Shown: positions 1 through 64,000 of the stretch, in pieces
Numbering within the stretch: position 1 is the first letter of the stretch
Layout: the number at the start of each line of letters is the position of its first letter
Assembly: GCF_019468465.1 (NCBI RefSeq)
Contig: NZ_CP080519.1
Coordinates: 6,317,001 to 6,381,000 of the forward strand
Length of the DNA stretch: 64,000 nucleotides
Source: Amycolatopsis sp. DSM 110486
GTDB lineage: Bacteria; Actinomycetota; Actinomycetes; Mycobacteriales; Pseudonocardiaceae
Reading direction: 5' to 3'
Position numbers and translations under genes: made by a program
Notes under the pieces: model-generated
Told to the model about the DNA's origin: nothing
Database searches by the model: none
Seen by the model: only the letters and a program-made list of their open reading frames with translations

Positions 1-628
1 GTTCCTCGGTGGCCTGCTCGTGGACGTCGACGGGCGGCGGATCATCGACGAATCCCGTTACGGCGCGGCGATCGGCGAGCGGATGATCTCCGCGCACGGC
101 GGACGGGGCTGGCTGCTCGTCGACGAGCCGGTGGTTGCCGAGGCTCGGCGGGACGGGCGCAAGCAGGGGCAGTGGTTCGCGTGGCTGCAGCTGCGGTACC
201 TGCTCGGCCGCGGGCGCGTCACGGGTGCTTCCTTGGAGGAAGTCGCGCGGCGGGCCGGTGTCGACCCGGAGGGTTTGCGGGAGACGCATGCCGCGTATCG
301 GCGAGGTCCGGATCCGCTGGGGAAGCCCGCGGAGTTCGCACGGCCGTTGGACACTCCGCCGTTTTCGCTGATCGACGTGTCGGTGAAGCCGAGCCTCGGC
401 TACCCGTGCCCGATGCTGACGCTGGGCGGGCTCGTGGTCGACGAGGACACGGGCGAGGTGGCCGGCGTTCGCGGTCTGTACGCGGCAGGGCGGACGGCCG
501 TGGGAATCTGTTCCAGGTCCTACGTGAGCGGTCTGTCGCTGGCCGACTGCGTGTTTTCCGGTCGCCGGGCGGGGAAGAGTAGCGCCTTGGAATCCGATCG
601 CGTCGACAAAAACGAGAACGTGTTCTAG
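1..628 (+). CDS. FAD-binding dehydrogenase, KstD/Kst4D-like, C-terminal part (5'-truncated by window edge)
   Basis: The reading frame is already open at the window edge, so only about 208 C-terminal residues are seen. Near the end is the FAD-binding closing motif of the succinate dehydrogenase/ketosteroid dehydrogenase flavoprotein family (GLYAAGRTAVG, then SGLSLADCVFSGRRAG). Members oxidise ring A of 3-ketosteroids or related substrates. Location just before hsaA supports a steroid role. The C-terminus differs from that of classical KstD1, so a Kst4D-type or other steroid flavoprotein is equally possible. The stop codon lies inside a KstR-like operator. Confidence 0.75.
   Translation, partial: FLGGLLVDVDGRRIIDESRYGAAIGERMISAHGGRGWLLVDEPVVAEARRDGRKQGQWFAWLQLRYLLGRGRVTGASLEEVARRAGVDPEGLRETHAAYRRGPDPLGKPAEFARPLDTPPFSLIDVSVKPSLGYPCPMLTLGGLVVDEDTGEVAGVRGLYAAGRTAVGICSRSYVSGLSLADCVFSGRRAGKSSALESDRVDKNENVF
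614..627. promoter_or_regulatory. KstR-like operator upstream of hsaA
   Basis: GAGAACGTGTTCTA matches the KstR palindrome TNNAACNNGTTNNA at every fixed position but the first. It overlaps the stop codon of the upstream flavoprotein gene and ends 31 bases before the hsaA start. It probably places hsaADCB under KstR repression, relieved by sterol-CoA ligands. Confidence 0.65.
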
Positions 629-658
629 TCTTGGTCTCGTCGAACGAGAGGACGGCCG

Positions 659-3960
<3,302 letters not shown>

Positions 3961-4019
3961 GCCTTGGCCTCGAAGCCACCGGCGACCTGGCGTCCTACCG
4001 CACCGTCGATGAGGCCTGG

Positions 4020-4556
4020 ATGACCGCCGTACTCGATCCGTCTCGATTCCGTGCCGTGCTCGGGCACTTCTGCACCGGCGTCACCATCGTCACCGGGCGC
4101 GACGGGGCCACTCCCGTCGGGTTCGCGTGCCAGTCGTTCGCGGCGTTGTCGCTGGATCCGCCGCTGGCGTTGTTCTGCGTGGCCCGCACGTCGCGCACCT
4201 GGCCGGTCCTCGCCGCCACGGGTCGCTTCGCAATCAACGTCCTCGCCGAGCACCAGCGCGACCTCAGCGCCACTTTCGGCGCCCGCGGCGACGACAAGTT
4301 CGCCACTGTGGCCTGGCACCTCGCTCCGTCCGGCGCCCCGCTGATCCACGGCGCCCTCACGTGGATCGACTGCGCCCTCGAGACCGTGCACCCCGCCGGC
4401 GACCACCACGTCGTCATCGGCCGCGTGACCGCTCTCGGCGACACTTCCGACGCCCGGCCGCTGCTCTTCCACCGCGGCCAGTACACCGTCACGGAACCGG
4501 TCCCCGACCCGCTCGCGGCTCTCCTGCCCTGGGCCCGCCCGGACGACTGGCTGTAG
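4020..4556 (+). CDS. hsaB: HsaB, flavin reductase component of the 3-HSA monooxygenase
   Basis: A 178-residue flavin reductase-like, FMN-binding split-barrel protein, which reduces flavin with NADH for HsaA. The family core is clear: VLGHFCTGVTIVTG, VGFACQSFAALSLDPPL near residues 30-55, FAINVLAEHQ, and a C-terminal DHHVVIGRV and LLFHRGQY. ATG 4020 gives the usual HsaB N-terminus (short leader, then DPSRFRAVLG). The frame is open further upstream but starts there would lie in the repeat-filled gap. It is last in the hsa run and converges on the smr gene, with 13 bases between the stops. Confidence 0.9.
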   Translation: MTAVLDPSRFRAVLGHFCTGVTIVTGRDGATPVGFACQSFAALSLDPPLALFCVARTSRTWPVLAATGRFAINVLAEHQRDLSATFGARGDDKFATVAWHLAPSGAPLIHGALTWIDCALETVHPAGDHHVVIGRVTALGDTSDARPLLFHRGQYTVTEPVPDPLAALLPWARPDDWL

Positions 4557-4569
4557 CGCGCCCCGAGCC

Positions 4570-4824
4570 TCACTTCCAGCGGAAATGCACGAACACCCGC
4601 CCGAAGTTGTCCTTGTCCTTCTCCACCCGGTGGTAGAGCGCCTTGATCTCCTTCTGCTCCAAGAACCGCAGCACGTGCTTCTTCAGCTGCCCGGACCCCT
4701 TGCCCGGGATGATCTCCACGAGCGGCGCCTTCTTGGCCACCGCCTCGTCGATCACCGCCCGCAGCGCCCGGTCGATCTCGCCGCTGCGGTTGTAGATGTC
4801 GTGCAGGTCGAGTTTGAGCTTCAT
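4570..4824 (-). CDS. Small Smr-domain protein
   Basis: An 84-residue protein that is essentially one Smr domain (MutS2 C-terminal nuclease-like fold). It has the N-terminal LDLHD motif and the core EIIPGKGSGQLKKHV, where free-standing Smr proteins carry the H/PGxGxG signature. ATG 4824 is chosen because it begins the domain; a longer frame to 4881 adds a basic, low-information leader. Smr domains bind or nick nucleic acids. The role of single-domain actinobacterial versions is not established. It shows no link to the steroid genes. Confidence 0.75.
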   Translation of the reverse strand: MKLKLDLHDIYNRSGEIDRALRAVIDEAVAKKAPLVEIIPGKGSGQLKKHVLRFLEQKEIKALYHRVEKDKDNFGRVFVHFRWK

Positions 4825-4919
4825 GCCGTCCAGCGTGCCACGCGCGCCCCGCGAGACGACCGGACCGAGCCTCCGGCGCACCCCTCATGGCGCCGGCGGC
4901 TCGGTCCGAAGAGGAGAGA

Positions 4920-5339
4920 TCAGCAGGCGTTGATCTTCCAGGAGTCGGCCTTGTCGTTGGCGCCAGGGATGTCGGCGAGGTTCTTGTAGTCCTTGAACGG
5001 GCTGACCTTGAGGATCAGCTTGTCGCCCAGGACGCCGCGGTGGTTGTAGAGGCAGATGGTGCGGTTGCCGTTGTTGATGATCGACGACAGCTGGCTGCGC
5101 CGGTCACCCTTGGTCGCTTGCGGCGGGTTGTTGAAGCTCCCCGACGGGGTGGAGCTGTAGTTCAGGTGCCAGCGCTGGTTGTAGACGCCGGCGTTGTAGT
5201 CCTTGTCCTGGTAGAAGCAGTAGTAGTTCGCCGGGCAGGGCGCGGTCGCGGCGGAGGCCGGCGCTGCGGCGAGCACGGTGCCGGCGGCGACACCGGCGAC
5301 GGCGGCCGCGATCGCGGCGGCGGGACGGATCTTCGACAT
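4920..5339 (-). CDS. Secreted peptidase inhibitor I36-like protein
   Basis: A 139-residue exported protein with a signal peptide at residues 1-31 (MSKIRPAAA, an Ala-rich core, then APASAA). The mature part has the small Cys-containing fold of the I36 (SMI-type) inhibitor family: APCPANYYCFYQDKDYN, then YSSTPSGSFNN and a C-terminal SWKINAC. Family members inhibit extracellular metalloproteases. The start ATG 5339 follows a GGGGAGAG ribosome site; an upstream ATG at 5366 would only lengthen the leader. It is divergent from the SARP-NACHT gene. Confidence 0.75.
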   Translation of the reverse strand: MSKIRPAAAIAAAVAGVAAGTVLAAAPASAATAPCPANYYCFYQDKDYNAGVYNQRWHLNYSSTPSGSFNNPPQATKGDRRSQLSSIINNGNRTICLYNHRGVLGDKLILKVSPFKDYKNLADIPGANDKADSWKINAC

Positions 5340-5481
5340 GGCGGTTCTCTCCCCTTGAGCGGTCACTCCCGGAGCGGGCGACCGGATGGCTCAACCGTGG
5401 CGAGATCCGTCCTCGCGCCGTCATCACGCCGTCCTCACGCAGGTCAGCGCAGGTATGATCATGGTCCGGGGAGGGACGTGG

Positions 5482-8274
5482 ATGGACTTCTGTGTGCTGG
5501 GGCCGTTGGAGATCTGGACGGCCGGGGGACGGTTGTCCCTCCCGGGAACCCGGCATCAGCGCGTGTTGGCGACGTTGCTGCTAACCCCCAACGCCGTCGT
5601 CCCCATGGCGAGGCTCATCGGGGCCACGTGGGAGGGCGAGCCGCCCGCCACGGCCACCAAGCAGGTGCAGAACTGTGTGTCGGCGCTACGCGAACGGCTC
5701 GGTGACGCCGAGCAGCGCCTCATCGTCACCGACGGTCCCGGCTACCGGATCACCGTCGCCGACGACCAGCTCGACCTGCTCCGCTTCACCAAGGGCATCG
5801 CCGACGCGAAGCGGTTCGCGGAGAAGGGCGCCCTGCGCGACGGTGTGCGCGAGATCCGCACCGCGCTCAAGCTCTGGCGCGGTCCCGCACTCGACGGGCT
5901 CGACACCCCGGCGCTGGTCAGCCGCGCTGCCCGGCTGGACGAGCAGCGCCTGGACGCGTTCGAGTCGTGCGTCGACTGGCAGTTCGCGCTCGGCCAGCAC
6001 CGCGAGGTCGTCGACGAACTCGCCGAGGTCGTCGCCGAGCACCCGCTCCGCGAACGGCCGCACGCCCAGCTGATGCTCGCGCTCGATCGCTCCGGCCGGC
6101 AGGCAGACGCGCTCAAGGTGTTCCAGCGCCTGCGCACCGACCTCGCCGAAGAGCTGGGCATCGACCCCGGCCACGACGTCCGCGACCTGCACGAACGCAT
6201 CCTCCGCGGCGAGAACCGCCCGGCCGGCGACGCGCCCGTCACAGCCGCACCCCCGGACGAGCTCGACCGCGCGGCAAAGGAGCTCGCCGCGGCGATCACC
6301 CGGCAGTGGACCGCCGAAGCCGAGATGCGCTCGCTCAAGCGGCCGGAGCCGGTGCCGTTGAACTGGTCGAGCACCGAGCGCGAGGTCGCCGCCGCCGCGT
6401 CAGCAGTGCTCGGCGCCCGCCCCGGCGAGGGCCCGGACCGCCTCGTGCTGAGCGGCGATCTGACCGACGTCGTCGCGAAATTCCGGCAGGTCCCGGCCCG
6501 GCAGCTCGTGGTACTCGGCGAGCCCGGCGCCGGAAAGTCCGTGCTGGCAATCCTCCTCACTCTCGGCTTGCTTACCGACCCGCCACCGGGCGAGCCGGTG
6601 CCGGTGCTGTTGCCGCTCGCCTCCTGGAACCCTCGCCGTGAGCACCTGCACACCTGGCTGGCGCGCAAGCTGGTCGAGGAATACCCGGGCCTCGCGAACA
6701 CCGCCGCCTACGGCGAGGACGCCGGCCTGCGCCTGGTCCTCGAAGGCCGGATCGTCCCCGTCCTCGACGGCCTCGACGAAACCCCGCCCGGCCTCCACAC
6801 CGCCGCCATCGACGCGCTCGACCAGGCCGTCGGCGCCGGCCGCCCGCTGGTGGTGACCTGCCGCAGCGCCGAGTACGAGCTCGCGGTCCGCCAAGCGGGC
6901 TCCTTCCTGACCCGGGCCGCGGTGGTCGAGATCGAGCCGGTCGAGATCGAGGACACGATCGCCTTCCTCACCGCACGCCGACGCTCCGGCGAGACCCGCT
7001 GGGACCCGCTCGTCCGCCGCCTGCGCCGCGAGCCGACCGGGCCGCTCGCCCAAGCCCTGCGCACGCCGCTCATGGTCGATCTCGCCAGGACCGCCTACGC
7101 GAACCCCGCCACCGACCCCGGCGAACTCTGCGACGCCACGCGATTCCCGGACCGCGCATCCGTCGAACGACACCTCCTCGACGCGTACCTCCCTGCCGTC
7201 TACACCCGCAAACCCGCACCTCTCGCTCAGCTCGCCCGCCCACACCGGCCGCGCGACTACGACCCCGAGGAGGCCGAGCGCTGGCTCACCTTCCTCGCGC
7301 GGCAGCTCGAGCGCGAACGCACCCGCGACCTCGCCTGGTGGCAGCTCGACCGCGCCGTGCCGAGCCTCGTCGTCGGCCTGTACCTCGGCTTGCCGCCCGC
7401 AGTGCTGTTCGCCCTCACCGGCTGGCTGGCCGCCGGCCCGGTGATCGGGGTGATCTACGGAGGCTCCTTCGCGATCGCGGGCTGCGTTACGCACAGCGTC
7501 GGGCGCCGGCCAGGACCGTTGCGAGTGGAACCGAGGTTCGCCGGCACCGCCGGCCGCTTCGCCCGCCGGTTCGCGGTGGGCGCCGTGATCGGCGTCTGCC
7601 TCGGCCTCGGCTGGTCGCTCCCGGCCTGGGTGATCAGCCTGCTCGCGCTCGTGTTCGGCCTGGCCATCGGCGTGCACGTCTGGCTGGGCACGCCGCTCGA
7701 CGCGAACCGGGTGTCCAGTCCGGAGACCGTGCTGCGCCACGATCGTGCTGCGGCTCTCTCGTTCACGTTGTCATTCATGGTCTCCCTGGGTCTCTTCTAC
7801 GGTTTGGCACTGGCTCTCACCCCCGCCGAGTCCACCTTCGAAGTGCTGAACGGGCACTACGACGTGGTGCTCGGGCTGACGGGCGGGGTGGCCGCCGGGC
7901 TGCTGGGCCGGTACCTCGTGGCGAACCTGGGTGGTGTCGCCTACGGAATCGCCGGAGCGGTCATCGGTGGACAGGTGTTCCTGCCTGCGACCAGCGCGGT
8001 GCAGGCAGTGGCAGGTGGCGGTCTGTTCGGCCTTTCGGTCGGCGTGAGTGTGTGTTTGGCCCGGGCGTGGGGCGCATTCGCGTTCACCCGGCTCTGGCTG
8101 GCGTCGCGGGGCCGGATTCCGTGGGGATTCATGGCTTTCCTCGCCGACGCGCACCGGCGCGGGGTGTTGCGTCAGGTCGGCGAGGTGTACCAGTTCCGGC
8201 ACGCGAGGCTGCAGGAGCGGCTTGCCGACGCGGGATCCACAGCCGGTGGGCACCCAGTCATGAGTGACGAGTAA
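5482..8274 (+). CDS. SARP-NACHT-membrane fusion protein
   Basis: A 930-residue three-part protein. Residues 1-95 are an OmpR-like winged helix and about 100-250 a bacterial transcriptional activation domain, the SARP/AfsR arrangement. Residues about 335-520 are a NACHT-type STAND NTPase with Walker A VLGEPGAGKS near 345 and Walker B VPVLDGLDE near 425. After a helical region, about residues 625-870 form several hydrophobic, Gly/Ala-rich membrane segments, followed by a short cytosolic tail. ATG 5482 is preferred (GGGAGG just upstream, and the SARP fold begins at residue 2). A DNA-binding activator tethered to the membrane through a NACHT switch suggests a signal-gated regulator. Targets are unknown. 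It differs from AfsR in having membrane helices in place of TPR repeats. Confidence 0.85.
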   Translation: MDFCVLGPLEIWTAGGRLSLPGTRHQRVLATLLLTPNAVVPMARLIGATWEGEPPATATKQVQNCVSALRERLGDAEQRLIVTDGPGYRITVADDQLDLLRFTKGIADAKRFAEKGALRDGVREIRTALKLWRGPALDGLDTPALVSRAARLDEQRLDAFESCVDWQFALGQHREVVDELAEVVAEHPLRERPHAQLMLALDRSGRQADALKVFQRLRTDLAEELGIDPGHDVRDLHERILRGENRPAGDAPVTAAPPDELDRAAKELAAAITRQWTAEAEMRSLKRPEPVPLNWSSTEREVAAAASAVLGARPGEGPDRLVLSGDLTDVVAKFRQVPARQLVVLGEPGAGKSVLAILLTLGLLTDPPPGEPVPVLLPLASWNPRREHLHTWLARKLVEEYPGLANTAAYGEDAGLRLVLEGRIVPVLDGLDETPPGLHTAAIDALDQAVGAGRPLVVTCRSAEYELAVRQAGSFLTRAAVVEIEPVEIEDTIAFLTARRRSGETRWDPLVRRLRREPTGPLAQALRTPLMVDLARTAYANPATDPGELCDATRFPDRASVERHLLDAYLPAVYTRKPAPLAQLARPHRPRDYDPEEAERWLTFLARQLERERTRDLAWWQLDRAVPSLVVGLYLGLPPAVLFALTGWLAAGPVIGVIYGGSFAIAGCVTHSVGRRPGPLRVEPRFAGTAGRFARRFAVGAVIGVCLGLGWSLPAWVISLLALVFGLAIGVHVWLGTPLDANRVSSPETVLRHDRAAALSFTLSFMVSLGLFYGLALALTPAESTFEVLNGHYDVVLGLTGGVAAGLLGRYLVANLGGVAYGIAGAVIGGQVFLPATSAVQAVAGGGLFGLSVGVSVCLARAWGAFAFTRLWLASRGRIPWGFMAFLADAHRRGVLRQVGEVYQFRHARLQERLADAGSTAGGHPVMSDE

Positions 8275-8647
8275 GGATCACTGGAGCAGCACCGTTCCAT
8301 CATGCCCACGGTGATTCGCAGATGTCATCGATTCGAACACATGTTCGCACGATCGGGTGGTCACTCGGGTGAAGGGCGGCAATCGCCGCCTGGGGCGCGC
8401 TAACCTCGGATTCATCAAAGCAGCCGGACGCGGTGCGACTCCGCCCCGTCCTCATCGGCGCGGAAATCCTTCAGCAGCAACAATTTCTGCACTCGAGCAG
8501 CACATCTCGAGCAGGACACCGACACATTCACGTGAGAACGGATCAGCGATGTACCCAGCAGAGGTCGATTCGGCGGCGCGCAAGAAAGCTCGTCCCCGCT
8601 GGAGACCGGAGCGCCGCCTCACGGACGGCGAGCGAAGACCCAGGGCG
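8275..8647. other. 373-bp convergent intergenic region with no convincing gene
   Basis: The region lies between the SARP-NACHT stop and the stop of the MBL-fold gene. Open frames here run on into the antisense of the MBL gene and have no recognisable protein. It contains an SOS-box-like palindrome (8333-8348) and short CTCGAGCAG direct repeats near 8495-8515. No rho-independent terminator was identified. Confidence 0.5.
8333..8348. promoter_or_regulatory. SOS-box-like (LexA) palindrome without an obvious downstream gene
   Basis: TCGAACACATGTTCGC fits the actinobacterial LexA box (TCGAAC-N4-GTTCGA) at all but the last base. It sits in a convergent gap, so it would need an unrecognised small transcript or peptide downstream on the plus strand, or may be a chance match. 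Confidence 0.4.
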
Positions 8648-9718
8648 TCACCCCAGGGTCTGCCACCAACCGTCCACAGCGGGCGGGTTCGCCACGTCGA
8701 TCCGCTGGCCAGGCTTCGGCACGGCGAGGGCGAGGTCGTTCGCCTTGGCCTCGCGCCATACGCGGTCCGCGGGCTCGCCCCAGGGGTGCATGGCGAGGGA
8801 GAACGTCGCCCAGTGCGCGGGCACGAGCAGGCCGCCGCGAACGTCGATGTGCGCGGCGATGCCCTCTTCGGGCGTCATGTGGATGTCCGGCCAGTGCGGG
8901 GCGTACGCACCGACCTGGATGAGCGTGGCGTCGAACGGGCCGTACTCCTCGCCGATCTTGGCGAAGCCGTCGAAGTAGCCGGTGTCCCCGCTGTAGAACA
9001 CCTTGTGCTGCGGCCCGGAGATCACCCACGACGTCCACAGGGTGCTGTCGTTGCCGATGCCGCGGCCGGAGAAGTGCTGGGCCGGCGTGGCCACGAACCG
9101 GATGCCGGCGACCTCGGCTTCTTCGTGCCAGTCGAGCTCCACGATCCGCGAAGCCGGCACGTGCCACCGCTCCAGGTGCGCGCCGACCCCCAGTGGCACG
9201 AGGAACGGCGCGTCGTGCGCCTCGAGCAGGGCGCGCACGGTGGCGAGGTCGAGGTGGTCGTAGTGGTCGTGCGAGATCACGATCGCGTCGACCCGGCCGA
9301 CCGCGTCCAGTGGCACCGGTGCGGCGTGCAGGCGGCGCGGGCCCGCGAAAGCGGCGGGCGACACCCGGTCGCTCCACACCGGATCGCACAGCACGCGGGC
9401 GCCGTCGATCTCGACGAGCGTCGAGGCGTGGCCGAACCAGGTGAGGAACAGGCCTTCGGCGGAGTCGGCGGCGGCGTCGGCCACGAGCGGGATCTCCCCG
9501 GCGGGCTTGCGGCGGTCGCGGTCGTCGCCGAAGAGCAGCTCGCGCAGGATGCCGCCCGCGGCCGAGGGCGGAGGGGTCGAGCGCGTGGGTGAGGCATTGT
9601 GGAAGACGCCGTCGGCGTACTGCGGCGAGCGGCGCATCCTCTCGGCACGCGCGCCGGTGGCCTTCGCGCCGAAGGCCACCGGGAGGTCACCGAGTGCCGA
9701 GACAGTTTTCCTGAGCAT
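8648..9718 (-). CDS. MBL-fold metallo-hydrolase (UlaG/NAPE-PLD-like)
   Basis: A 356-residue metallo-beta-lactamase-fold protein. The zinc motif SHDHYDHLD is near residue 150. Further ligands are likely in PAQHFSGRG, FYSGDTGY and the terminal PAHWATF. The FTWFGHAS-type strand (LTWFGHASTLVEIDG) and the N-terminal extension of about 80 residues with Arg/Pro-rich spacing are typical of NAPE-PLD-like bacterial proteins. Substrate unknown; lipid phosphodiester or lactone hydrolysis is possible. It lies 10 bases downstream of the desaturase stop in the same orientation, so the two are probably co-transcribed. Confidence 0.8.
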   Translation of the reverse strand: MLRKTVSALGDLPVAFGAKATGARAERMRRSPQYADGVFHNASPTRSTPPPSAAGGILRELLFGDDRDRRKPAGEIPLVADAAADSAEGLFLTWFGHASTLVEIDGARVLCDPVWSDRVSPAAFAGPRRLHAAPVPLDAVGRVDAIVISHDHYDHLDLATVRALLEAHDAPFLVPLGVGAHLERWHVPASRIVELDWHEEAEVAGIRFVATPAQHFSGRGIGNDSTLWTSWVISGPQHKVFYSGDTGYFDGFAKIGEEYGPFDATLIQVGAYAPHWPDIHMTPEEGIAAHIDVRGGLLVPAHWATFSLAMHPWGEPADRVWREAKANDLALAVPKPGQRIDVANPPAVDGWWQTLG

Positions 9719-9728
9719 GCCCCCGAGT

Positions 9729-10763
9729 CTACGAACGCTTCCTGAGAGGAGCCCCAGCTTCGTGGAGGTGGGTCAGCGCCTGCCGGTAGGACTCCACGAG
9801 GCTCGTCTGCAGGTAGGGAATGCCGAGCTCGGCGCAGTAGCCCTGCACGATCGGCTGCGCGCGTCGCAAGTGCACCGATGGCATGCTCGGGAAGAGGTGG
9901 TGCTCGATCTGGTAGTTGAGGCCGCCGAGGGCGACGTCCACGACGGTGCCACCACGGACGTTGCGCGACGTGAGCACCTGCTTGCGGAGGAAGTCGAGCT
10001 GGGGGCGGCCGGTCAGCGTTGGCATGCCCTTGTGGTTCGGCGCGAAGATCGATCCCATGTAGACACCCCACAGCCCCTGGTGGACGGCGAAGAAGACCAG
10101 AGCCAGGCCCGGCGGGAGGACCACGAACAACGCGGTGAGGTAGGCCGCGAAGTGCAGCGCCAGGAGAGTGGCCTCGAGGCCACGGCGGCGCAGGCCGGGT
10201 CGGGCGACCGCGCGGATGCCGGACCAGTGCAGGTTCAGGCCTTCGAGTGTGAGCAGCGGGAAGAACAGGAACGCCTGGTGCCGCCCGATGAACCGGGGCA
10301 CGCCGCGGCTGGCGCGGGCCTGGTCTTGCGACCACACGAGGATGTCGGGGTCGACGTCGGGATCCAGCTCCTCGTGGTTGGGGTTCGCGTGGTGGCGGGT
10401 GTGCTTGTCCATCCACCAGCCGTAGCTCATGCCCACGCCCAGGTTGCCGGCGAGGAGCCCGGCGGCTTCGGTCGGGCGTCGCGTGCGGAACACCTGGCGG
10501 TGGGCAAGATCGTGGGAGAGCAGGGCGATCTGGCCGAACATGAAGGCCTGGAACGCGGCGACGGCGAGCTGCCACCACGAGTCTCCGAGGAGAGCGAAGG
10601 CGAGCCAGCCGCCGGCGAACAGCGTGGTCACCACGGCGATCCTGGCCGTGTAGTAGCCGGGGCGCCGCGCGAGCAGCCCCGCGTCGGTGATGCGGCGGGA
10701 GAGGCGGGCGAAGTCGCTGCCGGGACCGGCCGCGGCCGGGAGAACGAGATTGTCTGTGGTCAC
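9729..10763 (-). CDS. Membrane fatty acid desaturase
   Basis: A 344-residue integral membrane di-iron desaturase. The three His boxes are present: HDLAH, HTRHH and the cytochrome-b5-type QIEHH box, which usually marks front-end or acyl-lipid desaturases. Hydrophobic segments flank the boxes at about residues 45-95 and 180-225. GTG 10763 is chosen since translation then begins TTDNLVLP; an ATG at 10838 would add 25 residues of unlikely sequence reaching to the hairpin after fadE33. Probably co-transcribed with the MBL gene. Confidence 0.82.
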   Translation of the reverse strand: MTTDNLVLPAAAGPGSDFARLSRRITDAGLLARRPGYYTARIAVVTTLFAGGWLAFALLGDSWWQLAVAAFQAFMFGQIALLSHDLAHRQVFRTRRPTEAAGLLAGNLGVGMSYGWWMDKHTRHHANPNHEELDPDVDPDILVWSQDQARASRGVPRFIGRHQAFLFFPLLTLEGLNLHWSGIRAVARPGLRRRGLEATLLALHFAAYLTALFVVLPPGLALVFFAVHQGLWGVYMGSIFAPNHKGMPTLTGRPQLDFLRKQVLTSRNVRGGTVVDVALGGLNYQIEHHLFPSMPSVHLRRAQPIVQGYCAELGIPYLQTSLVESYRQALTHLHEAGAPLRKRS

Positions 10764-10834
10764 CTCGTCGAGTTTTTCGGGGAAGCCGGCCGAGCAGAAC
10801 CCGGCAGACCCCAGAACCCGTGCGGGGGGTGGCC

Positions 10835-10852
10835 CCACCCCGCTAGGGGTGG
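10835..10852. terminator. Short hairpin at the fadE33 stop
   Basis: CCACCCC and GGGGTGG form a 7-bp GC stem around a short loop that includes the fadE33 stop codon. No T-run follows. It may act as a weak terminator at the end of the fadD3-fadE33 operon. Confidence 0.35.
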
Positions 10853-11964
10853 ACGCGCGAACGGTGGTGATGGGGTGCGCCGAATAGCTGCGCGGCCGCG
10901 TGTGCTCGTTTGAAGTACCGGTGCGCGGGATGGTCCCAGGTGATGGCGATGCCGCCGTGCAGCTGGATCATCTCGGCGGCGACCTCGGCGAACGCTTCGC
11001 TGCAGTGCACCTTCGCCACTGCCGCGAGCCGGGACGACGCCGGCGCAGCGTAGGCGGCGGAGCGCGCGGTCTCCACCAGCACGTGGAGGTCGGCCATCCG
11101 GTGCTTGAGCGCCTGGAAGCTCCCGATCGGGCGGCCGAACTGCACCCGGTGGCGCGTGTACTCCACGGTGAGCTCCAGCGCCCGTGACGCTGCCCCTACC
11201 TGTTCGGCGGCCAGTACGGCGCAGGCGACGTCGCGGACCCGTGCGAGGTCGACACGTCCTAGCGGACGCGCGCGGACGCGGTCGAGCGTCACGTTGGCGA
11301 GGTGGCGAGTCTCGTCCATCGTCGGCACGGGTTCGCAGCGGACGCCGGGGTGTGCGGGATCGACCTCGAAGAGAGCGGGGCCGTCAGGGGTCCTGGCGGC
11401 GGCCAGGAGGACGTCGGCTCCGGCGGCGTCGAGGACGTAGTGGGCGGTTCCGTCCACTGTGGACTCCTTGGCGGTGAAGGCGGGCTGCAGCGGGTCCCAG
11501 CGTCCGTCGGCGGTCCAGGCGAGAGCGCCGACGGTGCCCTCGGCCAAGGCCGGGAGCAGGCGGGCCAGGCCAGGGGCCTCGGTGTTGGTGGCGTTGGTGT
11601 TGGTGGTGGCGAGAAGGGAGGTGACGGCGAGGACGGAGGAACCGAGGAACGGCACGTCGGTGAGGTTGCGGCCGAGCTCTTCCGCGACGATCTGCACCTC
11701 GGTGAGGCCGATGGACTGGTCCGGATGGGCTCGGTCGGCCGAGTCGGTGGAACTGGACGGGCGGATCGGGCCGGCGCGGTGGGTTGGGTCGGCCGGATCG
11801 GCCGGCTGGGTCGTCGGTTCGGTGGCGAACCCGCCGAACCGCTCGGGCACCGTGAGGGCGGTGACGCCGACCTGAGCGCAGAGGGCGGGCCACGGCTCGG
11901 CCTCACGGTCGAGGAGCTTGCGGACGCTGGCACGGAGCTCGTCCTGCTCGGACGTGAACGTCAC
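10843..11964 (-). CDS. fadE33: FadE33-like acyl-CoA dehydrogenase subunit with a ~38-residue low-complexity insertion
   Basis: A 373-residue acyl-CoA dehydrogenase subunit, last gene of the fadD3 operon, matching the fadE31-fadE32-fadE33 order of the KstR2 regulon (ring C/D catabolism). These subunits work as alpha2beta2 heteromers. The C-terminal domain has VEYTRHRVQFGRPIGSFQA and MIQLHGGIAITWDHPAH. Residues about 47-85, between ERFGGF and GLTEVQIVAEELGR, are a Pro/Thr/Ala/Asp/Ser-rich stretch not expected in the family; without it the length would be normal. A small NTNATNT repeat occurs near residue 115. The GTG start overlaps the fadE32 stop (GTGA). Confidence 0.85.
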   Translation of the reverse strand: MTFTSEQDELRASVRKLLDREAEPWPALCAQVGVTALTVPERFGGFATEPTTQPADPADPTHRAGPIRPSSSTDSADRAHPDQSIGLTEVQIVAEELGRNLTDVPFLGSSVLAVTSLLATTNTNATNTEAPGLARLLPALAEGTVGALAWTADGRWDPLQPAFTAKESTVDGTAHYVLDAAGADVLLAAARTPDGPALFEVDPAHPGVRCEPVPTMDETRHLANVTLDRVRARPLGRVDLARVRDVACAVLAAEQVGAASRALELTVEYTRHRVQFGRPIGSFQALKHRMADLHVLVETARSAAYAAPASSRLAAVAKVHCSEAFAEVAAEMIQLHGGIAITWDHPAHRYFKRAHAAAQLFGAPHHHRSRVHP

Positions 11965-13349
11965 GGTGCGATCGCCGCCAGGACACGTCGGCGGTGTTCG
12001 GCTGGGGTGCCCCATGCGCCGACGAGGGCGCGGACGCGCGTGAGGCGCAGGCCGAGCGGGTGTTCGGCGGTGTAGCCGATGGCGCCGTGGACCTGGAGGG
12101 CCGTCCGGGCGGCGAGGTGGGCGGCGTCGCCGCAGGCGGTCTTGGCGGCGGAGACGTCGGCGGGATCGCCGGTGACTGCGGCGCCGTAGAGGAGGGGTGT
12201 CGCGAGTTCGAGGGCCGTGGCGACGTCGGCGAGGAGGTGCTGCACGGCCTGGTAGCGGCCGATCTCGCGGCCGAACTGGCGGCGGGTGAGGGCGTGGGTG
12301 ACCGAGGCTTCGAGAAGCCACCGGCCGGCGCCGAGGATCTGGGCCGCGGTGAGAAGGGCTCCGAGGTCGAACGCGCGCGCCGGTGCGAGCGCAGGGCCGA
12401 CGTCGGCGCCGGGCACGGGCTCGAACAGGCGGCGTGCTGCGTCGAGAGAGGAGAGGGCATCGCCGGGTGTGAAGCGGCGGAGGCGGGTGCCGTCGACGAA
12501 GTAGCGGGCGTCGGCGATGTCGGCGTCGAGGGCATAGGGAACGTAGGGAGGGAAGGCGAGCGATACGAGGGTTTCGCCGGCGGCCACCGAGGCCAGCACG
12601 TCGCTGTCGAGCAGCAGCGGCAGTACCGCGGCGTCGGTCCACGGGCCGGGCGGGCAGAAGCGGCCGAGCACCTCGAAGGCGACGACGGCATCCACGACGT
12701 TCGCGCCTGAGTCGCCGACGTTGGCTGGAGTGTGATCATCGGCTGAGCCGCTGTCGCGGGTCGGGGTGAGATCGCCGGGTGACCCGTTGTCGCGGGCGGA
12801 AGCGCTGAGCTTGAGCGAAGCGCCGGCGCTGGCCGAACCGTGGTCGGTTGCCGAGGAGCGAGCGGCGCGCGAGGCGACATGGTTGGCTGAACGGCCGTCG
12901 GTGGCTGAAGTGCGCTCGTCGGCCGAGCGGCCGAGGTCGGTTGAAGCGGTGTGGTGGGTCGAGTGCCTGTGGGCGGTTGAAGCGAGGTGGTCGGCTGAGT
13001 GGCTGTGCGCGGTTGAAGCGACGTTATCGGCGGGACGGTCGTTGGCGGCCGAAGCGCGATCGCTGGGCCGACGGGCGCTGGTGGCTGAAGTGCGATCGCT
13101 GGGTCGAGGGGCGCTGGTGGCTGAAGCGCGATCGCTGGGCGGAAGTGCGCCCGCGGCTAGCCCGCCGTGGTGGGTGGGGATGGTGAGGGATTGGAGGCCC
13201 TGGTCGGCGAGGCGGCGCCAGATCTTCAGGCCCGGGCCGGGGTTGCCGGTGGACCAGGCGCGGGTGGCGGCGTCGCAGTCGAGGGTGTTGAGCAGGGCCG
13301 TGAGGGAGGTGGCGAAGTCGCGGTGGTCGGGGGAGAGGGTGAACCTCAT
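11961..13349 (-). CDS. fadE32: FadE32-like acyl-CoA dehydrogenase subunit with a ~150-residue repeat insertion
   Basis: A 462-residue protein where the family norm is about 310-330. Residues 1-64 are the ordinary N-terminal helical domain (ending in a HHGGLAAG loop). The dehydrogenase fold resumes at about residue 218 (VVAFEVLGRFCPPGPW) and continues to the usual ALQVHGAIGYTAEHPLGL end. In between are about 150 residues rich in Ser, Ala, Asp, His and Arg, built from about nine 12-residue units. The start overlaps the fadE31 stop (ATGA). It should pair with FadE31 in HIP side-chain or ring oxidation. Whether the insert is translated and tolerated is not known. Confidence 0.85.
   Translation of the reverse strand: MRFTLSPDHRDFATSLTALLNTLDCDAATRAWSTGNPGPGLKIWRRLADQGLQSLTIPTHHGGLAAGALPPSDRASATSAPRPSDRTSATSARRPSDRASAANDRPADNVASTAHSHSADHLASTAHRHSTHHTASTDLGRSADERTSATDGRSANHVASRAARSSATDHGSASAGASLKLSASARDNGSPGDLTPTRDSGSADDHTPANVGDSGANVVDAVVAFEVLGRFCPPGPWTDAAVLPLLLDSDVLASVAAGETLVSLAFPPYVPYALDADIADARYFVDGTRLRRFTPGDALSSLDAARRLFEPVPGADVGPALAPARAFDLGALLTAAQILGAGRWLLEASVTHALTRRQFGREIGRYQAVQHLLADVATALELATPLLYGAAVTGDPADVSAAKTACGDAAHLAARTALQVHGAIGYTAEHPLGLRLTRVRALVGAWGTPAEHRRRVLAAIAP
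12702..13154 (-). repeat. In-frame 36-bp minisatellite inside fadE32
   Basis: Two neighbouring units at 13056-13091 and 13092-13127 match at 33 of 36 bases, and a third begins at 13128. Further, more degenerate 12-residue units continue to about 12702. Protein units look like ..RPSDRASATS, ..SADHLASTAH and ..SADERTSATD. The period is a multiple of three, so the frame is kept throughout. Confidence 0.85.
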
Positions 13350-14488
13350 CGGTCTCCTCTCGGGAGGCCGAGCAGGCGCTCGGCGATGATGCCGCGCTGG
13401 ATTTGGTCGGTGCCGCCGTAGAGGGGGCCGGCGAGGGAGAAGAGCCAGCCGTCGGGCCAGGGGCCGCGGAGTTCGGCGGACGGGCCGAGGAGGTCGAGAG
13501 CCGTTTCGTGGAGGGAGAGGTCGAGGTGTGACCAGAAGAGCTTGGTGACGCTGGCTTCCGGGCCGGGTGGGGTGCCGTCGGCGAGTCGGGTGACGGTCGC
13601 GAACGTGTGGAGCTGGTAGGCGCGGGCGCCGATCCAGGCGTCGGCGACGCGGGCGGCCGTGGCGTCGGGGCGGCCCGACGTGGACCACAGGTCGGCCAGA
13701 CGTCGCGCGGCGGCGAGGAAGCGGCCGGGGCTGCGGAGGGAGAGGCCGCGTTCGTTGGCGGCGGTGGTCATGGCGACGCGCCAGCCGTCGCCGGGGGTGC
13801 CGATGATGTCGGCGTCCGGGACGAAGGCGTTGTCGAAGAAAATCTCGGCGAAGGCGGGCTCGCCGTCGAGCTGGGGGATGGGGCGCACGGTGACGCCGGG
13901 CGCGCGCAGGTCGGCCATGAGGTAGGTGAGGCCGCGGTGGCGCGCCGAGCCGGGTTCGCTGCGGAACAGGCCGAAGGCCCGGTCCGCGAAGGCCGCGCGG
14001 GAGCTCCAGGTCTTCTGGCCGTTGAGGAGCCAGCCGTCGTCGGTGCGGGTGGCGTTGCTGCGCAGGGAGGCGAGGTCGCTGCCGGCCTCCGGTTCGGACC
14101 ACGCCTGCGCCCACACTTCTTGTGAGCGCGCCATTCTGGGCAGGATCCGGGCGAGCTGCTCGGGGGTGCCGTGGGAGAAGAGGGTGGGGGCGAGCATGAA
14201 GATGCCGTTCTGGTTCACCCTTGCGGGTGCGCCGGCGGCGTAGTACTCCTCCTCGAACAGGACCCACTCGAGCAGGCTCGCGTCGCGGCCGCCGAACTCG
14301 CGGGGCCAGGAGACGACGGACCACCGGGCGTCGGCGAGCTTCTCTTCCCAAGCCCGGTGTGCTGCGAAGCCCTCGGCGGTGTCGAACGAGGGCAAAGCCT
14401 CGCGGGGCACGTGGGTGGCCAGCCACTCGCGGGCCTCGTCGCGGAATGCCTCGGCGGCAGGCCCTAGTTCGAGATCCACCGGGCTCAC
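13346..14488 (-). CDS. fadE31: FadE31-like acyl-CoA dehydrogenase
   Basis: A 380-residue full-length acyl-CoA dehydrogenase with FAD-binding motifs WAQAWSEPEAGSDLAS and GWLLNGQKTWSSRA, and the C-terminal GGTDQIQRGIIAERLLGLPRG block. It is expected to form heteromers with FadE32/FadE33 in KstR2-controlled breakdown of the ring C/D propionate side chain. It is the only one of the three operon FadEs without a low-complexity insert. The GTG start overlaps the echA stop (GTGA) and the stop overlaps the fadE32 ATG. Confidence 0.88.
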   Translation of the reverse strand: MSPVDLELGPAAEAFRDEAREWLATHVPREALPSFDTAEGFAAHRAWEEKLADARWSVVSWPREFGGRDASLLEWVLFEEEYYAAGAPARVNQNGIFMLAPTLFSHGTPEQLARILPRMARSQEVWAQAWSEPEAGSDLASLRSNATRTDDGWLLNGQKTWSSRAAFADRAFGLFRSEPGSARHRGLTYLMADLRAPGVTVRPIPQLDGEPAFAEIFFDNAFVPDADIIGTPGDGWRVAMTTAANERGLSLRSPGRFLAAARRLADLWSTSGRPDATAARVADAWIGARAYQLHTFATVTRLADGTPPGPEASVTKLFWSHLDLSLHETALDLLGPSAELRGPWPDGWLFSLAGPLYGGTDQIQRGIIAERLLGLPRGDR

Positions 14489-15771
14489 GCTCGGCTTTCG
14501 GCCGCGCCGCCGGCAGGCTCGGGTCCGGGACCGACCGAGCTGCCGCGGGTCGCGGGGCGGCCGGCGGATGCGGGACCGGTGTTGCTCGCGGTGCCGTGAT
14601 CTGTGGGGCGGTCGGCGGATGCGGGACCGGTGTTGCCTGTGGTGCCGTGATCTGTGGGGCAGCCAGAGGGTTCGGGATTGGTGTTACTTGGGTTGCGGCG
14701 ATCCGTGAGGTGGCCGTCGGGTTCTGGGCTATCGAGGGCTGAGGTCGGGTGGTCGCCGGGTTCGGGGCTGCTGTTGCTTGTCGTACCGTGATCTGTCGCG
14801 TGGTCGGCGGACGCGGGGCTGGTGTTGCTTGTGCTGCCCTGATTTGTGAGGTGGTCGGCGGGTTCGGGACTGGGGACGCCCGAAGCGTGGCGGTCCGTGG
14901 CGTGGTGGGCGGCGGTGGTCGGCTCTGGATGGGGCGGCGGCGGTGCGGGGTGGCGCATGGAGCGGGCGGTGTGGCCGCCGAGGGAGTCGCCGGAGGTTTC
15001 GGCGTTGTGGGCGTGGGCGAGGTGGTGGAGGGCGAATGCGGAGTCCATGCCGTTGCGCAGGCCCATAAGGTCTTCGGCTTGGTTGACGGCTTTTTTGGCG
15101 AGCGCGAGGCCGAAGCGGGGCATCTCGGCGATCTGCGCGGCCAGTGAAAGGGTCTCGGATTCCAGGGAGTCGCGGGGGACGACGCGGTTGACCATGCCCC
15201 ACGCCAGCGCTTGGTCGGCGGAGAAGCGTGCGCCCGTGAAGAGGACTTCCTTGGCGGTGCGCGGGCCCAGGACCCAAGGGTGGGCGAAGTACTCGACGCC
15301 GGGAATTCCCATGCGTACCACGGGGTCGGCGAAGAAGGCGTCGTCGGAGGCGACGATGAGGTCGCACGTCCAGGCGAGCATGAGGGCGCCGGCGATGCAG
15401 GCGCCCTGGACGGCGGCGATTGTGGGCTTCGGCAGGTCCCGCCAGCGGCGGCACATGCCGAGGTAGACCTCCGATTCGCGCGCGAAGCGCTGGTCGGCGC
15501 CGGGGGCGTCGACGTGGTCCCACCAGGTGACGGCGCGGCGGGGGAACGACAAGTCGGCATCACGGCCGGGGGAGCCGATGTCGTGGCCGGCGGAGAAGTG
15601 CTTGCCCGCGCCGGCCAGGACGATGACCTTCACCTCGAAGTCCTCGACGGCGCGGGTGAAGGCATCGTCGAGGGCGTAGGTCATCGCGGAGTTCTGGGCG
15701 TTGCGGTACTCCGGCCGGTTCATGGTCACGACGGCGGTCGGGCCGCGGCGCTCGTAGAGGACTTCAGGCAT
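14485..15771 (-). CDS. Enoyl-CoA hydratase/isomerase with a long repetitive C-terminal tail
   Basis: A 428-residue protein. Residues 1-275 form a crotonase-fold enoyl-CoA hydratase: N-terminal [29 protein letters not shown] for the first oxyanion site, and VQGACIAGALMLAW for the second. Residues 276-428 are a Pro/Ser/Thr/Asp/His/Gly-rich tail made of about seven 17-residue units, ending GGAAESRA. Normal relatives stop near residue 270-320. The gene sits between fadD3 and fadE31, where the mycobacterial KstR2 operon has no echA. Its 5' end is copied several times upstream. ATG 15771 follows GGGGAGAACACACCG. The step it catalyses is uncertain. Confidence 0.82.
   Translation of the reverse strand: MPEVLYERRGPTAVVTMNRPEYRNAQNSAMTYALDDAFTRAVEDFEVKVIVLAGAGKHFSAGHDIGSPGRDADLSFPRRAVTWWDHVDAPGADQRFARESEVYLGMCRRWRDLPKPTIAAVQGACIAGALMLAWTCDLIVASDDAFFADPVVRMGIPGVEYFAHPWVLGPRTAKEVLFTGARFSADQALAWGMVNRVVPRDSLESETLSLAAQIAEMPRFGLALAKKAVNQAEDLMGLRNGMDSAFALHHLAHAHNAETSGDSLGGHTARSMRHPAPPPPHPEPTTAAHHATDRHASGVPSPEPADHLTNQGSTSNTSPASADHATDHGTTSNSSPEPGDHPTSALDSPEPDGHLTDRRNPSNTNPEPSGCPTDHGTTGNTGPASADRPTDHGTASNTGPASAGRPATRGSSVGPGPEPAGGAAESRA
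14509..14880 (-). repeat. 51-bp tandem repeats encoding the EchA tail
   Basis: GGTGCCGTGATCTGTGGGGC on the plus strand recurs at 14590 and 14641, exactly 51 bases apart. Related units extend on both sides. Encoded 17-residue units have the form (T/S)xPASADxxTDHGTxSN or xPEPxxxxTD.... The frame is preserved. Confidence 0.85.
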
Positions 15772-15859
15772 CGGTGTGTTCTCCCCGGTTGCGGTGCTCC
15801 GGCCGGTTGACGGTGAGAATGGCAGTCGGGTCATGGCGTTCGTGCTCGACTTCAGACAT
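15764..15859 (-). CDS. 31-residue micro-ORF, echA-start copy, coupled to echA
   Basis: The ORF begins MSEVEHERHDPTAILTVNRP and reads like the first residues of the hydratase (MPEVLYERRGPTAVVTMNRP). It then ends in a TGA that overlaps the echA start by eight bases (ATGCCTGA). It has a good ribosome site. It may merely pass ribosomes to echA; no independent function is suggested by the sequence. Confidence 0.4.
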   Translation of the reverse strand: MSEVEHERHDPTAILTVNRPEHRNRGEHTDA

Positions 15860-16190
15860 CGCTGTGTTCTCCCCGGTTGCGGTGGTCGGGCCGGTTCACG
15901 GTGAGAATGGCGGTCGGGTCATGGCGTTCGTGCTCGACTTCAGGCATCGGTGGGTTCTCACCCGTTGCGGTGGTCGGGCTGGTCCGTGATGACGAGGGTG
16001 ATGGGGCCGCAGCGTTCGTGGGGAACTTCAGGCGTCGGTGCGCTCGCCGGGGTTCCAGCGCGGGCCGATTCGCGGAGTCGGTGGGGCCGCGGTGGTTGTG
16101 CGGCAGTTCGCGCATGCCTGCGCTGCGGCTGGATGCGGTCGGGTCTGCGCGGCGTGATGGCGGGGCCGCCACGTCCAGGAACTCAGGCAT
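15852..16190 (-). CDS. 112-residue ORF made of fused echA-start copies, coupled to fadD3
   Basis: Its ATG overlaps the fadD3 stop by eight bases (ATGCCTGA). It reads through the outer repeat units in one frame, including MRELPHNHRGPTDSANRP and finally MPEVEHERHDPTAILTVNRP. It stops inside the start of the next micro-ORF. The middle of the ORF reads one repeat unit in a shifted frame. It is likely a by-product of tandem duplication, though the coupling at both ends is intact. Confidence 0.4.
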   Translation of the reverse strand: MPEFLDVAAPPSRRADPTASSRSAGMRELPHNHRGPTDSANRPALEPRRAHRRLKFPTNAAAPSPSSSRTSPTTATGENPPMPEVEHERHDPTAILTVNRPDHRNRGEHSDV

Positions 16191-17742
16191 GTGGGCGCTC
16201 CTGCGGTGGGGACGGGCCGGCGGTCGCTTTGTCGACGGGGTCGGGCATGGGGGTCTCGCGGAGAAGGCGTTTGAGGACTTTGCCTGACGGGTTGCGCGGG
16301 AGCGCAGGGACGAACTCGACTGAGCGCGGCACCTTGTAATTGGCCAGATTCTCCTTGCAGTACGCCAAAACAGCCTCGGCGGTCAGACCGGCGCCGGGGT
16401 GGGGGACGATGTAGGCGCGGCCCACTTCGCCCAAACGGGTGTCGGGGAGGCCGACGACGGCGGAGTCGGCGATGGCGGGGTGGGTGGCGAGCACCTGTTC
16501 GACTTCGGCGGGGTAGACGTTGAAGCCGCCGCTGACGTAGATGTCCTTGAGGCGGTCGGTGATGCGGAGGTGGCCGTCGGCGGACAAGGACCCGACGTCG
16601 CCGGTGTGGAGCCAGCCGGCGGGGTCGATGGCGGCCGCGGTGGCGGCGGGGTCGTCGAGGTAGCCGAGCATGACGTTGGGGCCGCGCAGGAGAATCTCGT
16701 CGTGGTCGCCGAGGCGGATTTCGAAGCCGCCGGTGGGGCGGCCGGAGAAGTGGGAGACGACGTCGAGGGAATCGGTCGGGCTGCTCATGGTGGCGACGAC
16801 GGCTTCGGTCAGGCCGTAGGCCGTCAGCACCGTGTCGAAGCCAAGGTCGGAGTGCATGCGGGCCACTAGAGGTGCCGGGACCGACGCCGCGCCCGTGACG
16901 GCCAGGCGCAACGAGGACAGGTCCCGGCGTGAACGGTCCGGGGCGTCGAGCAGCATCCGGTAGACGGTCGGGGCGGCGGGCAGCACGGTGATGCGTTCCT
17001 GCTCGATCAAGCGCAACGTCGAGGAAGCGTCGAAGACGCGCTGCGGAACGATCGTGGCGCCCGTCAAGACGCAGGCCAGGATGCCTGCCTTGTAGCCGAA
17101 ACTGTGGAAGAACGGGTTCACCACCAGGTAGCGGTCCCCAGGAGACAACCCGGCGCACGACGCCCAAGCGGCCGCGACACCGAGGGCCTGACGGTGTGCG
17201 CTCATCGCGCCCTTGCTGCGGCCGGTGGTGCCGGAAGTGAAGAGGATGTCACTCACGTCGTCCGGGGTCACCGCTGCCGAACCGAAAGTACCGTCCACAT
17301 CGGACCATTCGACGACGCCCGGCACCGGCGGCTCCGCGGCTTCGACCGGCACGCGCACCACCAGGGGTGGCAAGGAGTCCAACGCAGCGAGCCGCGAAGT
17401 CCCCAGGAAACGGCCCGTGATCACCAAACCCGAGAGCCGCGCCCGCGAGAGCACATCCAGGGTTTCCCGCGCGGTGAACCGGGTGCTCACCGGAACGAGT
17501 GTCGCGCCCGCGTAGAGAATGCCCAGGCCCGCCACGACCCAGTGCCACGTGTTGGGAGAGCACACCGCGACGCGCGCGCCGGTGCCCACGCCGTGCGAAG
17601 ACAAGAAGCCCGCGAAAGCCCGCACGCGTGAGCGCAGGGCGGCCCACGTCAGCCGGACGTCGCCGTCGGCCACGGCTTCGCCCGTGGGGTCCCGCTCCGC
17701 GGCCGCGTCGAGCGCTGCGGGAACGGTCAGCGGCAGCGTCAT
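16183..17742 (-). CDS. fadD3: FadD3, HIP-CoA ligase
   Basis: A 519-residue adenylate-forming acyl-CoA ligase with the AMP-binding P-loop LFTSGTTGRSKGA near residue 160, the YGLTEA motif and the C-terminal hinge ending GKVLKRLLRE. FadD3 activates the ring C/D propanoate HIP, the committed step of the KstR2 regulon. ATG 17742 follows GGAGG. It diverges from fadE30 with a perfect KstR2 operator between them, which is the family arrangement. It is followed by the echA-start repeat array instead of directly by the next gene. Confidence 0.9.
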   Translation of the reverse strand: MTLPLTVPAALDAAAERDPTGEAVADGDVRLTWAALRSRVRAFAGFLSSHGVGTGARVAVCSPNTWHWVVAGLGILYAGATLVPVSTRFTARETLDVLSRARLSGLVITGRFLGTSRLAALDSLPPLVVRVPVEAAEPPVPGVVEWSDVDGTFGSAAVTPDDVSDILFTSGTTGRSKGAMSAHRQALGVAAAWASCAGLSPGDRYLVVNPFFHSFGYKAGILACVLTGATIVPQRVFDASSTLRLIEQERITVLPAAPTVYRMLLDAPDRSRRDLSSLRLAVTGAASVPAPLVARMHSDLGFDTVLTAYGLTEAVVATMSSPTDSLDVVSHFSGRPTGGFEIRLGDHDEILLRGPNVMLGYLDDPAATAAAIDPAGWLHTGDVGSLSADGHLRITDRLKDIYVSGGFNVYPAEVEQVLATHPAIADSAVVGLPDTRLGEVGRAYIVPHPGAGLTAEAVLAYCKENLANYKVPRSVEFVPALPRNPSGKVLKRLLRETPMPDPVDKATAGPSPPQERPHA

Positions 17743-17755
17743 CGCAGACCTCCCT

Positions 17756-17769
17756 AGCAAGTGCTTGGT
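17756..17769. promoter_or_regulatory. Perfect KstR2 operator between fadD3 and fadE30
   Basis: AGCAAGTGCTTGGT matches the KstR2 palindrome ANCAAGNNCTTGNT at every fixed base. It lies 14 bases upstream of the fadD3 start and 45 upstream of the fadE30 start, so one dimer site can repress both directions until HIP-CoA is present. Confidence 0.85.
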
Positions 17770-17813
17770 AGGGTAACCTACGGACGAGCCCCGGGGCCAG
17801 AGAGGAGAACGCG

Positions 17814-18929
17814 GTGGACGAGTTCCGGATGCGGATCCGCTCCTGGCTGGCCGAGCACCTCGACCCCGCGCTCAAGGGTCTCGGCGGGCCGGGCCGGGAG
17901 CATGAAGCGTTCGAGGAACGCCGGGCCTGGGAACGGAAACTCGGCGCCGCCGGGTGGAACGGGTTGGGCTGGCCCCCAGGGCACGGCGGGCGCGGCGCGA
18001 CGATCGAGCAGCAGGTCGCGTTCCACGAGGAGTACGCCTGCGCAGACGCGCCCGCGCGGGTGGGTCACCTCGGGCAGGAGCTGCTGGGGCCGGCGCTCAT
18101 CGCGTTCGGCACCGAAGCCCAGCAACGCCGGTTCCTGCCGAAGATCCTCGCGGTCGACGAGCTGTGGTGCCAGGGCTACTCCGAACCCGGCGCCGGGTCC
18201 GATCTCGCCGCGGTCGCCACGAAAGCGCGACTCCGCAACGACGAATGGGTGATCACCGGCCAAAAAGTCTGGACGTCGCTGGCCCACGTCGCCGATTGGT
18301 GCTTCGCGCTCGTCCGCACCGAGCCGGACAGCAAGCGCCACCACGGGTTGTCCTTCTTGCTCATCCCGATGCACCAGGACGGCGTGGAAGTCCGGCCGAT
18401 CCGCCAGCTCACCGGCACCGCCGAGTTCAACGAGGTCTTCTTCACCGAAGCCCGCACCGCCAAGGATCTCGTGATCGGCGCGCCCGGCGACGGCTGGCGG
18501 GTCGCGATGGGCGTGCTCGGGTTCGAACGCGGCGTCGCCACGCTCGGTCAGCAGGTCGGATTCCGGCGGGAGCTGGAGGCGATCACGGAACTCGCCGAAA
18601 CGTCCGGCGTGGCAAGGGATCCGCACGTCGCCGAGGCCATCGCGCGGGCGTGGGTGGGCCTCGAGGTCATGCACGCGCACGCGCTGCGCGCCCCCGGCGG
18701 ACCCGGCGCCGCCTCCGTTGCGAAGCTGGTCTGGGCCGGCTGGCACCGCAAGCTGGGCGAGCTGGCCATGCTCGTGCGCGGCGCCGCGGGCCTGGTCGCG
18801 ACCGAAGACCGCTGGCAACGCTTGTTCCTCTTCTCCCGCGCCGACACGATCTACGGCGGCTCCGACGAGATCCAGCGCACCGTGATCGCCGAGCGCGTGC
18901 TCGGCCTGCCCCGGGAGGCGCGGCCGTGA
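17814..18929 (+). CDS. fadE30: FadE30, 5-OH-HIP-CoA pathway acyl-CoA dehydrogenase
   Basis: A 371-residue acyl-CoA dehydrogenase with WCQGYSEPGAGSDLAA, EWVITGQKVWTSLAH and the C-terminal GGSDEIQRTVIAERVLGLPRE block. It oxidises the HIP-CoA side chain early in ring C/D degradation. GTG 17814 follows GAGGAG. First gene of the fadE30-ipdF-kstR2-fadA6 run; its stop overlaps the next start (GTGA). Confidence 0.9.
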   Translation: MDEFRMRIRSWLAEHLDPALKGLGGPGREHEAFEERRAWERKLGAAGWNGLGWPPGHGGRGATIEQQVAFHEEYACADAPARVGHLGQELLGPALIAFGTEAQQRRFLPKILAVDELWCQGYSEPGAGSDLAAVATKARLRNDEWVITGQKVWTSLAHVADWCFALVRTEPDSKRHHGLSFLLIPMHQDGVEVRPIRQLTGTAEFNEVFFTEARTAKDLVIGAPGDGWRVAMGVLGFERGVATLGQQVGFRRELEAITELAETSGVARDPHVAEAIARAWVGLEVMHAHALRAPGGPGAASVAKLVWAGWHRKLGELAMLVRGAAGLVATEDRWQRLFLFSRADTIYGGSDEIQRTVIAERVLGLPREARP

Positions 18930-19690
18930 TCACCATCCCGAAGTACCCCAGTGGCAACAACCTGCTCAAGGACAAGGTCGTCGTGGTCACCGCGGCCGCC
19001 GGCACAGGCATCGGCTCGGCCGCCGCGAAACGCTGTCTCGAAGAAGGCGCGCACGTCCTCATCAGCGACCGCCACGAACGCCGCCTCAAGCAGACCGCGC
19101 AAGACCTCGGCGTCCCCGGCGTGCCCTGCGACGTCACCCGCGAAGAAGACGTGCAGCACCTCATCGACGCGGCCGTCGAGCACTACGGCCGCCTCGACGT
19201 GCTCGTCAACAACGCCGGCCTCGGCGGTACCGCCTCCATCCTCGACATGACCGACGACGAGTGGTCCCGCGTGCTCGACGTGACGCTCACCGGCACCTTC
19301 CGCGCCACGCGCGCCGCCCTGCGCCGGTTCGCGCAACAGGGCACCGGCGGCGCCATCGTCAACAACGCGAGTGTGCTCGGCTGGCGCGCGCAGGAGGGCC
19401 AAGCCCACTACGCCGCCGCCAAAGCCGGGGTGATGGCCCTGACACGTTGCGCCGCCGTGGACGCCGCGCCGTACGACGTGCGCGTGAACGCCGTCGCGCC
19501 CAGCCTCGCGATGCACGCCAACCTCGCGAAGGTGACCAGCGACGAGCTGCTCGCCGAGCTCACCGCGCGCGAGATCTCGGGGAGGGCGGCGCAGCCGTGG
19601 GAGGTCGCGAATGTGATGGTGTTCCTGGCCAGTGAGTACGCCTCGTACCTCACCGGCGAGGTGGTGTCGGTCAGTGCCCAGCACGCGTGA
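18926..19690 (+). CDS. ipdF: IpdF-like short-chain dehydrogenase
   Basis: A 254-residue classical SDR. Cofactor motif TAAAGTGIGSAAA is near residue 25, LVNNAGLGG near 95, and catalytic YAAAKAG near 160. IpdF oxidises a hydroxyl of HIP-CoA intermediates in the KstR2 pathway; assignment follows the fadE30-SDR-kstR2-fadA6 order. GTG overlaps the fadE30 stop. Confidence 0.87.
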   Translation: MITIPKYPSGNNLLKDKVVVVTAAAGTGIGSAAAKRCLEEGAHVLISDRHERRLKQTAQDLGVPGVPCDVTREEDVQHLIDAAVEHYGRLDVLVNNAGLGGTASILDMTDDEWSRVLDVTLTGTFRATRAALRRFAQQGTGGAIVNNASVLGWRAQEGQAHYAAAKAGVMALTRCAAVDAAPYDVRVNAVAPSLAMHANLAKVTSDELLAELTAREISGRAAQPWEVANVMVFLASEYASYLTGEVVSVSAQHA

Positions 19691-19691
19691 G

Positions 19692-20300
19692 GTGGAACGA
19701 GTGAAGAACGCCCCCGGATCCCGGCGAGCCGAGCTGCTCGCGCTCGCCGCGAAGCTGTTCGCCGAGCGCGGGTACGTGTCCACTACGGTCCGCGACATCG
19801 CCGACGCCGCGGGCATCCTGTCCGGCAGCCTCTACCACCACTTCGACTCGAAGGAGTCGATGGCCGACGAGATCCTGTCCGGCTTCCTCGACGAGCTGTT
19901 CGGGGCCTACGCGGAGATCGTCGCGGAGCGAAAAGGCCCGCGCGAGACGCTGGAAGCCGTGGTCGTCGCCTCGTTCGACTCGATCCACCGGCGTCCCGCC
20001 GAGGTCGCGATCTACCAGAACGAAGCCCAGCACCTCATGCAGCTGCCGCGCTTCGCGTACCTCAACGACCGCAACGCCGAGTTCCGCAAGCTCTGGAACG
20101 GCATCCTCACCGATGGCGTCGAGGCCGGCGTCTTCCGCCCCGACCTCGACGTGGAGCTCGTCTACCGCTTCATCCGCGACACGGTCTGGGTCGCCGTGCG
20201 CTGGTACAACCCCGAAGGCGCGCTGAGCGCTCACGACGTCGCCGACCAGTACCTCGGCATCCTGCTCGACGGCATCGCGAAACGGAGGCGCCGTGGCTGA
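19692..20300 (+). CDS. kstR2: KstR2, TetR-family repressor of ring C/D genes
   Basis: A 202-residue TetR regulator. The N-terminal helix-turn-helix is TVRDIADAAGILSGSLYHHF at about residues 35-54. The C-terminal ligand domain has IYQNEAQHL and LVYRFIRDTVWVAVRWY. KstR2 responds to HIP-CoA. GTG 19692 is chosen because it gives the conserved length before SRRAELL; a GTG at 19701 is an alternative. Located inside the operon it should control, next to fadA6, as in mycobacteria and rhodococci, so it is autoregulated through the site at 17756. Confidence 0.92.
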   Translation: MERVKNAPGSRRAELLALAAKLFAERGYVSTTVRDIADAAGILSGSLYHHFDSKESMADEILSGFLDELFGAYAEIVAERKGPRETLEAVVVASFDSIHRRPAEVAIYQNEAQHLMQLPRFAYLNDRNAEFRKLWNGILTDGVEAGVFRPDLDVELVYRFIRDTVWVAVRWYNPEGALSAHDVADQYLGILLDGIAKRRRRG

Positions 20301-21444
20301 GGCCTACGTGCTCGACGCCGTGCGCACGCCCGTCGGCCGGCGCGGCGGCGCGCTCGCCGCGGTGCACCCGGCCGACCTCGGCGCGCACGTGATCAAAGCG
20401 GTCGTCGATCGCACAGGCGTGGACCCCGCGCTGGTCGACGACGTGATCCTCGGCTGCGTCGACACGCTCGGGCCGCAGGCCGGCAACCTCGCGCGCACCG
20501 CGTGGCTCGCCGCCGGGTTCCCCGACCACGTGCCGGGAGTGACGGTCGACCGCCAGTGCGGTTCGAGCCAGCAGGCCGTGCACTTCGCTGCGCAGGCCGT
20601 GCTCAGCGGCACCGCCGACCTCGTGCTCGCGGGCGGGGTGCAGAACATGTCGGCCGTGCCGATCGGCTCGGCGATGCTCGCCGGGCGCGAGCTGGGGTTC
20701 CCCGACCCGTTCTCCGGTTCGAAAGGCTGGCAGGAGCGCTACGGCGCCGAGGACGTGTCGCAGTTCCGCAGCGCCGACCTCATCGCGCGCCACTGGGACC
20801 TCTCACGCGCGCAGCTGGAGAAGTTCGCGCTGCGCAGCCACGAACGCGCGGCCGCCGCCATCGACGAAGGGCGCTTCGACGCCGAACTCGTGGCCTACGG
20901 TGACTTTCGCGTGGACGAAGGTCCCCGCCGCGACACCAGCCTCGAGAAGATGGCCTCGCTGAAGCCACTCTCCGACGGCTCCCGCATCACGGCCGCCGTC
21001 TCCAGCCAGCTCTCCGACGGCGCGAGCGCGACGCTGCTGGCCTCGGAAGCGTTCGTGCGGGAGCACAAGCTCAAGCCCCGAGCGCGCATTCACCACCTTT
21101 CGGTGCGCGCCGCCGATCCGGTCTGGATGCTCACCGGACCGATCCCCGCGACCGCGCACGCGCTGCGCAAGACCGGCCTCACGATCGGTGAGATCGACCT
21201 GTTCGAGGTCAACGAGGCGTTCGCCAGCGTCGTGCTCGCGTGGCTCGACGAGACCGGCGCGGACCCGGACCGCGTGAACGTGAACGGCGGCGCCATCGCG
21301 CTCGGCCACCCGATCGGCGCGTCGGGCACGAAACTGTTCGCCACGCTCCTGCACGAGCTCGAACGCCGGGACGCGCGGTTCGGCCTGCAGACGATGTGCG
21401 AAGGCGGCGGCACCGCCAACGTCACCATCGTCGAACGGCTGTAG
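20293..21444 (+). CDS. fadA6: FadA6, acetyl-CoA acetyltransferase-type thiolase
   Basis: A 383-residue thiolase with nucleophile Cys in VDRQCGSSQQ (about residue 91), His in ALGHPIGASG and the second Cys in MCEGGGTANV. FadA6 carries out thiolysis during opening and shortening of the last steroid rings. GTG 20293 overlaps the kstR2 end by eight bases. A strong hairpin follows the stop. Confidence 0.92.
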   Translation: MAEAYVLDAVRTPVGRRGGALAAVHPADLGAHVIKAVVDRTGVDPALVDDVILGCVDTLGPQAGNLARTAWLAAGFPDHVPGVTVDRQCGSSQQAVHFAAQAVLSGTADLVLAGGVQNMSAVPIGSAMLAGRELGFPDPFSGSKGWQERYGAEDVSQFRSADLIARHWDLSRAQLEKFALRSHERAAAAIDEGRFDAELVAYGDFRVDEGPRRDTSLEKMASLKPLSDGSRITAAVSSQLSDGASATLLASEAFVREHKLKPRARIHHLSVRAADPVWMLTGPIPATAHALRKTGLTIGEIDLFEVNEAFASVVLAWLDETGADPDRVNVNGGAIALGHPIGASGTKLFATLLHELERRDARFGLQTMCEGGGTANVTIVERL

Positions 21445-21465
21445 CCGCGTCTGAAAACCGAAGGG

Positions 21466-21509
21466 CCGGTCACCACACCGCCCAGCCGCTGGGACGGTGT
21501 GGTGACCGG
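21466..21509. terminator. Bidirectional terminator hairpin between fadA6 and the reductase gene
   Basis: CCGGTCACCACACCG and CGGTGTGGTGACCGG form a perfect 15-bp stem with a 14-base loop, midway between two converging genes. No T-run is needed for actinobacterial terminators of this kind. Confidence 0.75.
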
Positions 21510-21548
21510 TGGAAGGGGGCGGCCGCCGCGCGCGGCCACCCCCGGCTC

Positions 21549-22874
21549 TCACCGAGCGAAGTCCTCCGCGGCGTCGAACTCGTCGGCGAACTGCGCGTAG
21601 AACTCCTGGGTGTCAAACCTCTCGTCGGGGTAGAACCGCTCATCGGTGTCGAACTGCTCGTCGGGCCAGGTCTCGACGGGCTCGGGTGAGGCCAAGGACG
21701 GCGTGTACTCCGGCACCGGCAGCCGCCGGTCGAGCTCGGCTGTCCAGTCGAGCATCGCGCGCGGCTTGTCCCACGCCGTGATGCCCACGAGCTGCCCCGC
21801 GCGGATGAACCCGGTGATGCCGTCGGCGAGCGACACGGTGTCCTCGCCGAGCGAGGGCATGCCCGCCATCTGCAGCCGTACGTCGTAGAGCGTCGACCAC
21901 GCCCGCGGCAGCGGCGCGAACGGCGTGGCCGCCGACCGGCCCGCGATCAGGTTCTCCGCGGCCGCGCGCGACGACTCCACGGCGTTGATCCAGTGCTCGA
22001 CGCGGCGCGGCACCTCGTCGAAGCGCAGGTTGGGCCAGCGCGCGAGGTCACCCGCCACCACCACGTCGTCGGCGCCCTCGGCGAACAGCGTCGGCTCGCA
22101 CAGGACACCGTCCTCGACGTCGAGGCCTGAGCCGCGCAGGTAGTCGACCGCGGGGACGCTGCCGATCGCGAGCACCACGCAGCTGGCCACGAGCAGCTTG
22201 TTGTTCGTCAGGTGCAGCCCGACGGTGTCGTCGGTGCTGATCCAGTGCCGCACCTCCGAGCCCATCGCCAGCTTCGTCCGGTGCTCCTTGTGCAGCTTCA
22301 CCACCGCGTCGGAGATCCGGCTGCCGAAGCGGTGCAGCGGCGCCTTCGCGTGGCCGACGAGCGTGACGTCGCGGCCGAGGTGGCGCATGCTCGCGGCGAA
22401 CTCGTTGCCGATCAGGCCGCCGCCGATCACCACGGCCGGCTTGTTGCTCGCGTGCAGGCAGTGCCGCACGGCCAGCGCGTCGTCGATCGTGCGCAGTACC
22501 CGCACGCGCGGGTCGTGGCGCGGCGAGCCGGGCAGGTGCCGCGGCACGACGCCGGTGGCCAGCACGAGCCCGTCGTACCAAAGCGATTCACCGCCGGGCA
22601 GGTGCACGACGCGCTCGACGGTGTCGAGGTGCGTCGCGCGCGTGCCGAGGCGCCAGTGGACGTCGAGGTCGCCGTAGGCACGCAGCGTGGTGTCCGGCGG
22701 TCGCGCCGCTCCCATCACGAGCTGCTTCGAGATCATCGGCCGGTGGTACGGGCGGCGGGCCTCGTCGCCCACCACCACGATCTCGCCGTCGAAGCCGAGC
22801 TCACGCAGTCGTTCCGCCGCGCGCAGGCCGGCGACACCTGCGCCGACGATGACGATCCGGTCGCCGTCAGCCAT
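21549..22874 (-). CDS. FAD-dependent ferredoxin reductase-type oxidoreductase with a repeat-bearing tail
   Basis: A 441-residue pyridine nucleotide-disulfide family reductase. FAD motif IVGAGVAGLRAAERL is at residue 8, the NAD(P)H motif VIGGGLIGNEFAA at about 148, and the second FAD motif VVAGDLARWP near 270. The last 45 residues are an acidic tail with six-residue repeats (PDEQFD, TDERFY, PDERFD). It overlaps the upstream 3Fe-4S ferredoxin gene by eight bases and closes a five-gene operon. It probably passes electrons from NAD(P)H to that ferredoxin. Confidence 0.82.
   Translation of the reverse strand: MADGDRIVIVGAGVAGLRAAERLRELGFDGEIVVVGDEARRPYHRPMISKQLVMGAARPPDTTLRAYGDLDVHWRLGTRATHLDTVERVVHLPGGESLWYDGLVLATGVVPRHLPGSPRHDPRVRVLRTIDDALAVRHCLHASNKPAVVIGGGLIGNEFAASMRHLGRDVTLVGHAKAPLHRFGSRISDAVVKLHKEHRTKLAMGSEVRHWISTDDTVGLHLTNNKLLVASCVVLAIGSVPAVDYLRGSGLDVEDGVLCEPTLFAEGADDVVVAGDLARWPNLRFDEVPRRVEHWINAVESSRAAAENLIAGRSAATPFAPLPRAWSTLYDVRLQMAGMPSLGEDTVSLADGITGFIRAGQLVGITAWDKPRAMLDWTAELDRRLPVPEYTPSLASPEPVETWPDEQFDTDERFYPDERFDTQEFYAQFADEFDAAEDFAR
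21612..21665 (-). repeat. Three 18-bp tandem repeats in the reductase tail
   Basis: Units at 21612-21629, 21630-21647 and 21648-21665 share a gaac..ctc.tcgg pattern and encode six-residue acidic/aromatic units near the C-terminus. The frame is kept. Confidence 0.7.
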
Positions 22875-23091
22875 CAAGTTCCCCTCTCAGCACGACCGCC
22901 TGCATCGGGCACACCCGGGCCGCGGCGATCGCTTGGGTCATGTCTTCGGGCTCGAGCAGGCGCTTGCGGAAGCGCAGGCGCCCGTCCCGGCCGAGGTCGA
23001 AGAGGCCGGGGGCCTCCATCGCACAGATTCCGTAGAGCTCGCACCGGTCGTTGTCGACACTCACGCGCGGCCCGCTGCCGGGGAGTTTCAC
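22867..23091 (-). CDS. 3Fe-4S ferredoxin
   Basis: A 74-residue ferredoxin of the actinobacterial P450/oxygenase type: first Cys in DRCELYGICAME, giving CxxxxxC, and the last in ARVCPMQAV. The spacing with a missing Cys indicates a 3Fe-4S cluster. GTG 23091 overlaps the upstream membrane cytochrome stop (GTGA). The next gene is a ferredoxin reductase. Confidence 0.85.
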   Translation of the reverse strand: MKLPGSGPRVSVDNDRCELYGICAMEAPGLFDLGRDGRLRFRKRLLEPEDMTQAIAAARVCPMQAVVLRGELDG

Positions 23092-23696
23092 GCCACCTGC
23101 TCCTCGACGAGCCCGATCCGCTCGAGCGTCCGCGGCGGCAGGAACCGCAGCAGCGCCAGCGTGACCGGGGGGACGAGCAGGGTGATGCCGACGAGCCACA
23201 TCGCGGCGAGGTGACCGTTGGCGATCGCGCCCAGGAACGCGTGCAGCGCGGTAAGCGCGACGGCCGGGTACGCCAGCCGGTGCAGCCAAAGCCAACGCCG
23301 GTACGACGTCCAGCGCTGCACGCAGGTGGTGAGCGCGATGGCCAGCATCAGCTCCAGCCCGACGATGCCGAACGTGTGGCGCGCGAGCGTCCCCGGCATG
23401 AACGGGACCGTGATGTAGGCCAGCGAGAACGGGTTCACGGTGAGGTAGAGGAACCCCAGTGCGTGGAGACAGCCGAACGCGAGCGCGAGCGTCGACAGCG
23501 TCAGGTGGCCGCTGCGCAGCGCCTTGCGACCAGTGACCGAGCGCACCCAGCCCGTGGCGGTGAGCACGCCCCAGCACAGCGTGAGGCACATGAACGCGTA
23601 GGACAGCCTCGCCGAGAGCGCCGCGATGCCGCGTGCGGCCGGATCGGTGGACTGCTGAGCGAGGGTGGTCACCGCCTCGTGGACGGTGTCAACCAT
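23088..23696 (-). CDS. Ferric-reductase-like membrane cytochrome b protein
   Basis: A 202-residue integral membrane protein with about five or six hydrophobic segments. His residues occur on helices (LHALGFLY, ARHTFGIVG, LWLHRLAYP, ALHAFLGA), the pattern of the ferric reductase-like transmembrane domain (YedZ/NOX-type haem b). It likely moves electrons across the membrane. Overlaps both neighbours, between DUF4142 and ferredoxin genes. Confidence 0.75.
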   Translation of the reverse strand: MVDTVHEAVTTLAQQSTDPAARGIAALSARLSYAFMCLTLCWGVLTATGWVRSVTGRKALRSGHLTLSTLALAFGCLHALGFLYLTVNPFSLAYITVPFMPGTLARHTFGIVGLELMLAIALTTCVQRWTSYRRWLWLHRLAYPAVALTALHAFLGAIANGHLAAMWLVGITLLVPPVTLALLRFLPPRTLERIGLVEEQVA

Positions 23697-24426
23697 GGGT
23701 TTCTCCTGAGTTCGGACGGAGCCGGCCGCCGCGCAGGCGGCCCGACTTCGCGTAGCGGACTCCGAGCAGCGTCGCGCCGCCGACCAGCACGAAGAGCAGT
23801 GCGGCGGTGAGCACGTCGGAGGTCCGGAGGTCGAGCGCGCTGCCGGCGGGCGCCGCGGAATCGGCCACCGCGCTCGACGGCAGCGCGGAGAAGTCCACGT
23901 AACCGGTGCTCTCCAGCAGCGTCATGTGCCGCAGCACGGCCTGGTTCGCGACGGTCGCGTACGCGCGGATCTCGGGGTTGCGGGTGCCGGCGCGGACCTG
24001 GGCGATCACGGAGAACACCTGGCCGTGGGCCGCGCGCAGCAGGTTGGCGAAGAGGCGGTCGAAGTCCTGCGGGGTGGGGGCCTTCTGCAGTTGGTCGAGC
24101 CAGCCCATCTGCTGGGCCGACGGCTCGGCGGGCAGCACGACGCCGAGCTTCGCGGCGAGCTGGCGGGTGAGCACGTCGAGCCGGCCGTGGTCGACCATGA
24201 TCGCCGCGCCGACTTCGCGCACCTTCGGGTCCGCGCCGCGGGTTTCGGCCCACGTGCCGGCCGGCATCTCCCACAGCCCGGCTTGGCGCACCTTCACGAG
24301 CAGCAGCTGGTCCCCGGCGTCGACGCTCGTCTGGGCCGACGCGGGGGCCGGCACCATCACGAGCGCGGCGAACACGACAAGCACGAGACGCAGGGCCTTG
24401 CGGAGGCGATCAGATCCGGAACGCAT
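23689..24426 (-). CDS. Exported DUF4142 protein with a C-terminal membrane anchor
   Basis: A 245-residue protein with a signal peptide (ending PAPASAQT near residue 32), a ferritin-like DUF4142 helical region at about residues 35-170 (VGAAIMVDHGRLD, HGQVFSVIAQ), then a membrane segment at about 205-225 and a basic tail. It resembles a cell-surface helical protein with possible metal sites. The start overlaps the upstream lipoprotein gene by 17 bases. Confidence 0.72.
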   Translation of the reverse strand: MRSGSDRLRKALRLVLVVFAALVMVPAPASAQTSVDAGDQLLLVKVRQAGLWEMPAGTWAETRGADPKVREVGAAIMVDHGRLDVLTRQLAAKLGVVLPAEPSAQQMGWLDQLQKAPTPQDFDRLFANLLRAAHGQVFSVIAQVRAGTRNPEIRAYATVANQAVLRHMTLLESTGYVDFSALPSSAVADSAAPAGSALDLRTSDVLTAALLFVLVGGATLLGVRYAKSGRLRGGRLRPNSGETHG

Positions 24427-24967
24427 CGGCCCGCCAGGTATCGGTGGTGGTCTCGATCTTGCCGCCCTCGGGCGTCAGCGGGAACCACGCGCGGCCGGTG
24501 CCCTGCCCGGCGGTCTGCCCCGGCATCTCGTCGCCGGTGTAGCGGTAGAGCGGCCAGCCGGCGAGAGTGACCTGATCCGTGCCGTCGGGGCGAGTGACGC
24601 TGCCCACGAGATCACGGTCGATGCCGGTGAGTTTCACATCACCACTGGCACGCACAGGCAGCCACTTCTCGGCGCACTCGTCGGTGCAGCGCGAACGCGA
24701 GGGCTTCGCGCTGTCGCGGTCGTACCGGTAGACGGCGAAACCGCTACCGTCCACGACAACGTCTCCGAGGTCGAACGCGCGGGCGGCCCGCAGCTCGGCT
24801 TTCGCCGGGTCGGTCTGGTCGGCCGGCATCTGCATCGGCATGCTCATCGGGCCCGCGGGGCTCGGGAGATAGCCACCGGGAGCGGTTCCGGACTGACATG
24901 CGGTCAATACTGTGAATGCGGCCAGGCACACAGCGGGGGGTGCCGCTGTGCGGAACAAGCGGTTCAC
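24410..24967 (-). CDS. Secreted lipoprotein with COG4315 repeats
   Basis: A 185-residue lipoprotein. Signal peptide with lipobox LTAC at about residue 21. The mature part has a Met-rich spacer (MSMPMQMP) and two copies of the COG4315-type repeat: GFAVYRYDRD with a Cys pair (RCTDECAEKWLPV), then WPLYRY with WFPL. GTG 24967 follows GGAGGAAG. It is the first gene of the operon facing away from the ECF sigma factor gene. The family is often found near redox membrane proteins; biochemical role is not established. Confidence 0.8.
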   Translation of the reverse strand: MNRLFRTAAPPAVCLAAFTVLTACQSGTAPGGYLPSPAGPMSMPMQMPADQTDPAKAELRAARAFDLGDVVVDGSGFAVYRYDRDSAKPSRSRCTDECAEKWLPVRASGDVKLTGIDRDLVGSVTRPDGTDQVTLAGWPLYRYTGDEMPGQTAGQGTGRAWFPLTPEGGKIETTTDTWRADAFRI

Positions 24968-25201
24968 GGCTTCCTCCAGGGGGCGGAACTGCGCGCCGTC
25001 GCGGGGGAACGACGGGAAAAGGGCGCAGTTGATCCACTGTGGACAGTGAGCCCAGGGTGAATGCGGTGCGTCGCGGGGGAACGGCGCGTTGTCGGGGTCT
25101 TCGACGGGGGATACGGACACAGGTTCGACACGGTTCAAAAAACTTTCGTGACCAAAGCCTGTGATTTTGGTACTGGACGAAATGGCGTCGTTGCCACAAA
25201 G

Positions 25202-25765
25202 ATGTCCCGCGTGGGACGGCACAATCGAACGCTGAGCCCGACGGACGATCATGAAACCGAAACCCCCGGAGTTCATGACGACCTGGCCAAAGCGTTGTAC
25301 CAAGAGTTCGGCGGAGCCTTGATGGGCTTCGCGCTGCGCCTGACCGGTCACGACCGGCAGTGGGCGGAGGACGTGGTGCAGGAGACGTTGATCAAGGCTT
25401 GGCGCAACGCCGACAAGCTCGACCGGAGGCCGGCGATGCTGCGCGCGTGGCTGTTCACCGTCGCTCGGCGCATCGTCATCGACGGCTGGCGCAGCCGCAG
25501 TGTCCGTCCGCAGGAGCTCGAGGAGATCGAGTCCGACTCCGTGTTCGTGTCCGACGAGTCGGACAAGACGGTGGCGGCCATGATCCTCTACGAGGCGCTG
25601 CAAGGGCTTTCGCCCGAGCACCGGGAGGCGGTGCAGCAGACGTACCTGGCCGACCGGACCGTGAACGAGGTCGCCGCCACCCTGGGGGTGCCGCCCGGCA
25701 CCGTCAAATCGCGAATCCACCACGCCGTCCGCGCCCTGCGGAAGGCCATGCGCGAGCGGGGGTGA
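25202..25765 (+). CDS. ECF RNA polymerase sigma factor (SigK/SigL-type)
   Basis: A 187-residue ECF sigma factor. Region 2 is at about residues 30-95 (DVVQETLIKAWRNADKL), region 4 at about 130-180 (LSPEHREAVQQTYL, then VPPGTVKSRIHHAVRALR). ATG 25202 is used; GTG 25211 is possible. One base separates its stop from the anti-sigma start. It diverges from the lipoprotein operon, which is its most likely target. Confidence 0.88.
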   Translation: MSRVGRHNRTLSPTDDHETETPGVHDDLAKALYQEFGGALMGFALRLTGHDRQWAEDVVQETLIKAWRNADKLDRRPAMLRAWLFTVARRIVIDGWRSRSVRPQELEEIESDSVFVSDESDKTVAAMILYEALQGLSPEHREAVQQTYLADRTVNEVAATLGVPPGTVKSRIHHAVRALRKAMRERG

Positions 25766-25766
25766 G

Positions 25767-26522
25767 GTGACCGTGCCCGGACCCCCGCACACCGACCTTG
25801 CCGCGTACGTGCTCGGCGTGCTCAGTGAAGCCGACAACACGCGGTTCGAGGAACACCTGCTCGACTGCCCGCATTGCCAGCTCGACCTCGTCGAGCTTCA
25901 CCAGCTGCCCGACGTGCTCGACCTCGTGAAGAAGAACTGGCCGGAGCCGCCGGTACCGGTCACGCCGGGGCGCACGCTGGCGCCCGGCCCTCGCGTGCTG
26001 CGCGCGCTGATGGCCGAGGCGACGGTGAAGCGCAAGCGGCGCCGGCGCATCGGGCTCGTCGCCGCGGCGGCCGCGGCCGCGCTCGTGGTGGCGGGTCCGC
26101 TCGTGACGCTCGCGGTGCGCCCAGCCGACGCCGCGGGTCCCACCGTGAGCCTGGCAGCGCCGACTTCGGTCCCGCCGGCGCCGTCTTCCTCGCTGTCCGC
26201 GCCCGGTGGTGGCACGTCGTCTGGTCAGGGCGCTTCGGCCGTGACAGCGCGCGTGTCCTTGACGCCGCGCGAGTGGGGCAGTTCCGTGGACCTCGAGCTG
26301 AGCGGGGTCGCGGGACCGATGAACTACCAGCTGCTCGCCATCTCCTCAGCCGGAGACATCCGCACGGTCACGGGCTGGTCCGTGCCCGCGAAGGGCTACG
26401 GGATCCCCGGCTCGCCGGGCCCGCTGAAGGTGACGGGCGGCACGTCGCTGCCTGCCGGCCAGATCACGCGATTCGAGGTCCGGGCCGACGACGGCACGCT
26501 GCTCGTGGTCGTCGACCGCTGA
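25767..26522 (+). CDS. Zinc-binding anti-sigma factor, membrane anchored
   Basis: A 251-residue protein. The N-terminal zinc anti-sigma domain has HLLDCPHCQLDL, the HxxxCxxC motif, near residue 32. A basic stretch KRKRRRR precedes one membrane helix at about residues 92-115. The outer part has a Pro/Ser linker and a beta-rich domain resembling the RskA C-terminal domain (SVDLELSGV, GWSVPAKG). It probably holds the ECF sigma factor and is released on a redox or envelope signal. Confidence 0.85.
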   Translation: MTVPGPPHTDLAAYVLGVLSEADNTRFEEHLLDCPHCQLDLVELHQLPDVLDLVKKNWPEPPVPVTPGRTLAPGPRVLRALMAEATVKRKRRRRIGLVAAAAAAALVVAGPLVTLAVRPADAAGPTVSLAAPTSVPPAPSSSLSAPGGGTSSGQGASAVTARVSLTPREWGSSVDLELSGVAGPMNYQLLAISSAGDIRTVTGWSVPAKGYGIPGSPGPLKVTGGTSLPAGQITRFEVRADDGTLLVVVDR

Positions 26523-26763
26523 CCCTCCCCGCTGGGGAAATGCTCTGTCCTTTATGGATTTTCGGGGCCGACCTGCCGATCACGTGCGGATAACGCGGCG
26601 ATTTCTTTTTGAACCACTTCGCCTTCCCGTCCGTATTCCCCAGTGCCGGCACCGGATTCCCCCGCATCCGAGCTGCCGAGCGTCTCGACTCCAAGTAGTT
26701 CACACCCGGGCCGCGGCCGTAGTTCGGCGCGCCCGGAGGATCGAACGAGGTGAGCACAGCACC

Positions 26764-28254
26764 ATGACCAGGAACCATCCCCGTCACCGGTCGGCGAAGC
26801 GCGTCACGATCGTCACCGGTGCGCTCGGCCTGGCCCTCGCGGTCGGCGCGCTGGCCGTGAACGCGACGTCCGGCCAGCCCGACCGCGCCGGCGCCGACCC
26901 GGCCGACAAGTCGTTCTTCCTGGACATCACCAAGGTCCCGAAGGGCTCGAACGTGAGCCGGACGCAGAACCGCGGCGCGCGCGGCACGTTCACCGTCGAC
27001 TGTGGACGCAACGAGAACGGCCACTTCAACCCCGACAACTTCATCGCGCAGCCGGGTGTGCGCAACGGCGCCCAGCACCTGCACGACTACGTCGGCAACC
27101 TTTCCACGAACGCCGACTCGACCAACCGCAGCCTCGCCCGCGCCGGCACGACGTGCAAAAACGGCGACAAGTCCACCTACTACTGGCCGGTGGTCCGCAT
27201 CGACACCGACGACGAGGAGGAGGAAGCCCCGGCGTCTTCGGAAGCCGCCGCCCCGGCCGAGGGTGACGACGTGGCCGCGGACCGCGCCGACGCGGCCAAG
27301 GACGCCGCCGAGCCGCAGGTCGAGTGCCCCGACGTGGCGAGCGAGCTGCCCGATGTGCCCGACGCGGCCATGGACGCGGTCAACACCGAGCTCGACGCGA
27401 TGGACTCGCAGGTCGACCAGGCCGACAAGCAGGTCGAGGCCGGGCAGGACGCCGATGCGGTGCTGAAGTCGTTGAAGGGCAAGCGGTCCGCGTCGCTGAA
27501 GAAGATCTCGGACACGATGTCCGCGCAGGGCGCGAAGCCGGAAGACTCGGACTCGCTGGCCGGCTGCGCCGTGCAGGACTCCGACAGCACGGGCCTCGAC
27601 AACGGCGGCGCCAACAGCGATCCGGACGCCGGCGAGAGCGCCAGTGACCAGAAGCAGAAGCAGGACAACGGCGCGGCCGCTGAGCTCCCGGGCGTGAACG
27701 GCGAGAACGAGGTCGCCGGCAACGACGGCGAAATCCAGCGCGTGGTGTCCGCGACGCTGTCCTTCGGCAGCGGTGGCGCTCGCAAGGTCGTGGCGATGCC
27801 GCGGTTCCTGCGTGTGCTCTACGGTGACGCGAAGGAAGGCGCCAACGGTCCCGCCAACGCCCGCGCGAGCTGGACATGCTCCGGCTTCGAGGACCGGCTG
27901 ACCGACCACTACCCGATCTGCCCCGACGGCAGCAAGGTCGAGCGCATCCACGCCTTCCCGAACTGCTGGGACGGCAAGAACATCGACAGCGCCAACCACC
28001 GCACCCACATCGTCTTCTCCGACGCGAACGGCAACTGCAAGCGCGGCTTCAAGGCCGTGCCGCAGCTGAAGATCACCCTGGTCTACAACATCCCACACGA
28101 CGTGCAGGTCAAGGGCCAGTACAAAGTGGACGCGTTCCCCGAGGAGAAGCACAACCCCCGCTCGGATCACGACGACTTCGCCAACGTCATGACGCAGTCC
28201 CAGATGAACCGCGTGGTCTCCTGCATCAACACGGGCAAGCGCTGCAAGGAATGA
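26764..28254 (+). CDS. Secreted DUF1996 protein with an acidic central insertion
   Basis: A 496-residue exported protein with an N-terminal signal anchor (residues 12-37). DUF1996 signatures flank a spacer: HFNPDNFIAQPG, QHLHDYVGN and TTCKNGDKSTYYWPV before, and ASWTCSGFEDR, HAFPNCWDGKNIDSANHRTH and a C-terminal CINTGKRC after. Residues about 145-325 are Asp/Glu/Ala-rich and may form a coiled region. ATG 26764 follows GAGGTGA. The 240 bases before it hold no other gene. Function of the family is unknown; cell-surface or carbohydrate roles are suspected. Confidence 0.78.
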   Translation: MTRNHPRHRSAKRVTIVTGALGLALAVGALAVNATSGQPDRAGADPADKSFFLDITKVPKGSNVSRTQNRGARGTFTVDCGRNENGHFNPDNFIAQPGVRNGAQHLHDYVGNLSTNADSTNRSLARAGTTCKNGDKSTYYWPVVRIDTDDEEEEAPASSEAAAPAEGDDVAADRADAAKDAAEPQVECPDVASELPDVPDAAMDAVNTELDAMDSQVDQADKQVEAGQDADAVLKSLKGKRSASLKKISDTMSAQGAKPEDSDSLAGCAVQDSDSTGLDNGGANSDPDAGESASDQKQKQDNGAAAELPGVNGENEVAGNDGEIQRVVSATLSFGSGGARKVVAMPRFLRVLYGDAKEGANGPANARASWTCSGFEDRLTDHYPICPDGSKVERIHAFPNCWDGKNIDSANHRTHIVFSDANGNCKRGFKAVPQLKITLVYNIPHDVQVKGQYKVDAFPEEKHNPRSDHDDFANVMTQSQMNRVVSCINTGKRCKE

Positions 28255-28274
28255 CCCGGGACCGGCGGCCCGGT

Positions 28275-28297
28275 GCGGTGCCTCGCTCGGGCACCGC
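28275..28297 (+). terminator. Hairpin after the DUF1996 gene
   Basis: GCGGTGCC and GGCACCGC form an 8-bp stem with a TCGCTCG loop, starting 20 bases after the stop codon. Confidence 0.6.
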
Positions 28298-28392
28298 TGG
28301 GACCCGGGCCGCCCCCGCCCGGCGCCACACCCCCTCACGGCACCCGTGGCGCCGGCCGATGCAGACCCGACCAGACTGGAAAAGGAGTTTCG

Positions 28393-28569
28393 ATGCGGAT
28401 CTCCCCGAGCCACGCGGAGTTCACGGCCCGACGGGGTCGGCATTGGGTGGGAACCCGGGTGCTGCGCTTCCGCCGCCCGGACCGGCGGCGCGGTGTGGTG
28501 CCTCGCTCGGTTTCTGAGCGAGCACCCTTGGCGTTGACGGAACACGGAAACATCCAGGAGCAGTCATGA
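28393..28569 (+). CDS. Hypothetical 58-residue ORF
   Basis: Begins MRISPSHAEF and is Arg-rich in the middle, with AAGGAG placed five bases before the ATG. Its stop overlaps the next ORF's ATG (ATGA). Not recognised. A hairpin (28496-28525) and one arm of a 30-bp direct repeat fall inside it, which weakens the coding claim. Confidence 0.35.
   Translation: MRISPSHAEFTARRGRHWVGTRVLRFRRPDRRRGVVPRSVSERAPLALTEHGNIQEQS
28481..28510 (+). repeat. 30-bp direct repeat (partner at 28261-28290)
   Basis: The 30 bases beginning ACCGGCGGC at 28261 and at 28481 match at 28 positions, 220 bases apart. The first copy overlaps the DUF1996 terminator; the second also forms a hairpin of different shape just after it (stem CTCGCTC/GAGCGAG). 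A duplicated terminator is one explanation. Confidence 0.7.
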
Positions 28570-28745
28570 ATTTCCCTTACCACGCCGAGGATTTCGACCG
28601 CGACGGTCGCGAGGATCCGGCCGGCGCGGTGCGCGACACCGCTGCCGAGCTGCCGTGGCGTGAGGGCGGCGGAAGGGCAGCAGGTTCCGGGCGGTTCTCC
28701 GGTGTGTTGCCGGTGCCCCACGTGTCCACATCGGAAACCGGCTGA
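28566..28745 (+). CDS. Hypothetical 59-residue ORF
   Basis: Begins MNFPYHAEDF, acidic then Gly/Arg-rich, ending VSTSETG. AGGAG lies before the ATG, which overlaps the stop of the ORF before it. Not recognised. The good ribosome sites of both ORFs and the tight coupling argue for translation; there is no conserved motif to suggest function. Confidence 0.4.
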   Translation: MNFPYHAEDFDRDGREDPAGAVRDTAAELPWREGGGRAAGSGRFSGVLPVPHVSTSETG

Positions 28746-28818
28746 CCCTCCCATAAAAAGCTCCGATTCGGCGAGGTTCCCTCTCCTTCACCCACCCCCC
28801 ACTCGCCGGGTCGGGTTC

Positions 28819-28878
28819 CTTGCCGGTCCGGCGGGCGCTTCCCTCCCACATCCCCCCGCACCCGCCGGACCGGTCAAG
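28819..28878. terminator. Long hairpin between converging genes
   Basis: CCGGTCCGGCGGG (28823-28835) pairs with CCCGCCGGACCGG (28861-28873), a perfect 13-bp stem with a 25-base C-rich loop. It overlaps the end of the AsnC-type regulator gene. Confidence 0.65.
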
Positions 28879-29887
28879 GGTTTTTCGTCACCGCGGACCA
28901 GAAGTCCAGGGGGAGGTGGCCGGCGGCGAGGCCCTCGTCGTCGAGCAGGTGGCCCATGAGCTTGATCCCGCGCAGTGTCACGGCGCGGTCGACGATCTCC
29001 AGCCACGGCAGCTTGGCCGCGAGCGAACCCTCCAGCGGCAGCAGGTCGTGCTGGGAACCCAGCCACACCACCAGCATCAGGTTCGCCGCCCCGCTGAGGG
29101 CGGCGCACATGCGTACCTCCGGCAGCATCGCGAGCGAGCGCGCGGTCGTCTCTAGCTTGTCGGGCGGAACGCGCAGCCAGAGCATCGCCGTGACGGGCGC
29201 GGGGGACAAGGGCCGCGCGATCTCGCAGCGCAGCCGGACGGCGCCGCGGGCCAGCAGGGCGTCGAGACGGCGCCGGACGGTGCTCGCGCCCACGCCCAGC
29301 TCCACCGCCAGCGAAGCGGCCGACGCCCGGGCGTCCTCCCCGAGCGCCAGGATCAGCGCCCGGTCCAGCTCGCCGAAGCGCAAAGGTCCGGACGTCCGCG
29401 CCGAGGGCGACACCAGAGCCTCCCGCTCGCCCGGCGAGATCGCGCGGACGCGCCACCGGCTGCCCTCGGTGAACAAGCGCGGCGACACCACCGTGCGCGT
29501 CGCCGTGACGCCCGGCAGCGCCGACAGCCGGTGCAGCACGTAGTCGGAGATCGCGCGCAGCGTTGGCGCCACCAGGTGGATGTGCAGGTCGCAGTGCCCG
29601 GCCAGGTACTCCACCGTCGCCACGTGCGGGTCGGCCGCGAGGCGCTGGGCCACCGCCAAAGCCGAACCCGGCGCGCAGTCGATCTCCACGAACGCCAGCG
29701 CCAGCTGCGCCACCAGCTCGCCGCCCGGGTACGCGGTGAGCCAGGCCTGCCCGCGCGCCACCAGCGCCTCCCAACGCCGCGCGGCCGTCACCGCCCCGAT
29801 GCCCAGCGCCTGGCCCAGCACGGCCCACGTCGCGCGCGGCCGGGTCTGCAGCGCGTCGAGGAGTTTGAGGTCGCTCTCGCTCAACAT
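28874..29887 (-). CDS. Double-domain Lrp/AsnC-family regulator
   Basis: A 337-residue protein made of two AsnC units in tandem. The first has a helix-turn-helix at about residues 5-50 (LKLLDALQTRPRATWAVLGQAL) and a ligand-binding half to about 150. The second starts near 168 (LDRALILALGEDARASAASLA, VGASTVRRRLDALL) and ends with its own sensor domain. ATG 29887 starts the first HTH; the longer frame upstream has no motif. It is divergent from the amidohydrolase operon, 121 bases away, and is its probable regulator. Confidence 0.85.
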   Translation of the reverse strand: MLSESDLKLLDALQTRPRATWAVLGQALGIGAVTAARRWEALVARGQAWLTAYPGGELVAQLALAFVEIDCAPGSALAVAQRLAADPHVATVEYLAGHCDLHIHLVAPTLRAISDYVLHRLSALPGVTATRTVVSPRLFTEGSRWRVRAISPGEREALVSPSARTSGPLRFGELDRALILALGEDARASAASLAVELGVGASTVRRRLDALLARGAVRLRCEIARPLSPAPVTAMLWLRVPPDKLETTARSLAMLPEVRMCAALSGAANLMLVVWLGSQHDLLPLEGSLAAKLPWLEIVDRAVTLRGIKLMGHLLDDEGLAAGHLPLDFWSAVTKNP

Positions 29888-30008
29888 GGCCGATCCTTCG
29901 TCCGCGCGGCGCCGATTTGGCGGATTCCTGCGATCCGGCCGGCAGGAGCGTTCCACACTCGCATCATCTTCGGGCCAGCATATGTCGATGTTCCAGCGAG
30001 GGAGACCC

Positions 30009-31208
30009 ATGTCCTTGCGCTCCGACGCCACAGCGCTCCGCCCCGACCTCATCGCGCTCCGCCGATCGCTGCACCGAACCCCCGAGATCGGTCTCGACCT
30101 GCCCCGCACCCAGGAAAAGGTGCTCCAGGCCCTCGACGGCCTCGGCCTCGAGATCAGCCTCGGCCGCGACCTGTCGTCGGTGACTGCCGTGCTGCGCGGT
30201 GGCGGCGGACCCGGCGGCACCGTGCTGCTGCGCGGCGACATGGACGCGCTGCCCGTCACGGAAGCCTCCGGTGAGGAGTTCTCCTCCGAGATCGACGGCG
30301 CCATGCACGCCTGCGGCCACGACCTGCACACGGCCGGGCTCGTCGGCGCCGCGCAGCTGCTCGTCTGCCGCCGCGACCAGCTGGCCGGCGACGTCGTGTT
30401 CATGTTCCAGCCCGGCGAAGAAGGCTGCGACGGCGCGAGCTACATGATCGACGAGGGCGTGCTCACCGCGTCCGGCCGCCAGGTCGACGCCGCCTACGGG
30501 CTGCACGTTTCGTCTTCGCGCCACGCGCGGGGCCTGTTCACCTGCCGGCCCGGGCCGCTCATGGCCGCGTCCGACGCGGTGAAGGTGCGCGTGGTCGGCG
30601 CCGGCGGCCACGGTTCGGCGCCGGAGGCTTCGCGTGACCCCATCCCGGCCGCGTGCGAGATGGTCACCGCTCTCCAGACGCGCATGACCCGGGCGTTCGG
30701 CGCGTTCGAGCCGGTGGTGCTCACCGTCGGCAGCTTCCACGCCGGCACGCGGCGCAACGTGATCCCGGACGACGCCGTGTTCGAGGCGACCGTGCGCTCG
30801 TTCGACCCGGAGGTGCGCGAGCGCATCCGCGCGCAGGTCGTGCGCGTGTGCGAGGGCATCGCCGCCGCGCACGGCCTGGACGTCGAGATCACCTATGACG
30901 CCGAGTACCCCGTGCTGGTGAACCACGACTCCGGCCACGAGTTCATCGCCGGCACGGTGCGTGAGGTCTTCGGCGAGGAACGGTTCGAGCTGCTGGAAGA
31001 TCCGATGACGGGGTCGGAGGACTTCTCCCGGGTGCTCGGGAAGGTGCCGGGCGCGTTCGTGTTCCTCGGCGCGTCGCGGTCGGACGATCCAGTCGGCGCG
31101 CCGAACAACCACTCGCCGCGCGCCGCGTTCGACGACTCGGTGCTCGCCGACGGCGCGACCCTGCTCGCCGCGCTGGCGTGCCGGCAGCTCGCGGTCCTGG
31201 CAGCGTGA
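30009..31208 (+). CDS. M20-family amidohydrolase (N-acyl amino acid/hippurate hydrolase type)
   Basis: A 399-residue M20D metallopeptidase-type hydrolase. Metal motifs: GDMDALPVTE, MHACGHDLHTA, GEEGCDGA; dimerisation domain about residues 185-300 (VVGAGGHGSAPE); C-terminal GSEDFSRVL and NNHSPRAAF. It removes acyl groups from amino acids or cleaves small amides. ATG 30009 follows GAGGGAG. First gene of a four-gene run with a sodium symporter and a second hydrolase, suggesting uptake and cleavage of an N-acylated or dipeptide-like nutrient. Confidence 0.87.
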   Translation: MSLRSDATALRPDLIALRRSLHRTPEIGLDLPRTQEKVLQALDGLGLEISLGRDLSSVTAVLRGGGGPGGTVLLRGDMDALPVTEASGEEFSSEIDGAMHACGHDLHTAGLVGAAQLLVCRRDQLAGDVVFMFQPGEEGCDGASYMIDEGVLTASGRQVDAAYGLHVSSSRHARGLFTCRPGPLMAASDAVKVRVVGAGGHGSAPEASRDPIPAACEMVTALQTRMTRAFGAFEPVVLTVGSFHAGTRRNVIPDDAVFEATVRSFDPEVRERIRAQVVRVCEGIAAAHGLDVEITYDAEYPVLVNHDSGHEFIAGTVREVFGEERFELLEDPMTGSEDFSRVLGKVPGAFVFLGASRSDDPVGAPNNHSPRAAFDDSVLADGATLLAALACRQLAVLAA

Positions 31209-31212
31209 TCAC

Positions 31213-31413
31213 ATGCGCAGCTACCACCTCCCGCCGATCATCCCGGTGATCGCGCTGGTCCTCATGCCGTTCCTGCCGTTCGTCAACTCCACCGGGCTGT
31301 GGCTCGGCCTGCCGAAGATGCTGGTGTGGGGCGCTTTCTGGTGCCTCATGTTCACCCCGGCCCTGCTGCTGAGCGAGCGCATGATGGCGCGCGCGGGGGC
31401 GGGTGACGACTGA
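31213..31413 (+). CDS. DUF3311 small membrane protein
   Basis: A 66-residue protein with two hydrophobic helices (IIPVIALVLMPFLPFV; VWGAFWCLMFTPALLL), typical of the DUF3311 partner encoded directly before sodium:solute symporters. Its stop overlaps the symporter ATG by one base. Confidence 0.8.
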   Translation: MRSYHLPPIIPVIALVLMPFLPFVNSTGLWLGLPKMLVWGAFWCLMFTPALLLSERMMARAGAGDD

Positions 31414-32846
31414 TGATCCTGACCTTCACGCTCATCGGCATCGTCCTCATCGGCGTGCTCGGCTTCGTCGGGCGGCGCAAGCCCGCGGCGGATCTCAGCG
31501 AGTGGACCGTCGGCGGCCGCAAGTTCGGCGCGCTCACGATGTGGTTCCTGCAGGCCGGCGAGGTGTTCACCACCTTCACCTTCCTCGGCATGGCGGGGCT
31601 CGCCTTCTCCGGCGGCGTCGCGGCGATGTACGCGCTGCCATACGTGCCGATCGCCTACGTGGTCCTGTTCTTCCTGGCCAAACGCCTGTGGCGGATGGGC
31701 AAGGACCGCGGGTACCTCACGCAGGGCGATTTCCTCGAGGACCGCTTCTCCAGCAAGTTCCTCGGCACGCTCTCGGCCGTGCTCGGCGTGATCTTCGTGC
31801 TGCCCTACCTGCAGCTGCAGATCACCGGGCTCGGTCTGATCGTGCGGCTCGTGACCGGCGACGCGGCGTCGGGCAACCTGAGCATGGTGCTCGGCAGCGT
31901 GCTGATCGTCGCGTTCGTGCTGTGGGCCGGGCTGCGGGGCGTGGCGGCGACGTCGTACTTCAAGGACGCGATCATGCTCGTGGTCCTCGTGGTGCTGATC
32001 ATCGCGGTGCCCGCGCACTTCGCCGGCGGCGTCTCGGGCGTGTTCCACAAGATCGAGCAGCTGCACCCGGAGAAGCTGTTCATCCACGCCGGCAGCAACG
32101 ACCACACGTGGTTCATCACCAGCATGATCGTGAGCGCGATCGGCGTCGGCCTGATGACGCTGCCGCACTCGTGGCCCGCGCTGATGGCCGCGCGCGACCC
32201 GAAGGTGCTGCGGCGCAACTACACGTGGATGCCGATCTACGAGCTGTGCCTGCTGCTGCCGATGATCATCGGGTTCGCCGCGATCCTCGTGGTGGACAAG
32301 ACCAGCGACCCCAACGGCGTGCTCCTGACCCTGAGCAAGGACGCGCTGCCGGGCTGGGTCACGGGGCTGGTCGTCGTGGCGGCCACGGCCACCGCGATGG
32401 TGCCCGCGGCCGGCATCCTCATCGGGATCTCGTCGCTGGTGGCCCGCAACATCGTGCGGGTGCGCGGGGAGCGCAGGCAGTTCTGGATCAACCACGGCAC
32501 GGTCGTGCTCGCGAGCGCGCTCGCGTTGGTGCTCGGCATCTTCCGGCCCGACCTGCTCGCGAACCTGCTCCTGCTCACGTACTCCGGCTCGGTGCAGCTC
32601 GCGCCGGCCAACCTGCTGGGCTTCCTCAAGAAGGTGCCGGTCGGTAAGGGCCCGGTGCTCGCCGGGCTGATCGCCGGCGAGATCGTGGTCATCTGGCTGA
32701 CCTTCTTCGACACGCAGTTCGCCGGCACCGTGAACGTCGGCCTGATCGGGCTCGCGGCCAACGTCGTGGTGCTCTCGGTGGCCACCGGCATCGAGCGGGC
32801 CGTGACGCGGCCCGGTGTTCCCGTGAAGACAGGAGAACCGGTATGA
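31413..32846 (+). CDS. Sodium:solute symporter (SSS family)
   Basis: A 477-residue transporter with about 13 membrane segments. Early motif WTVGGRKFGALTMWFLQAGE and the following GMAGLAFSGG region carry the SSS sodium-site pattern. Coupled to DUF3311 before and an amidohydrolase after (four-base overlap). Substrate not deducible; neighbours suggest an amide or peptide derivative. Confidence 0.85.
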   Translation: MILTFTLIGIVLIGVLGFVGRRKPAADLSEWTVGGRKFGALTMWFLQAGEVFTTFTFLGMAGLAFSGGVAAMYALPYVPIAYVVLFFLAKRLWRMGKDRGYLTQGDFLEDRFSSKFLGTLSAVLGVIFVLPYLQLQITGLGLIVRLVTGDAASGNLSMVLGSVLIVAFVLWAGLRGVAATSYFKDAIMLVVLVVLIIAVPAHFAGGVSGVFHKIEQLHPEKLFIHAGSNDHTWFITSMIVSAIGVGLMTLPHSWPALMAARDPKVLRRNYTWMPIYELCLLLPMIIGFAAILVVDKTSDPNGVLLTLSKDALPGWVTGLVVVAATATAMVPAAGILIGISSLVARNIVRVRGERRQFWINHGTVVLASALALVLGIFRPDLLANLLLLTYSGSVQLAPANLLGFLKKVPVGKGPVLAGLIAGEIVVIWLTFFDTQFAGTVNVGLIGLAANVVVLSVATGIERAVTRPGVPVKTGEPV

Positions 32847-34045
32847 CCCGCACGGTGTTCAGCGGCGGCTCGGTGTTCGACGGCACCGGCAGCGCCCCCG
32901 CCCCGGCCGACGTCGTGGTGGAGGACGGCCGGATCGTCGAGGTCGGCACCGGCCTCGACGGCGACCGTTCGGTCGACTGCACCGGCGCGACGCTGTTGCC
33001 CGGTTTGTTCGACTGCCACGTGCACGTGACGGTGTCGGACCTCGGGTTGCTGCCGCGCGTGCAGAAGCCGTTCTCGTACCAGTTCTACGAGGCCGCCCGC
33101 AACCTCTGGACCACGCTCAAGCTCGGCATCACGACCGTGCGCGACGCGGCCGGCGCCGACCTCGGCATCAAGCAGGCCGTGGCCGACGGGCTGATCCCCG
33201 GGCCGCGGCTGCAGATCGCCATCGGCCTGATCAGCCCCACCGGCGGCCACGGCGACGGCTGGATGCCCTCGGGCCACTGCCTTCCGCTGTCGCTGCCCCA
33301 CCCCGGCCGCCCCGACGCGACGGCCGACGGCCCGGACGAGATGCGCCGCGTCGCGCGGACGTTGCTGCGCGCCGGCGCGGACGTGCTGAAGGTCTGCACC
33401 ACCGGCGGCGTCCTGTCACCCCGCGACGACCCGCGGCACTCGCAGTTCACACTGGAGGAGCTCGACGTCCTCGTCACCGAGGCCCAGATGCAGGGCCGCG
33501 CCGTGATGGCCCACGCTCAGGGCGCGGAGGGCATCAAGAACGCCGTGCGCGCCGGCATCCGCTCCATCGAGCACGGCATCTACCTCGACGACGAGGCCAT
33601 CGAGCTCATGCTGGCCCGCGGCACCTGGCTTGTGCCGACGCTGGTGGCGCCGGTCAACGTCATCCGCGCGGCCGCGGCGGGTGCTTCGCTGCCGGACGCC
33701 GTGGTGCAGAAGGCCAAGGAGGTCGCGGAGGTCCACGCCGACTCGGTGCGCCGGGCGGTCGCCGCGGGCGTGCGGATCGCGATGGGGACGGACAGCGGGG
33801 TGGGTCCCCACGGGACGAACCTGGAGGAGCTGGAGCTGATGCGCTCGTGCGGTATGAGCCCGGCCGACGTGCTCGTGGCGACCACGTCGTCGGCCGCCCG
33901 GTTGCTCGGCATGGAGGGCGAGCTGGGCCGGCTCGCTCCCGGTCATCGCGCGGACATCGTGGTGGTGGCCGGGGATCCGTACGACTTCGCCGACCTGGCG
34001 GCCAACGTCCGCGAGGTCTGGCAGGACGGCGTGCGGGCGGTGTGA
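32843..34045 (+). CDS. Metal-dependent amidohydrolase (imidazolonepropionase/Xaa-Pro dipeptidase-like)
   Basis: A 400-residue amidohydrolase-superfamily enzyme. Metal ligands: HxH in GLFDCHVHVT, a likely carboxylated Lys in DVLKVCTTGG, His in VMAHAQG, His in IEHGIYL and Asp in MGTDSGVGPHG. Related enzymes split carboxylated or prolyl dipeptides. ATG 32843 overlaps the symporter end. Last gene of the operon. Confidence 0.83.
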   Translation: MTRTVFSGGSVFDGTGSAPAPADVVVEDGRIVEVGTGLDGDRSVDCTGATLLPGLFDCHVHVTVSDLGLLPRVQKPFSYQFYEAARNLWTTLKLGITTVRDAAGADLGIKQAVADGLIPGPRLQIAIGLISPTGGHGDGWMPSGHCLPLSLPHPGRPDATADGPDEMRRVARTLLRAGADVLKVCTTGGVLSPRDDPRHSQFTLEELDVLVTEAQMQGRAVMAHAQGAEGIKNAVRAGIRSIEHGIYLDDEAIELMLARGTWLVPTLVAPVNVIRAAAAGASLPDAVVQKAKEVAEVHADSVRRAVAAGVRIAMGTDSGVGPHGTNLEELELMRSCGMSPADVLVATTSSAARLLGMEGELGRLAPGHRADIVVVAGDPYDFADLAANVREVWQDGVRAV

Positions 34046-34375
34046 CGCTTCGCGGTGCTTCGGCTCGTCCGGGGCCGAGGCACCGCGGTGTCGTCGCCGG
34101 CATGCTCGGCTGATGGGCATGAGCAGAGTCCCGAAGTGCGCCCGGGCGCCCAAATCACCGCCCAGGAAATCTGCTGCTGCCGGTTCTCCGGCGCCATCGC
34201 CGAGGACTGCGAGCTCTCTGCACAGGCGCGGCCACCGCTGTCAGCCGCGCTGGGTGCCGGGGATCAGGGCTGATCATCCGCGGATGCTCGCGAATCGGGG
34301 CACCACAACGAAAGCCGCCCTCTTGCCGATGCTCGACGGGTTCGCCGTCGAGCGGTGCCTCCTCATCTCGTCCGG
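34046..34375. other. 330-bp convergent intergenic region
   Basis: Lies between the amidohydrolase stop and the sedolisin stop. Open frames on both strands show no family features. No clear hairpin terminator was found by eye. Confidence 0.4.
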
Positions 34376-35764
34376 CTAGAACGCGCCGAGTCCCACCGGG
34401 ACGCCCAGACCGGTCGGGCCGTCCCAGCCGAGGCCGGCGGAGCAGACGACGGGCTTGAACTGCGCGCAGTCGGCGGGGCCGTGCTGGGCGTTGGAGCCGG
34501 AGGAGACGTCGGCGATCGTGCCGGGAGGGGCGCTGTACAAGGTGTTCGGACCGTCCACACCGGACAGCCGACCGCCGCGGGCGTAGAGGCCGGCGACGAA
34601 GGGCGAGGCGGCGCTGGTGCCGCCGACGATGAGCCAGCCGGCTTTGCCGCCGTTGGGCGCGTAGGAGCGGTAGACGGCGACGCCGGTGAGCGGGTCGGCG
34701 ACCGCGGAGACGTCGGAGCCCGCGCGGTGGCCCGAGCAGTTGGCGGCGATGGCGGCCGGCTGGCCTTGCGCGGGACCGAGGTCGAGGGCGCAGCCGCTGC
34801 CGGCGCCGACCCAGCGCTGCTGCTCGCCGTGTGGGGTGAACAGGCTGCCCCAGGCCTTCTGCACGAACGAGCCGCCGGAGCCGCTCAGCGACGTGCCGCC
34901 GACCGACGTGACCCACGGCAGTTCTTGCGGCCACAGCTGCGGCCCGCCGAGATAACCCTTGTCGCCGGACGCGGCGACCACTGCCATGCCCGGGTGGTGC
35001 AGCGCCACGGCGGGCGCGCCGGCGCCGAGGTAGTCGCCCTGCAGTCCGGTGGGCACGCCGTAGCTCATGCTCACGGCGCTCGAACGCAGGCTCGCCGCGT
35101 AGCTCACGGCGGTGCCGAAGTCGTCGGCGAGCTGGCCGGGCAGCTGCAGCAGCACGGCGTTGAGCAGGCGCCCGACGTCCATCGGGATCTGGACCATGGT
35201 GATGCGGCACATCGGGCACGCGGCGGAGGCGAGGTCGACGTCGAGCGCGGTCTCGGTGGCGTAGGCCTCCTCGATCTCGCCGAGCCCGTCGACGGGCTTG
35301 AGCGCCGGCCCGCCGTGGTAGTCGGTGATCTTGAGGCAGCCGTCGGCCGTGGTGCACTCGGGCAGGCCGAACTGGCCGCGGTAGGTCGTGAGGTCGGCCT
35401 CCAGCGTCGGGTACGCGCCGATGCCGACGATCGTCACCATGCCGCGTTCGCCGGTCTTCGCGTCCGGCAGGTGGTAGGCGCGCGCCAGATCGGCGGGCGA
35501 GAACCCGGCCGGCGCGGGGGTGGTGAGGGGATCGGCCGACGCCTTGTCGCGCGTGACGACGTTCGTCAGGCAGCCGAGATCCACCTGGTGCCCCTGTACG
35601 ACCCCGGTGCACGAGTCGGCGACGCCGTGGTCCTGGCCCAGCGTGCCCGCGCGCACCGCCTGCGCGACCTGGGCCGTGGCGGCGTCCGGCGGCGTGGCTG
35701 TGGCAGGTGCGGCGAGCGGAACAGCGACGACAACGGCCAGTACGAGCGCCCGACCCAGCTTCAT
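34376..35764 (-). CDS. Secreted S53-family serine-carboxyl peptidase (sedolisin-like)
   Basis: A 462-residue exported protease. Signal peptide to about residue 24 (APATATPP). S53 features: ATETALDVDLASAACP with the Glu/Asp pair, SMSYG, VAASGDKGY, GGTS repeated, and the Ser motif IVGGTSAASPF near residue 380. The pro-domain is short or missing compared with kumamolisin. Start ATG 35764 gives the signal peptide directly. Confidence 0.83.
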   Translation of the reverse strand: MKLGRALVLAVVVAVPLAAPATATPPDAATAQVAQAVRAGTLGQDHGVADSCTGVVQGHQVDLGCLTNVVTRDKASADPLTTPAPAGFSPADLARAYHLPDAKTGERGMVTIVGIGAYPTLEADLTTYRGQFGLPECTTADGCLKITDYHGGPALKPVDGLGEIEEAYATETALDVDLASAACPMCRITMVQIPMDVGRLLNAVLLQLPGQLADDFGTAVSYAASLRSSAVSMSYGVPTGLQGDYLGAGAPAVALHHPGMAVVAASGDKGYLGGPQLWPQELPWVTSVGGTSLSGSGGSFVQKAWGSLFTPHGEQQRWVGAGSGCALDLGPAQGQPAAIAANCSGHRAGSDVSAVADPLTGVAVYRSYAPNGGKAGWLIVGGTSAASPFVAGLYARGGRLSGVDGPNTLYSAPPGTIADVSSGSNAQHGPADCAQFKPVVCSAGLGWDGPTGLGVPVGLGAF

Positions 35765-35858
35765 GCTCACTCCCCTCGGCGGCGACCTCCTCAGGCCTAC
35801 ACCGCCGAGCCGGGCGCGGCAGGGGCGGACGCGTCCTCGCACCCGCACGAGTGAACAG

Positions 35859-36434
35859 TCACCGGCCGAACGTGACCGCCGCCCGAACCGCGGCGGGGAC
35901 TTTCGCGCGCAGCTCGGGGTCCGGAGCCGCGCCGAGGGCGTCGTTGACCGTCGCGAACGCCAGCCGCAGCGCGATCCACGTGGTGGCCTCGAAGATCTCG
36001 CGGTCGTCCAGACCGGCGGCGCGCAGCGCGGCCACGTCCTCGGCAGTCGTCGCATTCGGGTCGCCGAGGACTTTTCGGGCCCACCCCGCGAGCGCCGACT
36101 CCCGTTCGGACACCTGCGCCGGCTCGCCGCGCAGCACGGCCGCCGCGGTGGCGTCGTCGGTCAGGCTCGCCAGCCGGGCGCCCCACGCGAGTGCGCAGTA
36201 GGAGTCGCCGCGCGCGGCCGCAGTGGCGGCCACCAGCACCGCCGCCTCCCGCGCGGACAGGCCCGAGGAACCCATGAGTGTCGCGCGCAGTTCGCTGAAC
36301 GCGACGAGCACATCGGGCCGCCAGGCCCACACGCGCGTGAGGTTGTTGACGTACCCGTCGGAACCGAGGTCCTCGCCGTACACCGCTTCGACGGCGAGGC
36401 CCGGGGGAGGTTCGGTGAGGAAGGAGTGTCTCAT
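35859..36434 (-). CDS. AhpD/carboxymuconolactone decarboxylase-like protein
   Basis: A 191-residue all-helical protein of the AhpD-like fold. The core SAREAAVLVAATAAARGDSYCALAWG holds only one Cys where active AhpD has CxxC and His, so peroxidase activity is doubtful. ATG 36434 overlaps the stop of the upstream terpene-cyclase-like gene (ATGA). The family also includes lipid and quinone-related proteins. Confidence 0.68.
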   Translation of the reverse strand: MRHSFLTEPPPGLAVEAVYGEDLGSDGYVNNLTRVWAWRPDVLVAFSELRATLMGSSGLSAREAAVLVAATAAARGDSYCALAWGARLASLTDDATAAAVLRGEPAQVSERESALAGWARKVLGDPNATTAEDVAALRAAGLDDREIFEATTWIALRLAFATVNDALGAAPDPELRAKVPAAVRAAVTFGR

Positions 36435-37408
36435 CGAGTCAGTGTGCGCGCGTCCGTCCGGTCGCGACAGTCCCACCAATCCAGCACCCGCATCGCATGA
36501 AAGGTCAGCCACTTCGACGGTTCCCCGCCCGGCACGTCGATCTCGAACCAGACTTCACCAGGATGACGCCGGGCCTGCAGCCATGTTCCGTCGGGCTGCC
36601 GTTCCGTGCGGATGATCTCGACGGCTTCGGCCATCCGCGGATCCGGGGCGGTGCCGTCGAACAGCGCGGCGGCGCGGAAGTAGTCCGCCGCGTTGAGGAG
36701 GTTGTAGAACCAGCGGAACGGGTAGCCGAAGTGCCGGACCCACGGCGCGATCGGCTCACCCGTCGACAGCCGCCGGAACAGGCTGCGGGACAACAGGTAC
36801 TCCTCGCCGCCGCGGCGCGCGTCGTCGACAGAGCCCACCGGACCGCCGGCTTTCTCGTAGTCCAGCAAGGCCTTCAGCGCGTTGAGGGTCGAGTGGACGG
36901 ACGAGCGCTCGGCTCCCTCGACCCAGAGGCAGTTCCAGCCGCCGTCGACCAACCGGTGCTCCATGAACCACCTAGCGATGCCGTGGACGTCGGCGCCCAG
37001 CCACAGGCCGTTGGACAGCGTCCACGAGTTGATGCAGACGTCGACCTCGCCGTCCCAGTACGGCAGGTTCTCGTACTCCCACCGGCTGTTGCGCGCCAGC
37101 AGTTCGGCCGTGCCGTTGAGCACCGACGCGTCGAGGCCCCAGTCGCGCAGCGAGTTGAGCGACCACGTGGTCGCGGTCCACGGCTGGCCGTCTTCCGGCG
37201 AGCCCTGGAACTCGGCGGGGAAGAACGCGCCGCCGGCCCACTGGCCGTCCGGGTCCTGCAGGGCGAGCAGCCGCGCGCCGAACCCCTCCGTGGCGACGCG
37301 GGCGCGCGTCGCCTCCCAGACCTCCGGTGGCGAGCCCGCGAGGTCGCGTTCGACCTGCCAGCGCAGCGCCGGGTCGGAGTCGAGCAGCCACGGAAGCACC
37401 TCAGCCAT
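36431..37408 (-). CDS. Squalene cyclase/prenyltransferase-repeat-like protein
   Basis: A 325-residue protein with alpha-barrel repeats reminiscent of prenyltransferase and squalene-hopene cyclase domains: LQDPDGQWAGGAFFP, VDGGWNCLW, ERQPDGTWLQ. It is half the length of a real cyclase and no DxDD-type acid motif is seen, so it may not be catalytic. Coupled to the AhpD-like gene and 20 bases downstream of the response regulator. Confidence 0.65.
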   Translation of the reverse strand: MAEVLPWLLDSDPALRWQVERDLAGSPPEVWEATRARVATEGFGARLLALQDPDGQWAGGAFFPAEFQGSPEDGQPWTATTWSLNSLRDWGLDASVLNGTAELLARNSRWEYENLPYWDGEVDVCINSWTLSNGLWLGADVHGIARWFMEHRLVDGGWNCLWVEGAERSSVHSTLNALKALLDYEKAGGPVGSVDDARRGGEEYLLSRSLFRRLSTGEPIAPWVRHFGYPFRWFYNLLNAADYFRAAALFDGTAPDPRMAEAVEIIRTERQPDGTWLQARRHPGEVWFEIDVPGGEPSKWLTFHAMRVLDWWDCRDRTDARTLTR

Positions 37409-37428
37409 GGGCCGACTCTACGGCGGCC

Positions 37429-38076
37429 TCAGCCCGAAGTCAGCCCGTGGCGGTAGGCGTATCCGACGGCCTGCGCCCGATCACGTGCGCCGATCTTGCC
37501 GAGGATGCGGTTGATGTGGCTCTTCACCGTGGCTTCGGCGACGAAGAGCCGGTGCGCGATCTCGGTGTTGGACAGGCCGTCGGCGATCAACGTCAGCACG
37601 TCCACCTCGCGTGGCGTCAGGCCGTCGGGCGCTTCGGCGGACGGCGGGCGGGGCGCGCCGGCCGTGAGCGCGTCCACGAGGTGGTGCTGCACCGCGGGGT
37701 CGATCACGGCCGCGCCGCGCGTCACCTGGCCCAGGGCGCGGCGGATGTCGTCGGCCCCGGCGTCTTTCGTGAGGTAGCCGCGGGCGCCGGCCTGCAACGC
37801 GTCGAGCACGGACTTGTCGTCGGCGTACGTGGTGAGCGCGACGACCTGCACGTCGTGGTCGCGGGCGCGGATGCGGCGCGTGGCCTCGATCCCGTCGCAG
37901 CGCGGCATGCGCAGGTCCATCAGCACGACGTCCGGCTTCAGCTGCCCGGCCAGCTCGGCTGCCTGGTCGCCGTCGGCCGCCGTGCCGACGACCTCGACGC
38001 CCGGGAGCAGCCCGAGCAGCATCGACAGGCCGTCGCGCACCACGCGCTGGTCGTCGGCCACCAGCACGCGGATCAC
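37429..38076 (-). CDS. NarL/LuxR-family response regulator
   Basis: A 215-residue regulator. The receiver domain has the DDQ pair, phosphoacceptor Asp in VVLMDLRMP and Lys in YLTKDAG. The LuxR HTH is at about residues 150-210 (LTPREVDVLTLIADGLSNTEIAH). GTG overlaps the histidine kinase stop (GTGA). Confidence 0.9.
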   Translation of the reverse strand: MIRVLVADDQRVVRDGLSMLLGLLPGVEVVGTAADGDQAAELAGQLKPDVVLMDLRMPRCDGIEATRRIRARDHDVQVVALTTYADDKSVLDALQAGARGYLTKDAGADDIRRALGQVTRGAAVIDPAVQHHLVDALTAGAPRPPSAEAPDGLTPREVDVLTLIADGLSNTEIAHRLFVAEATVKSHINRILGKIGARDRAQAVGYAYRHGLTSG

Positions 38077-39203
38077 GCCGGTGCCCACAGGCTCACCCGG
38101 AACCCCGTGCCGGTCGGCGCGGCCTCGAGCTGCCCGCCCAGCAGCTCGGCGCGCTCGCGCATGCCGCTCACGCCGTAACCGTGGTCGCCGGGTGCCGCGC
38201 CCGGGCTGCCGAGATCCTCGACGGTCAGCAGCGTGCCGCCCGGTTCGTAGCTCAGCCGCAGGTCCACGCGCTCGGCGTCGGCGTGCTTGCGGACGTTGGT
38301 CAGCGCCTCCTGCGCCACCCGGTACAGCGTCAGCCGCGTCTGCGCGGCCAGCTCCGGCGCCTGCCCGCTCACGGTGACCTCGCACGGGATCCCGGTGTCG
38401 CGTTCGAACTCCGCCGCCAGCACCGGCAGCCGCTCCGGGCCCGGCAGGTCCTCGCCGCGCAGCGCGCCGATCGCCTGGCGCGCCTCGGCGAGCCCGCTCT
38501 GCGCGAGCTGGTGGGCGCGTTCCACGGTGTCGGTCAGCCGCGGGTCCGCTCCACTGTGGACGGACAGCAGCCGGGCTCCTTCGAGGTGCAGCAGCAGACC
38601 GGACAGCGAGTGGGCGAGCACGTCGTGCATCTCTCGCGCGAGCCGCTGCCGCTCGGCCAGCGCCGCCGCCCGGACCTGGGCCGCGCGGGTCTGTTCGAGC
38701 TCCTCCGTGCGTTCACGCAGCTTCCGCATGTAGACGCCCAGGCGGTAGAACGCCAGCACGCCGAACGCGCTCAGCAGCGTCGGAACGGCCTCGTGGCGCG
38801 CGCCGAACAGGCTCGCCGCCACGAGCGTCGCCACGACCAGGCCGGCGACGATCCCGCCCCTGCGCGGAGCCAGCCGCGCCGACGCCGTGGCCGCCAGCAG
38901 GAACCCGCCGAAGAACCCCGTGCCGTTGGGCTCGAGCCACACCAGCGTCACGGAGCTGGCCAGCACGAGGAGGAACAAGCCGATCTCGACCGGCACCGGC
39001 AGCCGCCACTGCTGCACGCCGTACATCAGCATCGCCCCGCCGAGCAGCACGCCGAGCAGGCCGAGCAGCACCCCGAGCCCCTGGCCGTGCAGCGCGGGGC
39101 GTGGTTCGGACTTCGCCGCGAGCCACGTGAGCAGCACCAGGATGAGCACCGAGACCAGCCGCTGGACGCGGTGGTCGGCGCTGTTCACGGGTGCGTCGGA
39201 CAC
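38073..39203 (-). CDS. Sensor histidine kinase (HisKA_3 type)
   Basis: A 376-residue membrane kinase. About five membrane segments lie in residues 15-150. The dimerisation helix has REMHDVLAHSLSG (phospho-His), and the ATPase has QEALTNVRKHA and GYGVSGMRERAELLGG. No extracellular sensor domain is evident, so it may sense the membrane itself. GTG 39203 is chosen; the frame continues upstream without domain features. Confidence 0.88.
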   Translation of the reverse strand: MSDAPVNSADHRVQRLVSVLILVLLTWLAAKSEPRPALHGQGLGVLLGLLGVLLGGAMLMYGVQQWRLPVPVEIGLFLLVLASSVTLVWLEPNGTGFFGGFLLAATASARLAPRRGGIVAGLVVATLVAASLFGARHEAVPTLLSAFGVLAFYRLGVYMRKLRERTEELEQTRAAQVRAAALAERQRLAREMHDVLAHSLSGLLLHLEGARLLSVHSGADPRLTDTVERAHQLAQSGLAEARQAIGALRGEDLPGPERLPVLAAEFERDTGIPCEVTVSGQAPELAAQTRLTLYRVAQEALTNVRKHADAERVDLRLSYEPGGTLLTVEDLGSPGAAPGDHGYGVSGMRERAELLGGQLEAAPTGTGFRVSLWAPA

Positions 39204-39284
39204 CCGGCCGACGATATCGGCGGTGTACGCGGGAGTCGTCAACCCTCGGGTGTAGATCCGCGGGCCGCGGCCATACTGTCGGCC

Positions 39285-40451
39285 ATGACCACGATCGAGA
39301 AGAGCGAGGAGCGGCACGCCTCCTGGCTCGAACTGTTCTTCGACCTGGTGGCTGTGGCCGGGGTCGCGCAGCTGGCGCACCTGGTGCACGGCAGCACGTC
39401 CTGGGGCGACGTCGGACTGTATGTGGTGTGCTTCCTGGCTTTCTGGACGGCGTGGATGTGCTTCACCGTCTACGGCAACGTCGCGAAGGGCGCCGCCCGC
39501 ACGATGCCCGTGCTGCTGGCGATGGCCGGGCTCGCGTTCATGGCCGCGTCCGTGGAGGGCATCCACGGCGAGCACGCGAAGGTGTTCGCCATCGCCTACA
39601 TCGCCGTGCGCGCCCTGGCCGACCGCGTGTGGGAGAGCCGCCGCGGCGGTGTGCGCGTGATCGTCGACTGGCCGGTGGCTCAGCTGGGGTTCGGCGTGGT
39701 GCCGTGGGTGGCCTCGCTCTGGGTCGACTCGCCGTGGCGCTACGGGCTGTGGGCGCTGGGGCTGGCGCTCGACCTGGTGATCACGTTCGCGGTTTCCGGC
39801 GACCGGCTCGTCGCCAACATCACCGCGAAGCTCGCGCACCGCGACGGCCCCCGCCCGCGCCCGACGCTCGCCCGCCTCGACACCGTGCACTTCGGCGAAC
39901 GGCTGGGCCTGTTCACGATCATCGTGCTCGGCGAAGGCGTCCTCAACGTCACCGACGCGATGGCCGCAATCCCCGAATGGAACCACTCCCGCGTGTTCCT
40001 GACGGTGATCGCCGCGCTGGCCCTGCTCGCGACCCTCTGGGGAACCTCGCTCAACCAGGGCTTCGGTGGCATTCCGTACCTGGCCGCCGACGCTCTCGGG
40101 CCGCGCCTGTTGCTGCCCCTGCACTGCCTGGTGGCCGGCTTGCTGGCCGCGTTCGCGGGGGCGCTGGGCGACGCCGTCGAGTCGGTCTCCGAGGGCCATC
40201 TCCCCACGTCCACGCGCTGGCTCCTGTGCGGCAGCATCGCGGCGTTCGCGGTGATCGGCTCCCTCGCCGGGCTGGCGGCGGGCCGCGGGGTCCAGTGGGC
40301 CGTGGTGACGGTGATCCCGGGCCTGGCGATCCCGCTGACGCTGGGACTGGCGGGTCAGACGCTGGCCCCGGGGGTGTTCCTGTGGCTGCTGGTCGTGGCC
40401 GCGGGCGCGGGCCTGCTGCGACGCCGTTCCGCGGAGCCGGCGGCCGCGTAG
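39285..40451 (+). CDS. Low-temperature-requirement A (LtrA) family membrane protein
   Basis: A 388-residue protein with about ten membrane helices and the LtrA signature at the start (ASWLELFFDLVAVAGVAQLAH) and middle (HFGERLGLFTIIVLGEGVLNV). Function of the family is not known. Divergent from the two-component system. Confidence 0.82.
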   Translation: MTTIEKSEERHASWLELFFDLVAVAGVAQLAHLVHGSTSWGDVGLYVVCFLAFWTAWMCFTVYGNVAKGAARTMPVLLAMAGLAFMAASVEGIHGEHAKVFAIAYIAVRALADRVWESRRGGVRVIVDWPVAQLGFGVVPWVASLWVDSPWRYGLWALGLALDLVITFAVSGDRLVANITAKLAHRDGPRPRPTLARLDTVHFGERLGLFTIIVLGEGVLNVTDAMAAIPEWNHSRVFLTVIAALALLATLWGTSLNQGFGGIPYLAADALGPRLLLPLHCLVAGLLAAFAGALGDAVESVSEGHLPTSTRWLLCGSIAAFAVIGSLAGLAAGRGVQWAVVTVIPGLAIPLTLGLAGQTLAPGVFLWLLVVAAGAGLLRRRSAEPAAA

Positions 40452-40554
40452 ACCCGTGGGTGGAGAAGGATTTCCCACCCTGGAGCCGACGCGGTGAGGG
40501 GGCGCCGAAAGCCACGCTGAGCAGGTCCGAATCACCGAAGGGGAGGACCTGCTC

Positions 40555-41133
40555 GTGAAACCCGAACTGCTGCGCCGGCTGCTGCCGAGCCTGGTGCTGA
40601 ACATCGCGCTGCCGCTGGTGGTGTACGTGGTGCTGAAGCCTGTCGTGGCGAGCGAGGTGGTGGCGCTGGCGATCTCCGCGGCCATCCCGCTGCTCGTCAC
40701 GGTCGGCGAGTTCGCCGTCCGGCGGCGGCTGGATCCGGTCGGGGTGGTGGCGATCGCGGGGTTCGTGGTGATGCTCGTGGTCCTGGGGCTCACGGGCGGC
40801 AACGAGCTCGTGCTGAAGCTGCAGGACGCCGTGTTGACCGGGCCGGTGGGGATCGTGCTGATCGGCTCGGCGGTGGTCGGGAAGCCCTTGCTGCTCCTGG
40901 GTCTCCGGTTCACGGGCCGTCCCACGCCCGCACCGGCTCAGCGCAGGGGGATCACCGTGATGACGGCTCTGCTCGGCGGGGTTCTCGCCCTCCACGCGGC
41001 GGTGCTGCTGGTGCTGGCGATCTCCCTGCCGACCACGACGTTCCTGGCCGTGGGCAAGCCCGTCGGCTGGGCCGTGATCGGCGCCGGGTTGCTGGCAATG
41101 TTCGTCTACCGCAACCGGCTGCGTGCGGCGTGA
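40555..41133 (+). CDS. VC0807-like integral membrane protein
   Basis: A 192-residue protein with six hydrophobic segments, first LVLNIALPLVVYVVL, and basic loops. It resembles the VC0807 family of unknown function. GTG 40555 follows GGGGAGG. Confidence 0.65.
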   Translation: MKPELLRRLLPSLVLNIALPLVVYVVLKPVVASEVVALAISAAIPLLVTVGEFAVRRRLDPVGVVAIAGFVVMLVVLGLTGGNELVLKLQDAVLTGPVGIVLIGSAVVGKPLLLLGLRFTGRPTPAPAQRRGITVMTALLGGVLALHAAVLLVLAISLPTTTFLAVGKPVGWAVIGAGLLAMFVYRNRLRAA

Positions 41134-41400
41134 GTGAGCCGTGGGTCGTGCGGAGGTCAAGCGGCTCTTCGCCGACCCACGGCTCGAGCCGCCGCCCGCC
41201 CCACCGCCGGTCACCGCGCGTTCGGCCACGGCCCGTACCTCTGCCTCGGCGCTCCGCAGGCCCGGCTGGAGCTGCAGGCGGTCTTCACGGCCCTGCCGCG
41301 GCTGGTGCCGGACCTGCGCCTCGCCGTGCCGGCCGACGACCCGCGGTTGCGCGCCGACGTCGGGCACACGGCGTTCGCCGAGCTGCCCGTGACGTGGTGA
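41130..41400 (+). pseudogene. Cytochrome P450 remnant
   Basis: One frame (from 41141) encodes GRAEVKRLFADPRLE, the pattern near residue 60 of bacterial P450s. Another frame (to 41400) encodes AFGHGPYLCLGAPQARLELQ, the haem-Cys signature, and the normal P450 end. More than 250 residues between them are missing and the frame changes, so this is a deletion remnant, not a gene. Confidence 0.8.
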
Positions 41401-41404
41401 GCGG

Positions 41405-42205
41405 TCAGGCCTGCGCCGACGCGAGCAGCTCGCGCAGGGCGGCCGCGAACTTCGGCGCGTTGCGTTGCGGCGCCAGGTGCGCGCCGGGGACCTCGACGAA
41501 CGGCAGGCCCAGCTCGAGCGCCAGGATCTTCGCCGGCTGGTAGTGGTAGCGGCCGCGGCTGGCTTCGCCGGCGACGGGAACGATCTCGGTGCTCGCGCGG
41601 CGCAGGGCGCGCAGGTCCGGCAGGTAGTCGAAGAACTCGGCGAGCTCGCGGTCGAACAGGCGCAGCCAGTCGGCCTCGTGCGGCAGACGAAGATTGGGCA
41701 GATCGGGCAGCGCCGCGCCAGCGATGCCGTCGGAGAAGCGCGTGACGGCGCCCATCAGATCACCCGAACGGGCCAGCCGGATCTGGTCGTTCGCGGCCTC
41801 GAGCCAGCCCGTGGCGTCGGGCATCAGCTGCACCGCGGGCGGTTCGTGCGCGACGAGCACGGAAACCCGGTCGGGGTGGCGCCCCACGAGGTCGAGGCCG
41901 ATCTGCGCGCCGGCGCTGGTGCCGAACACAGGGACCGGGCCGGCGCCGACATGGTCGAGCACGGCGAGCGCGTCGTCCGAATGCAGCGAAACCGGCACCG
42001 GGCCCGTGGTGGTGTCGGTGCTGGCGAAGTGGCCGCGCCGGTCGTAGGTGACCACGGTGTGGTCCGTCTGCAGTTGCTTGACGAGCGCGCGCAGCGAGTC
42101 CGCGCCGCCGGTGCCCCCGGGGATGAGCAGCAGCATCGGGCCCTCGCCACCGATGCGGACGGCGAGCTCGCCCTCCGCGACCGGGCAGCGGCTTTCCGAG
42201 ATCAT
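41405..42205 (-). CDS. Alpha/beta hydrolase
   Basis: A 266-residue alpha/beta hydrolase. Nucleophile elbow FGTSAGAQIG at about residue 95 and oxyanion strand LLIPGGTGG near 28; the His is likely in VPGAHLAPQ. It lies 9 bases downstream of ipdC in the same orientation, so it may be co-transcribed with the ring C/D genes; its substrate is not known. Confidence 0.78.
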   Translation of the reverse strand: MISESRCPVAEGELAVRIGGEGPMLLLIPGGTGGADSLRALVKQLQTDHTVVTYDRRGHFASTDTTTGPVPVSLHSDDALAVLDHVGAGPVPVFGTSAGAQIGLDLVGRHPDRVSVLVAHEPPAVQLMPDATGWLEAANDQIRLARSGDLMGAVTRFSDGIAGAALPDLPNLRLPHEADWLRLFDRELAEFFDYLPDLRALRRASTEIVPVAGEASRGRYHYQPAKILALELGLPFVEVPGAHLAPQRNAPKFAAALRELLASAQA

Positions 42206-42214
42206 GCCTTGAAG

Positions 42215-43267
42215 TCAAGCACAACCGCCGTCGCCGAGGCGGCGCAGGATCGCCTCCGCGTCGGCCACGATTCCCCCGATCAGGTCCGCCACCGACGGCA
42301 GGTCGTGCAGCAGCCCGACGACCTGCCCGGACGCCAGCACGCCGGCCGCCGGGTCGCCGTCGACGAGGCCCGCGCGCAGCAGCATCGGCGTGTTGGCGGC
42401 CATCAGCACTTGCGCCCGCGTTCGCCCGCTTGTGCGCAGCCGCAGGCCCTCGCGCACGAGCGCGGCCCACGAAAGCCCGCTCGACCGGCGGAACCGGGCG
42501 GCGTTCCCGGCGGCGCGCGCGAACCCGGCGAGCGGACCGGACTTCTCCAGCGCGTCGACGAGTTCGGTGCGCAGAACGCGGTGCGCGACGCCGTCGACCT
42601 TGCGCGTGACGACGGTGCCGGCGAGGTCGTGGTCCAGGTACAGCTGCTTCACCGCGTCGGGCACCGTGCTTTCGCGCGTGAGCAGGAACCGGGTGCCCAT
42701 CGCGATCCCGGCCGCGCCGTACGCGAGCGCGGCCGCCAGGCCCCGGCCGTCGAAGAAACCGCCCGCGGCGACCACGGGGATGTCGACGGCGTCGAGCACA
42801 GCGGGCAGTAGCAGCGTCGTGGCGACGCCGCCGGTGTGCCCGCCGCCTTCGCCGCCCTGCACGACGACGGCGTCGGCGCCCCAGGCCGCGACCTTCTCCG
42901 CGTGCCGGGTCGCGCCGACCGACGGCACGACGACCACGCCGTGGTCCTTGAGCTTGGTGATCAGCTCCCGCCTTGGAGCCAGCGCGAAGGACGCGACTTT
43001 CACGCCTTCGGTGATCAGCAGATCGACGCGCCGGGCGGCGTCTTCGGCGTCGGCGCGGAGGTTGACGCCGAACGGGTTTTCGGTGCGGGACCGGGTTTCC
43101 TTGATCGCGGCGGCCAGCTCGTCGTAGGTCATGGTGGCCGAGGCGAGGATGCCGAGGCCCCCTGCTTCGGCGGTCGCGGACACGAGCCGGGGGCCCGCGA
43201 CCCAGCCCATGCCGGTCTGGACGACGGGCTGGCGGACGCCGACGAGGTCGGTCAGCGCGGTTCTCAC
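42215..43267 (-). CDS. ipdC: IpdC-like flavin-dependent reductase (nitronate monooxygenase family)
   Basis: A 350-residue NMO/YrpB-type TIM-barrel flavoprotein. Motifs: TGMGWVAGPRL at the N-terminus, VVQGGEGGGHTGG, PVVAAGGFFDGRG and IAMGTRFLLT for FMN binding. IpdC reduces a ring C/D CoA intermediate before IpdAB opens ring C. Order echA20-ipdA-ipdB-ipdC supports the name. The GTG start overlaps the ipdB stop. Confidence 0.87.
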   Translation of the reverse strand: MRTALTDLVGVRQPVVQTGMGWVAGPRLVSATAEAGGLGILASATMTYDELAAAIKETRSRTENPFGVNLRADAEDAARRVDLLITEGVKVASFALAPRRELITKLKDHGVVVVPSVGATRHAEKVAAWGADAVVVQGGEGGGHTGGVATTLLLPAVLDAVDIPVVAAGGFFDGRGLAAALAYGAAGIAMGTRFLLTRESTVPDAVKQLYLDHDLAGTVVTRKVDGVAHRVLRTELVDALEKSGPLAGFARAAGNAARFRRSSGLSWAALVREGLRLRTSGRTRAQVLMAANTPMLLRAGLVDGDPAAGVLASGQVVGLLHDLPSVADLIGGIVADAEAILRRLGDGGCA

Positions 43268-43983
43268 GACGGAACTTCCTTGTCGCGCAGGGACTTCGGG
43301 TCCAGGACTTCTCGGATCAGCCGTAGTTCGTCGTCGCCGGGTGCGCGGGTCTGTCCGGTGCCGGAGGTGTCGAGCGGGAACGACGTCGCCGCGGTGGCGT
43401 CCTCGACGGAAACCCCGGGGTGCACGGAAAGCAGCCGCGGCGCGTGGTCCGCGCCGCCGAAGTCGAGCACGCCGAGGTTGGTCACCACGCGGTACACGTC
43501 GTGGTACGGAAGGGAAGCCGCCCGCGCGTAGCCGACGCCGGACACCACGTCCACGCGGTCGACGAACACCCGCCGGCCGTGGCGTGGCACCCAGTAGCTC
43601 GTGCGGTGGTTCACGGTGTTGCCGGGTCCGCCGCGTACGCCGAGAAGCTGCTTCGCGGGCTTCGCGTGCGAGCCGATGGCGGAGATGTTCTGGTTGCCTT
43701 CGCGGTCGATTTGGTTCGCACCCATCACGACGTGCCGTTTTCCGTGCGGCACCACGGTGTCGAGCACCTTGCGGAACGGCTGCCAGCCTTCGACGACGCC
43801 GTCGGCCGTCACGAGGGACGCCTCGCCGTCGGTGAGCAGCAGATCAGGCTCGAACGTCAGCCGGGCGAGTTTCGCACCCAACGCCGGGACGAAACCCATG
43901 GGGCTGACCAGGATCTCGCCGTCGCCGCGGAACAGCTCGGCGCACGCGATCACGGCGTACTCGGCGCGCGTCACGTCGGTCAT
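43264..43983 (-). CDS. ipdB: IpdB, COCHEA-CoA hydrolase beta subunit
   Basis: A 239-residue CoA-transferase-like subunit with GANQIDREGNQN and the SVHPGVSVEDATAAT end. With IpdA it opens ring C of COCHEA-CoA, working as a hydrolase. ATG 43983 is coupled to the ipdA stop (ATGA). Confidence 0.91.
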   Translation of the reverse strand: MTDVTRAEYAVIACAELFRGDGEILVSPMGFVPALGAKLARLTFEPDLLLTDGEASLVTADGVVEGWQPFRKVLDTVVPHGKRHVVMGANQIDREGNQNISAIGSHAKPAKQLLGVRGGPGNTVNHRTSYWVPRHGRRVFVDRVDVVSGVGYARAASLPYHDVYRVVTNLGVLDFGGADHAPRLLSVHPGVSVEDATAATSFPLDTSGTGQTRAPGDDELRLIREVLDPKSLRDKEVPS

Positions 43984-44840
43984 GCCGCCTCCTCGGCGAA
44001 GCGGGCGACTTCCCGCTGGTATTGGGCTTCGTCGCCCGAGAGGAACCGGTCGGCGAAACTCGGCCACCTGTCCGGGTCCTTGGCCGAGGCCGCGTAGTGG
44101 CGCTGGAAGTTCTCGTCGCGGCCGTACTCGGGCACGGCGCTGGTGAAGTGCGCGCCGTGCGGGGTTTCGACGACGCCGTGCACGCTCGCGCGGTTGAGCA
44201 GCAGGCTCTGCAGGGGCGCGGCGGACAGTTCCGCAGTGGGGACAACGCGTTCGGCGGAGACGTAACAGCGGTCAGCGGCGAGGGCGAACAGCTCGTCGAA
44301 GTACGGGTCGGGGCCGAGGTACTGGGCGTTGCCGCGGGCGTCGGCGCGGTTGAGGTGGACGAGCGCCGCGTCGAGCTTGAGCGCGGGGACGGCCAGGAAC
44401 TCCTCGCCGTCGGCGTAGGGGGAGCGGATCGTGCGCAGGTGCGGGTTCAGCGTCACGACGTCGGAGCCGAGGCCGGCGCGGGTCGGGAGGAACGGAAGCC
44501 GTTGGGCCGCGGCCGATAGGCCGGTGCCGAGCACGCCCTCGTCGTACTCCGTGACCTCGAACGCGCCGGCTTCGCGGGCGCGGGTGAACCACGGGTCGTA
44601 CGGGATCGAGTCGAGCGTGACGAACCCGAAGACCAGCCGGCGGATCTTGCCCGCGGCGGCGAGGAGGCCGACGTCCGGGCCGCCGTAGGAGACGACGGTG
44701 AGGTCCTTCAGCGGGGAGCGCAGAATCGCGCGGACGAAGGCCATCGGCTTGCGCCGCGAACCCCAGCCGCCGAGGCCGACGGTCATGCCGTCGCGCAGCT
44801 CGGCGACCACCTCGTCGGCTGTCATCCGCTTGTCGCTCAA
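43980..44840 (-). CDS. ipdA: IpdA, COCHEA-CoA hydrolase alpha subunit
   Basis: A 286-residue CoA-transferase alpha-like subunit. GLGGWGSRRKPMAFVRAIL near residue 22, EVTEYDEGVL with the expected catalytic Glu region, and HLNRADARGNAQYLGPDPY. The TTG at 44840 is preferred as start: it gives MSDKRMTADEV, the family N-terminus, and its TTGA overlaps the echA20 stop. An internal ATG at 44825 is the alternative. Confidence 0.91.
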   Translation of the reverse strand: MSDKRMTADEVVAELRDGMTVGLGGWGSRRKPMAFVRAILRSPLKDLTVVSYGGPDVGLLAAAGKIRRLVFGFVTLDSIPYDPWFTRAREAGAFEVTEYDEGVLGTGLSAAAQRLPFLPTRAGLGSDVVTLNPHLRTIRSPYADGEEFLAVPALKLDAALVHLNRADARGNAQYLGPDPYFDELFALAADRCYVSAERVVPTAELSAAPLQSLLLNRASVHGVVETPHGAHFTSAVPEYGRDENFQRHYAASAKDPDRWPSFADRFLSGDEAQYQREVARFAEEAA

Positions 44841-45589
44841 GGCTTCACCCCTCCGTCGAGGAACTGCTGCCGGGCGGCGCCGGACACGCCGGCGAGGTTG
44901 AGCTGGAAAGTGAAGCCCTGCTCGAAGCGGTAGCTGCGGTGCACGGGCTGCACGTCGATGCCGTTGATCGCTTGTTTGGCCGCGCGGATCACGCGGGTGT
45001 CCTTCGCGGCGATCCTGCGCGCGAGGGCCAGGGCTGTCGCGTCGAGCTCTTCGCGGGGTACGACCGCGTACACGGAACCGTGGTGGTGAAGCTGCTTCGC
45101 GGAGATCGTTTCGGCTGTGTAATACAGCGCGCGCATGAGGTGCTGCGGGACGAGCCGCGCGAGGTGTGTGGCCGCACCGAGCGCGCCGCGGTCGACCTCG
45201 GGCAGGCCGAACTCGGCGTCTTCGCTGGCCACGACGACGTCGGCGTTGCCGGCCAGCCCGACCCCGCCGCCGAGGCAGAACCCTTGCACGGCCGCGATCA
45301 CCGGGACCGCGCAGTCGTACACGGCGGAGAAGGCGGCGGCGCAGCCCTCGTTCGCGCCGATGAGTGCGGTGTGACCGGGGTCGTGCTGGATCTCCTTGAT
45401 GTCGACGCCGGCGTTGAAGCCGCGGCCCTCGGCGCGCAGCACCACGACGTGGGTTTCGGGGTCGCGGCCCGCGTTCGTGACGGCTTCGGCGAGGGCGAAC
45501 CAGCCGTCCGCGGTGAGCGCGTTGACCGGCGGAGCGGCCACCGTCACCACGGCGACGCCGGGCTCCGGGGAGTGCGTGGACACGGTCAT
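44837..45589 (-). CDS. echA20: EchA20, ring D-opening crotonase
   Basis: A 250-residue crotonase-fold enzyme with GRGFNAGVDIKEIQ and VQGFCLGGGVGLAG oxyanion motifs. EchA20 hydrolyses the ring D of HIEC-CoA. ATG 45589 is preferred (AGAGGTG just before it, N-terminus matching the family); GTG 45595 is possible. First gene of the echA20-ipdABC operon. Confidence 0.9.
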   Translation of the reverse strand: MTVSTHSPEPGVAVVTVAAPPVNALTADGWFALAEAVTNAGRDPETHVVVLRAEGRGFNAGVDIKEIQHDPGHTALIGANEGCAAAFSAVYDCAVPVIAAVQGFCLGGGVGLAGNADVVVASEDAEFGLPEVDRGALGAATHLARLVPQHLMRALYYTAETISAKQLHHHGSVYAVVPREELDATALALARRIAAKDTRVIRAAKQAINGIDVQPVHRSYRFEQGFTFQLNLAGVSGAARQQFLDGGVKP

Positions 45590-45615
45590 GGTCACCTCTG
45601 ACGGGTTACAAACCT

Positions 45616-45629
45616 AGCACTTGCTTGGT
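45616..45629. promoter_or_regulatory. Degenerate KstR2-like operator between echA20 and the SDR genes
   Basis: AGCACTTGCTTGGT agrees with ANCAAGNNCTTGNT except at two positions in the left half; the right half CTTGGT is intact. Located between diverging KstR2-regulon genes, 27 bases before echA20 and 40 before the SDR start. Confidence 0.6.
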
Positions 45630-45668
45630 ACGTTAGCACGGCAACGGCGACGCGGCGGGAGGGCGTGA

Positions 45669-46397
45669 GTGGCACTGGATCTACAGCTCGACGGCGCCGT
45701 CGTGCTGGTCACCGGCGGGACGCGCGGGGTCGGGGCAGGGATCGCCGCGGTGTTCCGCGACGCGGGTGCACGGGTGGTCGTGTGCGCGCGAAGTGGTGCC
45801 GGCGCGGATTTCGTGCGGTGCGACGTGCGTGAGCCGGCGGAGGTCGCGCGGCTGGTTTCTTTGGTGGTGACGGAGTACGGACGGCTGGACGTGCTGGTGA
45901 ACAACGCCGGAGGAGCGCCGTTCGCGGACACAGCCACGGCGTCGGCGCGGTTCCACGAGAAGGTGGTCGCGTTGAACCTGCTGGCGCCGCTGGGGGTTGC
46001 GCAGGCGGCGAACGCCGTGATGCAGCAGCAGGAAGGTGGCGGGGTGATCGTGAACGTGAGCAGTGTCAGTGCGACGCGGCCTTCGCCCCGGACGGCGGCG
46101 TATGGGGCGGCCAAGGCGGGGCTCGACAACTTGACGGCGACCTTGGCGGTGGAGTGGGCGCCGAAGGTGCGGGTGAACGCGCTCGACGTGGGGATGGTCG
46201 GGACCTCGCCCGAGTTGTATGACTCCTCGGTTGCCGCGACCGTGCCGTTGGGACGGTTGGCGACGCCGGCGGAGGTGGGGGCGTGTGCGGTGTTTTTGGC
46301 TTCTCCGTTGGCTTCGTACGTGAGTGGTGCGCGGCTGGCGGTGCACGGCGGTGGTGAGGCGCCGGCGTATCTGCGGGCCGGTTCGGAAGGGGTGTGA
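45669..46397 (+). CDS. Short-chain dehydrogenase (Rv3549c-like)
   Basis: A 242-residue SDR: VTGGTRGVGAGIA near residue 14, VNNAGGAP near 77 and YGAAKAGLDNL near 140. Its place opposite echA20, followed by a second SDR, mirrors the mycobacterial Rv3550/Rv3549c/Rv3548c order, so a role in ring C/D intermediates is likely. GTG 45669 is used. Confidence 0.82.
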   Translation: MALDLQLDGAVVLVTGGTRGVGAGIAAVFRDAGARVVVCARSGAGADFVRCDVREPAEVARLVSLVVTEYGRLDVLVNNAGGAPFADTATASARFHEKVVALNLLAPLGVAQAANAVMQQQEGGGVIVNVSSVSATRPSPRTAAYGAAKAGLDNLTATLAVEWAPKVRVNALDVGMVGTSPELYDSSVAATVPLGRLATPAEVGACAVFLASPLASYVSGARLAVHGGGEAPAYLRAGSEGV

Positions 46398-46398
46398 C

Positions 46399-47295
46399 GT
46401 GGGGCTGGTCGACGGTCGGGTCGTGGTGGTCACCGGTGCGGGGCGCGGGATCGGGCGGGCGCACGCGCTGGCGTTCGCGGCCGAGGGCGCGCGGGTGGTG
46501 GTGAACGACGTCGGGGCTTCGCCGGACGGCAGCGGGGGTACGGCGGGTCCGGCGGGGCTGGTGGTGTCGGAGATTCGCGCTCTCGGCGGGGAAGCGGTGG
46601 CGAACACGGACGACGTCGCCGATTGGGACGGTGCGGCGCGGCTGGTGTCGGCGGCGGTGGACTCGTTCGGTGGGCTGGACGTGCTCGTGGCCAACGCCGG
46701 GTTCCTGAGGGACCGGATGCTGGTGAACCTGTCGGAGGAGGAGTGGGACGCCGTCGTGCGGGTGCATCTGAAGGGGCACTTCGCGCCGTTGCGGCATGCT
46801 GCCGCGTACTGGCGCGCGGAGGCGAAGGCGGGGCGCGCGCGGTCGGCGCGGGTGGTGCTGACGAGCTCGGGCGCGGGCCTGTTGGGGAGTGTCGGGCAGG
46901 GCAATTATTCGGCGGCGAAGGCGGGGATCCTGGGGCTCGCTTCTGTCGCCGCGGCCGAGCTGGCGCGGTACGGGGTGCTGGTCAACGCGATCGCGCCGGC
47001 CGCGCGGACGCGGATGACGGAGGGGACGTTCGACATGACGGCGCCGGCGTCGGGGTTCGACGCGATGGCGCCGGAGAACGTGTCGCCTTTGGTGGTGTGG
47101 CTGGGTTCCGTCGAGTCGGCCGGCGTCACGGGGCGGGTGTTCGAAGTGGACGGTGGCCGCGTGTCCCTCGCGGACGGCTGGCGCCACGGCCCGTCGCGCG
47201 ACAAGGGCACACGCTGGGAGCCGGCCGAACTGGGCCCGGTGGTGGCTTCGTTGCTCGCTTCCGCGCCTTCACCTGAACCGGTGTACGGCGCTTGA
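46399..47295 (+). CDS. Short-chain dehydrogenase (Rv3548c-like)
   Basis: A 298-residue SDR of the longer type: VTGAGRGIGRAHALAF, VANAGFLRDRM, and the catalytic region NYSAAKAGILGL, with a C-terminal extension usual in steroid and peroxisomal-type SDRs. One base separates it from the SDR gene before it. KstR2-regulon member by context. Confidence 0.82.
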   Translation: MGLVDGRVVVVTGAGRGIGRAHALAFAAEGARVVVNDVGASPDGSGGTAGPAGLVVSEIRALGGEAVANTDDVADWDGAARLVSAAVDSFGGLDVLVANAGFLRDRMLVNLSEEEWDAVVRVHLKGHFAPLRHAAAYWRAEAKAGRARSARVVLTSSGAGLLGSVGQGNYSAAKAGILGLASVAAAELARYGVLVNAIAPAARTRMTEGTFDMTAPASGFDAMAPENVSPLVVWLGSVESAGVTGRVFEVDGGRVSLADGWRHGPSRDKGTRWEPAELGPVVASLLASAPSPEPVYGA

Positions 47296-47332
47296 GCTTG
47301 TTTTGTCGGTGGCGCGTGCTTGACTCGTTCGC

Positions 47333-47803
47333 ATGACCACCTGGCAGACCTTCGCGGCGGCCGCCCCCTCGCTGGCCGAGCGCATCCACGAACGCTTCCT
47401 CAGCGGCGAGTCCCACGTCCTGGCCACCCTGCGCCGCGACGGCTCACCTCGCGTGAGCGGCTCCGAAGTCTCCTTCCGCGACGACGGCTCCCTGTACGTC
47501 GGCTCGATGCTCGACGCCCGCAAAGCCCGCGACCTCCAACACGACGGCCGCTTCGCCCTCCACGCCTTCCCCGGCATCGAAGAAAACGGCCCAGGCGACG
47601 CGAAACTCGCCGGTGTCGCCCGGGAAATCACCGACGACCGCGCCGACTCCGGCAGCCACCTCTTCGAACTGGACATCGACGAAGCGGTCTACACGTGGGT
47701 CGCGGACAACACGCTGTTCGTCGAGTCTTGGCACGCGGGGGGTGCTTGGGTGCGTTTCGCGCGACCGGACAACGGCCCGGTGGAGCGCACGGTGCTGGGT
47801 TGA
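47333..47803 (+). CDS. Pyridoxamine 5'-phosphate oxidase-like protein
   Basis: A 156-residue split-barrel flavin/F420-binding protein: SHVLATLRRDGSPRVSGSEV and ALHAFPGIEENGPGDAKLAG. Cofactor not decidable from sequence. It follows the SDR gene after 37 bases and may be unrelated to steroid use. Confidence 0.78.
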   Translation: MTTWQTFAAAAPSLAERIHERFLSGESHVLATLRRDGSPRVSGSEVSFRDDGSLYVGSMLDARKARDLQHDGRFALHAFPGIEENGPGDAKLAGVAREITDDRADSGSHLFELDIDEAVYTWVADNTLFVESWHAGGAWVRFARPDNGPVERTVLG

Positions 47804-47996
47804 GTGTTGCGCGGTTGCGCGAGGGCTGCCGCGGCGGTCGTTCGGGACAGGCGGTGCCGGGGTGCTTGAGCCCGATCGGTTTTGGCTGAGTGCGTTGGGG
47901 TGTCTTCCGGTGGCCTTGGGTAACGCCGGGTTCGGCCTGTCCGCCGGTGGATCACGCGTGCGGTGACGGCGCTGGGCCGGGTGGTTGAATGCGGGG

Positions 47997-48611
47997 ATGC
48001 GTCTGGTGGAGGACCTGGTCGACGAGCCCGGCACGCTGCTGATCATCGGGCCGTCGAAGGCCAAGGTCACCGGCGGCAGTCCCAGTCCGGCGGCTCGTGC
48101 GGACTGGCCCGAGGAACTGCTCCGGGCTCGTGAGGAACTCCTGCCCCGGTCCGCTGTCGACGACCGGACGCGGCTGCCGGCGTGGCAGCGCTACAACGGT
48201 CACTTCTACCGGCACGTCGGCGACGCGCTGCCCGACGCCGCGGCGTCCGGACGACTGCTCATCCTCAGCGGTGGCTACGGCGTCGCGAGGGCGGACGAGC
48301 CGATCGCGTTCTACGACCGGAAACTCCGCCTGCGCGACTGGCCGCCCGGCACGCTCGAGGCCGCGATCCAGTACGAGGTGCACCGGCTCGGTGCCCGGCG
48401 GGTCCTCGGGTTCGGGTCCGCGAGCGCGGACTACGCGAAGCTGCTGCGCCGCGTGCCCTGGGAGGTCGAGGCGACGTTGGTGACCGTCGACTTCCACGGA
48501 GGCGGCGCGCAGGTCGAAGTTCCGAAGCGGCTCGCCCACGCCTTCGCCGCGGCGTGGCGGCGTGAGCCTGGGCGGAGGCCGCCGGGGGTCGTCGCCGTGC
48601 CGCTGTCGTGA
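47997..48611 (+). CDS. YaaA/UPF0246-like protein
   Basis: A 204-residue protein with LLILSGGYGVARADEPI and AFYDRKLRLRDW, resembling the SGxYG...PYxxxM core of the YaaA (peroxide stress, DNA-binding) fold, plus LLIIGPSKAK at the N-terminus. The similarity is distant. ATG 47997; the 190 bases before it contain no gene. Confidence 0.55.
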   Translation: MRLVEDLVDEPGTLLIIGPSKAKVTGGSPSPAARADWPEELLRAREELLPRSAVDDRTRLPAWQRYNGHFYRHVGDALPDAAASGRLLILSGGYGVARADEPIAFYDRKLRLRDWPPGTLEAAIQYEVHRLGARRVLGFGSASADYAKLLRRVPWEVEATLVTVDFHGGGAQVEVPKRLAHAFAAAWRREPGRRPPGVVAVPLS

Positions 48612-48617
48612 GCCGGT

Positions 48618-48980
48618 TCAGGCCCGGACCCACAGGCAGAACGGGTGCCCGGCCGGATCGAGGTACACGCGGACGTGCTTCTGCGGCTGGAACGGCGCGA
48701 GCCGCGCCCCGGCCGCGACGGCTTTCGCGCCTGCCTGCGCCAGATCGTCGACTTCGATGTCCAGGTGCAGCATCATCTGCTGGTACCCGGGCTCCTGCGG
48801 CCACCTCGGCGGCACCAGCTCACGTTCCAGCTGGAAGGACAGGCCGGGCCCACCCTCGGGCGGCCGCAGCGTGACCCAGTCCGGCTCGTCCACGCCGAGG
48901 GGCCACCGCAGCAGCGCCTGGTAGAACTTCGCCAGCGCCCGCGGGTCGGGCGCGCCGAGCACGGTCGCGGTCAGTTTCAT
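48618..48980 (-). CDS. VOC (glyoxalase/bleomycin resistance) family protein
   Basis: A 120-residue single-domain-repeat VOC protein: [19 protein letters not shown] at the start, [11 protein letters not shown] in the middle and [13 protein letters not shown] at the end. Substrate unknown. Tail-to-tail with the YaaA-like gene. Confidence 0.8.
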
Positions 48981-49011
48981 CGCCCCAGCGTAGGCCGATC
49001 CGCGCCCGGGG

Positions 49012-50274
<1,263 letters not shown>

Positions 50275-50374
50275 TCACCAACTGAGCGCTCGTTCACCAG
50301 CGCAGAATCGGTAAAGTAAACGGGTATTACCAAACGGGGTTCCGTAAGTTAACACCGTATGCTCCAATGATCCA

Positions 50375-50388
50375 TAGAACGTGTTGCA
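50375..50388. promoter_or_regulatory. KstR operator proximal to cyp125
   Basis: TAGAACGTGTTGCA matches TNNAACNNGTTNNA at all fixed bases, 39 bases before the cyp125 start. Two operators 155 bases apart can regulate the two directions separately. Confidence 0.85.
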
Positions 50389-50426
50389 GTGCGCGAATCA
50401 TCGCCGATCCCGTGCAGGAGGCAGCC

Positions 50427-51653
50427 GTGGCCGCTCCGCTTTTGCCCGCCGGTTTCGACTTCACGGACCCGGACCTCTACGCGAACCGCCTGCCGCTGGA
50501 GGAGTTCGCCGAGCTCCGGCGCACGGCGCCCGTGTGGTGGAACCCGCAGCGCCGCAACACCGCCGGCTTCGGCGACGACGGCTACTGGGTTGTCACGCGC
50601 CACGCCGACGTCAAGGAGGTCTCGCGCGACAGCCAGCTGTACTCGTCGTGGGAGAAAACCGCCATCATCCGCTTCGACGACCAGATGACGTCGGAGAACC
50701 TCGACGCCAACCGCCTCGTGCTGCTCAACATGGACGCCCCGCAGCACACGAAGCTGCGTCGCATCGTCTCGAAGGGCTTCACCCCGAAGTCCATCGCCAA
50801 GCTCGAGGACACTCTGCGCGAACGCGCCGAGCGCATCGTCGCCGAAGCCCGCAGCAAGGGAGAAGGCGACTTCGTCACCGACGTCGCGTGCGAGCTGCCC
50901 CTGCAGGCCATCGCCGAGCTCATCGGCGTGCCGCAGGAGGACCGCATGAAGATCTTCGACTGGTCCAACCAGATGGTGGCCTACGACGACCCCGAGTACG
51001 AGCTCGAACCCCTCACCGCGAGCGCCGAGCTCGTCGGCTACGCCTGGAACATGGCCGAGGAACGCCGCCGCTGCCCGGTCGACGACATCGTCACCAAGCT
51101 CGTGCAGGCCGACGTCGACGGCGAAGCGCTCGGCTCCGACGAGTTCGGCTTCTTCGTGATCCTGCTGGCCGTCGCGGGCAACGAGACCACACGCAACGCC
51201 ATCACCCACGGCATGAAGGCCTTCCTCGACCACCCCGACCAGTGGGCGCGCTACCGCGCGGAAAAGCCCAAGACCGCGCCCGATGAAATTGTCCGCTGGG
51301 CCACGCCCGTGGTCGCGTTCCAGCGCACAGCCACGCGCGACACCGAGCTCGGCGGCGCGCACATCCGCCGCGGCGACCGCGTCGGCATGTTCTACAGCTC
51401 CGCCAACTTCGACCCCGACGCGTTCGACGAGCCCGAGCGCTTCGACGTCTTCCGCGGGGACAACCCCCACGTCGGCTTCGGCGGCACCGGCTCGCACTAC
51501 TGCCTCGGCGCCAACCTCGCCCGCCTCGAGATCGACCTCATCTTCTCCGCGATCGCCGACGTCATGCCCGGCATCGCCGAGGTCGCGCCCCCGCGGCGCC
51601 TGCGCTCCGGGTGGCTCAACGGCATCAAGCACTACCCGGTCCGCTACGCCTGA
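50427..51653 (+). CDS. cyp125: CYP125, sterol C26/C27 monooxygenase
   Basis: A 408-residue P450. Oxygen-binding helix LLAVAGNETTRNAITHG at about residue 250, ERR-triad region, and haem motif GFGGTGSHYCLGANLARLE near 355. CYP125 starts side-chain degradation by hydroxylating and oxidising C26/C27. GTG 50427 is chosen for its AGGAGG site; an ATG at 50367 would place the KstR operator inside the gene. Confidence 0.92.
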   Translation: MAAPLLPAGFDFTDPDLYANRLPLEEFAELRRTAPVWWNPQRRNTAGFGDDGYWVVTRHADVKEVSRDSQLYSSWEKTAIIRFDDQMTSENLDANRLVLLNMDAPQHTKLRRIVSKGFTPKSIAKLEDTLRERAERIVAEARSKGEGDFVTDVACELPLQAIAELIGVPQEDRMKIFDWSNQMVAYDDPEYELEPLTASAELVGYAWNMAEERRRCPVDDIVTKLVQADVDGEALGSDEFGFFVILLAVAGNETTRNAITHGMKAFLDHPDQWARYRAEKPKTAPDEIVRWATPVVAFQRTATRDTELGGAHIRRGDRVGMFYSSANFDPDAFDEPERFDVFRGDNPHVGFGGTGSHYCLGANLARLEIDLIFSAIADVMPGIAEVAPPRRLRSGWLNGIKHYPVRYA

Positions 51654-51690
51654 GCGGGCCTGATCCGCCCAAAACCGGCATGATGGCCAG

Positions 51691-52467
51691 GTGGCGCAAC
51701 GCGTGACGGTCGACGTCGAGTTCGGCGTCCGGGTGGCGAAGCCCGGTCTCGCCGCGATCTCGGTCGCCGCCGTCCACGCCGACACCGACGAGCTCACCGT
51801 CTCCGCCGCCGGCGCACCCCGCACCGTCGAGCTCGACCACGGCACGCGCGCCGAGGTGTTCGACCTCCCCACCGGCGAGCACCGCGTGACCTACCACGGC
51901 GAACGCACGCTCTGCCGCGCCACCCCCGAGCCCGTCACGCTCGCCGACCTCGCGCGCTACACCCGCCCGAGCCGCTTCTGCCCGTCCGACCGCATGGCCG
52001 CCCTGAAACCGGACCACGGCGACGACCGCGTCCGCGTCCGCGCCATCGCCGACCACGTCCACGAGCGGCTGAGCTACCTCCCCGCCACCCCCGAAGGCCG
52101 CGACGCCGCCGCCACCCTGAAAGCCGGCGAAGGCGCCTGCCGCGACTTCGCCCACGCCTGCATCGCGCTCTGCCGAGCCGTGGGCATCCCCGCCCGCTTC
52201 ACCACCGTCTACGCCCCCGGCCTGAAACCCATGGACTTCCACGCCGTGTTCGAGGCCGGCGTCTGCGGGCGCTGGCTCGTGTTCGACGCGACCCGCCTCG
52301 CCCCGCGCCCGGTGATGCTCCGCATCGCCACCGGTCGCGACGCCGCCGACACCGGATTCCTCACCCCGCTCGGCTGCGAGCTCGACTTCCTCGGCGCCAC
52401 CGTGTTCGCGACCACCGACGCCGTGCCGCCGCCCGACGATCACGACAAACCCGTGGTCCTGGCGTGA
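51691..52467 (+). CDS. Transglutaminase-like protease-fold protein
   Basis: A 258-residue protein with an N-terminal beta domain and the transglutaminase core: Cys in GEGACRDFAHACIAL, His in MDFHAVFEA and Asp in LVFDATRLAP. Such proteins act as peptidases or in cell-wall contexts. GTG 51691. No steroid link is seen. Confidence 0.8.
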   Translation: MAQRVTVDVEFGVRVAKPGLAAISVAAVHADTDELTVSAAGAPRTVELDHGTRAEVFDLPTGEHRVTYHGERTLCRATPEPVTLADLARYTRPSRFCPSDRMAALKPDHGDDRVRVRAIADHVHERLSYLPATPEGRDAAATLKAGEGACRDFAHACIALCRAVGIPARFTTVYAPGLKPMDFHAVFEAGVCGRWLVFDATRLAPRPVMLRIATGRDAADTGFLTPLGCELDFLGATVFATTDAVPPPDDHDKPVVLA

Positions 52468-52511
52468 AAGGTGTGTCCGGTGCGACAAACCCGGCCGCGG
52501 CTGGGTAGACA

Positions 52512-53534
52512 GTGACCGTGAACCGTCAACTGCCTGGGCCGAGCCGGTGGGCCCGCGCGCGTGCCCGGTACCGCTGGCTCGACCACCTCGCGCTCGCCAC
52601 AAACCGGTACCTCGAGTACGGGGGCTACCACTACGTCGCCTCGATCACGTACTTCAGCCTGCTCTCGCTGGTGCCGATCCTGATGCTGGCGTCGTCGGCC
52701 GCGGGGTTCGTGCTGGCCACGCAGCCGCACCTGCTCGACCAGATGCTGCACGCCATCTCCGGCACGCTGCCCGGGGCGCTGGGGGAGAAGGCCTCGGACC
52801 TGCTGACGGGGTTCGTGGAGCAGCGCACCAGCGTCGGCGTAGCGGGTCTCGTCGTCGGGCTGTACTCCGGGTGGAACTGGATGAACTCCCTGCGCGACGC
52901 GCTCACCGCCATGTACGGCCAGAACCGCTCCGACGGGCCGCTGCTGCGCACGATTCTCATGGACGTGCTCGCGCTGCTGGGGCTCGCGGCCGCGCTGCTG
53001 GTGTCGTTCGGCATCACCGTGTCGGGCACGGCCATGGGCCGTTACCTGCTGAAACTAGTCGGCGTCGACGACACCAGCTGGGGCCATTCCGTGCTCTCGG
53101 CCACGTCGGTGCCGCTCGCGTTGCTGGCCGACTGGCTGGTGTTCCTGTGGGTGCTCACGCGGCTGCCGCGCGAGCGCGTCGGCTGGCGCAGCGCGATGCG
53201 CGGCGCGGTCGCTGCGGCGCTGGGCTTCGAGCTGCTGAAGCAGGCGGGCGGCATCTACCTGAACTTGATCAGCGCGTCGCCCTCGGGCGTCGCGTTCGGC
53301 TCCGTGATCGGTCTGCTGTTCTTCATCTCCCTGATCGCGCGCATGCTCGTGTACATCACGGCCTGGACGGCCACTGCTCGAGACGCGCCGCAGAAACCGG
53401 TCCCGCCGCCGTCGCCCACGGAGCTGCGGCCGGTCATCGCACCGCGCCAGCACACGGCCGGTCCCCTCGCGCTGGGCGCGGTGCTCGGGGCGCTGGGCAC
53501 GTTGTTCGCGCTGCGCGGCCGCCGCCGGTCATGA
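52512..53534 (+). CDS. YihY/BrkB family membrane protein
   Basis: A 340-residue protein with six membrane helices. Family motifs: ASITYFSLLSLVPILMLASS near residue 40, VGLYSGWNWMNSLRDALTAMY near 115, and GSVIGLLFFISLIARM near 255. Pro-rich C-terminal tail. It ends overlapping the ltp3 stop by six bases, tail to tail. Confidence 0.85.
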   Translation: MTVNRQLPGPSRWARARARYRWLDHLALATNRYLEYGGYHYVASITYFSLLSLVPILMLASSAAGFVLATQPHLLDQMLHAISGTLPGALGEKASDLLTGFVEQRTSVGVAGLVVGLYSGWNWMNSLRDALTAMYGQNRSDGPLLRTILMDVLALLGLAAALLVSFGITVSGTAMGRYLLKLVGVDDTSWGHSVLSATSVPLALLADWLVFLWVLTRLPRERVGWRSAMRGAVAAALGFELLKQAGGIYLNLISASPSGVAFGSVIGLLFFISLIARMLVYITAWTATARDAPQKPVPPPSPTELRPVIAPRQHTAGPLALGAVLGALGTLFALRGRRRS

Positions 53535-54695
53535 GCCGGGCTTGGCCGAGCCCACCACCCACATGCTGAAGTACTGCGAGCCGCCGCCGTACGCGTGGCC
53601 GAGCGCGACACGCGCGCCGTCGACTTGGTAGTCGCCCGCGCGGCCCATCACCTGCTTGGCCGCCTCGGAGAACCGCAGCATCCCCGACGCGCCGATCGGG
53701 TTCGACGACAGGACCCCGCCCGACGGGTTCACCGGCAGCCGGCCGCCGAGCGCCGTGTCGCCGGCCTCGGTGACTTTCCAGCCCTGGCCCTCCGGCACGA
53801 ACCCGAGGTTCTCCAGCCACATCGGCTCGAACCAGGAGAACGGCACGTAGATCTCGGCGACGTCCACTTCGGACAGTGGATCGGTGATCCCGGCCTCGTG
53901 CCACAGCGCTTTCGCCGCGTCGCGCCCGGCCTGCGGGTTCACCTGGTCGCGGCCGGCGAACGTGGTGGGCTCCGTGCGCATCGCCGTGGCGTGGATCCAC
54001 GCGGCCCCGCCCGGCACGGCGTCGCCCGCGGCTTCGTCGCCGAGCACCATGGCGCAGGCGCCGTCGGAGGAGGGGCAGGTCTCGTCGTAGCGGATCGGGT
54101 CCCACAGCATCTGCGACGCCTGCACCGAGTCCACGGTGATGTCGGCCTGGCGCAGGTGCGCGTACGGGTTGAGCGCCCCGTTGCGCCGATCCTTCGCGGC
54201 GACGATCGCCCCGACGTGCGCCGGCGCGCCGGCGCGCCGGATGTAGGAGCGCACGTGCGGCGCGAAGTACCCGCCCGCGCCGGCGCCCACCGGCATCTGG
54301 AACGGCGGCAGGATCGAGAGTCCCCACATCGCGTTGGACTCCGACTGCTTCTCGAACGCCACCGTCAGCACGCGGCGGTGCACGCCGGCCTGGATCAGCG
54401 ACGCGGCGACCAGTGCGGTCGAGCCGCCGACCGAACCCGCGGTGTGCACGCGCAGCAACGGTTTCCCGGTCGCGCCCAGCGCGTCGGCCAGGAACAGCTC
54501 GGGCATCATCACGCCTTCGAACAGGTCGGGGGCCTTGCCGAGCACCACGGCCTCGATGTCGGCCCAGCCGACCTGCGCGTCGTCCATCGCGCGGTCGATG
54601 GCCTCGCGAAGCAGGCCGGGCATGGACACGTCGGTGCGCTTCGCGCGGTGGTGCGTCTGGCCGGTGCCGAGCACGGCGGCGAGCTGCTTGGTCAT
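53529..54695 (-). CDS. ltp3: Ltp3, aldolase-type thiolase-fold protein
   Basis: A 388-residue SCP-x-type thiolase homologue. In the nucleophile region RVHTAGSVGGSTAL the thiolase Cys is missing, as in the Ltp2-type retro-aldolases that work with DUF35 partners. C-terminal GHAYGGGSQYFS is retained. Ltp3 and Ltp4 are known in rhodococci to be needed for C-24-branched sterol side chains. ATG 54695 overlaps the ltp4 stop. Third gene of the DUF35-ltp4-ltp3 operon. Confidence 0.85.
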   Translation of the reverse strand: MTKQLAAVLGTGQTHHRAKRTDVSMPGLLREAIDRAMDDAQVGWADIEAVVLGKAPDLFEGVMMPELFLADALGATGKPLLRVHTAGSVGGSTALVAASLIQAGVHRRVLTVAFEKQSESNAMWGLSILPPFQMPVGAGAGGYFAPHVRSYIRRAGAPAHVGAIVAAKDRRNGALNPYAHLRQADITVDSVQASQMLWDPIRYDETCPSSDGACAMVLGDEAAGDAVPGGAAWIHATAMRTEPTTFAGRDQVNPQAGRDAAKALWHEAGITDPLSEVDVAEIYVPFSWFEPMWLENLGFVPEGQGWKVTEAGDTALGGRLPVNPSGGVLSSNPIGASGMLRFSEAAKQVMGRAGDYQVDGARVALGHAYGGGSQYFSMWVVGSAKPGS

Positions 54696-55744
54696 CGCGC
54701 CTCCAGCACGGCGAGGAGGTTCTGTTGCAGGGCCGGGCCGCTCGTCGCGTGGGCGAGCGCCTTGCCCGCCTCGCCGCGGTGGATGCGCGCGGCCGCCTCG
54801 CCGATGCGGGCGAGGCCGGCGGAGAACATCGGGTTGCCCGTGAGCGCGCCGCCCGAGGGAGTGATCCGCACACTGTCGCCGAGCCCGAGCGCGGTGCGGA
54901 CGATGAGCTCCTGGTGCGTGAACGGCGTGTGCAGCTCGGCCAGCTCGACCCCGTCGAGATCGAGGTTTCGGGCGGCTTGTTCGATTGACGGTGACCGAGT
55001 CAGGTCGCGGGCTCCGAGCACGGGGGAGTCGACGCGGTGCTCGACGCCGGTCAGGATGGCCGGCCGGTCGACGAGGTCCTTCGCGCGTTCGGCGCCGGCC
55101 AGCACGAGCACGGCCGCGCCGTCGGTGACGGGCGCGATGTCGTGTGCTCGCAACGGATCCGCGACGTACGGGGTGTCGAGCAGGGCGGCGACGTCGACCT
55201 CGCCCGAGAGCTGCGCGGCGGGGTTGCCGGCGGCGTCGGCGCGGCTGCGGGCGGCGACCTCCGCGAGGTCCTTTTCGGACCACAGCCCGGCGTCCAGGCC
55301 CAGGCGCGCTTGCAGGCCGGCGATGGCGAGCGAATCGGGCCAGAGGGGAGCGAGCACGTACGGGTCGAGCTGCAGCGCGAGCACCCGGCGCAGCTGCCCG
55401 GCGCTGGCCTTGCCGAAGCCGTAGACGAGCGCGGTGTCGACCTCACCCATGCGGATCTTCAGCCAGGCCTCGTACAACGCCCACGCGGCGTCCATCTCCA
55501 CGTGCGACTCGTGGATCGGTGGGAAGGCGCCGATGGCGTCGACGGCCGCGATGAAGGAGAACGCGCGCCCGGCCAGGTAGTCCGACGAGCCGGAGCACCA
55601 GAACCCGATGTCCTCTTTGGATAGACCCGTGGCGGCGAACACCTCGGCCAGGATCGGCACGAGCATCTCGACGCCGTTCGTGGTGCCGGCGGTCTCGCGG
55701 ACGTTCGGTGCCTGCGCGAACCCGGCGACGGCGACTTCGGGCAT
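54692..55744 (-). CDS. ltp4: Ltp4, aldolase-type thiolase-fold protein
   Basis: A 350-residue thiolase-fold protein, the usual Ltp4 size. GFWCSGSSDYLAGRAFSF near residue 48, and HESHVEMDAAWALYEA where a thiolase would have its nucleophile, so no condensing Cys. It probably forms a complex with Ltp3 and the DUF35 protein upstream. ATG 55744. Confidence 0.83.
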   Translation of the reverse strand: MPEVAVAGFAQAPNVRETAGTTNGVEMLVPILAEVFAATGLSKEDIGFWCSGSSDYLAGRAFSFIAAVDAIGAFPPIHESHVEMDAAWALYEAWLKIRMGEVDTALVYGFGKASAGQLRRVLALQLDPYVLAPLWPDSLAIAGLQARLGLDAGLWSEKDLAEVAARSRADAAGNPAAQLSGEVDVAALLDTPYVADPLRAHDIAPVTDGAAVLVLAGAERAKDLVDRPAILTGVEHRVDSPVLGARDLTRSPSIEQAARNLDLDGVELAELHTPFTHQELIVRTALGLGDSVRITPSGGALTGNPMFSAGLARIGEAAARIHRGEAGKALAHATSGPALQQNLLAVLEAR

Positions 55745-55753
55745 GCGTCCCCC

Positions 55754-56731
55754 TCACAGGTGGTGGGCGAAGGATTCGAACGGCGCGTCGGGCTCGCCGG
55801 TCGGTTCGAAGTGGCTGATGTTCTCCAGCGACGTCCACCACTCGTCCCGCGGGCGCCACGCCGCGCGCACCCGCATCCCCATCCGCACGTCCTCGGCGGC
55901 ACAGCCGAGCACGAGGTGCAGGAAGGCGATGTCGGCGCCGTCGAGCAGCACGTAGGCCGCGACGTACGGCGGTTTGATGCGCTGGCCGAGGAAGGGGACG
56001 TTGACGATGCAGAAGGTGGTGACGATGCCGGTGTCGGGCAGCTCGACCTCGTCGGTGGTCGGCACGCCGTCGGTGGGGCACGCGCCGCGCGGCGGGATGT
56101 AGACCTTCGCGCACGCGGGGCAGCGCTGGCCGATCAGGCGGCCTTCCGCGAGCGCGCGCAGGTAGCGGCTTTCCTCGGGTGACGCGGAGTGGCGGTAGTG
56201 CAGGTGGACCGGGGTGATGACCACCTCGACGGGGGCACCTTCGTCGCGTTTCGCCACCGGGGGTGGGGGTTCGGTCGGTTGTGTTTCGGGTGCTTCCGCG
56301 GGCAGGAAGTACGCGATGTCGCGGATGTGGCCGACGGTTTCCTCCGCCCAGCGCACTTTGACGCGCTGTCCGGTGTGGACGTTGGCGGCTTCGCCGGCGT
56401 CGAGGGAGTGCAGCAGGGTGGTGTCGGCGCCGTCGAGCTTGACCAGGACCCACGCGAACGGACGGGACAGCGGCTGGCCTTCCAGCGGGTTGGCGCACCA
56501 CGACCAGGAGACGACGGTGCCCTCGGCGCTCACCGGCACGAACTCGGTGAGTGCTTCGGCGGTCACGGGGTCGTACTCGGGCGGGGGCACGTGGAAGCGC
56601 CCGTCGCTGCCCCGGATGCCCTCGATCCGTCGCTCGCGCAGGGCGTTCACGAACCGGCCGAGCACGGGCCCGGTCGAGCGGGTGTAGTCGAATCCGACGT
56701 CGAGCGGCGCCGAGAGCGGGGTGTCCGTCAC
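55754..56731 (-). CDS. Double DUF35 (OB-fold/zinc-ribbon) acyl-CoA-associated protein (Rv3521-like)
   Basis: A 325-residue protein with two OB-fold DUF35 units. The second carries the zinc ribbon (GQRCPACAKVYIPPRGACP, a CxxC...C pattern) at about residues 215-235. DUF35 partners of Ltp proteins deliver or position the acyl-CoA for retro-aldol cleavage. A Pro/Glu linker (ETQPTEPPPPV) joins the halves. GTG 56731 is used; a KstR-like site lies 10 bases upstream. Confidence 0.8.
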   Translation of the reverse strand: MTDTPLSAPLDVGFDYTRSTGPVLGRFVNALRERRIEGIRGSDGRFHVPPPEYDPVTAEALTEFVPVSAEGTVVSWSWCANPLEGQPLSRPFAWVLVKLDGADTTLLHSLDAGEAANVHTGQRVKVRWAEETVGHIRDIAYFLPAEAPETQPTEPPPPVAKRDEGAPVEVVITPVHLHYRHSASPEESRYLRALAEGRLIGQRCPACAKVYIPPRGACPTDGVPTTDEVELPDTGIVTTFCIVNVPFLGQRIKPPYVAAYVLLDGADIAFLHLVLGCAAEDVRMGMRVRAAWRPRDEWWTSLENISHFEPTGEPDAPFESFAHHL

Positions 56732-56740
56732 GTTTCCGAG

Positions 56741-56754
56741 TGAAACACGTTCTC
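56741..56754. promoter_or_regulatory. KstR-like operator for the DUF35-ltp4-ltp3 operon
   Basis: TGAAACACGTTCTC matches the KstR palindrome except at the last base, just upstream of the DUF35 gene start. Confidence 0.65.
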
Positions 56755-56786
56755 GAATTCGAGGCAAGATGGCTGTTGTGCGTATG

Positions 56787-56800
56787 TGGAACGCGTTCTA
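56787..56800. promoter_or_regulatory. KstR operator for the acyl-CoA synthetase gene
   Basis: TGGAACGCGTTCTA matches TNNAACNNGTTNNA at all fixed bases, 11 bases before the ATG of the synthetase gene, 32 bases from the partner site. Confidence 0.8.
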
Positions 56801-56811
56801 GATTTGGAGTC

Positions 56812-58335
56812 ATGGACCTGGGACTGTGGAGGATCGCCGCGGCCGAGCCCGACCGCGTGGCACTGGTGGATCCCGACGGCCGCGAGGTCGGCTATGGCGA
56901 GCTGGCGGCGAAAGCCAACCGCTACGCGCTGGGCCTGCGCGAGCTCGGGCTCGAGGCCGGCGACGCGATCGTGCTGCTGCAGCCCAACGGCGACGAGCTG
57001 CTGGCCGCGTACTTCGCCGCGATCGAATCGGGGCTGTACGTGGTGGTGGTCAACTGGCACCTCGTCGCGCCGGAGGTCGCGTACATCCTGGCCGACAGCG
57101 GCGCGAAGGCTTTCCTCGCGCACGAGCGGTTCGCGGACGTCGCCGTGGCGGCCGCGGACGAGGCCGGGATCACGGCACGGTTCGCCGTGGGCGACGTGCC
57201 CGGCTTCCGGAGGATGGAAGAGCTGGGCGCGGGCCTGGGCGACGGGCGGCCGTCCGGCCGGACGGCGGGGTCGCCGATGCTCTACACGTCGGGCACCACG
57301 GGCCGGCCCAAGGGCGTCCGGCGGCCGCTGACGGGCGCCGACCCGGACGAGGTGCCGGCGGCGTCGACGTGGTTCTTCGGGATCTTCGGCCTGGCGCCTT
57401 TCGACGGGCACGTGCACCTGTGCGGTTCGCCGCTCTACCACACGGCCGTGCTGAACTTCGTCGCGATTTCCGTGCAGCTGGGCCACACCGCGGTGCTCAT
57501 GGACCGCTGGGACGCGGCCGACATGCTGCGCCTGATCGAGCGCCACCGCGTGACGCACAGCCACATGGTGCCCACGCAGTTCCGCCGCCTTCTCGCCCTG
57601 CCACCCGACGTGCGGTCGGGTTTCGACCTTTCCTCGCTGCGCGTGATGATCCACGGCGCCGCCCCCTGCCCGCTGGAGGTCAAGCGCCGGATGCTGGACT
57701 GGTGGGGCCCGGTCGTCACGGAGTACTACGCCGCCACGGAAGGCGGCGGCACCGTCATCGTGGGCGAGGAGTGGCTGCGCAAGCCGGGCTCCGTCGGCCT
57801 GCCCTGGCCGGGCTCGACCGTGCGCGTCCTGGACTCCGCCGGCGCCGAGGTGCCCGCCGGCGAAGTCGGCACGGTGTACTTGAAGATGGGCGACTCGTCC
57901 TTCGAATACCACCGCGACAGCCTGAAAACGCAACGCTCCCGCGTCGGCTCGCTCTTCACCCTTGGCGACATCGGCCACCTCGATTCCGACGGGTACCTGT
58001 ACCTCCACGACCGCGCCGCCGACCTCATCATCTCGGGCGGCGTGAACATCTACCCGGCCGAAATCGAGGGCGAGCTCGTGATGCACCCGAAGATCGCGGA
58101 CATCGCGGTGTTCGGCATCCCGCACGAGGACTGGGGCGAGGAGATCAAGGCGGTGGTGCAGCCGGCTCCCGGCGTCTCTCCTTCTGCCGACCTGACTTCG
58201 GAACTCCTGGCCTTCGCCGCGACGCGGTTGGCGCGGTTCAAACTGCCGCGGTCGGTGGATTATCTGGAGGAGCTGCCCAGGGATCCGAATGGGAAGCTGT
58301 ACAAGCGGAGGTTGAGGGAGCGGTACGTTTCCTGA
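56812..58335 (+). CDS. Acyl-CoA synthetase (FadD family)
   Basis: A 507-residue adenylate-forming ligase: P-loop MLYTSGTTGRPKGVRR near residue 160, YYAATEGGG near 305, YLYLHDRAADLIISGGVNIYP near 395, and the C-terminal GKLYKRRLRE. The KstR operator and the neighbouring ltp genes make a sterol side-chain acid a probable substrate. It is distinct from FadD3 and FadD19; exact FadD number not assignable. ATG 56812 follows GGAG. Confidence 0.85.
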   Translation: MDLGLWRIAAAEPDRVALVDPDGREVGYGELAAKANRYALGLRELGLEAGDAIVLLQPNGDELLAAYFAAIESGLYVVVVNWHLVAPEVAYILADSGAKAFLAHERFADVAVAAADEAGITARFAVGDVPGFRRMEELGAGLGDGRPSGRTAGSPMLYTSGTTGRPKGVRRPLTGADPDEVPAASTWFFGIFGLAPFDGHVHLCGSPLYHTAVLNFVAISVQLGHTAVLMDRWDAADMLRLIERHRVTHSHMVPTQFRRLLALPPDVRSGFDLSSLRVMIHGAAPCPLEVKRRMLDWWGPVVTEYYAATEGGGTVIVGEEWLRKPGSVGLPWPGSTVRVLDSAGAEVPAGEVGTVYLKMGDSSFEYHRDSLKTQRSRVGSLFTLGDIGHLDSDGYLYLHDRAADLIISGGVNIYPAEIEGELVMHPKIADIAVFGIPHEDWGEEIKAVVQPAPGVSPSADLTSELLAFAATRLARFKLPRSVDYLEELPRDPNGKLYKRRLRERYVS

Positions 58336-58337
58336 GC

Positions 58338-58362
58338 GGTGAGGCCGGGTCCCGGCCTCACC
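58338..58362. terminator. Hairpin between the synthetase and echA19
   Basis: GGTGAGGCCGGG and CCCGGCCTCACC form a long GC stem almost without loop, starting three bases after the synthetase stop codon, between converging genes. Confidence 0.65.
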
Positions 58363-58373
58363 GGACGTCCGGC

Positions 58374-59162
58374 TCAGCGACCCTCGAACCGTGGCTTCCT
58401 CTTCTCCGCAAACGCCCTCGGCCCCTCCTTCGCATCTGCCGAGGCGAAGACCTCGATGCCGTACTTCGCGTCCAGTTTGAAGGCGTCGTTTTCCGGCAGG
58501 GCTTCCGTGTCGCGCAGGGTGCGGAGGATGGCGCGGACGGCGAGGGGGCCGTTGGCGTTGATGAGCGACGCCAGCTCCAGTGCGCGGGACAGGGCGGTGC
58601 CGTCCGGGACGACGTGGCCGATGAGGCCGCAGGCCAGAGCTTCGGAGGCTGACAGGTGGCGGCCGGTCAGCAGGAGGTCCGCCGCGAGCGTGTAGGGGAT
58701 CTGCCGGGGGAGGCGCACGGCGGAGCCGCCCATCGGGAACAGGCCCCAGCGGGCCTCGGAGACGCCGAAGCGGGCGGACTCGCCGGCGACGCGGATGTCG
58801 GTGGCCTGGAGGATTTCGGTGCCGCCGGCGATGGCGGGGCCCTCGACGGCGGCGAGGAGCGGTTTCGTCAACCGGCGGCCTTTCAGCAGGCCGTCGATGC
58901 GGCTCGGGTCGAAGGCGCCCGAATCGAACGCGTCCGACGGGGCGTTGCGGGACATCGACTTCAGGTCGGCGCCCGCGCAAAAGGCGCCGCCGGCGCCGGT
59001 GAGGATGCAGGAGCGCACCTCGGGATCGGTGTCCACGCGGTCCCACGCCGAGGTCATGATCGCGAGCATCTCGCCCGTGAGCGCGTTGCGGGCCTCGGGG
59101 CGGTTCATCGTGACCACGAGGGTCTGGCCTTCCAGGGACACGAGAGCGTGGGGCGCGGCCAA
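58374..59162 (-). CDS. echA19: EchA19, steroid enoyl-CoA hydratase
   Basis: A 262-residue crotonase. [19 protein letters not shown] at the start, [15 protein letters not shown] and [19 protein letters not shown] oxyanion motifs, and the [13 protein letters not shown] end typical of EchA19, which hydrates steroid enoyl-CoA side chains. A TTG at 59162 is used: it gives the family length and follows GGGAGG by five bases. Divergent from fadD19 over a KstR-like site. Confidence 0.89.
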
Positions 59163-59198
59163 GGAAACCTCCCGGAGAACGCGGGCATTGCCCAGAAC

Positions 59199-59212
59199 GA
59201 TAACATGTTCTA
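59199..59212. promoter_or_regulatory. KstR-like operator between echA19 and fadD19
   Basis: GATAACATGTTCTA matches the KstR palindrome except at the first base; 11 bases before the fadD19 start and 36 before echA19. Confidence 0.7.
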
Positions 59213-59223
59213 CTTTGAGTGGT

Positions 59224-60816
59224 GTGGCACTCAACATCGCGGATCTACTCGAGCACGCCGTCGACGCCGTGCCGGAGCGTGTCGCGGTCGTGTGCGGCGC
59301 GAGGCAGGTGACGTTCGCCGAGCTGGAGGCTCGCGCGAACCGCCTGGCGCACCACCTCGCCGCCCACGGCGTGGGACCCGGGTCCCACATCGGTGTCTAT
59401 TCCCGCAACTCCATCGAGGCCCTGGAGTCGATGTTCGCCGCGTACAAGCTGCGCGCCGTCGCGGTGAACGTGAACTACCGCTACGTGCACGGCGAGCTGA
59501 AGTACCTGTTCGGCAACGCGGATCTGGTCGCCCTCGTGCACGAGCGCCGCTTTGCCGACAAGGTGGCGAAAGTCCTCCCCGAGACGCCGAAACTGAAACA
59601 CGTTGTCGTCGTCGAAGACGGGTCGGACGCGCCCTTCGAAGGCGTTGCGTACGAGGAAGCGCTGGCGCAGAACAACCCCTGCCGAGACTTCCCCGAACGC
59701 AGCGCCGACGACCTCTACATCCTCTACACCGGCGGCACCACCGGCTACCCGAAAGGCGTGCTCTGGCGCCACGAGGACATCTGGCGCGCGCTCGGCGGCG
59801 GCATCAACTTCGTCACGGGTGAGTACGTGCCCGACGAGTGGACGCTCGCCGAGCAGGGCAAGGCGGGCGCACTCGTCCGGCTGCCCGCCGCGCCGCTCAT
59901 CCACGGCGCCGCGCAGTGGGCCGCCTTCGGTGCGCTGTTCGCCGGCAGCCCGGTGGTGTTCGTGCCGCAGTTCGACGCGCACGACGTGTGGAAAGCCGTG
60001 CAGGAGCACAAGGTCCAGGTGCTGACCATCGTCGGCGACGCCATGGCGCGCCCGCTCGTGGAGGCCTACCGCGAGGGCGGCTACGACGCTTCGTCGCTCG
60101 TCGCCGTCTCCAGTCACGCCGCGCTGTTCTCGCAGTCGGTGAAGCAGGAGCTGCTCGGCCTGCTGCCCGGCGTCGTGCTCACCGACGCGATCGGCTCGTC
60201 GGAAAGCGGTTTCACCGGGATCGGTATGGTGGGCAAGGACTCCGACCACAGCGCCGGCACGCGGGTCGTGTTCGGCAAGGACGCGATCCTGCTCGACGAG
60301 GACGGCGCGGTCGTCGAGCGGAAGCCCGGCGCCGTCGGGCTCATCGGCCGCCGCGGCCACGTGCCCCTCGGCTACTACAACGACCCCGAGAAGAGCCGCA
60401 CGATGTTCGCCGACGTCGACGGCGTGCGCTACGTCGTGCCCGGCGACTACGCCCGCTACGAGGACGACGGCACCGTCACCCTGCTCGGGCGCGGCTCGCA
60501 GTGCGTGAACACCGGCGGCGAGAAGGTGTACCCCGAAGAGGTCGAGGGCGCGCTGAAATCCCACCCCGACGTGTTCGACGCGCTCGTGATCGGCGTGCCG
60601 GACGAGCGCCTCGGCCAGCGCGTGGCCGCCGTGGTGCAGCCGCGGCCTGGGGTGGCGCCCGACCTCGCGGCGATCGAGGCGCACGTGCGCACCGAGATCG
60701 CGGGCTACAAGGTGCCGCGCACGGTCTGGCTCGCCGACGAGATCGGCCGCTCGCCCAGCGGCAAACCCGACTACCCGTGGGCCCAGCGCTACGCCGCCGA
60801 ACACGAACCCGCCTAG
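59224..60816 (+). CDS. fadD19: FadD19, sterol side-chain CoA ligase
   Basis: A 530-residue ligase starting [20 protein letters not shown], as FadD19 does. P-loop [19 protein letters not shown] near residue 170, [10 protein letters not shown] near 320, and [22 protein letters not shown] near 435. FadD19 activates C-24-branched sterol side-chain acids, fitting the nearby Ltp3/Ltp4. GTG 59224. Confidence 0.92.
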
Positions 60817-60824
60817 GAGCGCGC

Positions 60825-61931
60825 ATGCGAACTTCCCTCTGCGACCGGCTGGGCATCGAGCTGCCGATCGTCGGCTTCACGCCGTCGGAGCACGTCGCCG
60901 CCGCGATCAGCCGCGCGGGTGGCCTCGGCGTGCTCGGCTGCGTGCGGTTCAACGACGCCGCCGAGCTCGACTCCGTGCTGTCCTGGATGGACGAGAACAC
61001 CGGCGGAAAGCCTTACGGCGTCGACATCGTGATGCCCGCGAAGATCCCCGCTGAGGGCACCCAGGTCGACCTCGCGAAGCTCATCCCCGACGCCCACCGG
61101 TCCTTTGTCGACAAAGTGCTGCGTGACCTCGCCGTGCCCCCGCTGCCCGACGACACCGACGAACGCGCCGGCGTGCTCGGCTGGCTGCATTCGGTCGCGC
61201 GGTCCCATGTGGACGTCGCGCTGAAGCACCGCATCAGCCTCATCGCCAACGCGCTGGGCTCGCCGCCCGAAGACGTGATCGAGCGCGCGCACGCCGCCGG
61301 TGTGCCCGTCGCGGCGCTCGCGGGCAAGGGTGAGCACGCGGCCCGCCATGTCGCCCGCGGCGTGGATCTCGTGGTGGCACAAGGGTACGAGGCCGGCGGG
61401 CACACCGGCGAGATCGCGTCGATGGTGCTGGTGCCGGAGATCGTCGACGCCGTCGGCGCACAGGTCCCGGTGCTCGCGGCCGGCGGCATCGGCTCCGGCC
61501 GGCAGGTCGCGGCCGCGCTGGCGCTCGGCGCGGCGGGGGTGTGGATGGGCTCGTTCTGGCTCGCCACCGAGGAGTACCGCCGCACCATGCCGGGCTCCGG
61601 CGCCATGCAGACGGCGCTGGTCAACGCGACGTCGGCCGACACCGTCCGCACCCGCATCTACACCGGCAAACCCGCCCGTCTGCTCAAAACGCGCTGGACG
61701 GACGCCTGGGCCGCTCCCGACGCGCCCGAGCCCCTGCCGATGCCGCTCCAGAACCTCCTGGTTTCCCACGCCCACAACCGCATCCACGCCGCGGACGACC
61801 CGGCCGTGGTGTCGATGCCGGTCGGGCAGATCGTCGGCCGGATGGACCGGGTCCGCCCGGTGGCCGAGGTGATGGCAGAGCTGGTGAGTGGCTACGAGGA
61901 AACGTTGGCACGGCTCGACAAGACGCGGTGA
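60825..61931 (+). CDS. Nitronate monooxygenase-family flavoprotein
   Basis: A 368-residue NMO-type FMN barrel: GFTPSEHVAAAISRAGGLGVLG at the start, VVAQGYEAGGHTGEIASM near 175, and VLAAGGIGSGRQVAAALALGAAGVWMG near 215. It follows fadD19 after eight bases and is probably co-transcribed. By analogy to IpdC it may be an enoyl-CoA or ketone reductase in side-chain removal rather than a nitronate enzyme; that is inference. Confidence 0.8.
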   Translation: MRTSLCDRLGIELPIVGFTPSEHVAAAISRAGGLGVLGCVRFNDAAELDSVLSWMDENTGGKPYGVDIVMPAKIPAEGTQVDLAKLIPDAHRSFVDKVLRDLAVPPLPDDTDERAGVLGWLHSVARSHVDVALKHRISLIANALGSPPEDVIERAHAAGVPVAALAGKGEHAARHVARGVDLVVAQGYEAGGHTGEIASMVLVPEIVDAVGAQVPVLAAGGIGSGRQVAAALALGAAGVWMGSFWLATEEYRRTMPGSGAMQTALVNATSADTVRTRIYTGKPARLLKTRWTDAWAAPDAPEPLPMPLQNLLVSHAHNRIHAADDPAVVSMPVGQIVGRMDRVRPVAEVMAELVSGYEETLARLDKTR

Positions 61932-61965
61932 GGTCCTTTCAGGACGATCCGCCTGAAAGGACCTC
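61930..61965. terminator. Bidirectional terminator after the NMO gene
   Basis: GAGGTCCTTTCAGG and CCTGAAAGGACCTC form a perfect 14-bp stem with an eight-base loop, beginning within the stop codon and lying between converging genes. Confidence 0.8.
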
Positions 61966-61972
61966 GCCCCCG

Positions 61973-62419
61973 TCAGCCGCAGGCCACCGGGCCAGAGCTG
62001 AAGCTGAAGTGGTCGATCGAGTGCGTGCCCATCACCAGCGTGCCGCTCACGTGTGCGCAGTGACCGTTGGCGCCGGTGACCAGCACGCCGCCCGCGTAGG
62101 TCTCGAAGGTGCCCGAGTCCTGTCCCGAGCCGGGAATCCCGTCGACCGTCATGGTCACGCTCATGGCGTGCTTGCCTGACGCGTTGTCGTAGACCTTCGC
62201 GCAGTTCGTGCCCCCGTTGGCACTGGAATACCTGAGCTCGACGGTGCCCTGCGTCTCGTCGACCGTGTTTTGCAAAGTCTTCGGGAAGCCACTGACCATG
62301 CTGCCCGGGCACATGCTGACGATCGAGTACCGCCCGGCCGCCTGTCCGGCCGGTGCTGCCGCCAAGACCGCGGTACCGACGAGCGCCACGGCACTGGCGA
62401 GCGTGAGAATCCTGCGCAT
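61973..62419 (-). CDS. Secreted SapA-like protein
   Basis: A 148-residue exported protein: signal peptide to about residue 28 (APAGQAAG), then a beta-rich region GTVELRYSSANGGTNCAKVY, TFETYAGGVLV and two further Cys residues. The pattern resembles spore-associated protein A of streptomycetes. ATG 62419 follows GGAAGG. Function unknown. Confidence 0.65.
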   Translation of the reverse strand: MRRILTLASAVALVGTAVLAAAPAGQAAGRYSIVSMCPGSMVSGFPKTLQNTVDETQGTVELRYSSANGGTNCAKVYDNASGKHAMSVTMTVDGIPGSGQDSGTFETYAGGVLVTGANGHCAHVSGTLVMGTHSIDHFSFSSGPVACG

Positions 62420-62539
62420 TGAAATCCTTCCCCAGACCGGGTCGCCCCTCGACCCGTTCGTCCCACCTTCGCGGCTGCCGGAGAGACGCGGCGAGTGATT
62501 TTCCGGCCAATGTCCGGTTCCGGCCACCGGGTGACCGCG

Positions 62540-63484
62540 CTACACCCAGCCGCGCTTGGCGGCAGCCACACCGGCGGCGAATCGGCTCTCGACCCGCAGG
62601 ATTTCGAGGATCGCGCACACGTGCCGGCGCACGGTCCGCTCGCCAGTGCCGGTGCTGCGGGCAATCGCCTCGTCGGTCAGCCCCGCGGCGAGCAGGGACA
62701 CCACCCGGCGACGGGCGGGGGTGAGCTCGTCGCCGTCGGCACCGTCGAGCGGCACGGTGTCCGGCGCGGCCCACAGTGCGTCGAACAGTGTCTTCGGCCC
62801 CGGCTCCGCCGGGGCGTGCGAGATCGCCTTTGAGCCGGCCTCCGGATTGTGCGGTCGGATCGGCCGGGGGCCGATCGCACCGCACAATCCGGAAGCCGGC
62901 GCGATCTCGCGCGTGGGGTGACGGCGTCGTCCACGTGCATCATCGGCATCCTCACCTGCTCCGACTTACGGACCTGCGCCCGCCGCGAGGGCGTCGGCGG
63001 GCGGCAGCAGCACACCCTCGCTCACCCGGTGCCCGCCAGTGCTGCCGGTGAACGTGGCACGCAGCAGCTGCCGCGGGGAGCGGTAGAGGCCGGACGCGAG
63101 CCGGGTCAGCTCGTCGTGGTCCTCGATAGCGCGAACCCCTTCGCGGTCGACCGCGGTGAAGCCGCCGGTCGGAGCGACGAGTGCGGTGAACCGTTCCCAG
63201 GTGCCCGCGAGATCGGCCTGCAGCTCGGAAATGTGCCGGTGCTGCCGATCGAGCAGTCGCCGCAACGCGACGGCCGGTGGTACGGCACGCGCGAACCGGT
63301 CCGCGCCCGAACCGCCGAAGCTGATCACCCCCGCCTCCTGCAGCTCACGCTCGGCCGGGGGCGTCCGGGTCGAATGCGCCCACGCCGACCGGCAGCCGGC
63401 CTGCGGCGTGAAGCCGGTCGTACGCCTCGCCGCCTCGGCCGAGACCAGGCCCGCGAGGACCTCCGTCCGTGTGCTCCCGCGCAT
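62540..63484 (-). pseudogene. Disrupted LuxR-type (TrmB-like N-terminus) transcriptional regulator
   Basis: The 3' part (62540-62887) encodes a normal C-terminal LuxR HTH: ELTPARRRVVSLLAAGLTD and RTVRRHVCAILEIL, preceded by TLFDALWAAPDTVPL. The 5' part (62966-63484) encodes a helical region (LLDRQHRHISELQADL) as in the N-terminal half of such regulators, then stops. A further fragment, SEQVRMPMMHVDD, sits in another frame between them. About 100 residues appear lost, and a 67-bp inverted repeat occupies the gap. The two ORFs could still make separate proteins, but together they look like one decayed gene. Confidence 0.6.
62834..62900. repeat. 67-bp near-perfect inverted repeat
   Basis: Two 32-base arms (62834-62865 and 62869-62900) beginning and ending GCCGGC...GCCGGC pair at 29 of 32 positions around a three-base loop. 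The size and its position in a broken gene suggest a small mobile hairpin (REP/MITE-like) or a cruciform-derived rearrangement. Confidence 0.75.
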
Positions 63485-63590
63485 GCCGCCCCCTGTGGTT
63501 CGCCCCTTTCCGGCAAGTCGGGTAATCGGCTGCTCACGTTACGGAAGCGGCGTGCCCGAACGGTGCACGCCGCTTCCGGTCCGCAGGAGG

Positions 63591-64000
<410 letters not shown>

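Follow-up and report, generated by a model that had tools for sequence, protein, structure and literature searches.

A tandem array at the fadD3/echA junction of an Amycolatopsis steroid cluster and its probable birth by local duplication

The junction between fadD3 and echA of Amycolatopsis sp. DSM 110486 is a real tandem array. In the stretch of 64,000 nucleotides that we have analysed (the window; positions 6,317,001 to 6,381,000 of contig NZ_CP080519.1), the two genes lie on the minus strand and are separated by 411 nt; an array with a period of 88 fills this spacer and extends into the start of echA. We consider it probable that this array and its neighbors in the same cluster arose on the spot, by tandem duplication of junctions that were already coupled, and that ribosomes could run through them while the encoded peptides are by-products.

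The array and its chain of small reading frames

The upstream gene, fadD3 (16183..17742, minus strand), belongs to the HIP-CoA ligase family (NCBIfam NF005801, 682.6 bits, above cutoff), while echA (14485..15771, minus strand) encodes a member of the crotonase family (NF006140) whose C-terminus is a tail of some 150 aa (14488-14944). Tandem Repeats Finder places the array between them at 15700-16040, with period 88, 3.9 copies, 81% matches and a score of 367; a repeat search of the window returns three copies of 176 nt spaced by 88 and 88, and the window-wide maximum of self-matching at lag 88 falls at the same place. The source unit consists of the 88 nt with which the echA coding sequence opens (15684..15771, minus strand). 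Upstream of it, on the same strand, follow copy 1 (15772..15859, ATG at 15859), with a predicted anti-Shine-Dalgarno pairing equal to that of echA; copy 2 (15860..15947, ATG at 15947), which is 90% identical to copy 1 per 88-nt register and 93% in the best 88-nt register; copy 3 (15948..16035), the start of which has decayed to ACG; a decayed copy of 80 nt (16036..16115) and a decayed copy of 75 nt (16116..16190), in which ATGCCTGA is retained. ATG codons stand at 15771, 15859, 15947, 16115, and 16190. In the 88-nt register, the echA copy shows 80% identity to the copy at 15859, 78% to that at 15947 and 73% to that at 16035.

For the outer copies, three scoring schemes were applied to 1000 dinucleotide shuffles each, and the shuffles that reach the observed score were counted. 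The copy at 16190 is supported (3, 30, and 0 of 1000) and that at 16115 weakly so (13, 109, and 19 of 1000), while two control stretches of fadD3 are non-significant (191-998 of 1000). A separate run of 300 shuffles gave 30/300 for the copy at 16190 and 46/300 for the tail of FadD3; this tail (ATG 16249), considered as a seventh copy, is unsupported also under the three schemes (107, 123, and 208 of 1000). The initial annotation of this DNA had drawn starts in exact steps of 88 bases at 15771, 15859, 15947, and 16035, with inner copies about 93% alike and outer copies decayed. Tandem Repeats Finder and the register identities recover the steps, the likeness is found in the best register, and the decay is visible in register identities and shuffle tests alike; of the further copies that it had placed at 16115 and 16190, the latter stands and the former is weak.

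The same annotation had read the spacer as a chain running from fadD3 to an ORF of 112 aa, to another of 31 aa and then to echA, and this architecture is present, linked by three stop/start overlaps of 8 nt. The 112-aa ORF (15852..16190, minus strand) begins with an ATG overlapping the fadD3 stop (ATGCCTGA) and ends with a stop overlapping the ATG at 15859 (ATGTCTGA), while the 31-aa ORF, MSEVEHERHDPTAILTVNRPEHRNRGEHTDA (15764..15859, minus strand), has a stop that overlaps the echA ATG at 15771 (ATGCCTGA). All three links lie at -8, inside the coupled range of -8 to +10. Predicted anti-Shine-Dalgarno pairing amounts to -6.6 kcal/mol at 16190, -6.8 at 15947, -7.9 at 15859 and -7.9 at the echA start; among the 29 relatives listed, 24 exceed this echA site in strength, 15 of these with a value of -10.3. 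The hexamer coding score is -31.2 for the 112-aa ORF and -1.7 for the 31-aa ORF, against +7.1 for the first 96 nt of echA, and the tail of EchA, which is intragenic, is likewise negative (-81.5). A conserved small protein family is not indicated for the 112-aa ORF by any NCBIfam or Pfam match at E <= 0.001. In 24 shared codons, four of the five differences between the copies at 15859 and 15947 fall at third positions; comparison of echA with the copy at 15859 yields nine non-synonymous and two synonymous codons out of 24. After 20-50 random substitutions, the 112-aa ORF stays stop-free with a probability of 0.73-0.46.

A simple scan of 15500-16400 found no internal promoter or terminator, and no RNA element matches Rfam at E <= 0.5 within 12800-17900. 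The array unit occupies one locus only in its own genome (E <= 0.001), which speaks against a mobile or dispersed repeat, a reading that we reject; a DNA search at E <= 0.01 gave four own-genome matches, this array being the one of them that is listed. The 15-mer at the joint between units has 28 matches with up to two mismatches, of which the two exact ones are both inside this array and 26 are inexact.

Relatives, homologous reading frames and the hsa junctions

Relatives have a short single junction at this position. FadD3 is encoded directly upstream of echA in 28 of 29 relative loci (28 of the 29 within the genus; L031 is the exception), with gaps of 2-59 nt. Among 80 named loci the same order was seen in 75, where the gap, counted from FadD3 residue 502, measures 5-134 nt. 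Stop-to-start distances lie between -8 and +10 in 115 of 127 measurable loci (133 were examined, comprising 112 distinct echA sequences and several genomes counted twice), 105 of them being at -4. The remaining distances are ten longer overlaps, among which one of -861 is surely due to a misplaced start, and two above 20 nt. The closest two genomes compared, G009 and G035, have an 8-nt overlap, ATGGCTGA; the ancestral overlap of stop and start that had been postulated from the window alone is thus right in kind. In a DNA search of 80 genomes of the genus, no array was found outside its own genome among the matches listed, and the matches listed elsewhere either correspond to the echA start, over some 105 nt at most, or are short and scattered.

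The protein collection contains two homologues of the 112-aa ORF at E <= 1. One of these, P0121, has 113 aa, is 96% identical to the window ORF and differs in one short patch only, its source being apparently the same species, in another assembly or another strain. The other, P0122, comes from a sister species, has 114 aa and is 82% identical; both it and the sister EchA, P0001, are listed with a contig of 10145 bp. The length changes with respect to the window ORF, +1 aa in P0121 and +2 aa in P0122, are in frame. The C-terminus of P0122, ...KHTDA*, is the ending of the window ORF that abuts echA, while the 112-aa ORF ends with ...EHSDV*; from these protein records the sister species seems to have one 88-nt unit fewer. 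The innermost unit of the window looks like a recent duplication, which fits the residues HD that are shared by the copies starting at 15859 and 15947, RG being found in echA and in the sister. Between the window and P0122, eight of the 31 residues in the last unit are different, versus none of the 24 N-terminal residues of EchA compared with P0001 (Fisher P 0.007), and the identity between window and sister is 83% for the spacer ORF, 89% for the EchA tail and 97.8% for the EchA core. By these comparisons, the micro-ORF peptides are drifting and not conserved.

The FadD3 proteins of relatives end with ...LREEN(D)G* or similar, while here there are about 16-23 more residues ending in PPQERPHA*. 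The same ending is found in FadD3 of Amycolatopsis sp. NPDC001319 (P0124), and that of A. rhabdoformis (P0125) is devoid of the tail; this distribution suggests that the array probably was born within this sub-clade.

How particular is the fadD3/echA junction within its own cluster? Two further junctions, which the initial annotation had missed, are amplified 12-13 kb away, on the plus strand. That between hsaD and hsaC (2659..2833) contains about three decayed copies, each of some 58-60 nt, which combine the hsaC start with the hsaD end; none of 1000 shuffles reaches their score, and copy-to-copy tests gave 0-16 of 500. It is bridged by an ORF of 58 aa (2658..2834, plus strand) that overlaps hsaD with TGATG and hsaC with TAATG. 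The junction between hsaC and hsaB (3688..4019) carries an 84-bp array of the hsaC end in 2.2 copies (Tandem Repeats Finder, 3688-3868), again with 0/1000 shuffles reaching the score. This spacer has no ORF bridging to the hsaB ATG at 4020, nor any match to the hsaB start (989/1000 shuffles reach the score). The distances were taken in L254 and in 29 relatives out of the 74 that have an HsaC match: hsaD and hsaC are separated by -1 in 27 and +6 in two of 29 measured loci (one unmeasured), and hsaC and hsaB by -4 in 28/28 (two unmeasured).

The window contains 19 adjacent co-directional gene pairs, 17 of which have a distance in G009, and 11 are coupled (-8 to +10) in that genome. Seven of these 11 are still coupled here, 25322/25809 has moved from 0 to +43, and three are spread by repeats: fadD3/echA from -8 to +411, hsaD/hsaC from -1 to +175, and hsaC/hsaB from -4 to +286.

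Probable origin and ribosome run-through, and likeness to known repeats

In evolutionary terms, the array probably started with a tandem duplication across the fadD3/echA overlap, which would have fused codon 24 of echA to the sequence lying just 5' of the echA start, in the very frame that terminates on the overlapping stop. Each unit would then constitute a cassette composed of the echA start with its ribosome site, about 24 echA codons and a stop overlapping the next start; its 3' part probably derives from old C-terminal codons of fadD3. Subsequently, units were probably gained and lost by slippage or unequal recombination, the unit internal to echA remaining intact by selection on the enzyme while copies farther away would decay. 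A similar process probably hit hsaD/hsaC and hsaC/hsaB, and in-frame arrays enlarged EchA and FadE32. To the fadD3 ends of five relatives, the 17 nt preceding echA bear no more resemblance than shuffles do (212-1825 of 2000 reach the score), so that the fadD3 origin of the 3' part is argued from position and from the clearer case of hsaD/hsaC.

With regard to translation, a ribosome would pass by termination-reinitiation from fadD3 to the 112-aa ORF, the 31-aa ORF and echA, finding its own Shine-Dalgarno-like site at each start. Such a run-through is possible in principle because the period equals 1 modulo 3 and every unit carries the overlap. A study of six gene pairs in Escherichia coli and Haloferax reports that reinitiation is nearly gone at about 20 nt and that an overlap of -8 reinitiates less efficiently than shorter ones (PMC10666635); given the former result, an unbridged spacer of 411 nt would be expected to uncouple echA. 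Ribosomes probably flow through the micro-ORF chain by termination-reinitiation, with no function of the peptides. We infer that the amplification has been tolerated rather than selected, adaptive tuning by the array being possible.

One rival reading is a selected relay or tuner, in which the number of coupled micro-ORFs would decide how many ribosomes arrive at echA and thereby adjust the ratio of EchA to FadD3. It would accord with the intactness of all three overlaps and Shine-Dalgarno-like sites, with an ORF that is open in both P0121 and P0122 and changes length in frame, with the difference in copy number between species and with the third-position bias between the inner copies. The bridge at hsaD/hsaC goes in the same direction, and ATG-only bridges are rare in shuffled spacers: they occur in a fraction of 0.091 for fadD3/echA (0.254 with GTG; 0.266 with ATG, GTG, and TTG) and 0.027 for hsaD/hsaC (0.122 and 0.168, respectively). 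However, when duplications are enumerated for the fadD3/echA junctions of two relatives and for both hsa junctions of G009, 33% of them keep the coupling, and therefore the ORF chain is no proof of selection; a bridge kept at two of three amplified junctions, where one in three is expected, is by our inference non-significant. Coupling is not indispensable either, since hsaC/hsaB has been amplified without a bridge. Moreover, bridged gaps are in no clear excess overall (23 observed versus 15.9 expected of 270 in the own genome; 5 versus 13.7 of 179 in other Amycolatopsis), the 112-aa ORF could have stayed open by chance, the differences between echA and the copy at 15859 are mostly non-synonymous, and protein records favour open frames. 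We thus regard a selected relay as quite unlikely. The opposite extreme, a purely neutral spacer with unused micro-ORFs and echA translated from its own Shine-Dalgarno site, appears unlikely too, if a little less so. The site that echA has retained, the drift of the peptides and the fact that hsaB apparently manages without a bridge would all be explained; yet this site is among the weaker ones of the relatives listed, the ATGNCTGA overlaps are intact at each step used, and ribosomes terminating at fadD3 meet an overlapping ATG that has a Shine-Dalgarno-like site of its own.

Two other explanations concern the nature of the array itself. Misassembly classically occurs at tandem repeats, but the copies differ mutually at many positions, a nearly identical ORF (P0121) exists in a record with a contig of 7033 bp, and the sister has a homologue in P0122, all of which renders an assembly artefact practically negligible. 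Insertion of a mobile repeat of the MIRU kind at the start codon would agree with the length of the units, their intergenic location, their co-orientation and the ORF coupled to the downstream gene. It is nonetheless very improbable, in view of the single own-genome locus and of units that copy the flanking echA start, just as those of hsaD/hsaC copy their own flanks. Local duplication of coupled junctions, with probable run-through of ribosomes, is the reading that we retain.

The likeness to MIRUs deserves attention nevertheless. MIRUs are described as apparently mobile repeats that insert at start codons and contain a coupled reading frame of their own, at a spacing of -4 nt, which probably limits their effect on expression (PMC12548453); the senX3-regX3 spacer, which has promoter activity, contains three MIRUs of 77 bp in Mycobacterium tuberculosis H37Rv and two of 77 plus one of 53 bp in CDC1551 (PMC4213456). 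The likeness consists in repeats of similar length that are intergenic, lie within an operon and contain a reading frame coupled to the gene behind: the units here measure 88 bp, compared with 77 and 53 bp, and have the same orientation as both genes. The coupled ORF overlaps by 8 nt (ATGCCTGA) instead of the -4 spacing, and MIRUs appear dispersed at many loci while our array has one, with units derived from the flanking genes. The descriptions compared, moreover, place MIRUs in mycobacteria only, whereas the array is in Amycolatopsis. Short upstream ORFs that feed ribosomes to the gene coupled behind them, and bicistronic designs, likewise have a short coupled ORF with a perhaps irrelevant product (PMC12548453); unlike them, the present case has two serial ORFs lying between structural genes and born by junction duplication, on the reading that we retain. 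Prokaryotic satellites are tandem as well and, in a survey of them, most of the long units have a length divisible by 3 and are probably coding (PMC6749651), as in EchA and FadE32 here, but the 88-nt unit is not a multiple of 3 and spans a stop/start overlap. Among the titles and beginnings of abstracts listed, we found none that describes a coupled gene junction duplicated in tandem.

The initial annotation had offered two readings of the locus. The one that sees here a live trace of repeats being born and decaying is supported by the short single junction of relatives, the decayed outer copies and a sister with seemingly one unit fewer. A unique translational relay, as it was worded, is unsupported: the architecture exists, but the peptides are unconserved and the frame is retained no more rarely than by chance duplication, and there are a second bridged junction at hsaD/hsaC of the same window and, as a known analogue, the MIRUs of mycobacteria.

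Junction duplication would provide a route by which hundreds of bases become inserted between coupled genes with the chain of stops and starts unbroken. How reinitiation depends on the number of steps could thus be tested in a natural case, and MIRU-like spacers gain a model that involves no mobility. For annotation the lesson is one of caution, since a small ORF at an operon junction may be a by-product and not a gene. A bolder and quite doubtful extension is that such duplications in this steroid-degradation region act as evolving translational dials, in which chimeric cassettes, each with the downstream gene's start fused to the upstream gene's end, hand ribosomes on, some being lost at every step, and changes of copy number between strains tune enzyme ratios; the local birth of cassettes could then be how MIRU-like elements first arise.

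In-frame expansions of the cluster and tandem arrays in the genome

The steroid cluster is defined by HsaA, HsaD, HsaC, and HsaB, all above curated cutoffs and forming an hsa operon. Profile searches identify acyl-CoA dehydrogenases around fadD3 and echA, and no equivalog cutoff for FadE or KstR2 proteins is reached. The FadE numbers are those that we assume from gene position, not from a family test, and the TetR gene, located in the place expected for kstR2, is presumed on the same ground to encode KstR2, the regulator of cholesterol ring C/D degradation. An operator pattern that we take to be of KstR2 type has an exact match at 17756..17769, between fadD3 and fadE30.

Several proteins of this cluster exceed their G009 counterparts in length: EchA by 151 aa, the FadE32-like acyl-CoA dehydrogenase (11961..13349, minus strand) by 144, the FadE33-like protein (10843..11964, minus strand) by 35, and FadD3 by 16. 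For the other complete collinear genes of the window the length difference ranges from -82 to +48 aa and is due in part to start calls, the value of -82 being that of the FadE32 gene as shortened by the gene caller. The tail of EchA holds two arrays of 51 bp (14554-14720 and 14744-14861), and that of P0001 is 17 aa shorter, which equals one 51-bp unit. FadE32 has a low-complexity internal insert (about 12735-13154) with arrays of 36 bp at 12938-13021 and 13034-13140.

In its own genome, 356 co-directional gaps of 40-600 nt (270, 34, and 52) were scanned, nine of which have z >= 4; fadD3/echA, hsaD/hsaC, and hsaC/hsaB are three of these and the only clear junction amplifications. The gap at L199 is an internal start, that at L044 a duplicated small gene and that at L208 apparently a miscalled start. 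L215, L256, and L264 are weak cases of short gaps at this threshold, and there is one weak case (L251) in 179 gaps of other Amycolatopsis. A test for duplicated gene starts gave a score of at least 50 for four of 984 own genes, echA included, and for none of 637 other genes. The rest of the four are an in-frame protein repeat (L199), a run of paralogous genes (L228) and a repeat inside a long ORF that looks acyl-carrier-like (L231).

Outside the window, the genome has 29 tandem arrays in 1.2 Mb (24 per Mb), another 0.4 Mb contains 10, and other samples of the genus have 20-60 per Mb. Five arrays lie within 3.1 kb here, where about 0.075 would be expected (P about 2e-8, computed after the fact). 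Tandem arrays are ordinary in the genus; what is unusual is that they crowd in this cluster and at junctions that are coupled.

Further amplified junctions and tandem arrays

Besides the array between fadD3 and echA, two other junctions, lying 12-13 kb away from it in a neighbouring steroid operon, are amplified. The second amplified junction separates hsaD from hsaC (2659-2833), where a 58-aa ORF forms the bridge between genes that lie at a distance of -1 in 27 of the 29 relatives measured. The third, between hsaC and hsaB, carries an 84-bp array and has no ORF bridging its spacer (3688-4019), the stop of a 69-aa ORF being followed by 80 nt before the ATG of hsaB. Strong tandem arrays also occur elsewhere in the same genome: 108 bp repeated 2.7 times at locus L274 (10148-10444), 270 bp repeated 2.9 times within a long ORF at L231 (5248-6033), and 85 bp repeated 3.3 times in an intergenic stretch of L041 (14115-14392).

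The fadD3 start and the 112-aa ORF

The longest ORF of fadD3 starts with TTG at 17760, which falls within the operator-like site (region 17743-17760). The likelier start is the ATG at 17742, which agrees with the 519-aa protein record P0123. The sole difference between the 112-aa ORF and its 113-aa homologue P0121 is a short patch, TSPT against AVTMA, at residues 70-73 (15972-15983, within copy 3); this may represent either strain variation or a difference in assembly.

Enlarged proteins of the steroid pathway

EchA has a C-terminal tail of about 150 aa (14488-14944) containing 51-bp arrays. The tail is absent from the EchA of G009, one of the two closest relatives compared, while that of the sister species (P0001) is 17 aa shorter and that of P0002 (507 aa) much longer. 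Low-complexity inserts, with boundaries set by eye, lie in the N-terminal part of the FadE32-like (about 12735-13154) and FadE33-like (about 11713-11829) acyl-CoA dehydrogenases. The 557-aa FadD3 of Amycolatopsis sp. NPDC051903 (P0126) has a low-complexity insert in mid-protein, which suggests that steroid-pathway proteins are inflated elsewhere in the clade too.

Other spacing differences from G009

The stretch 4882-8647, which includes a long gene call (5455-8274), spans 3.8 kb here versus about 0.8 kb in G009, where it is flanked by the corresponding genes. The gene pair at 25765-25809 is spaced by +43 in the window versus 0 in G009, its start calls being uncertain.
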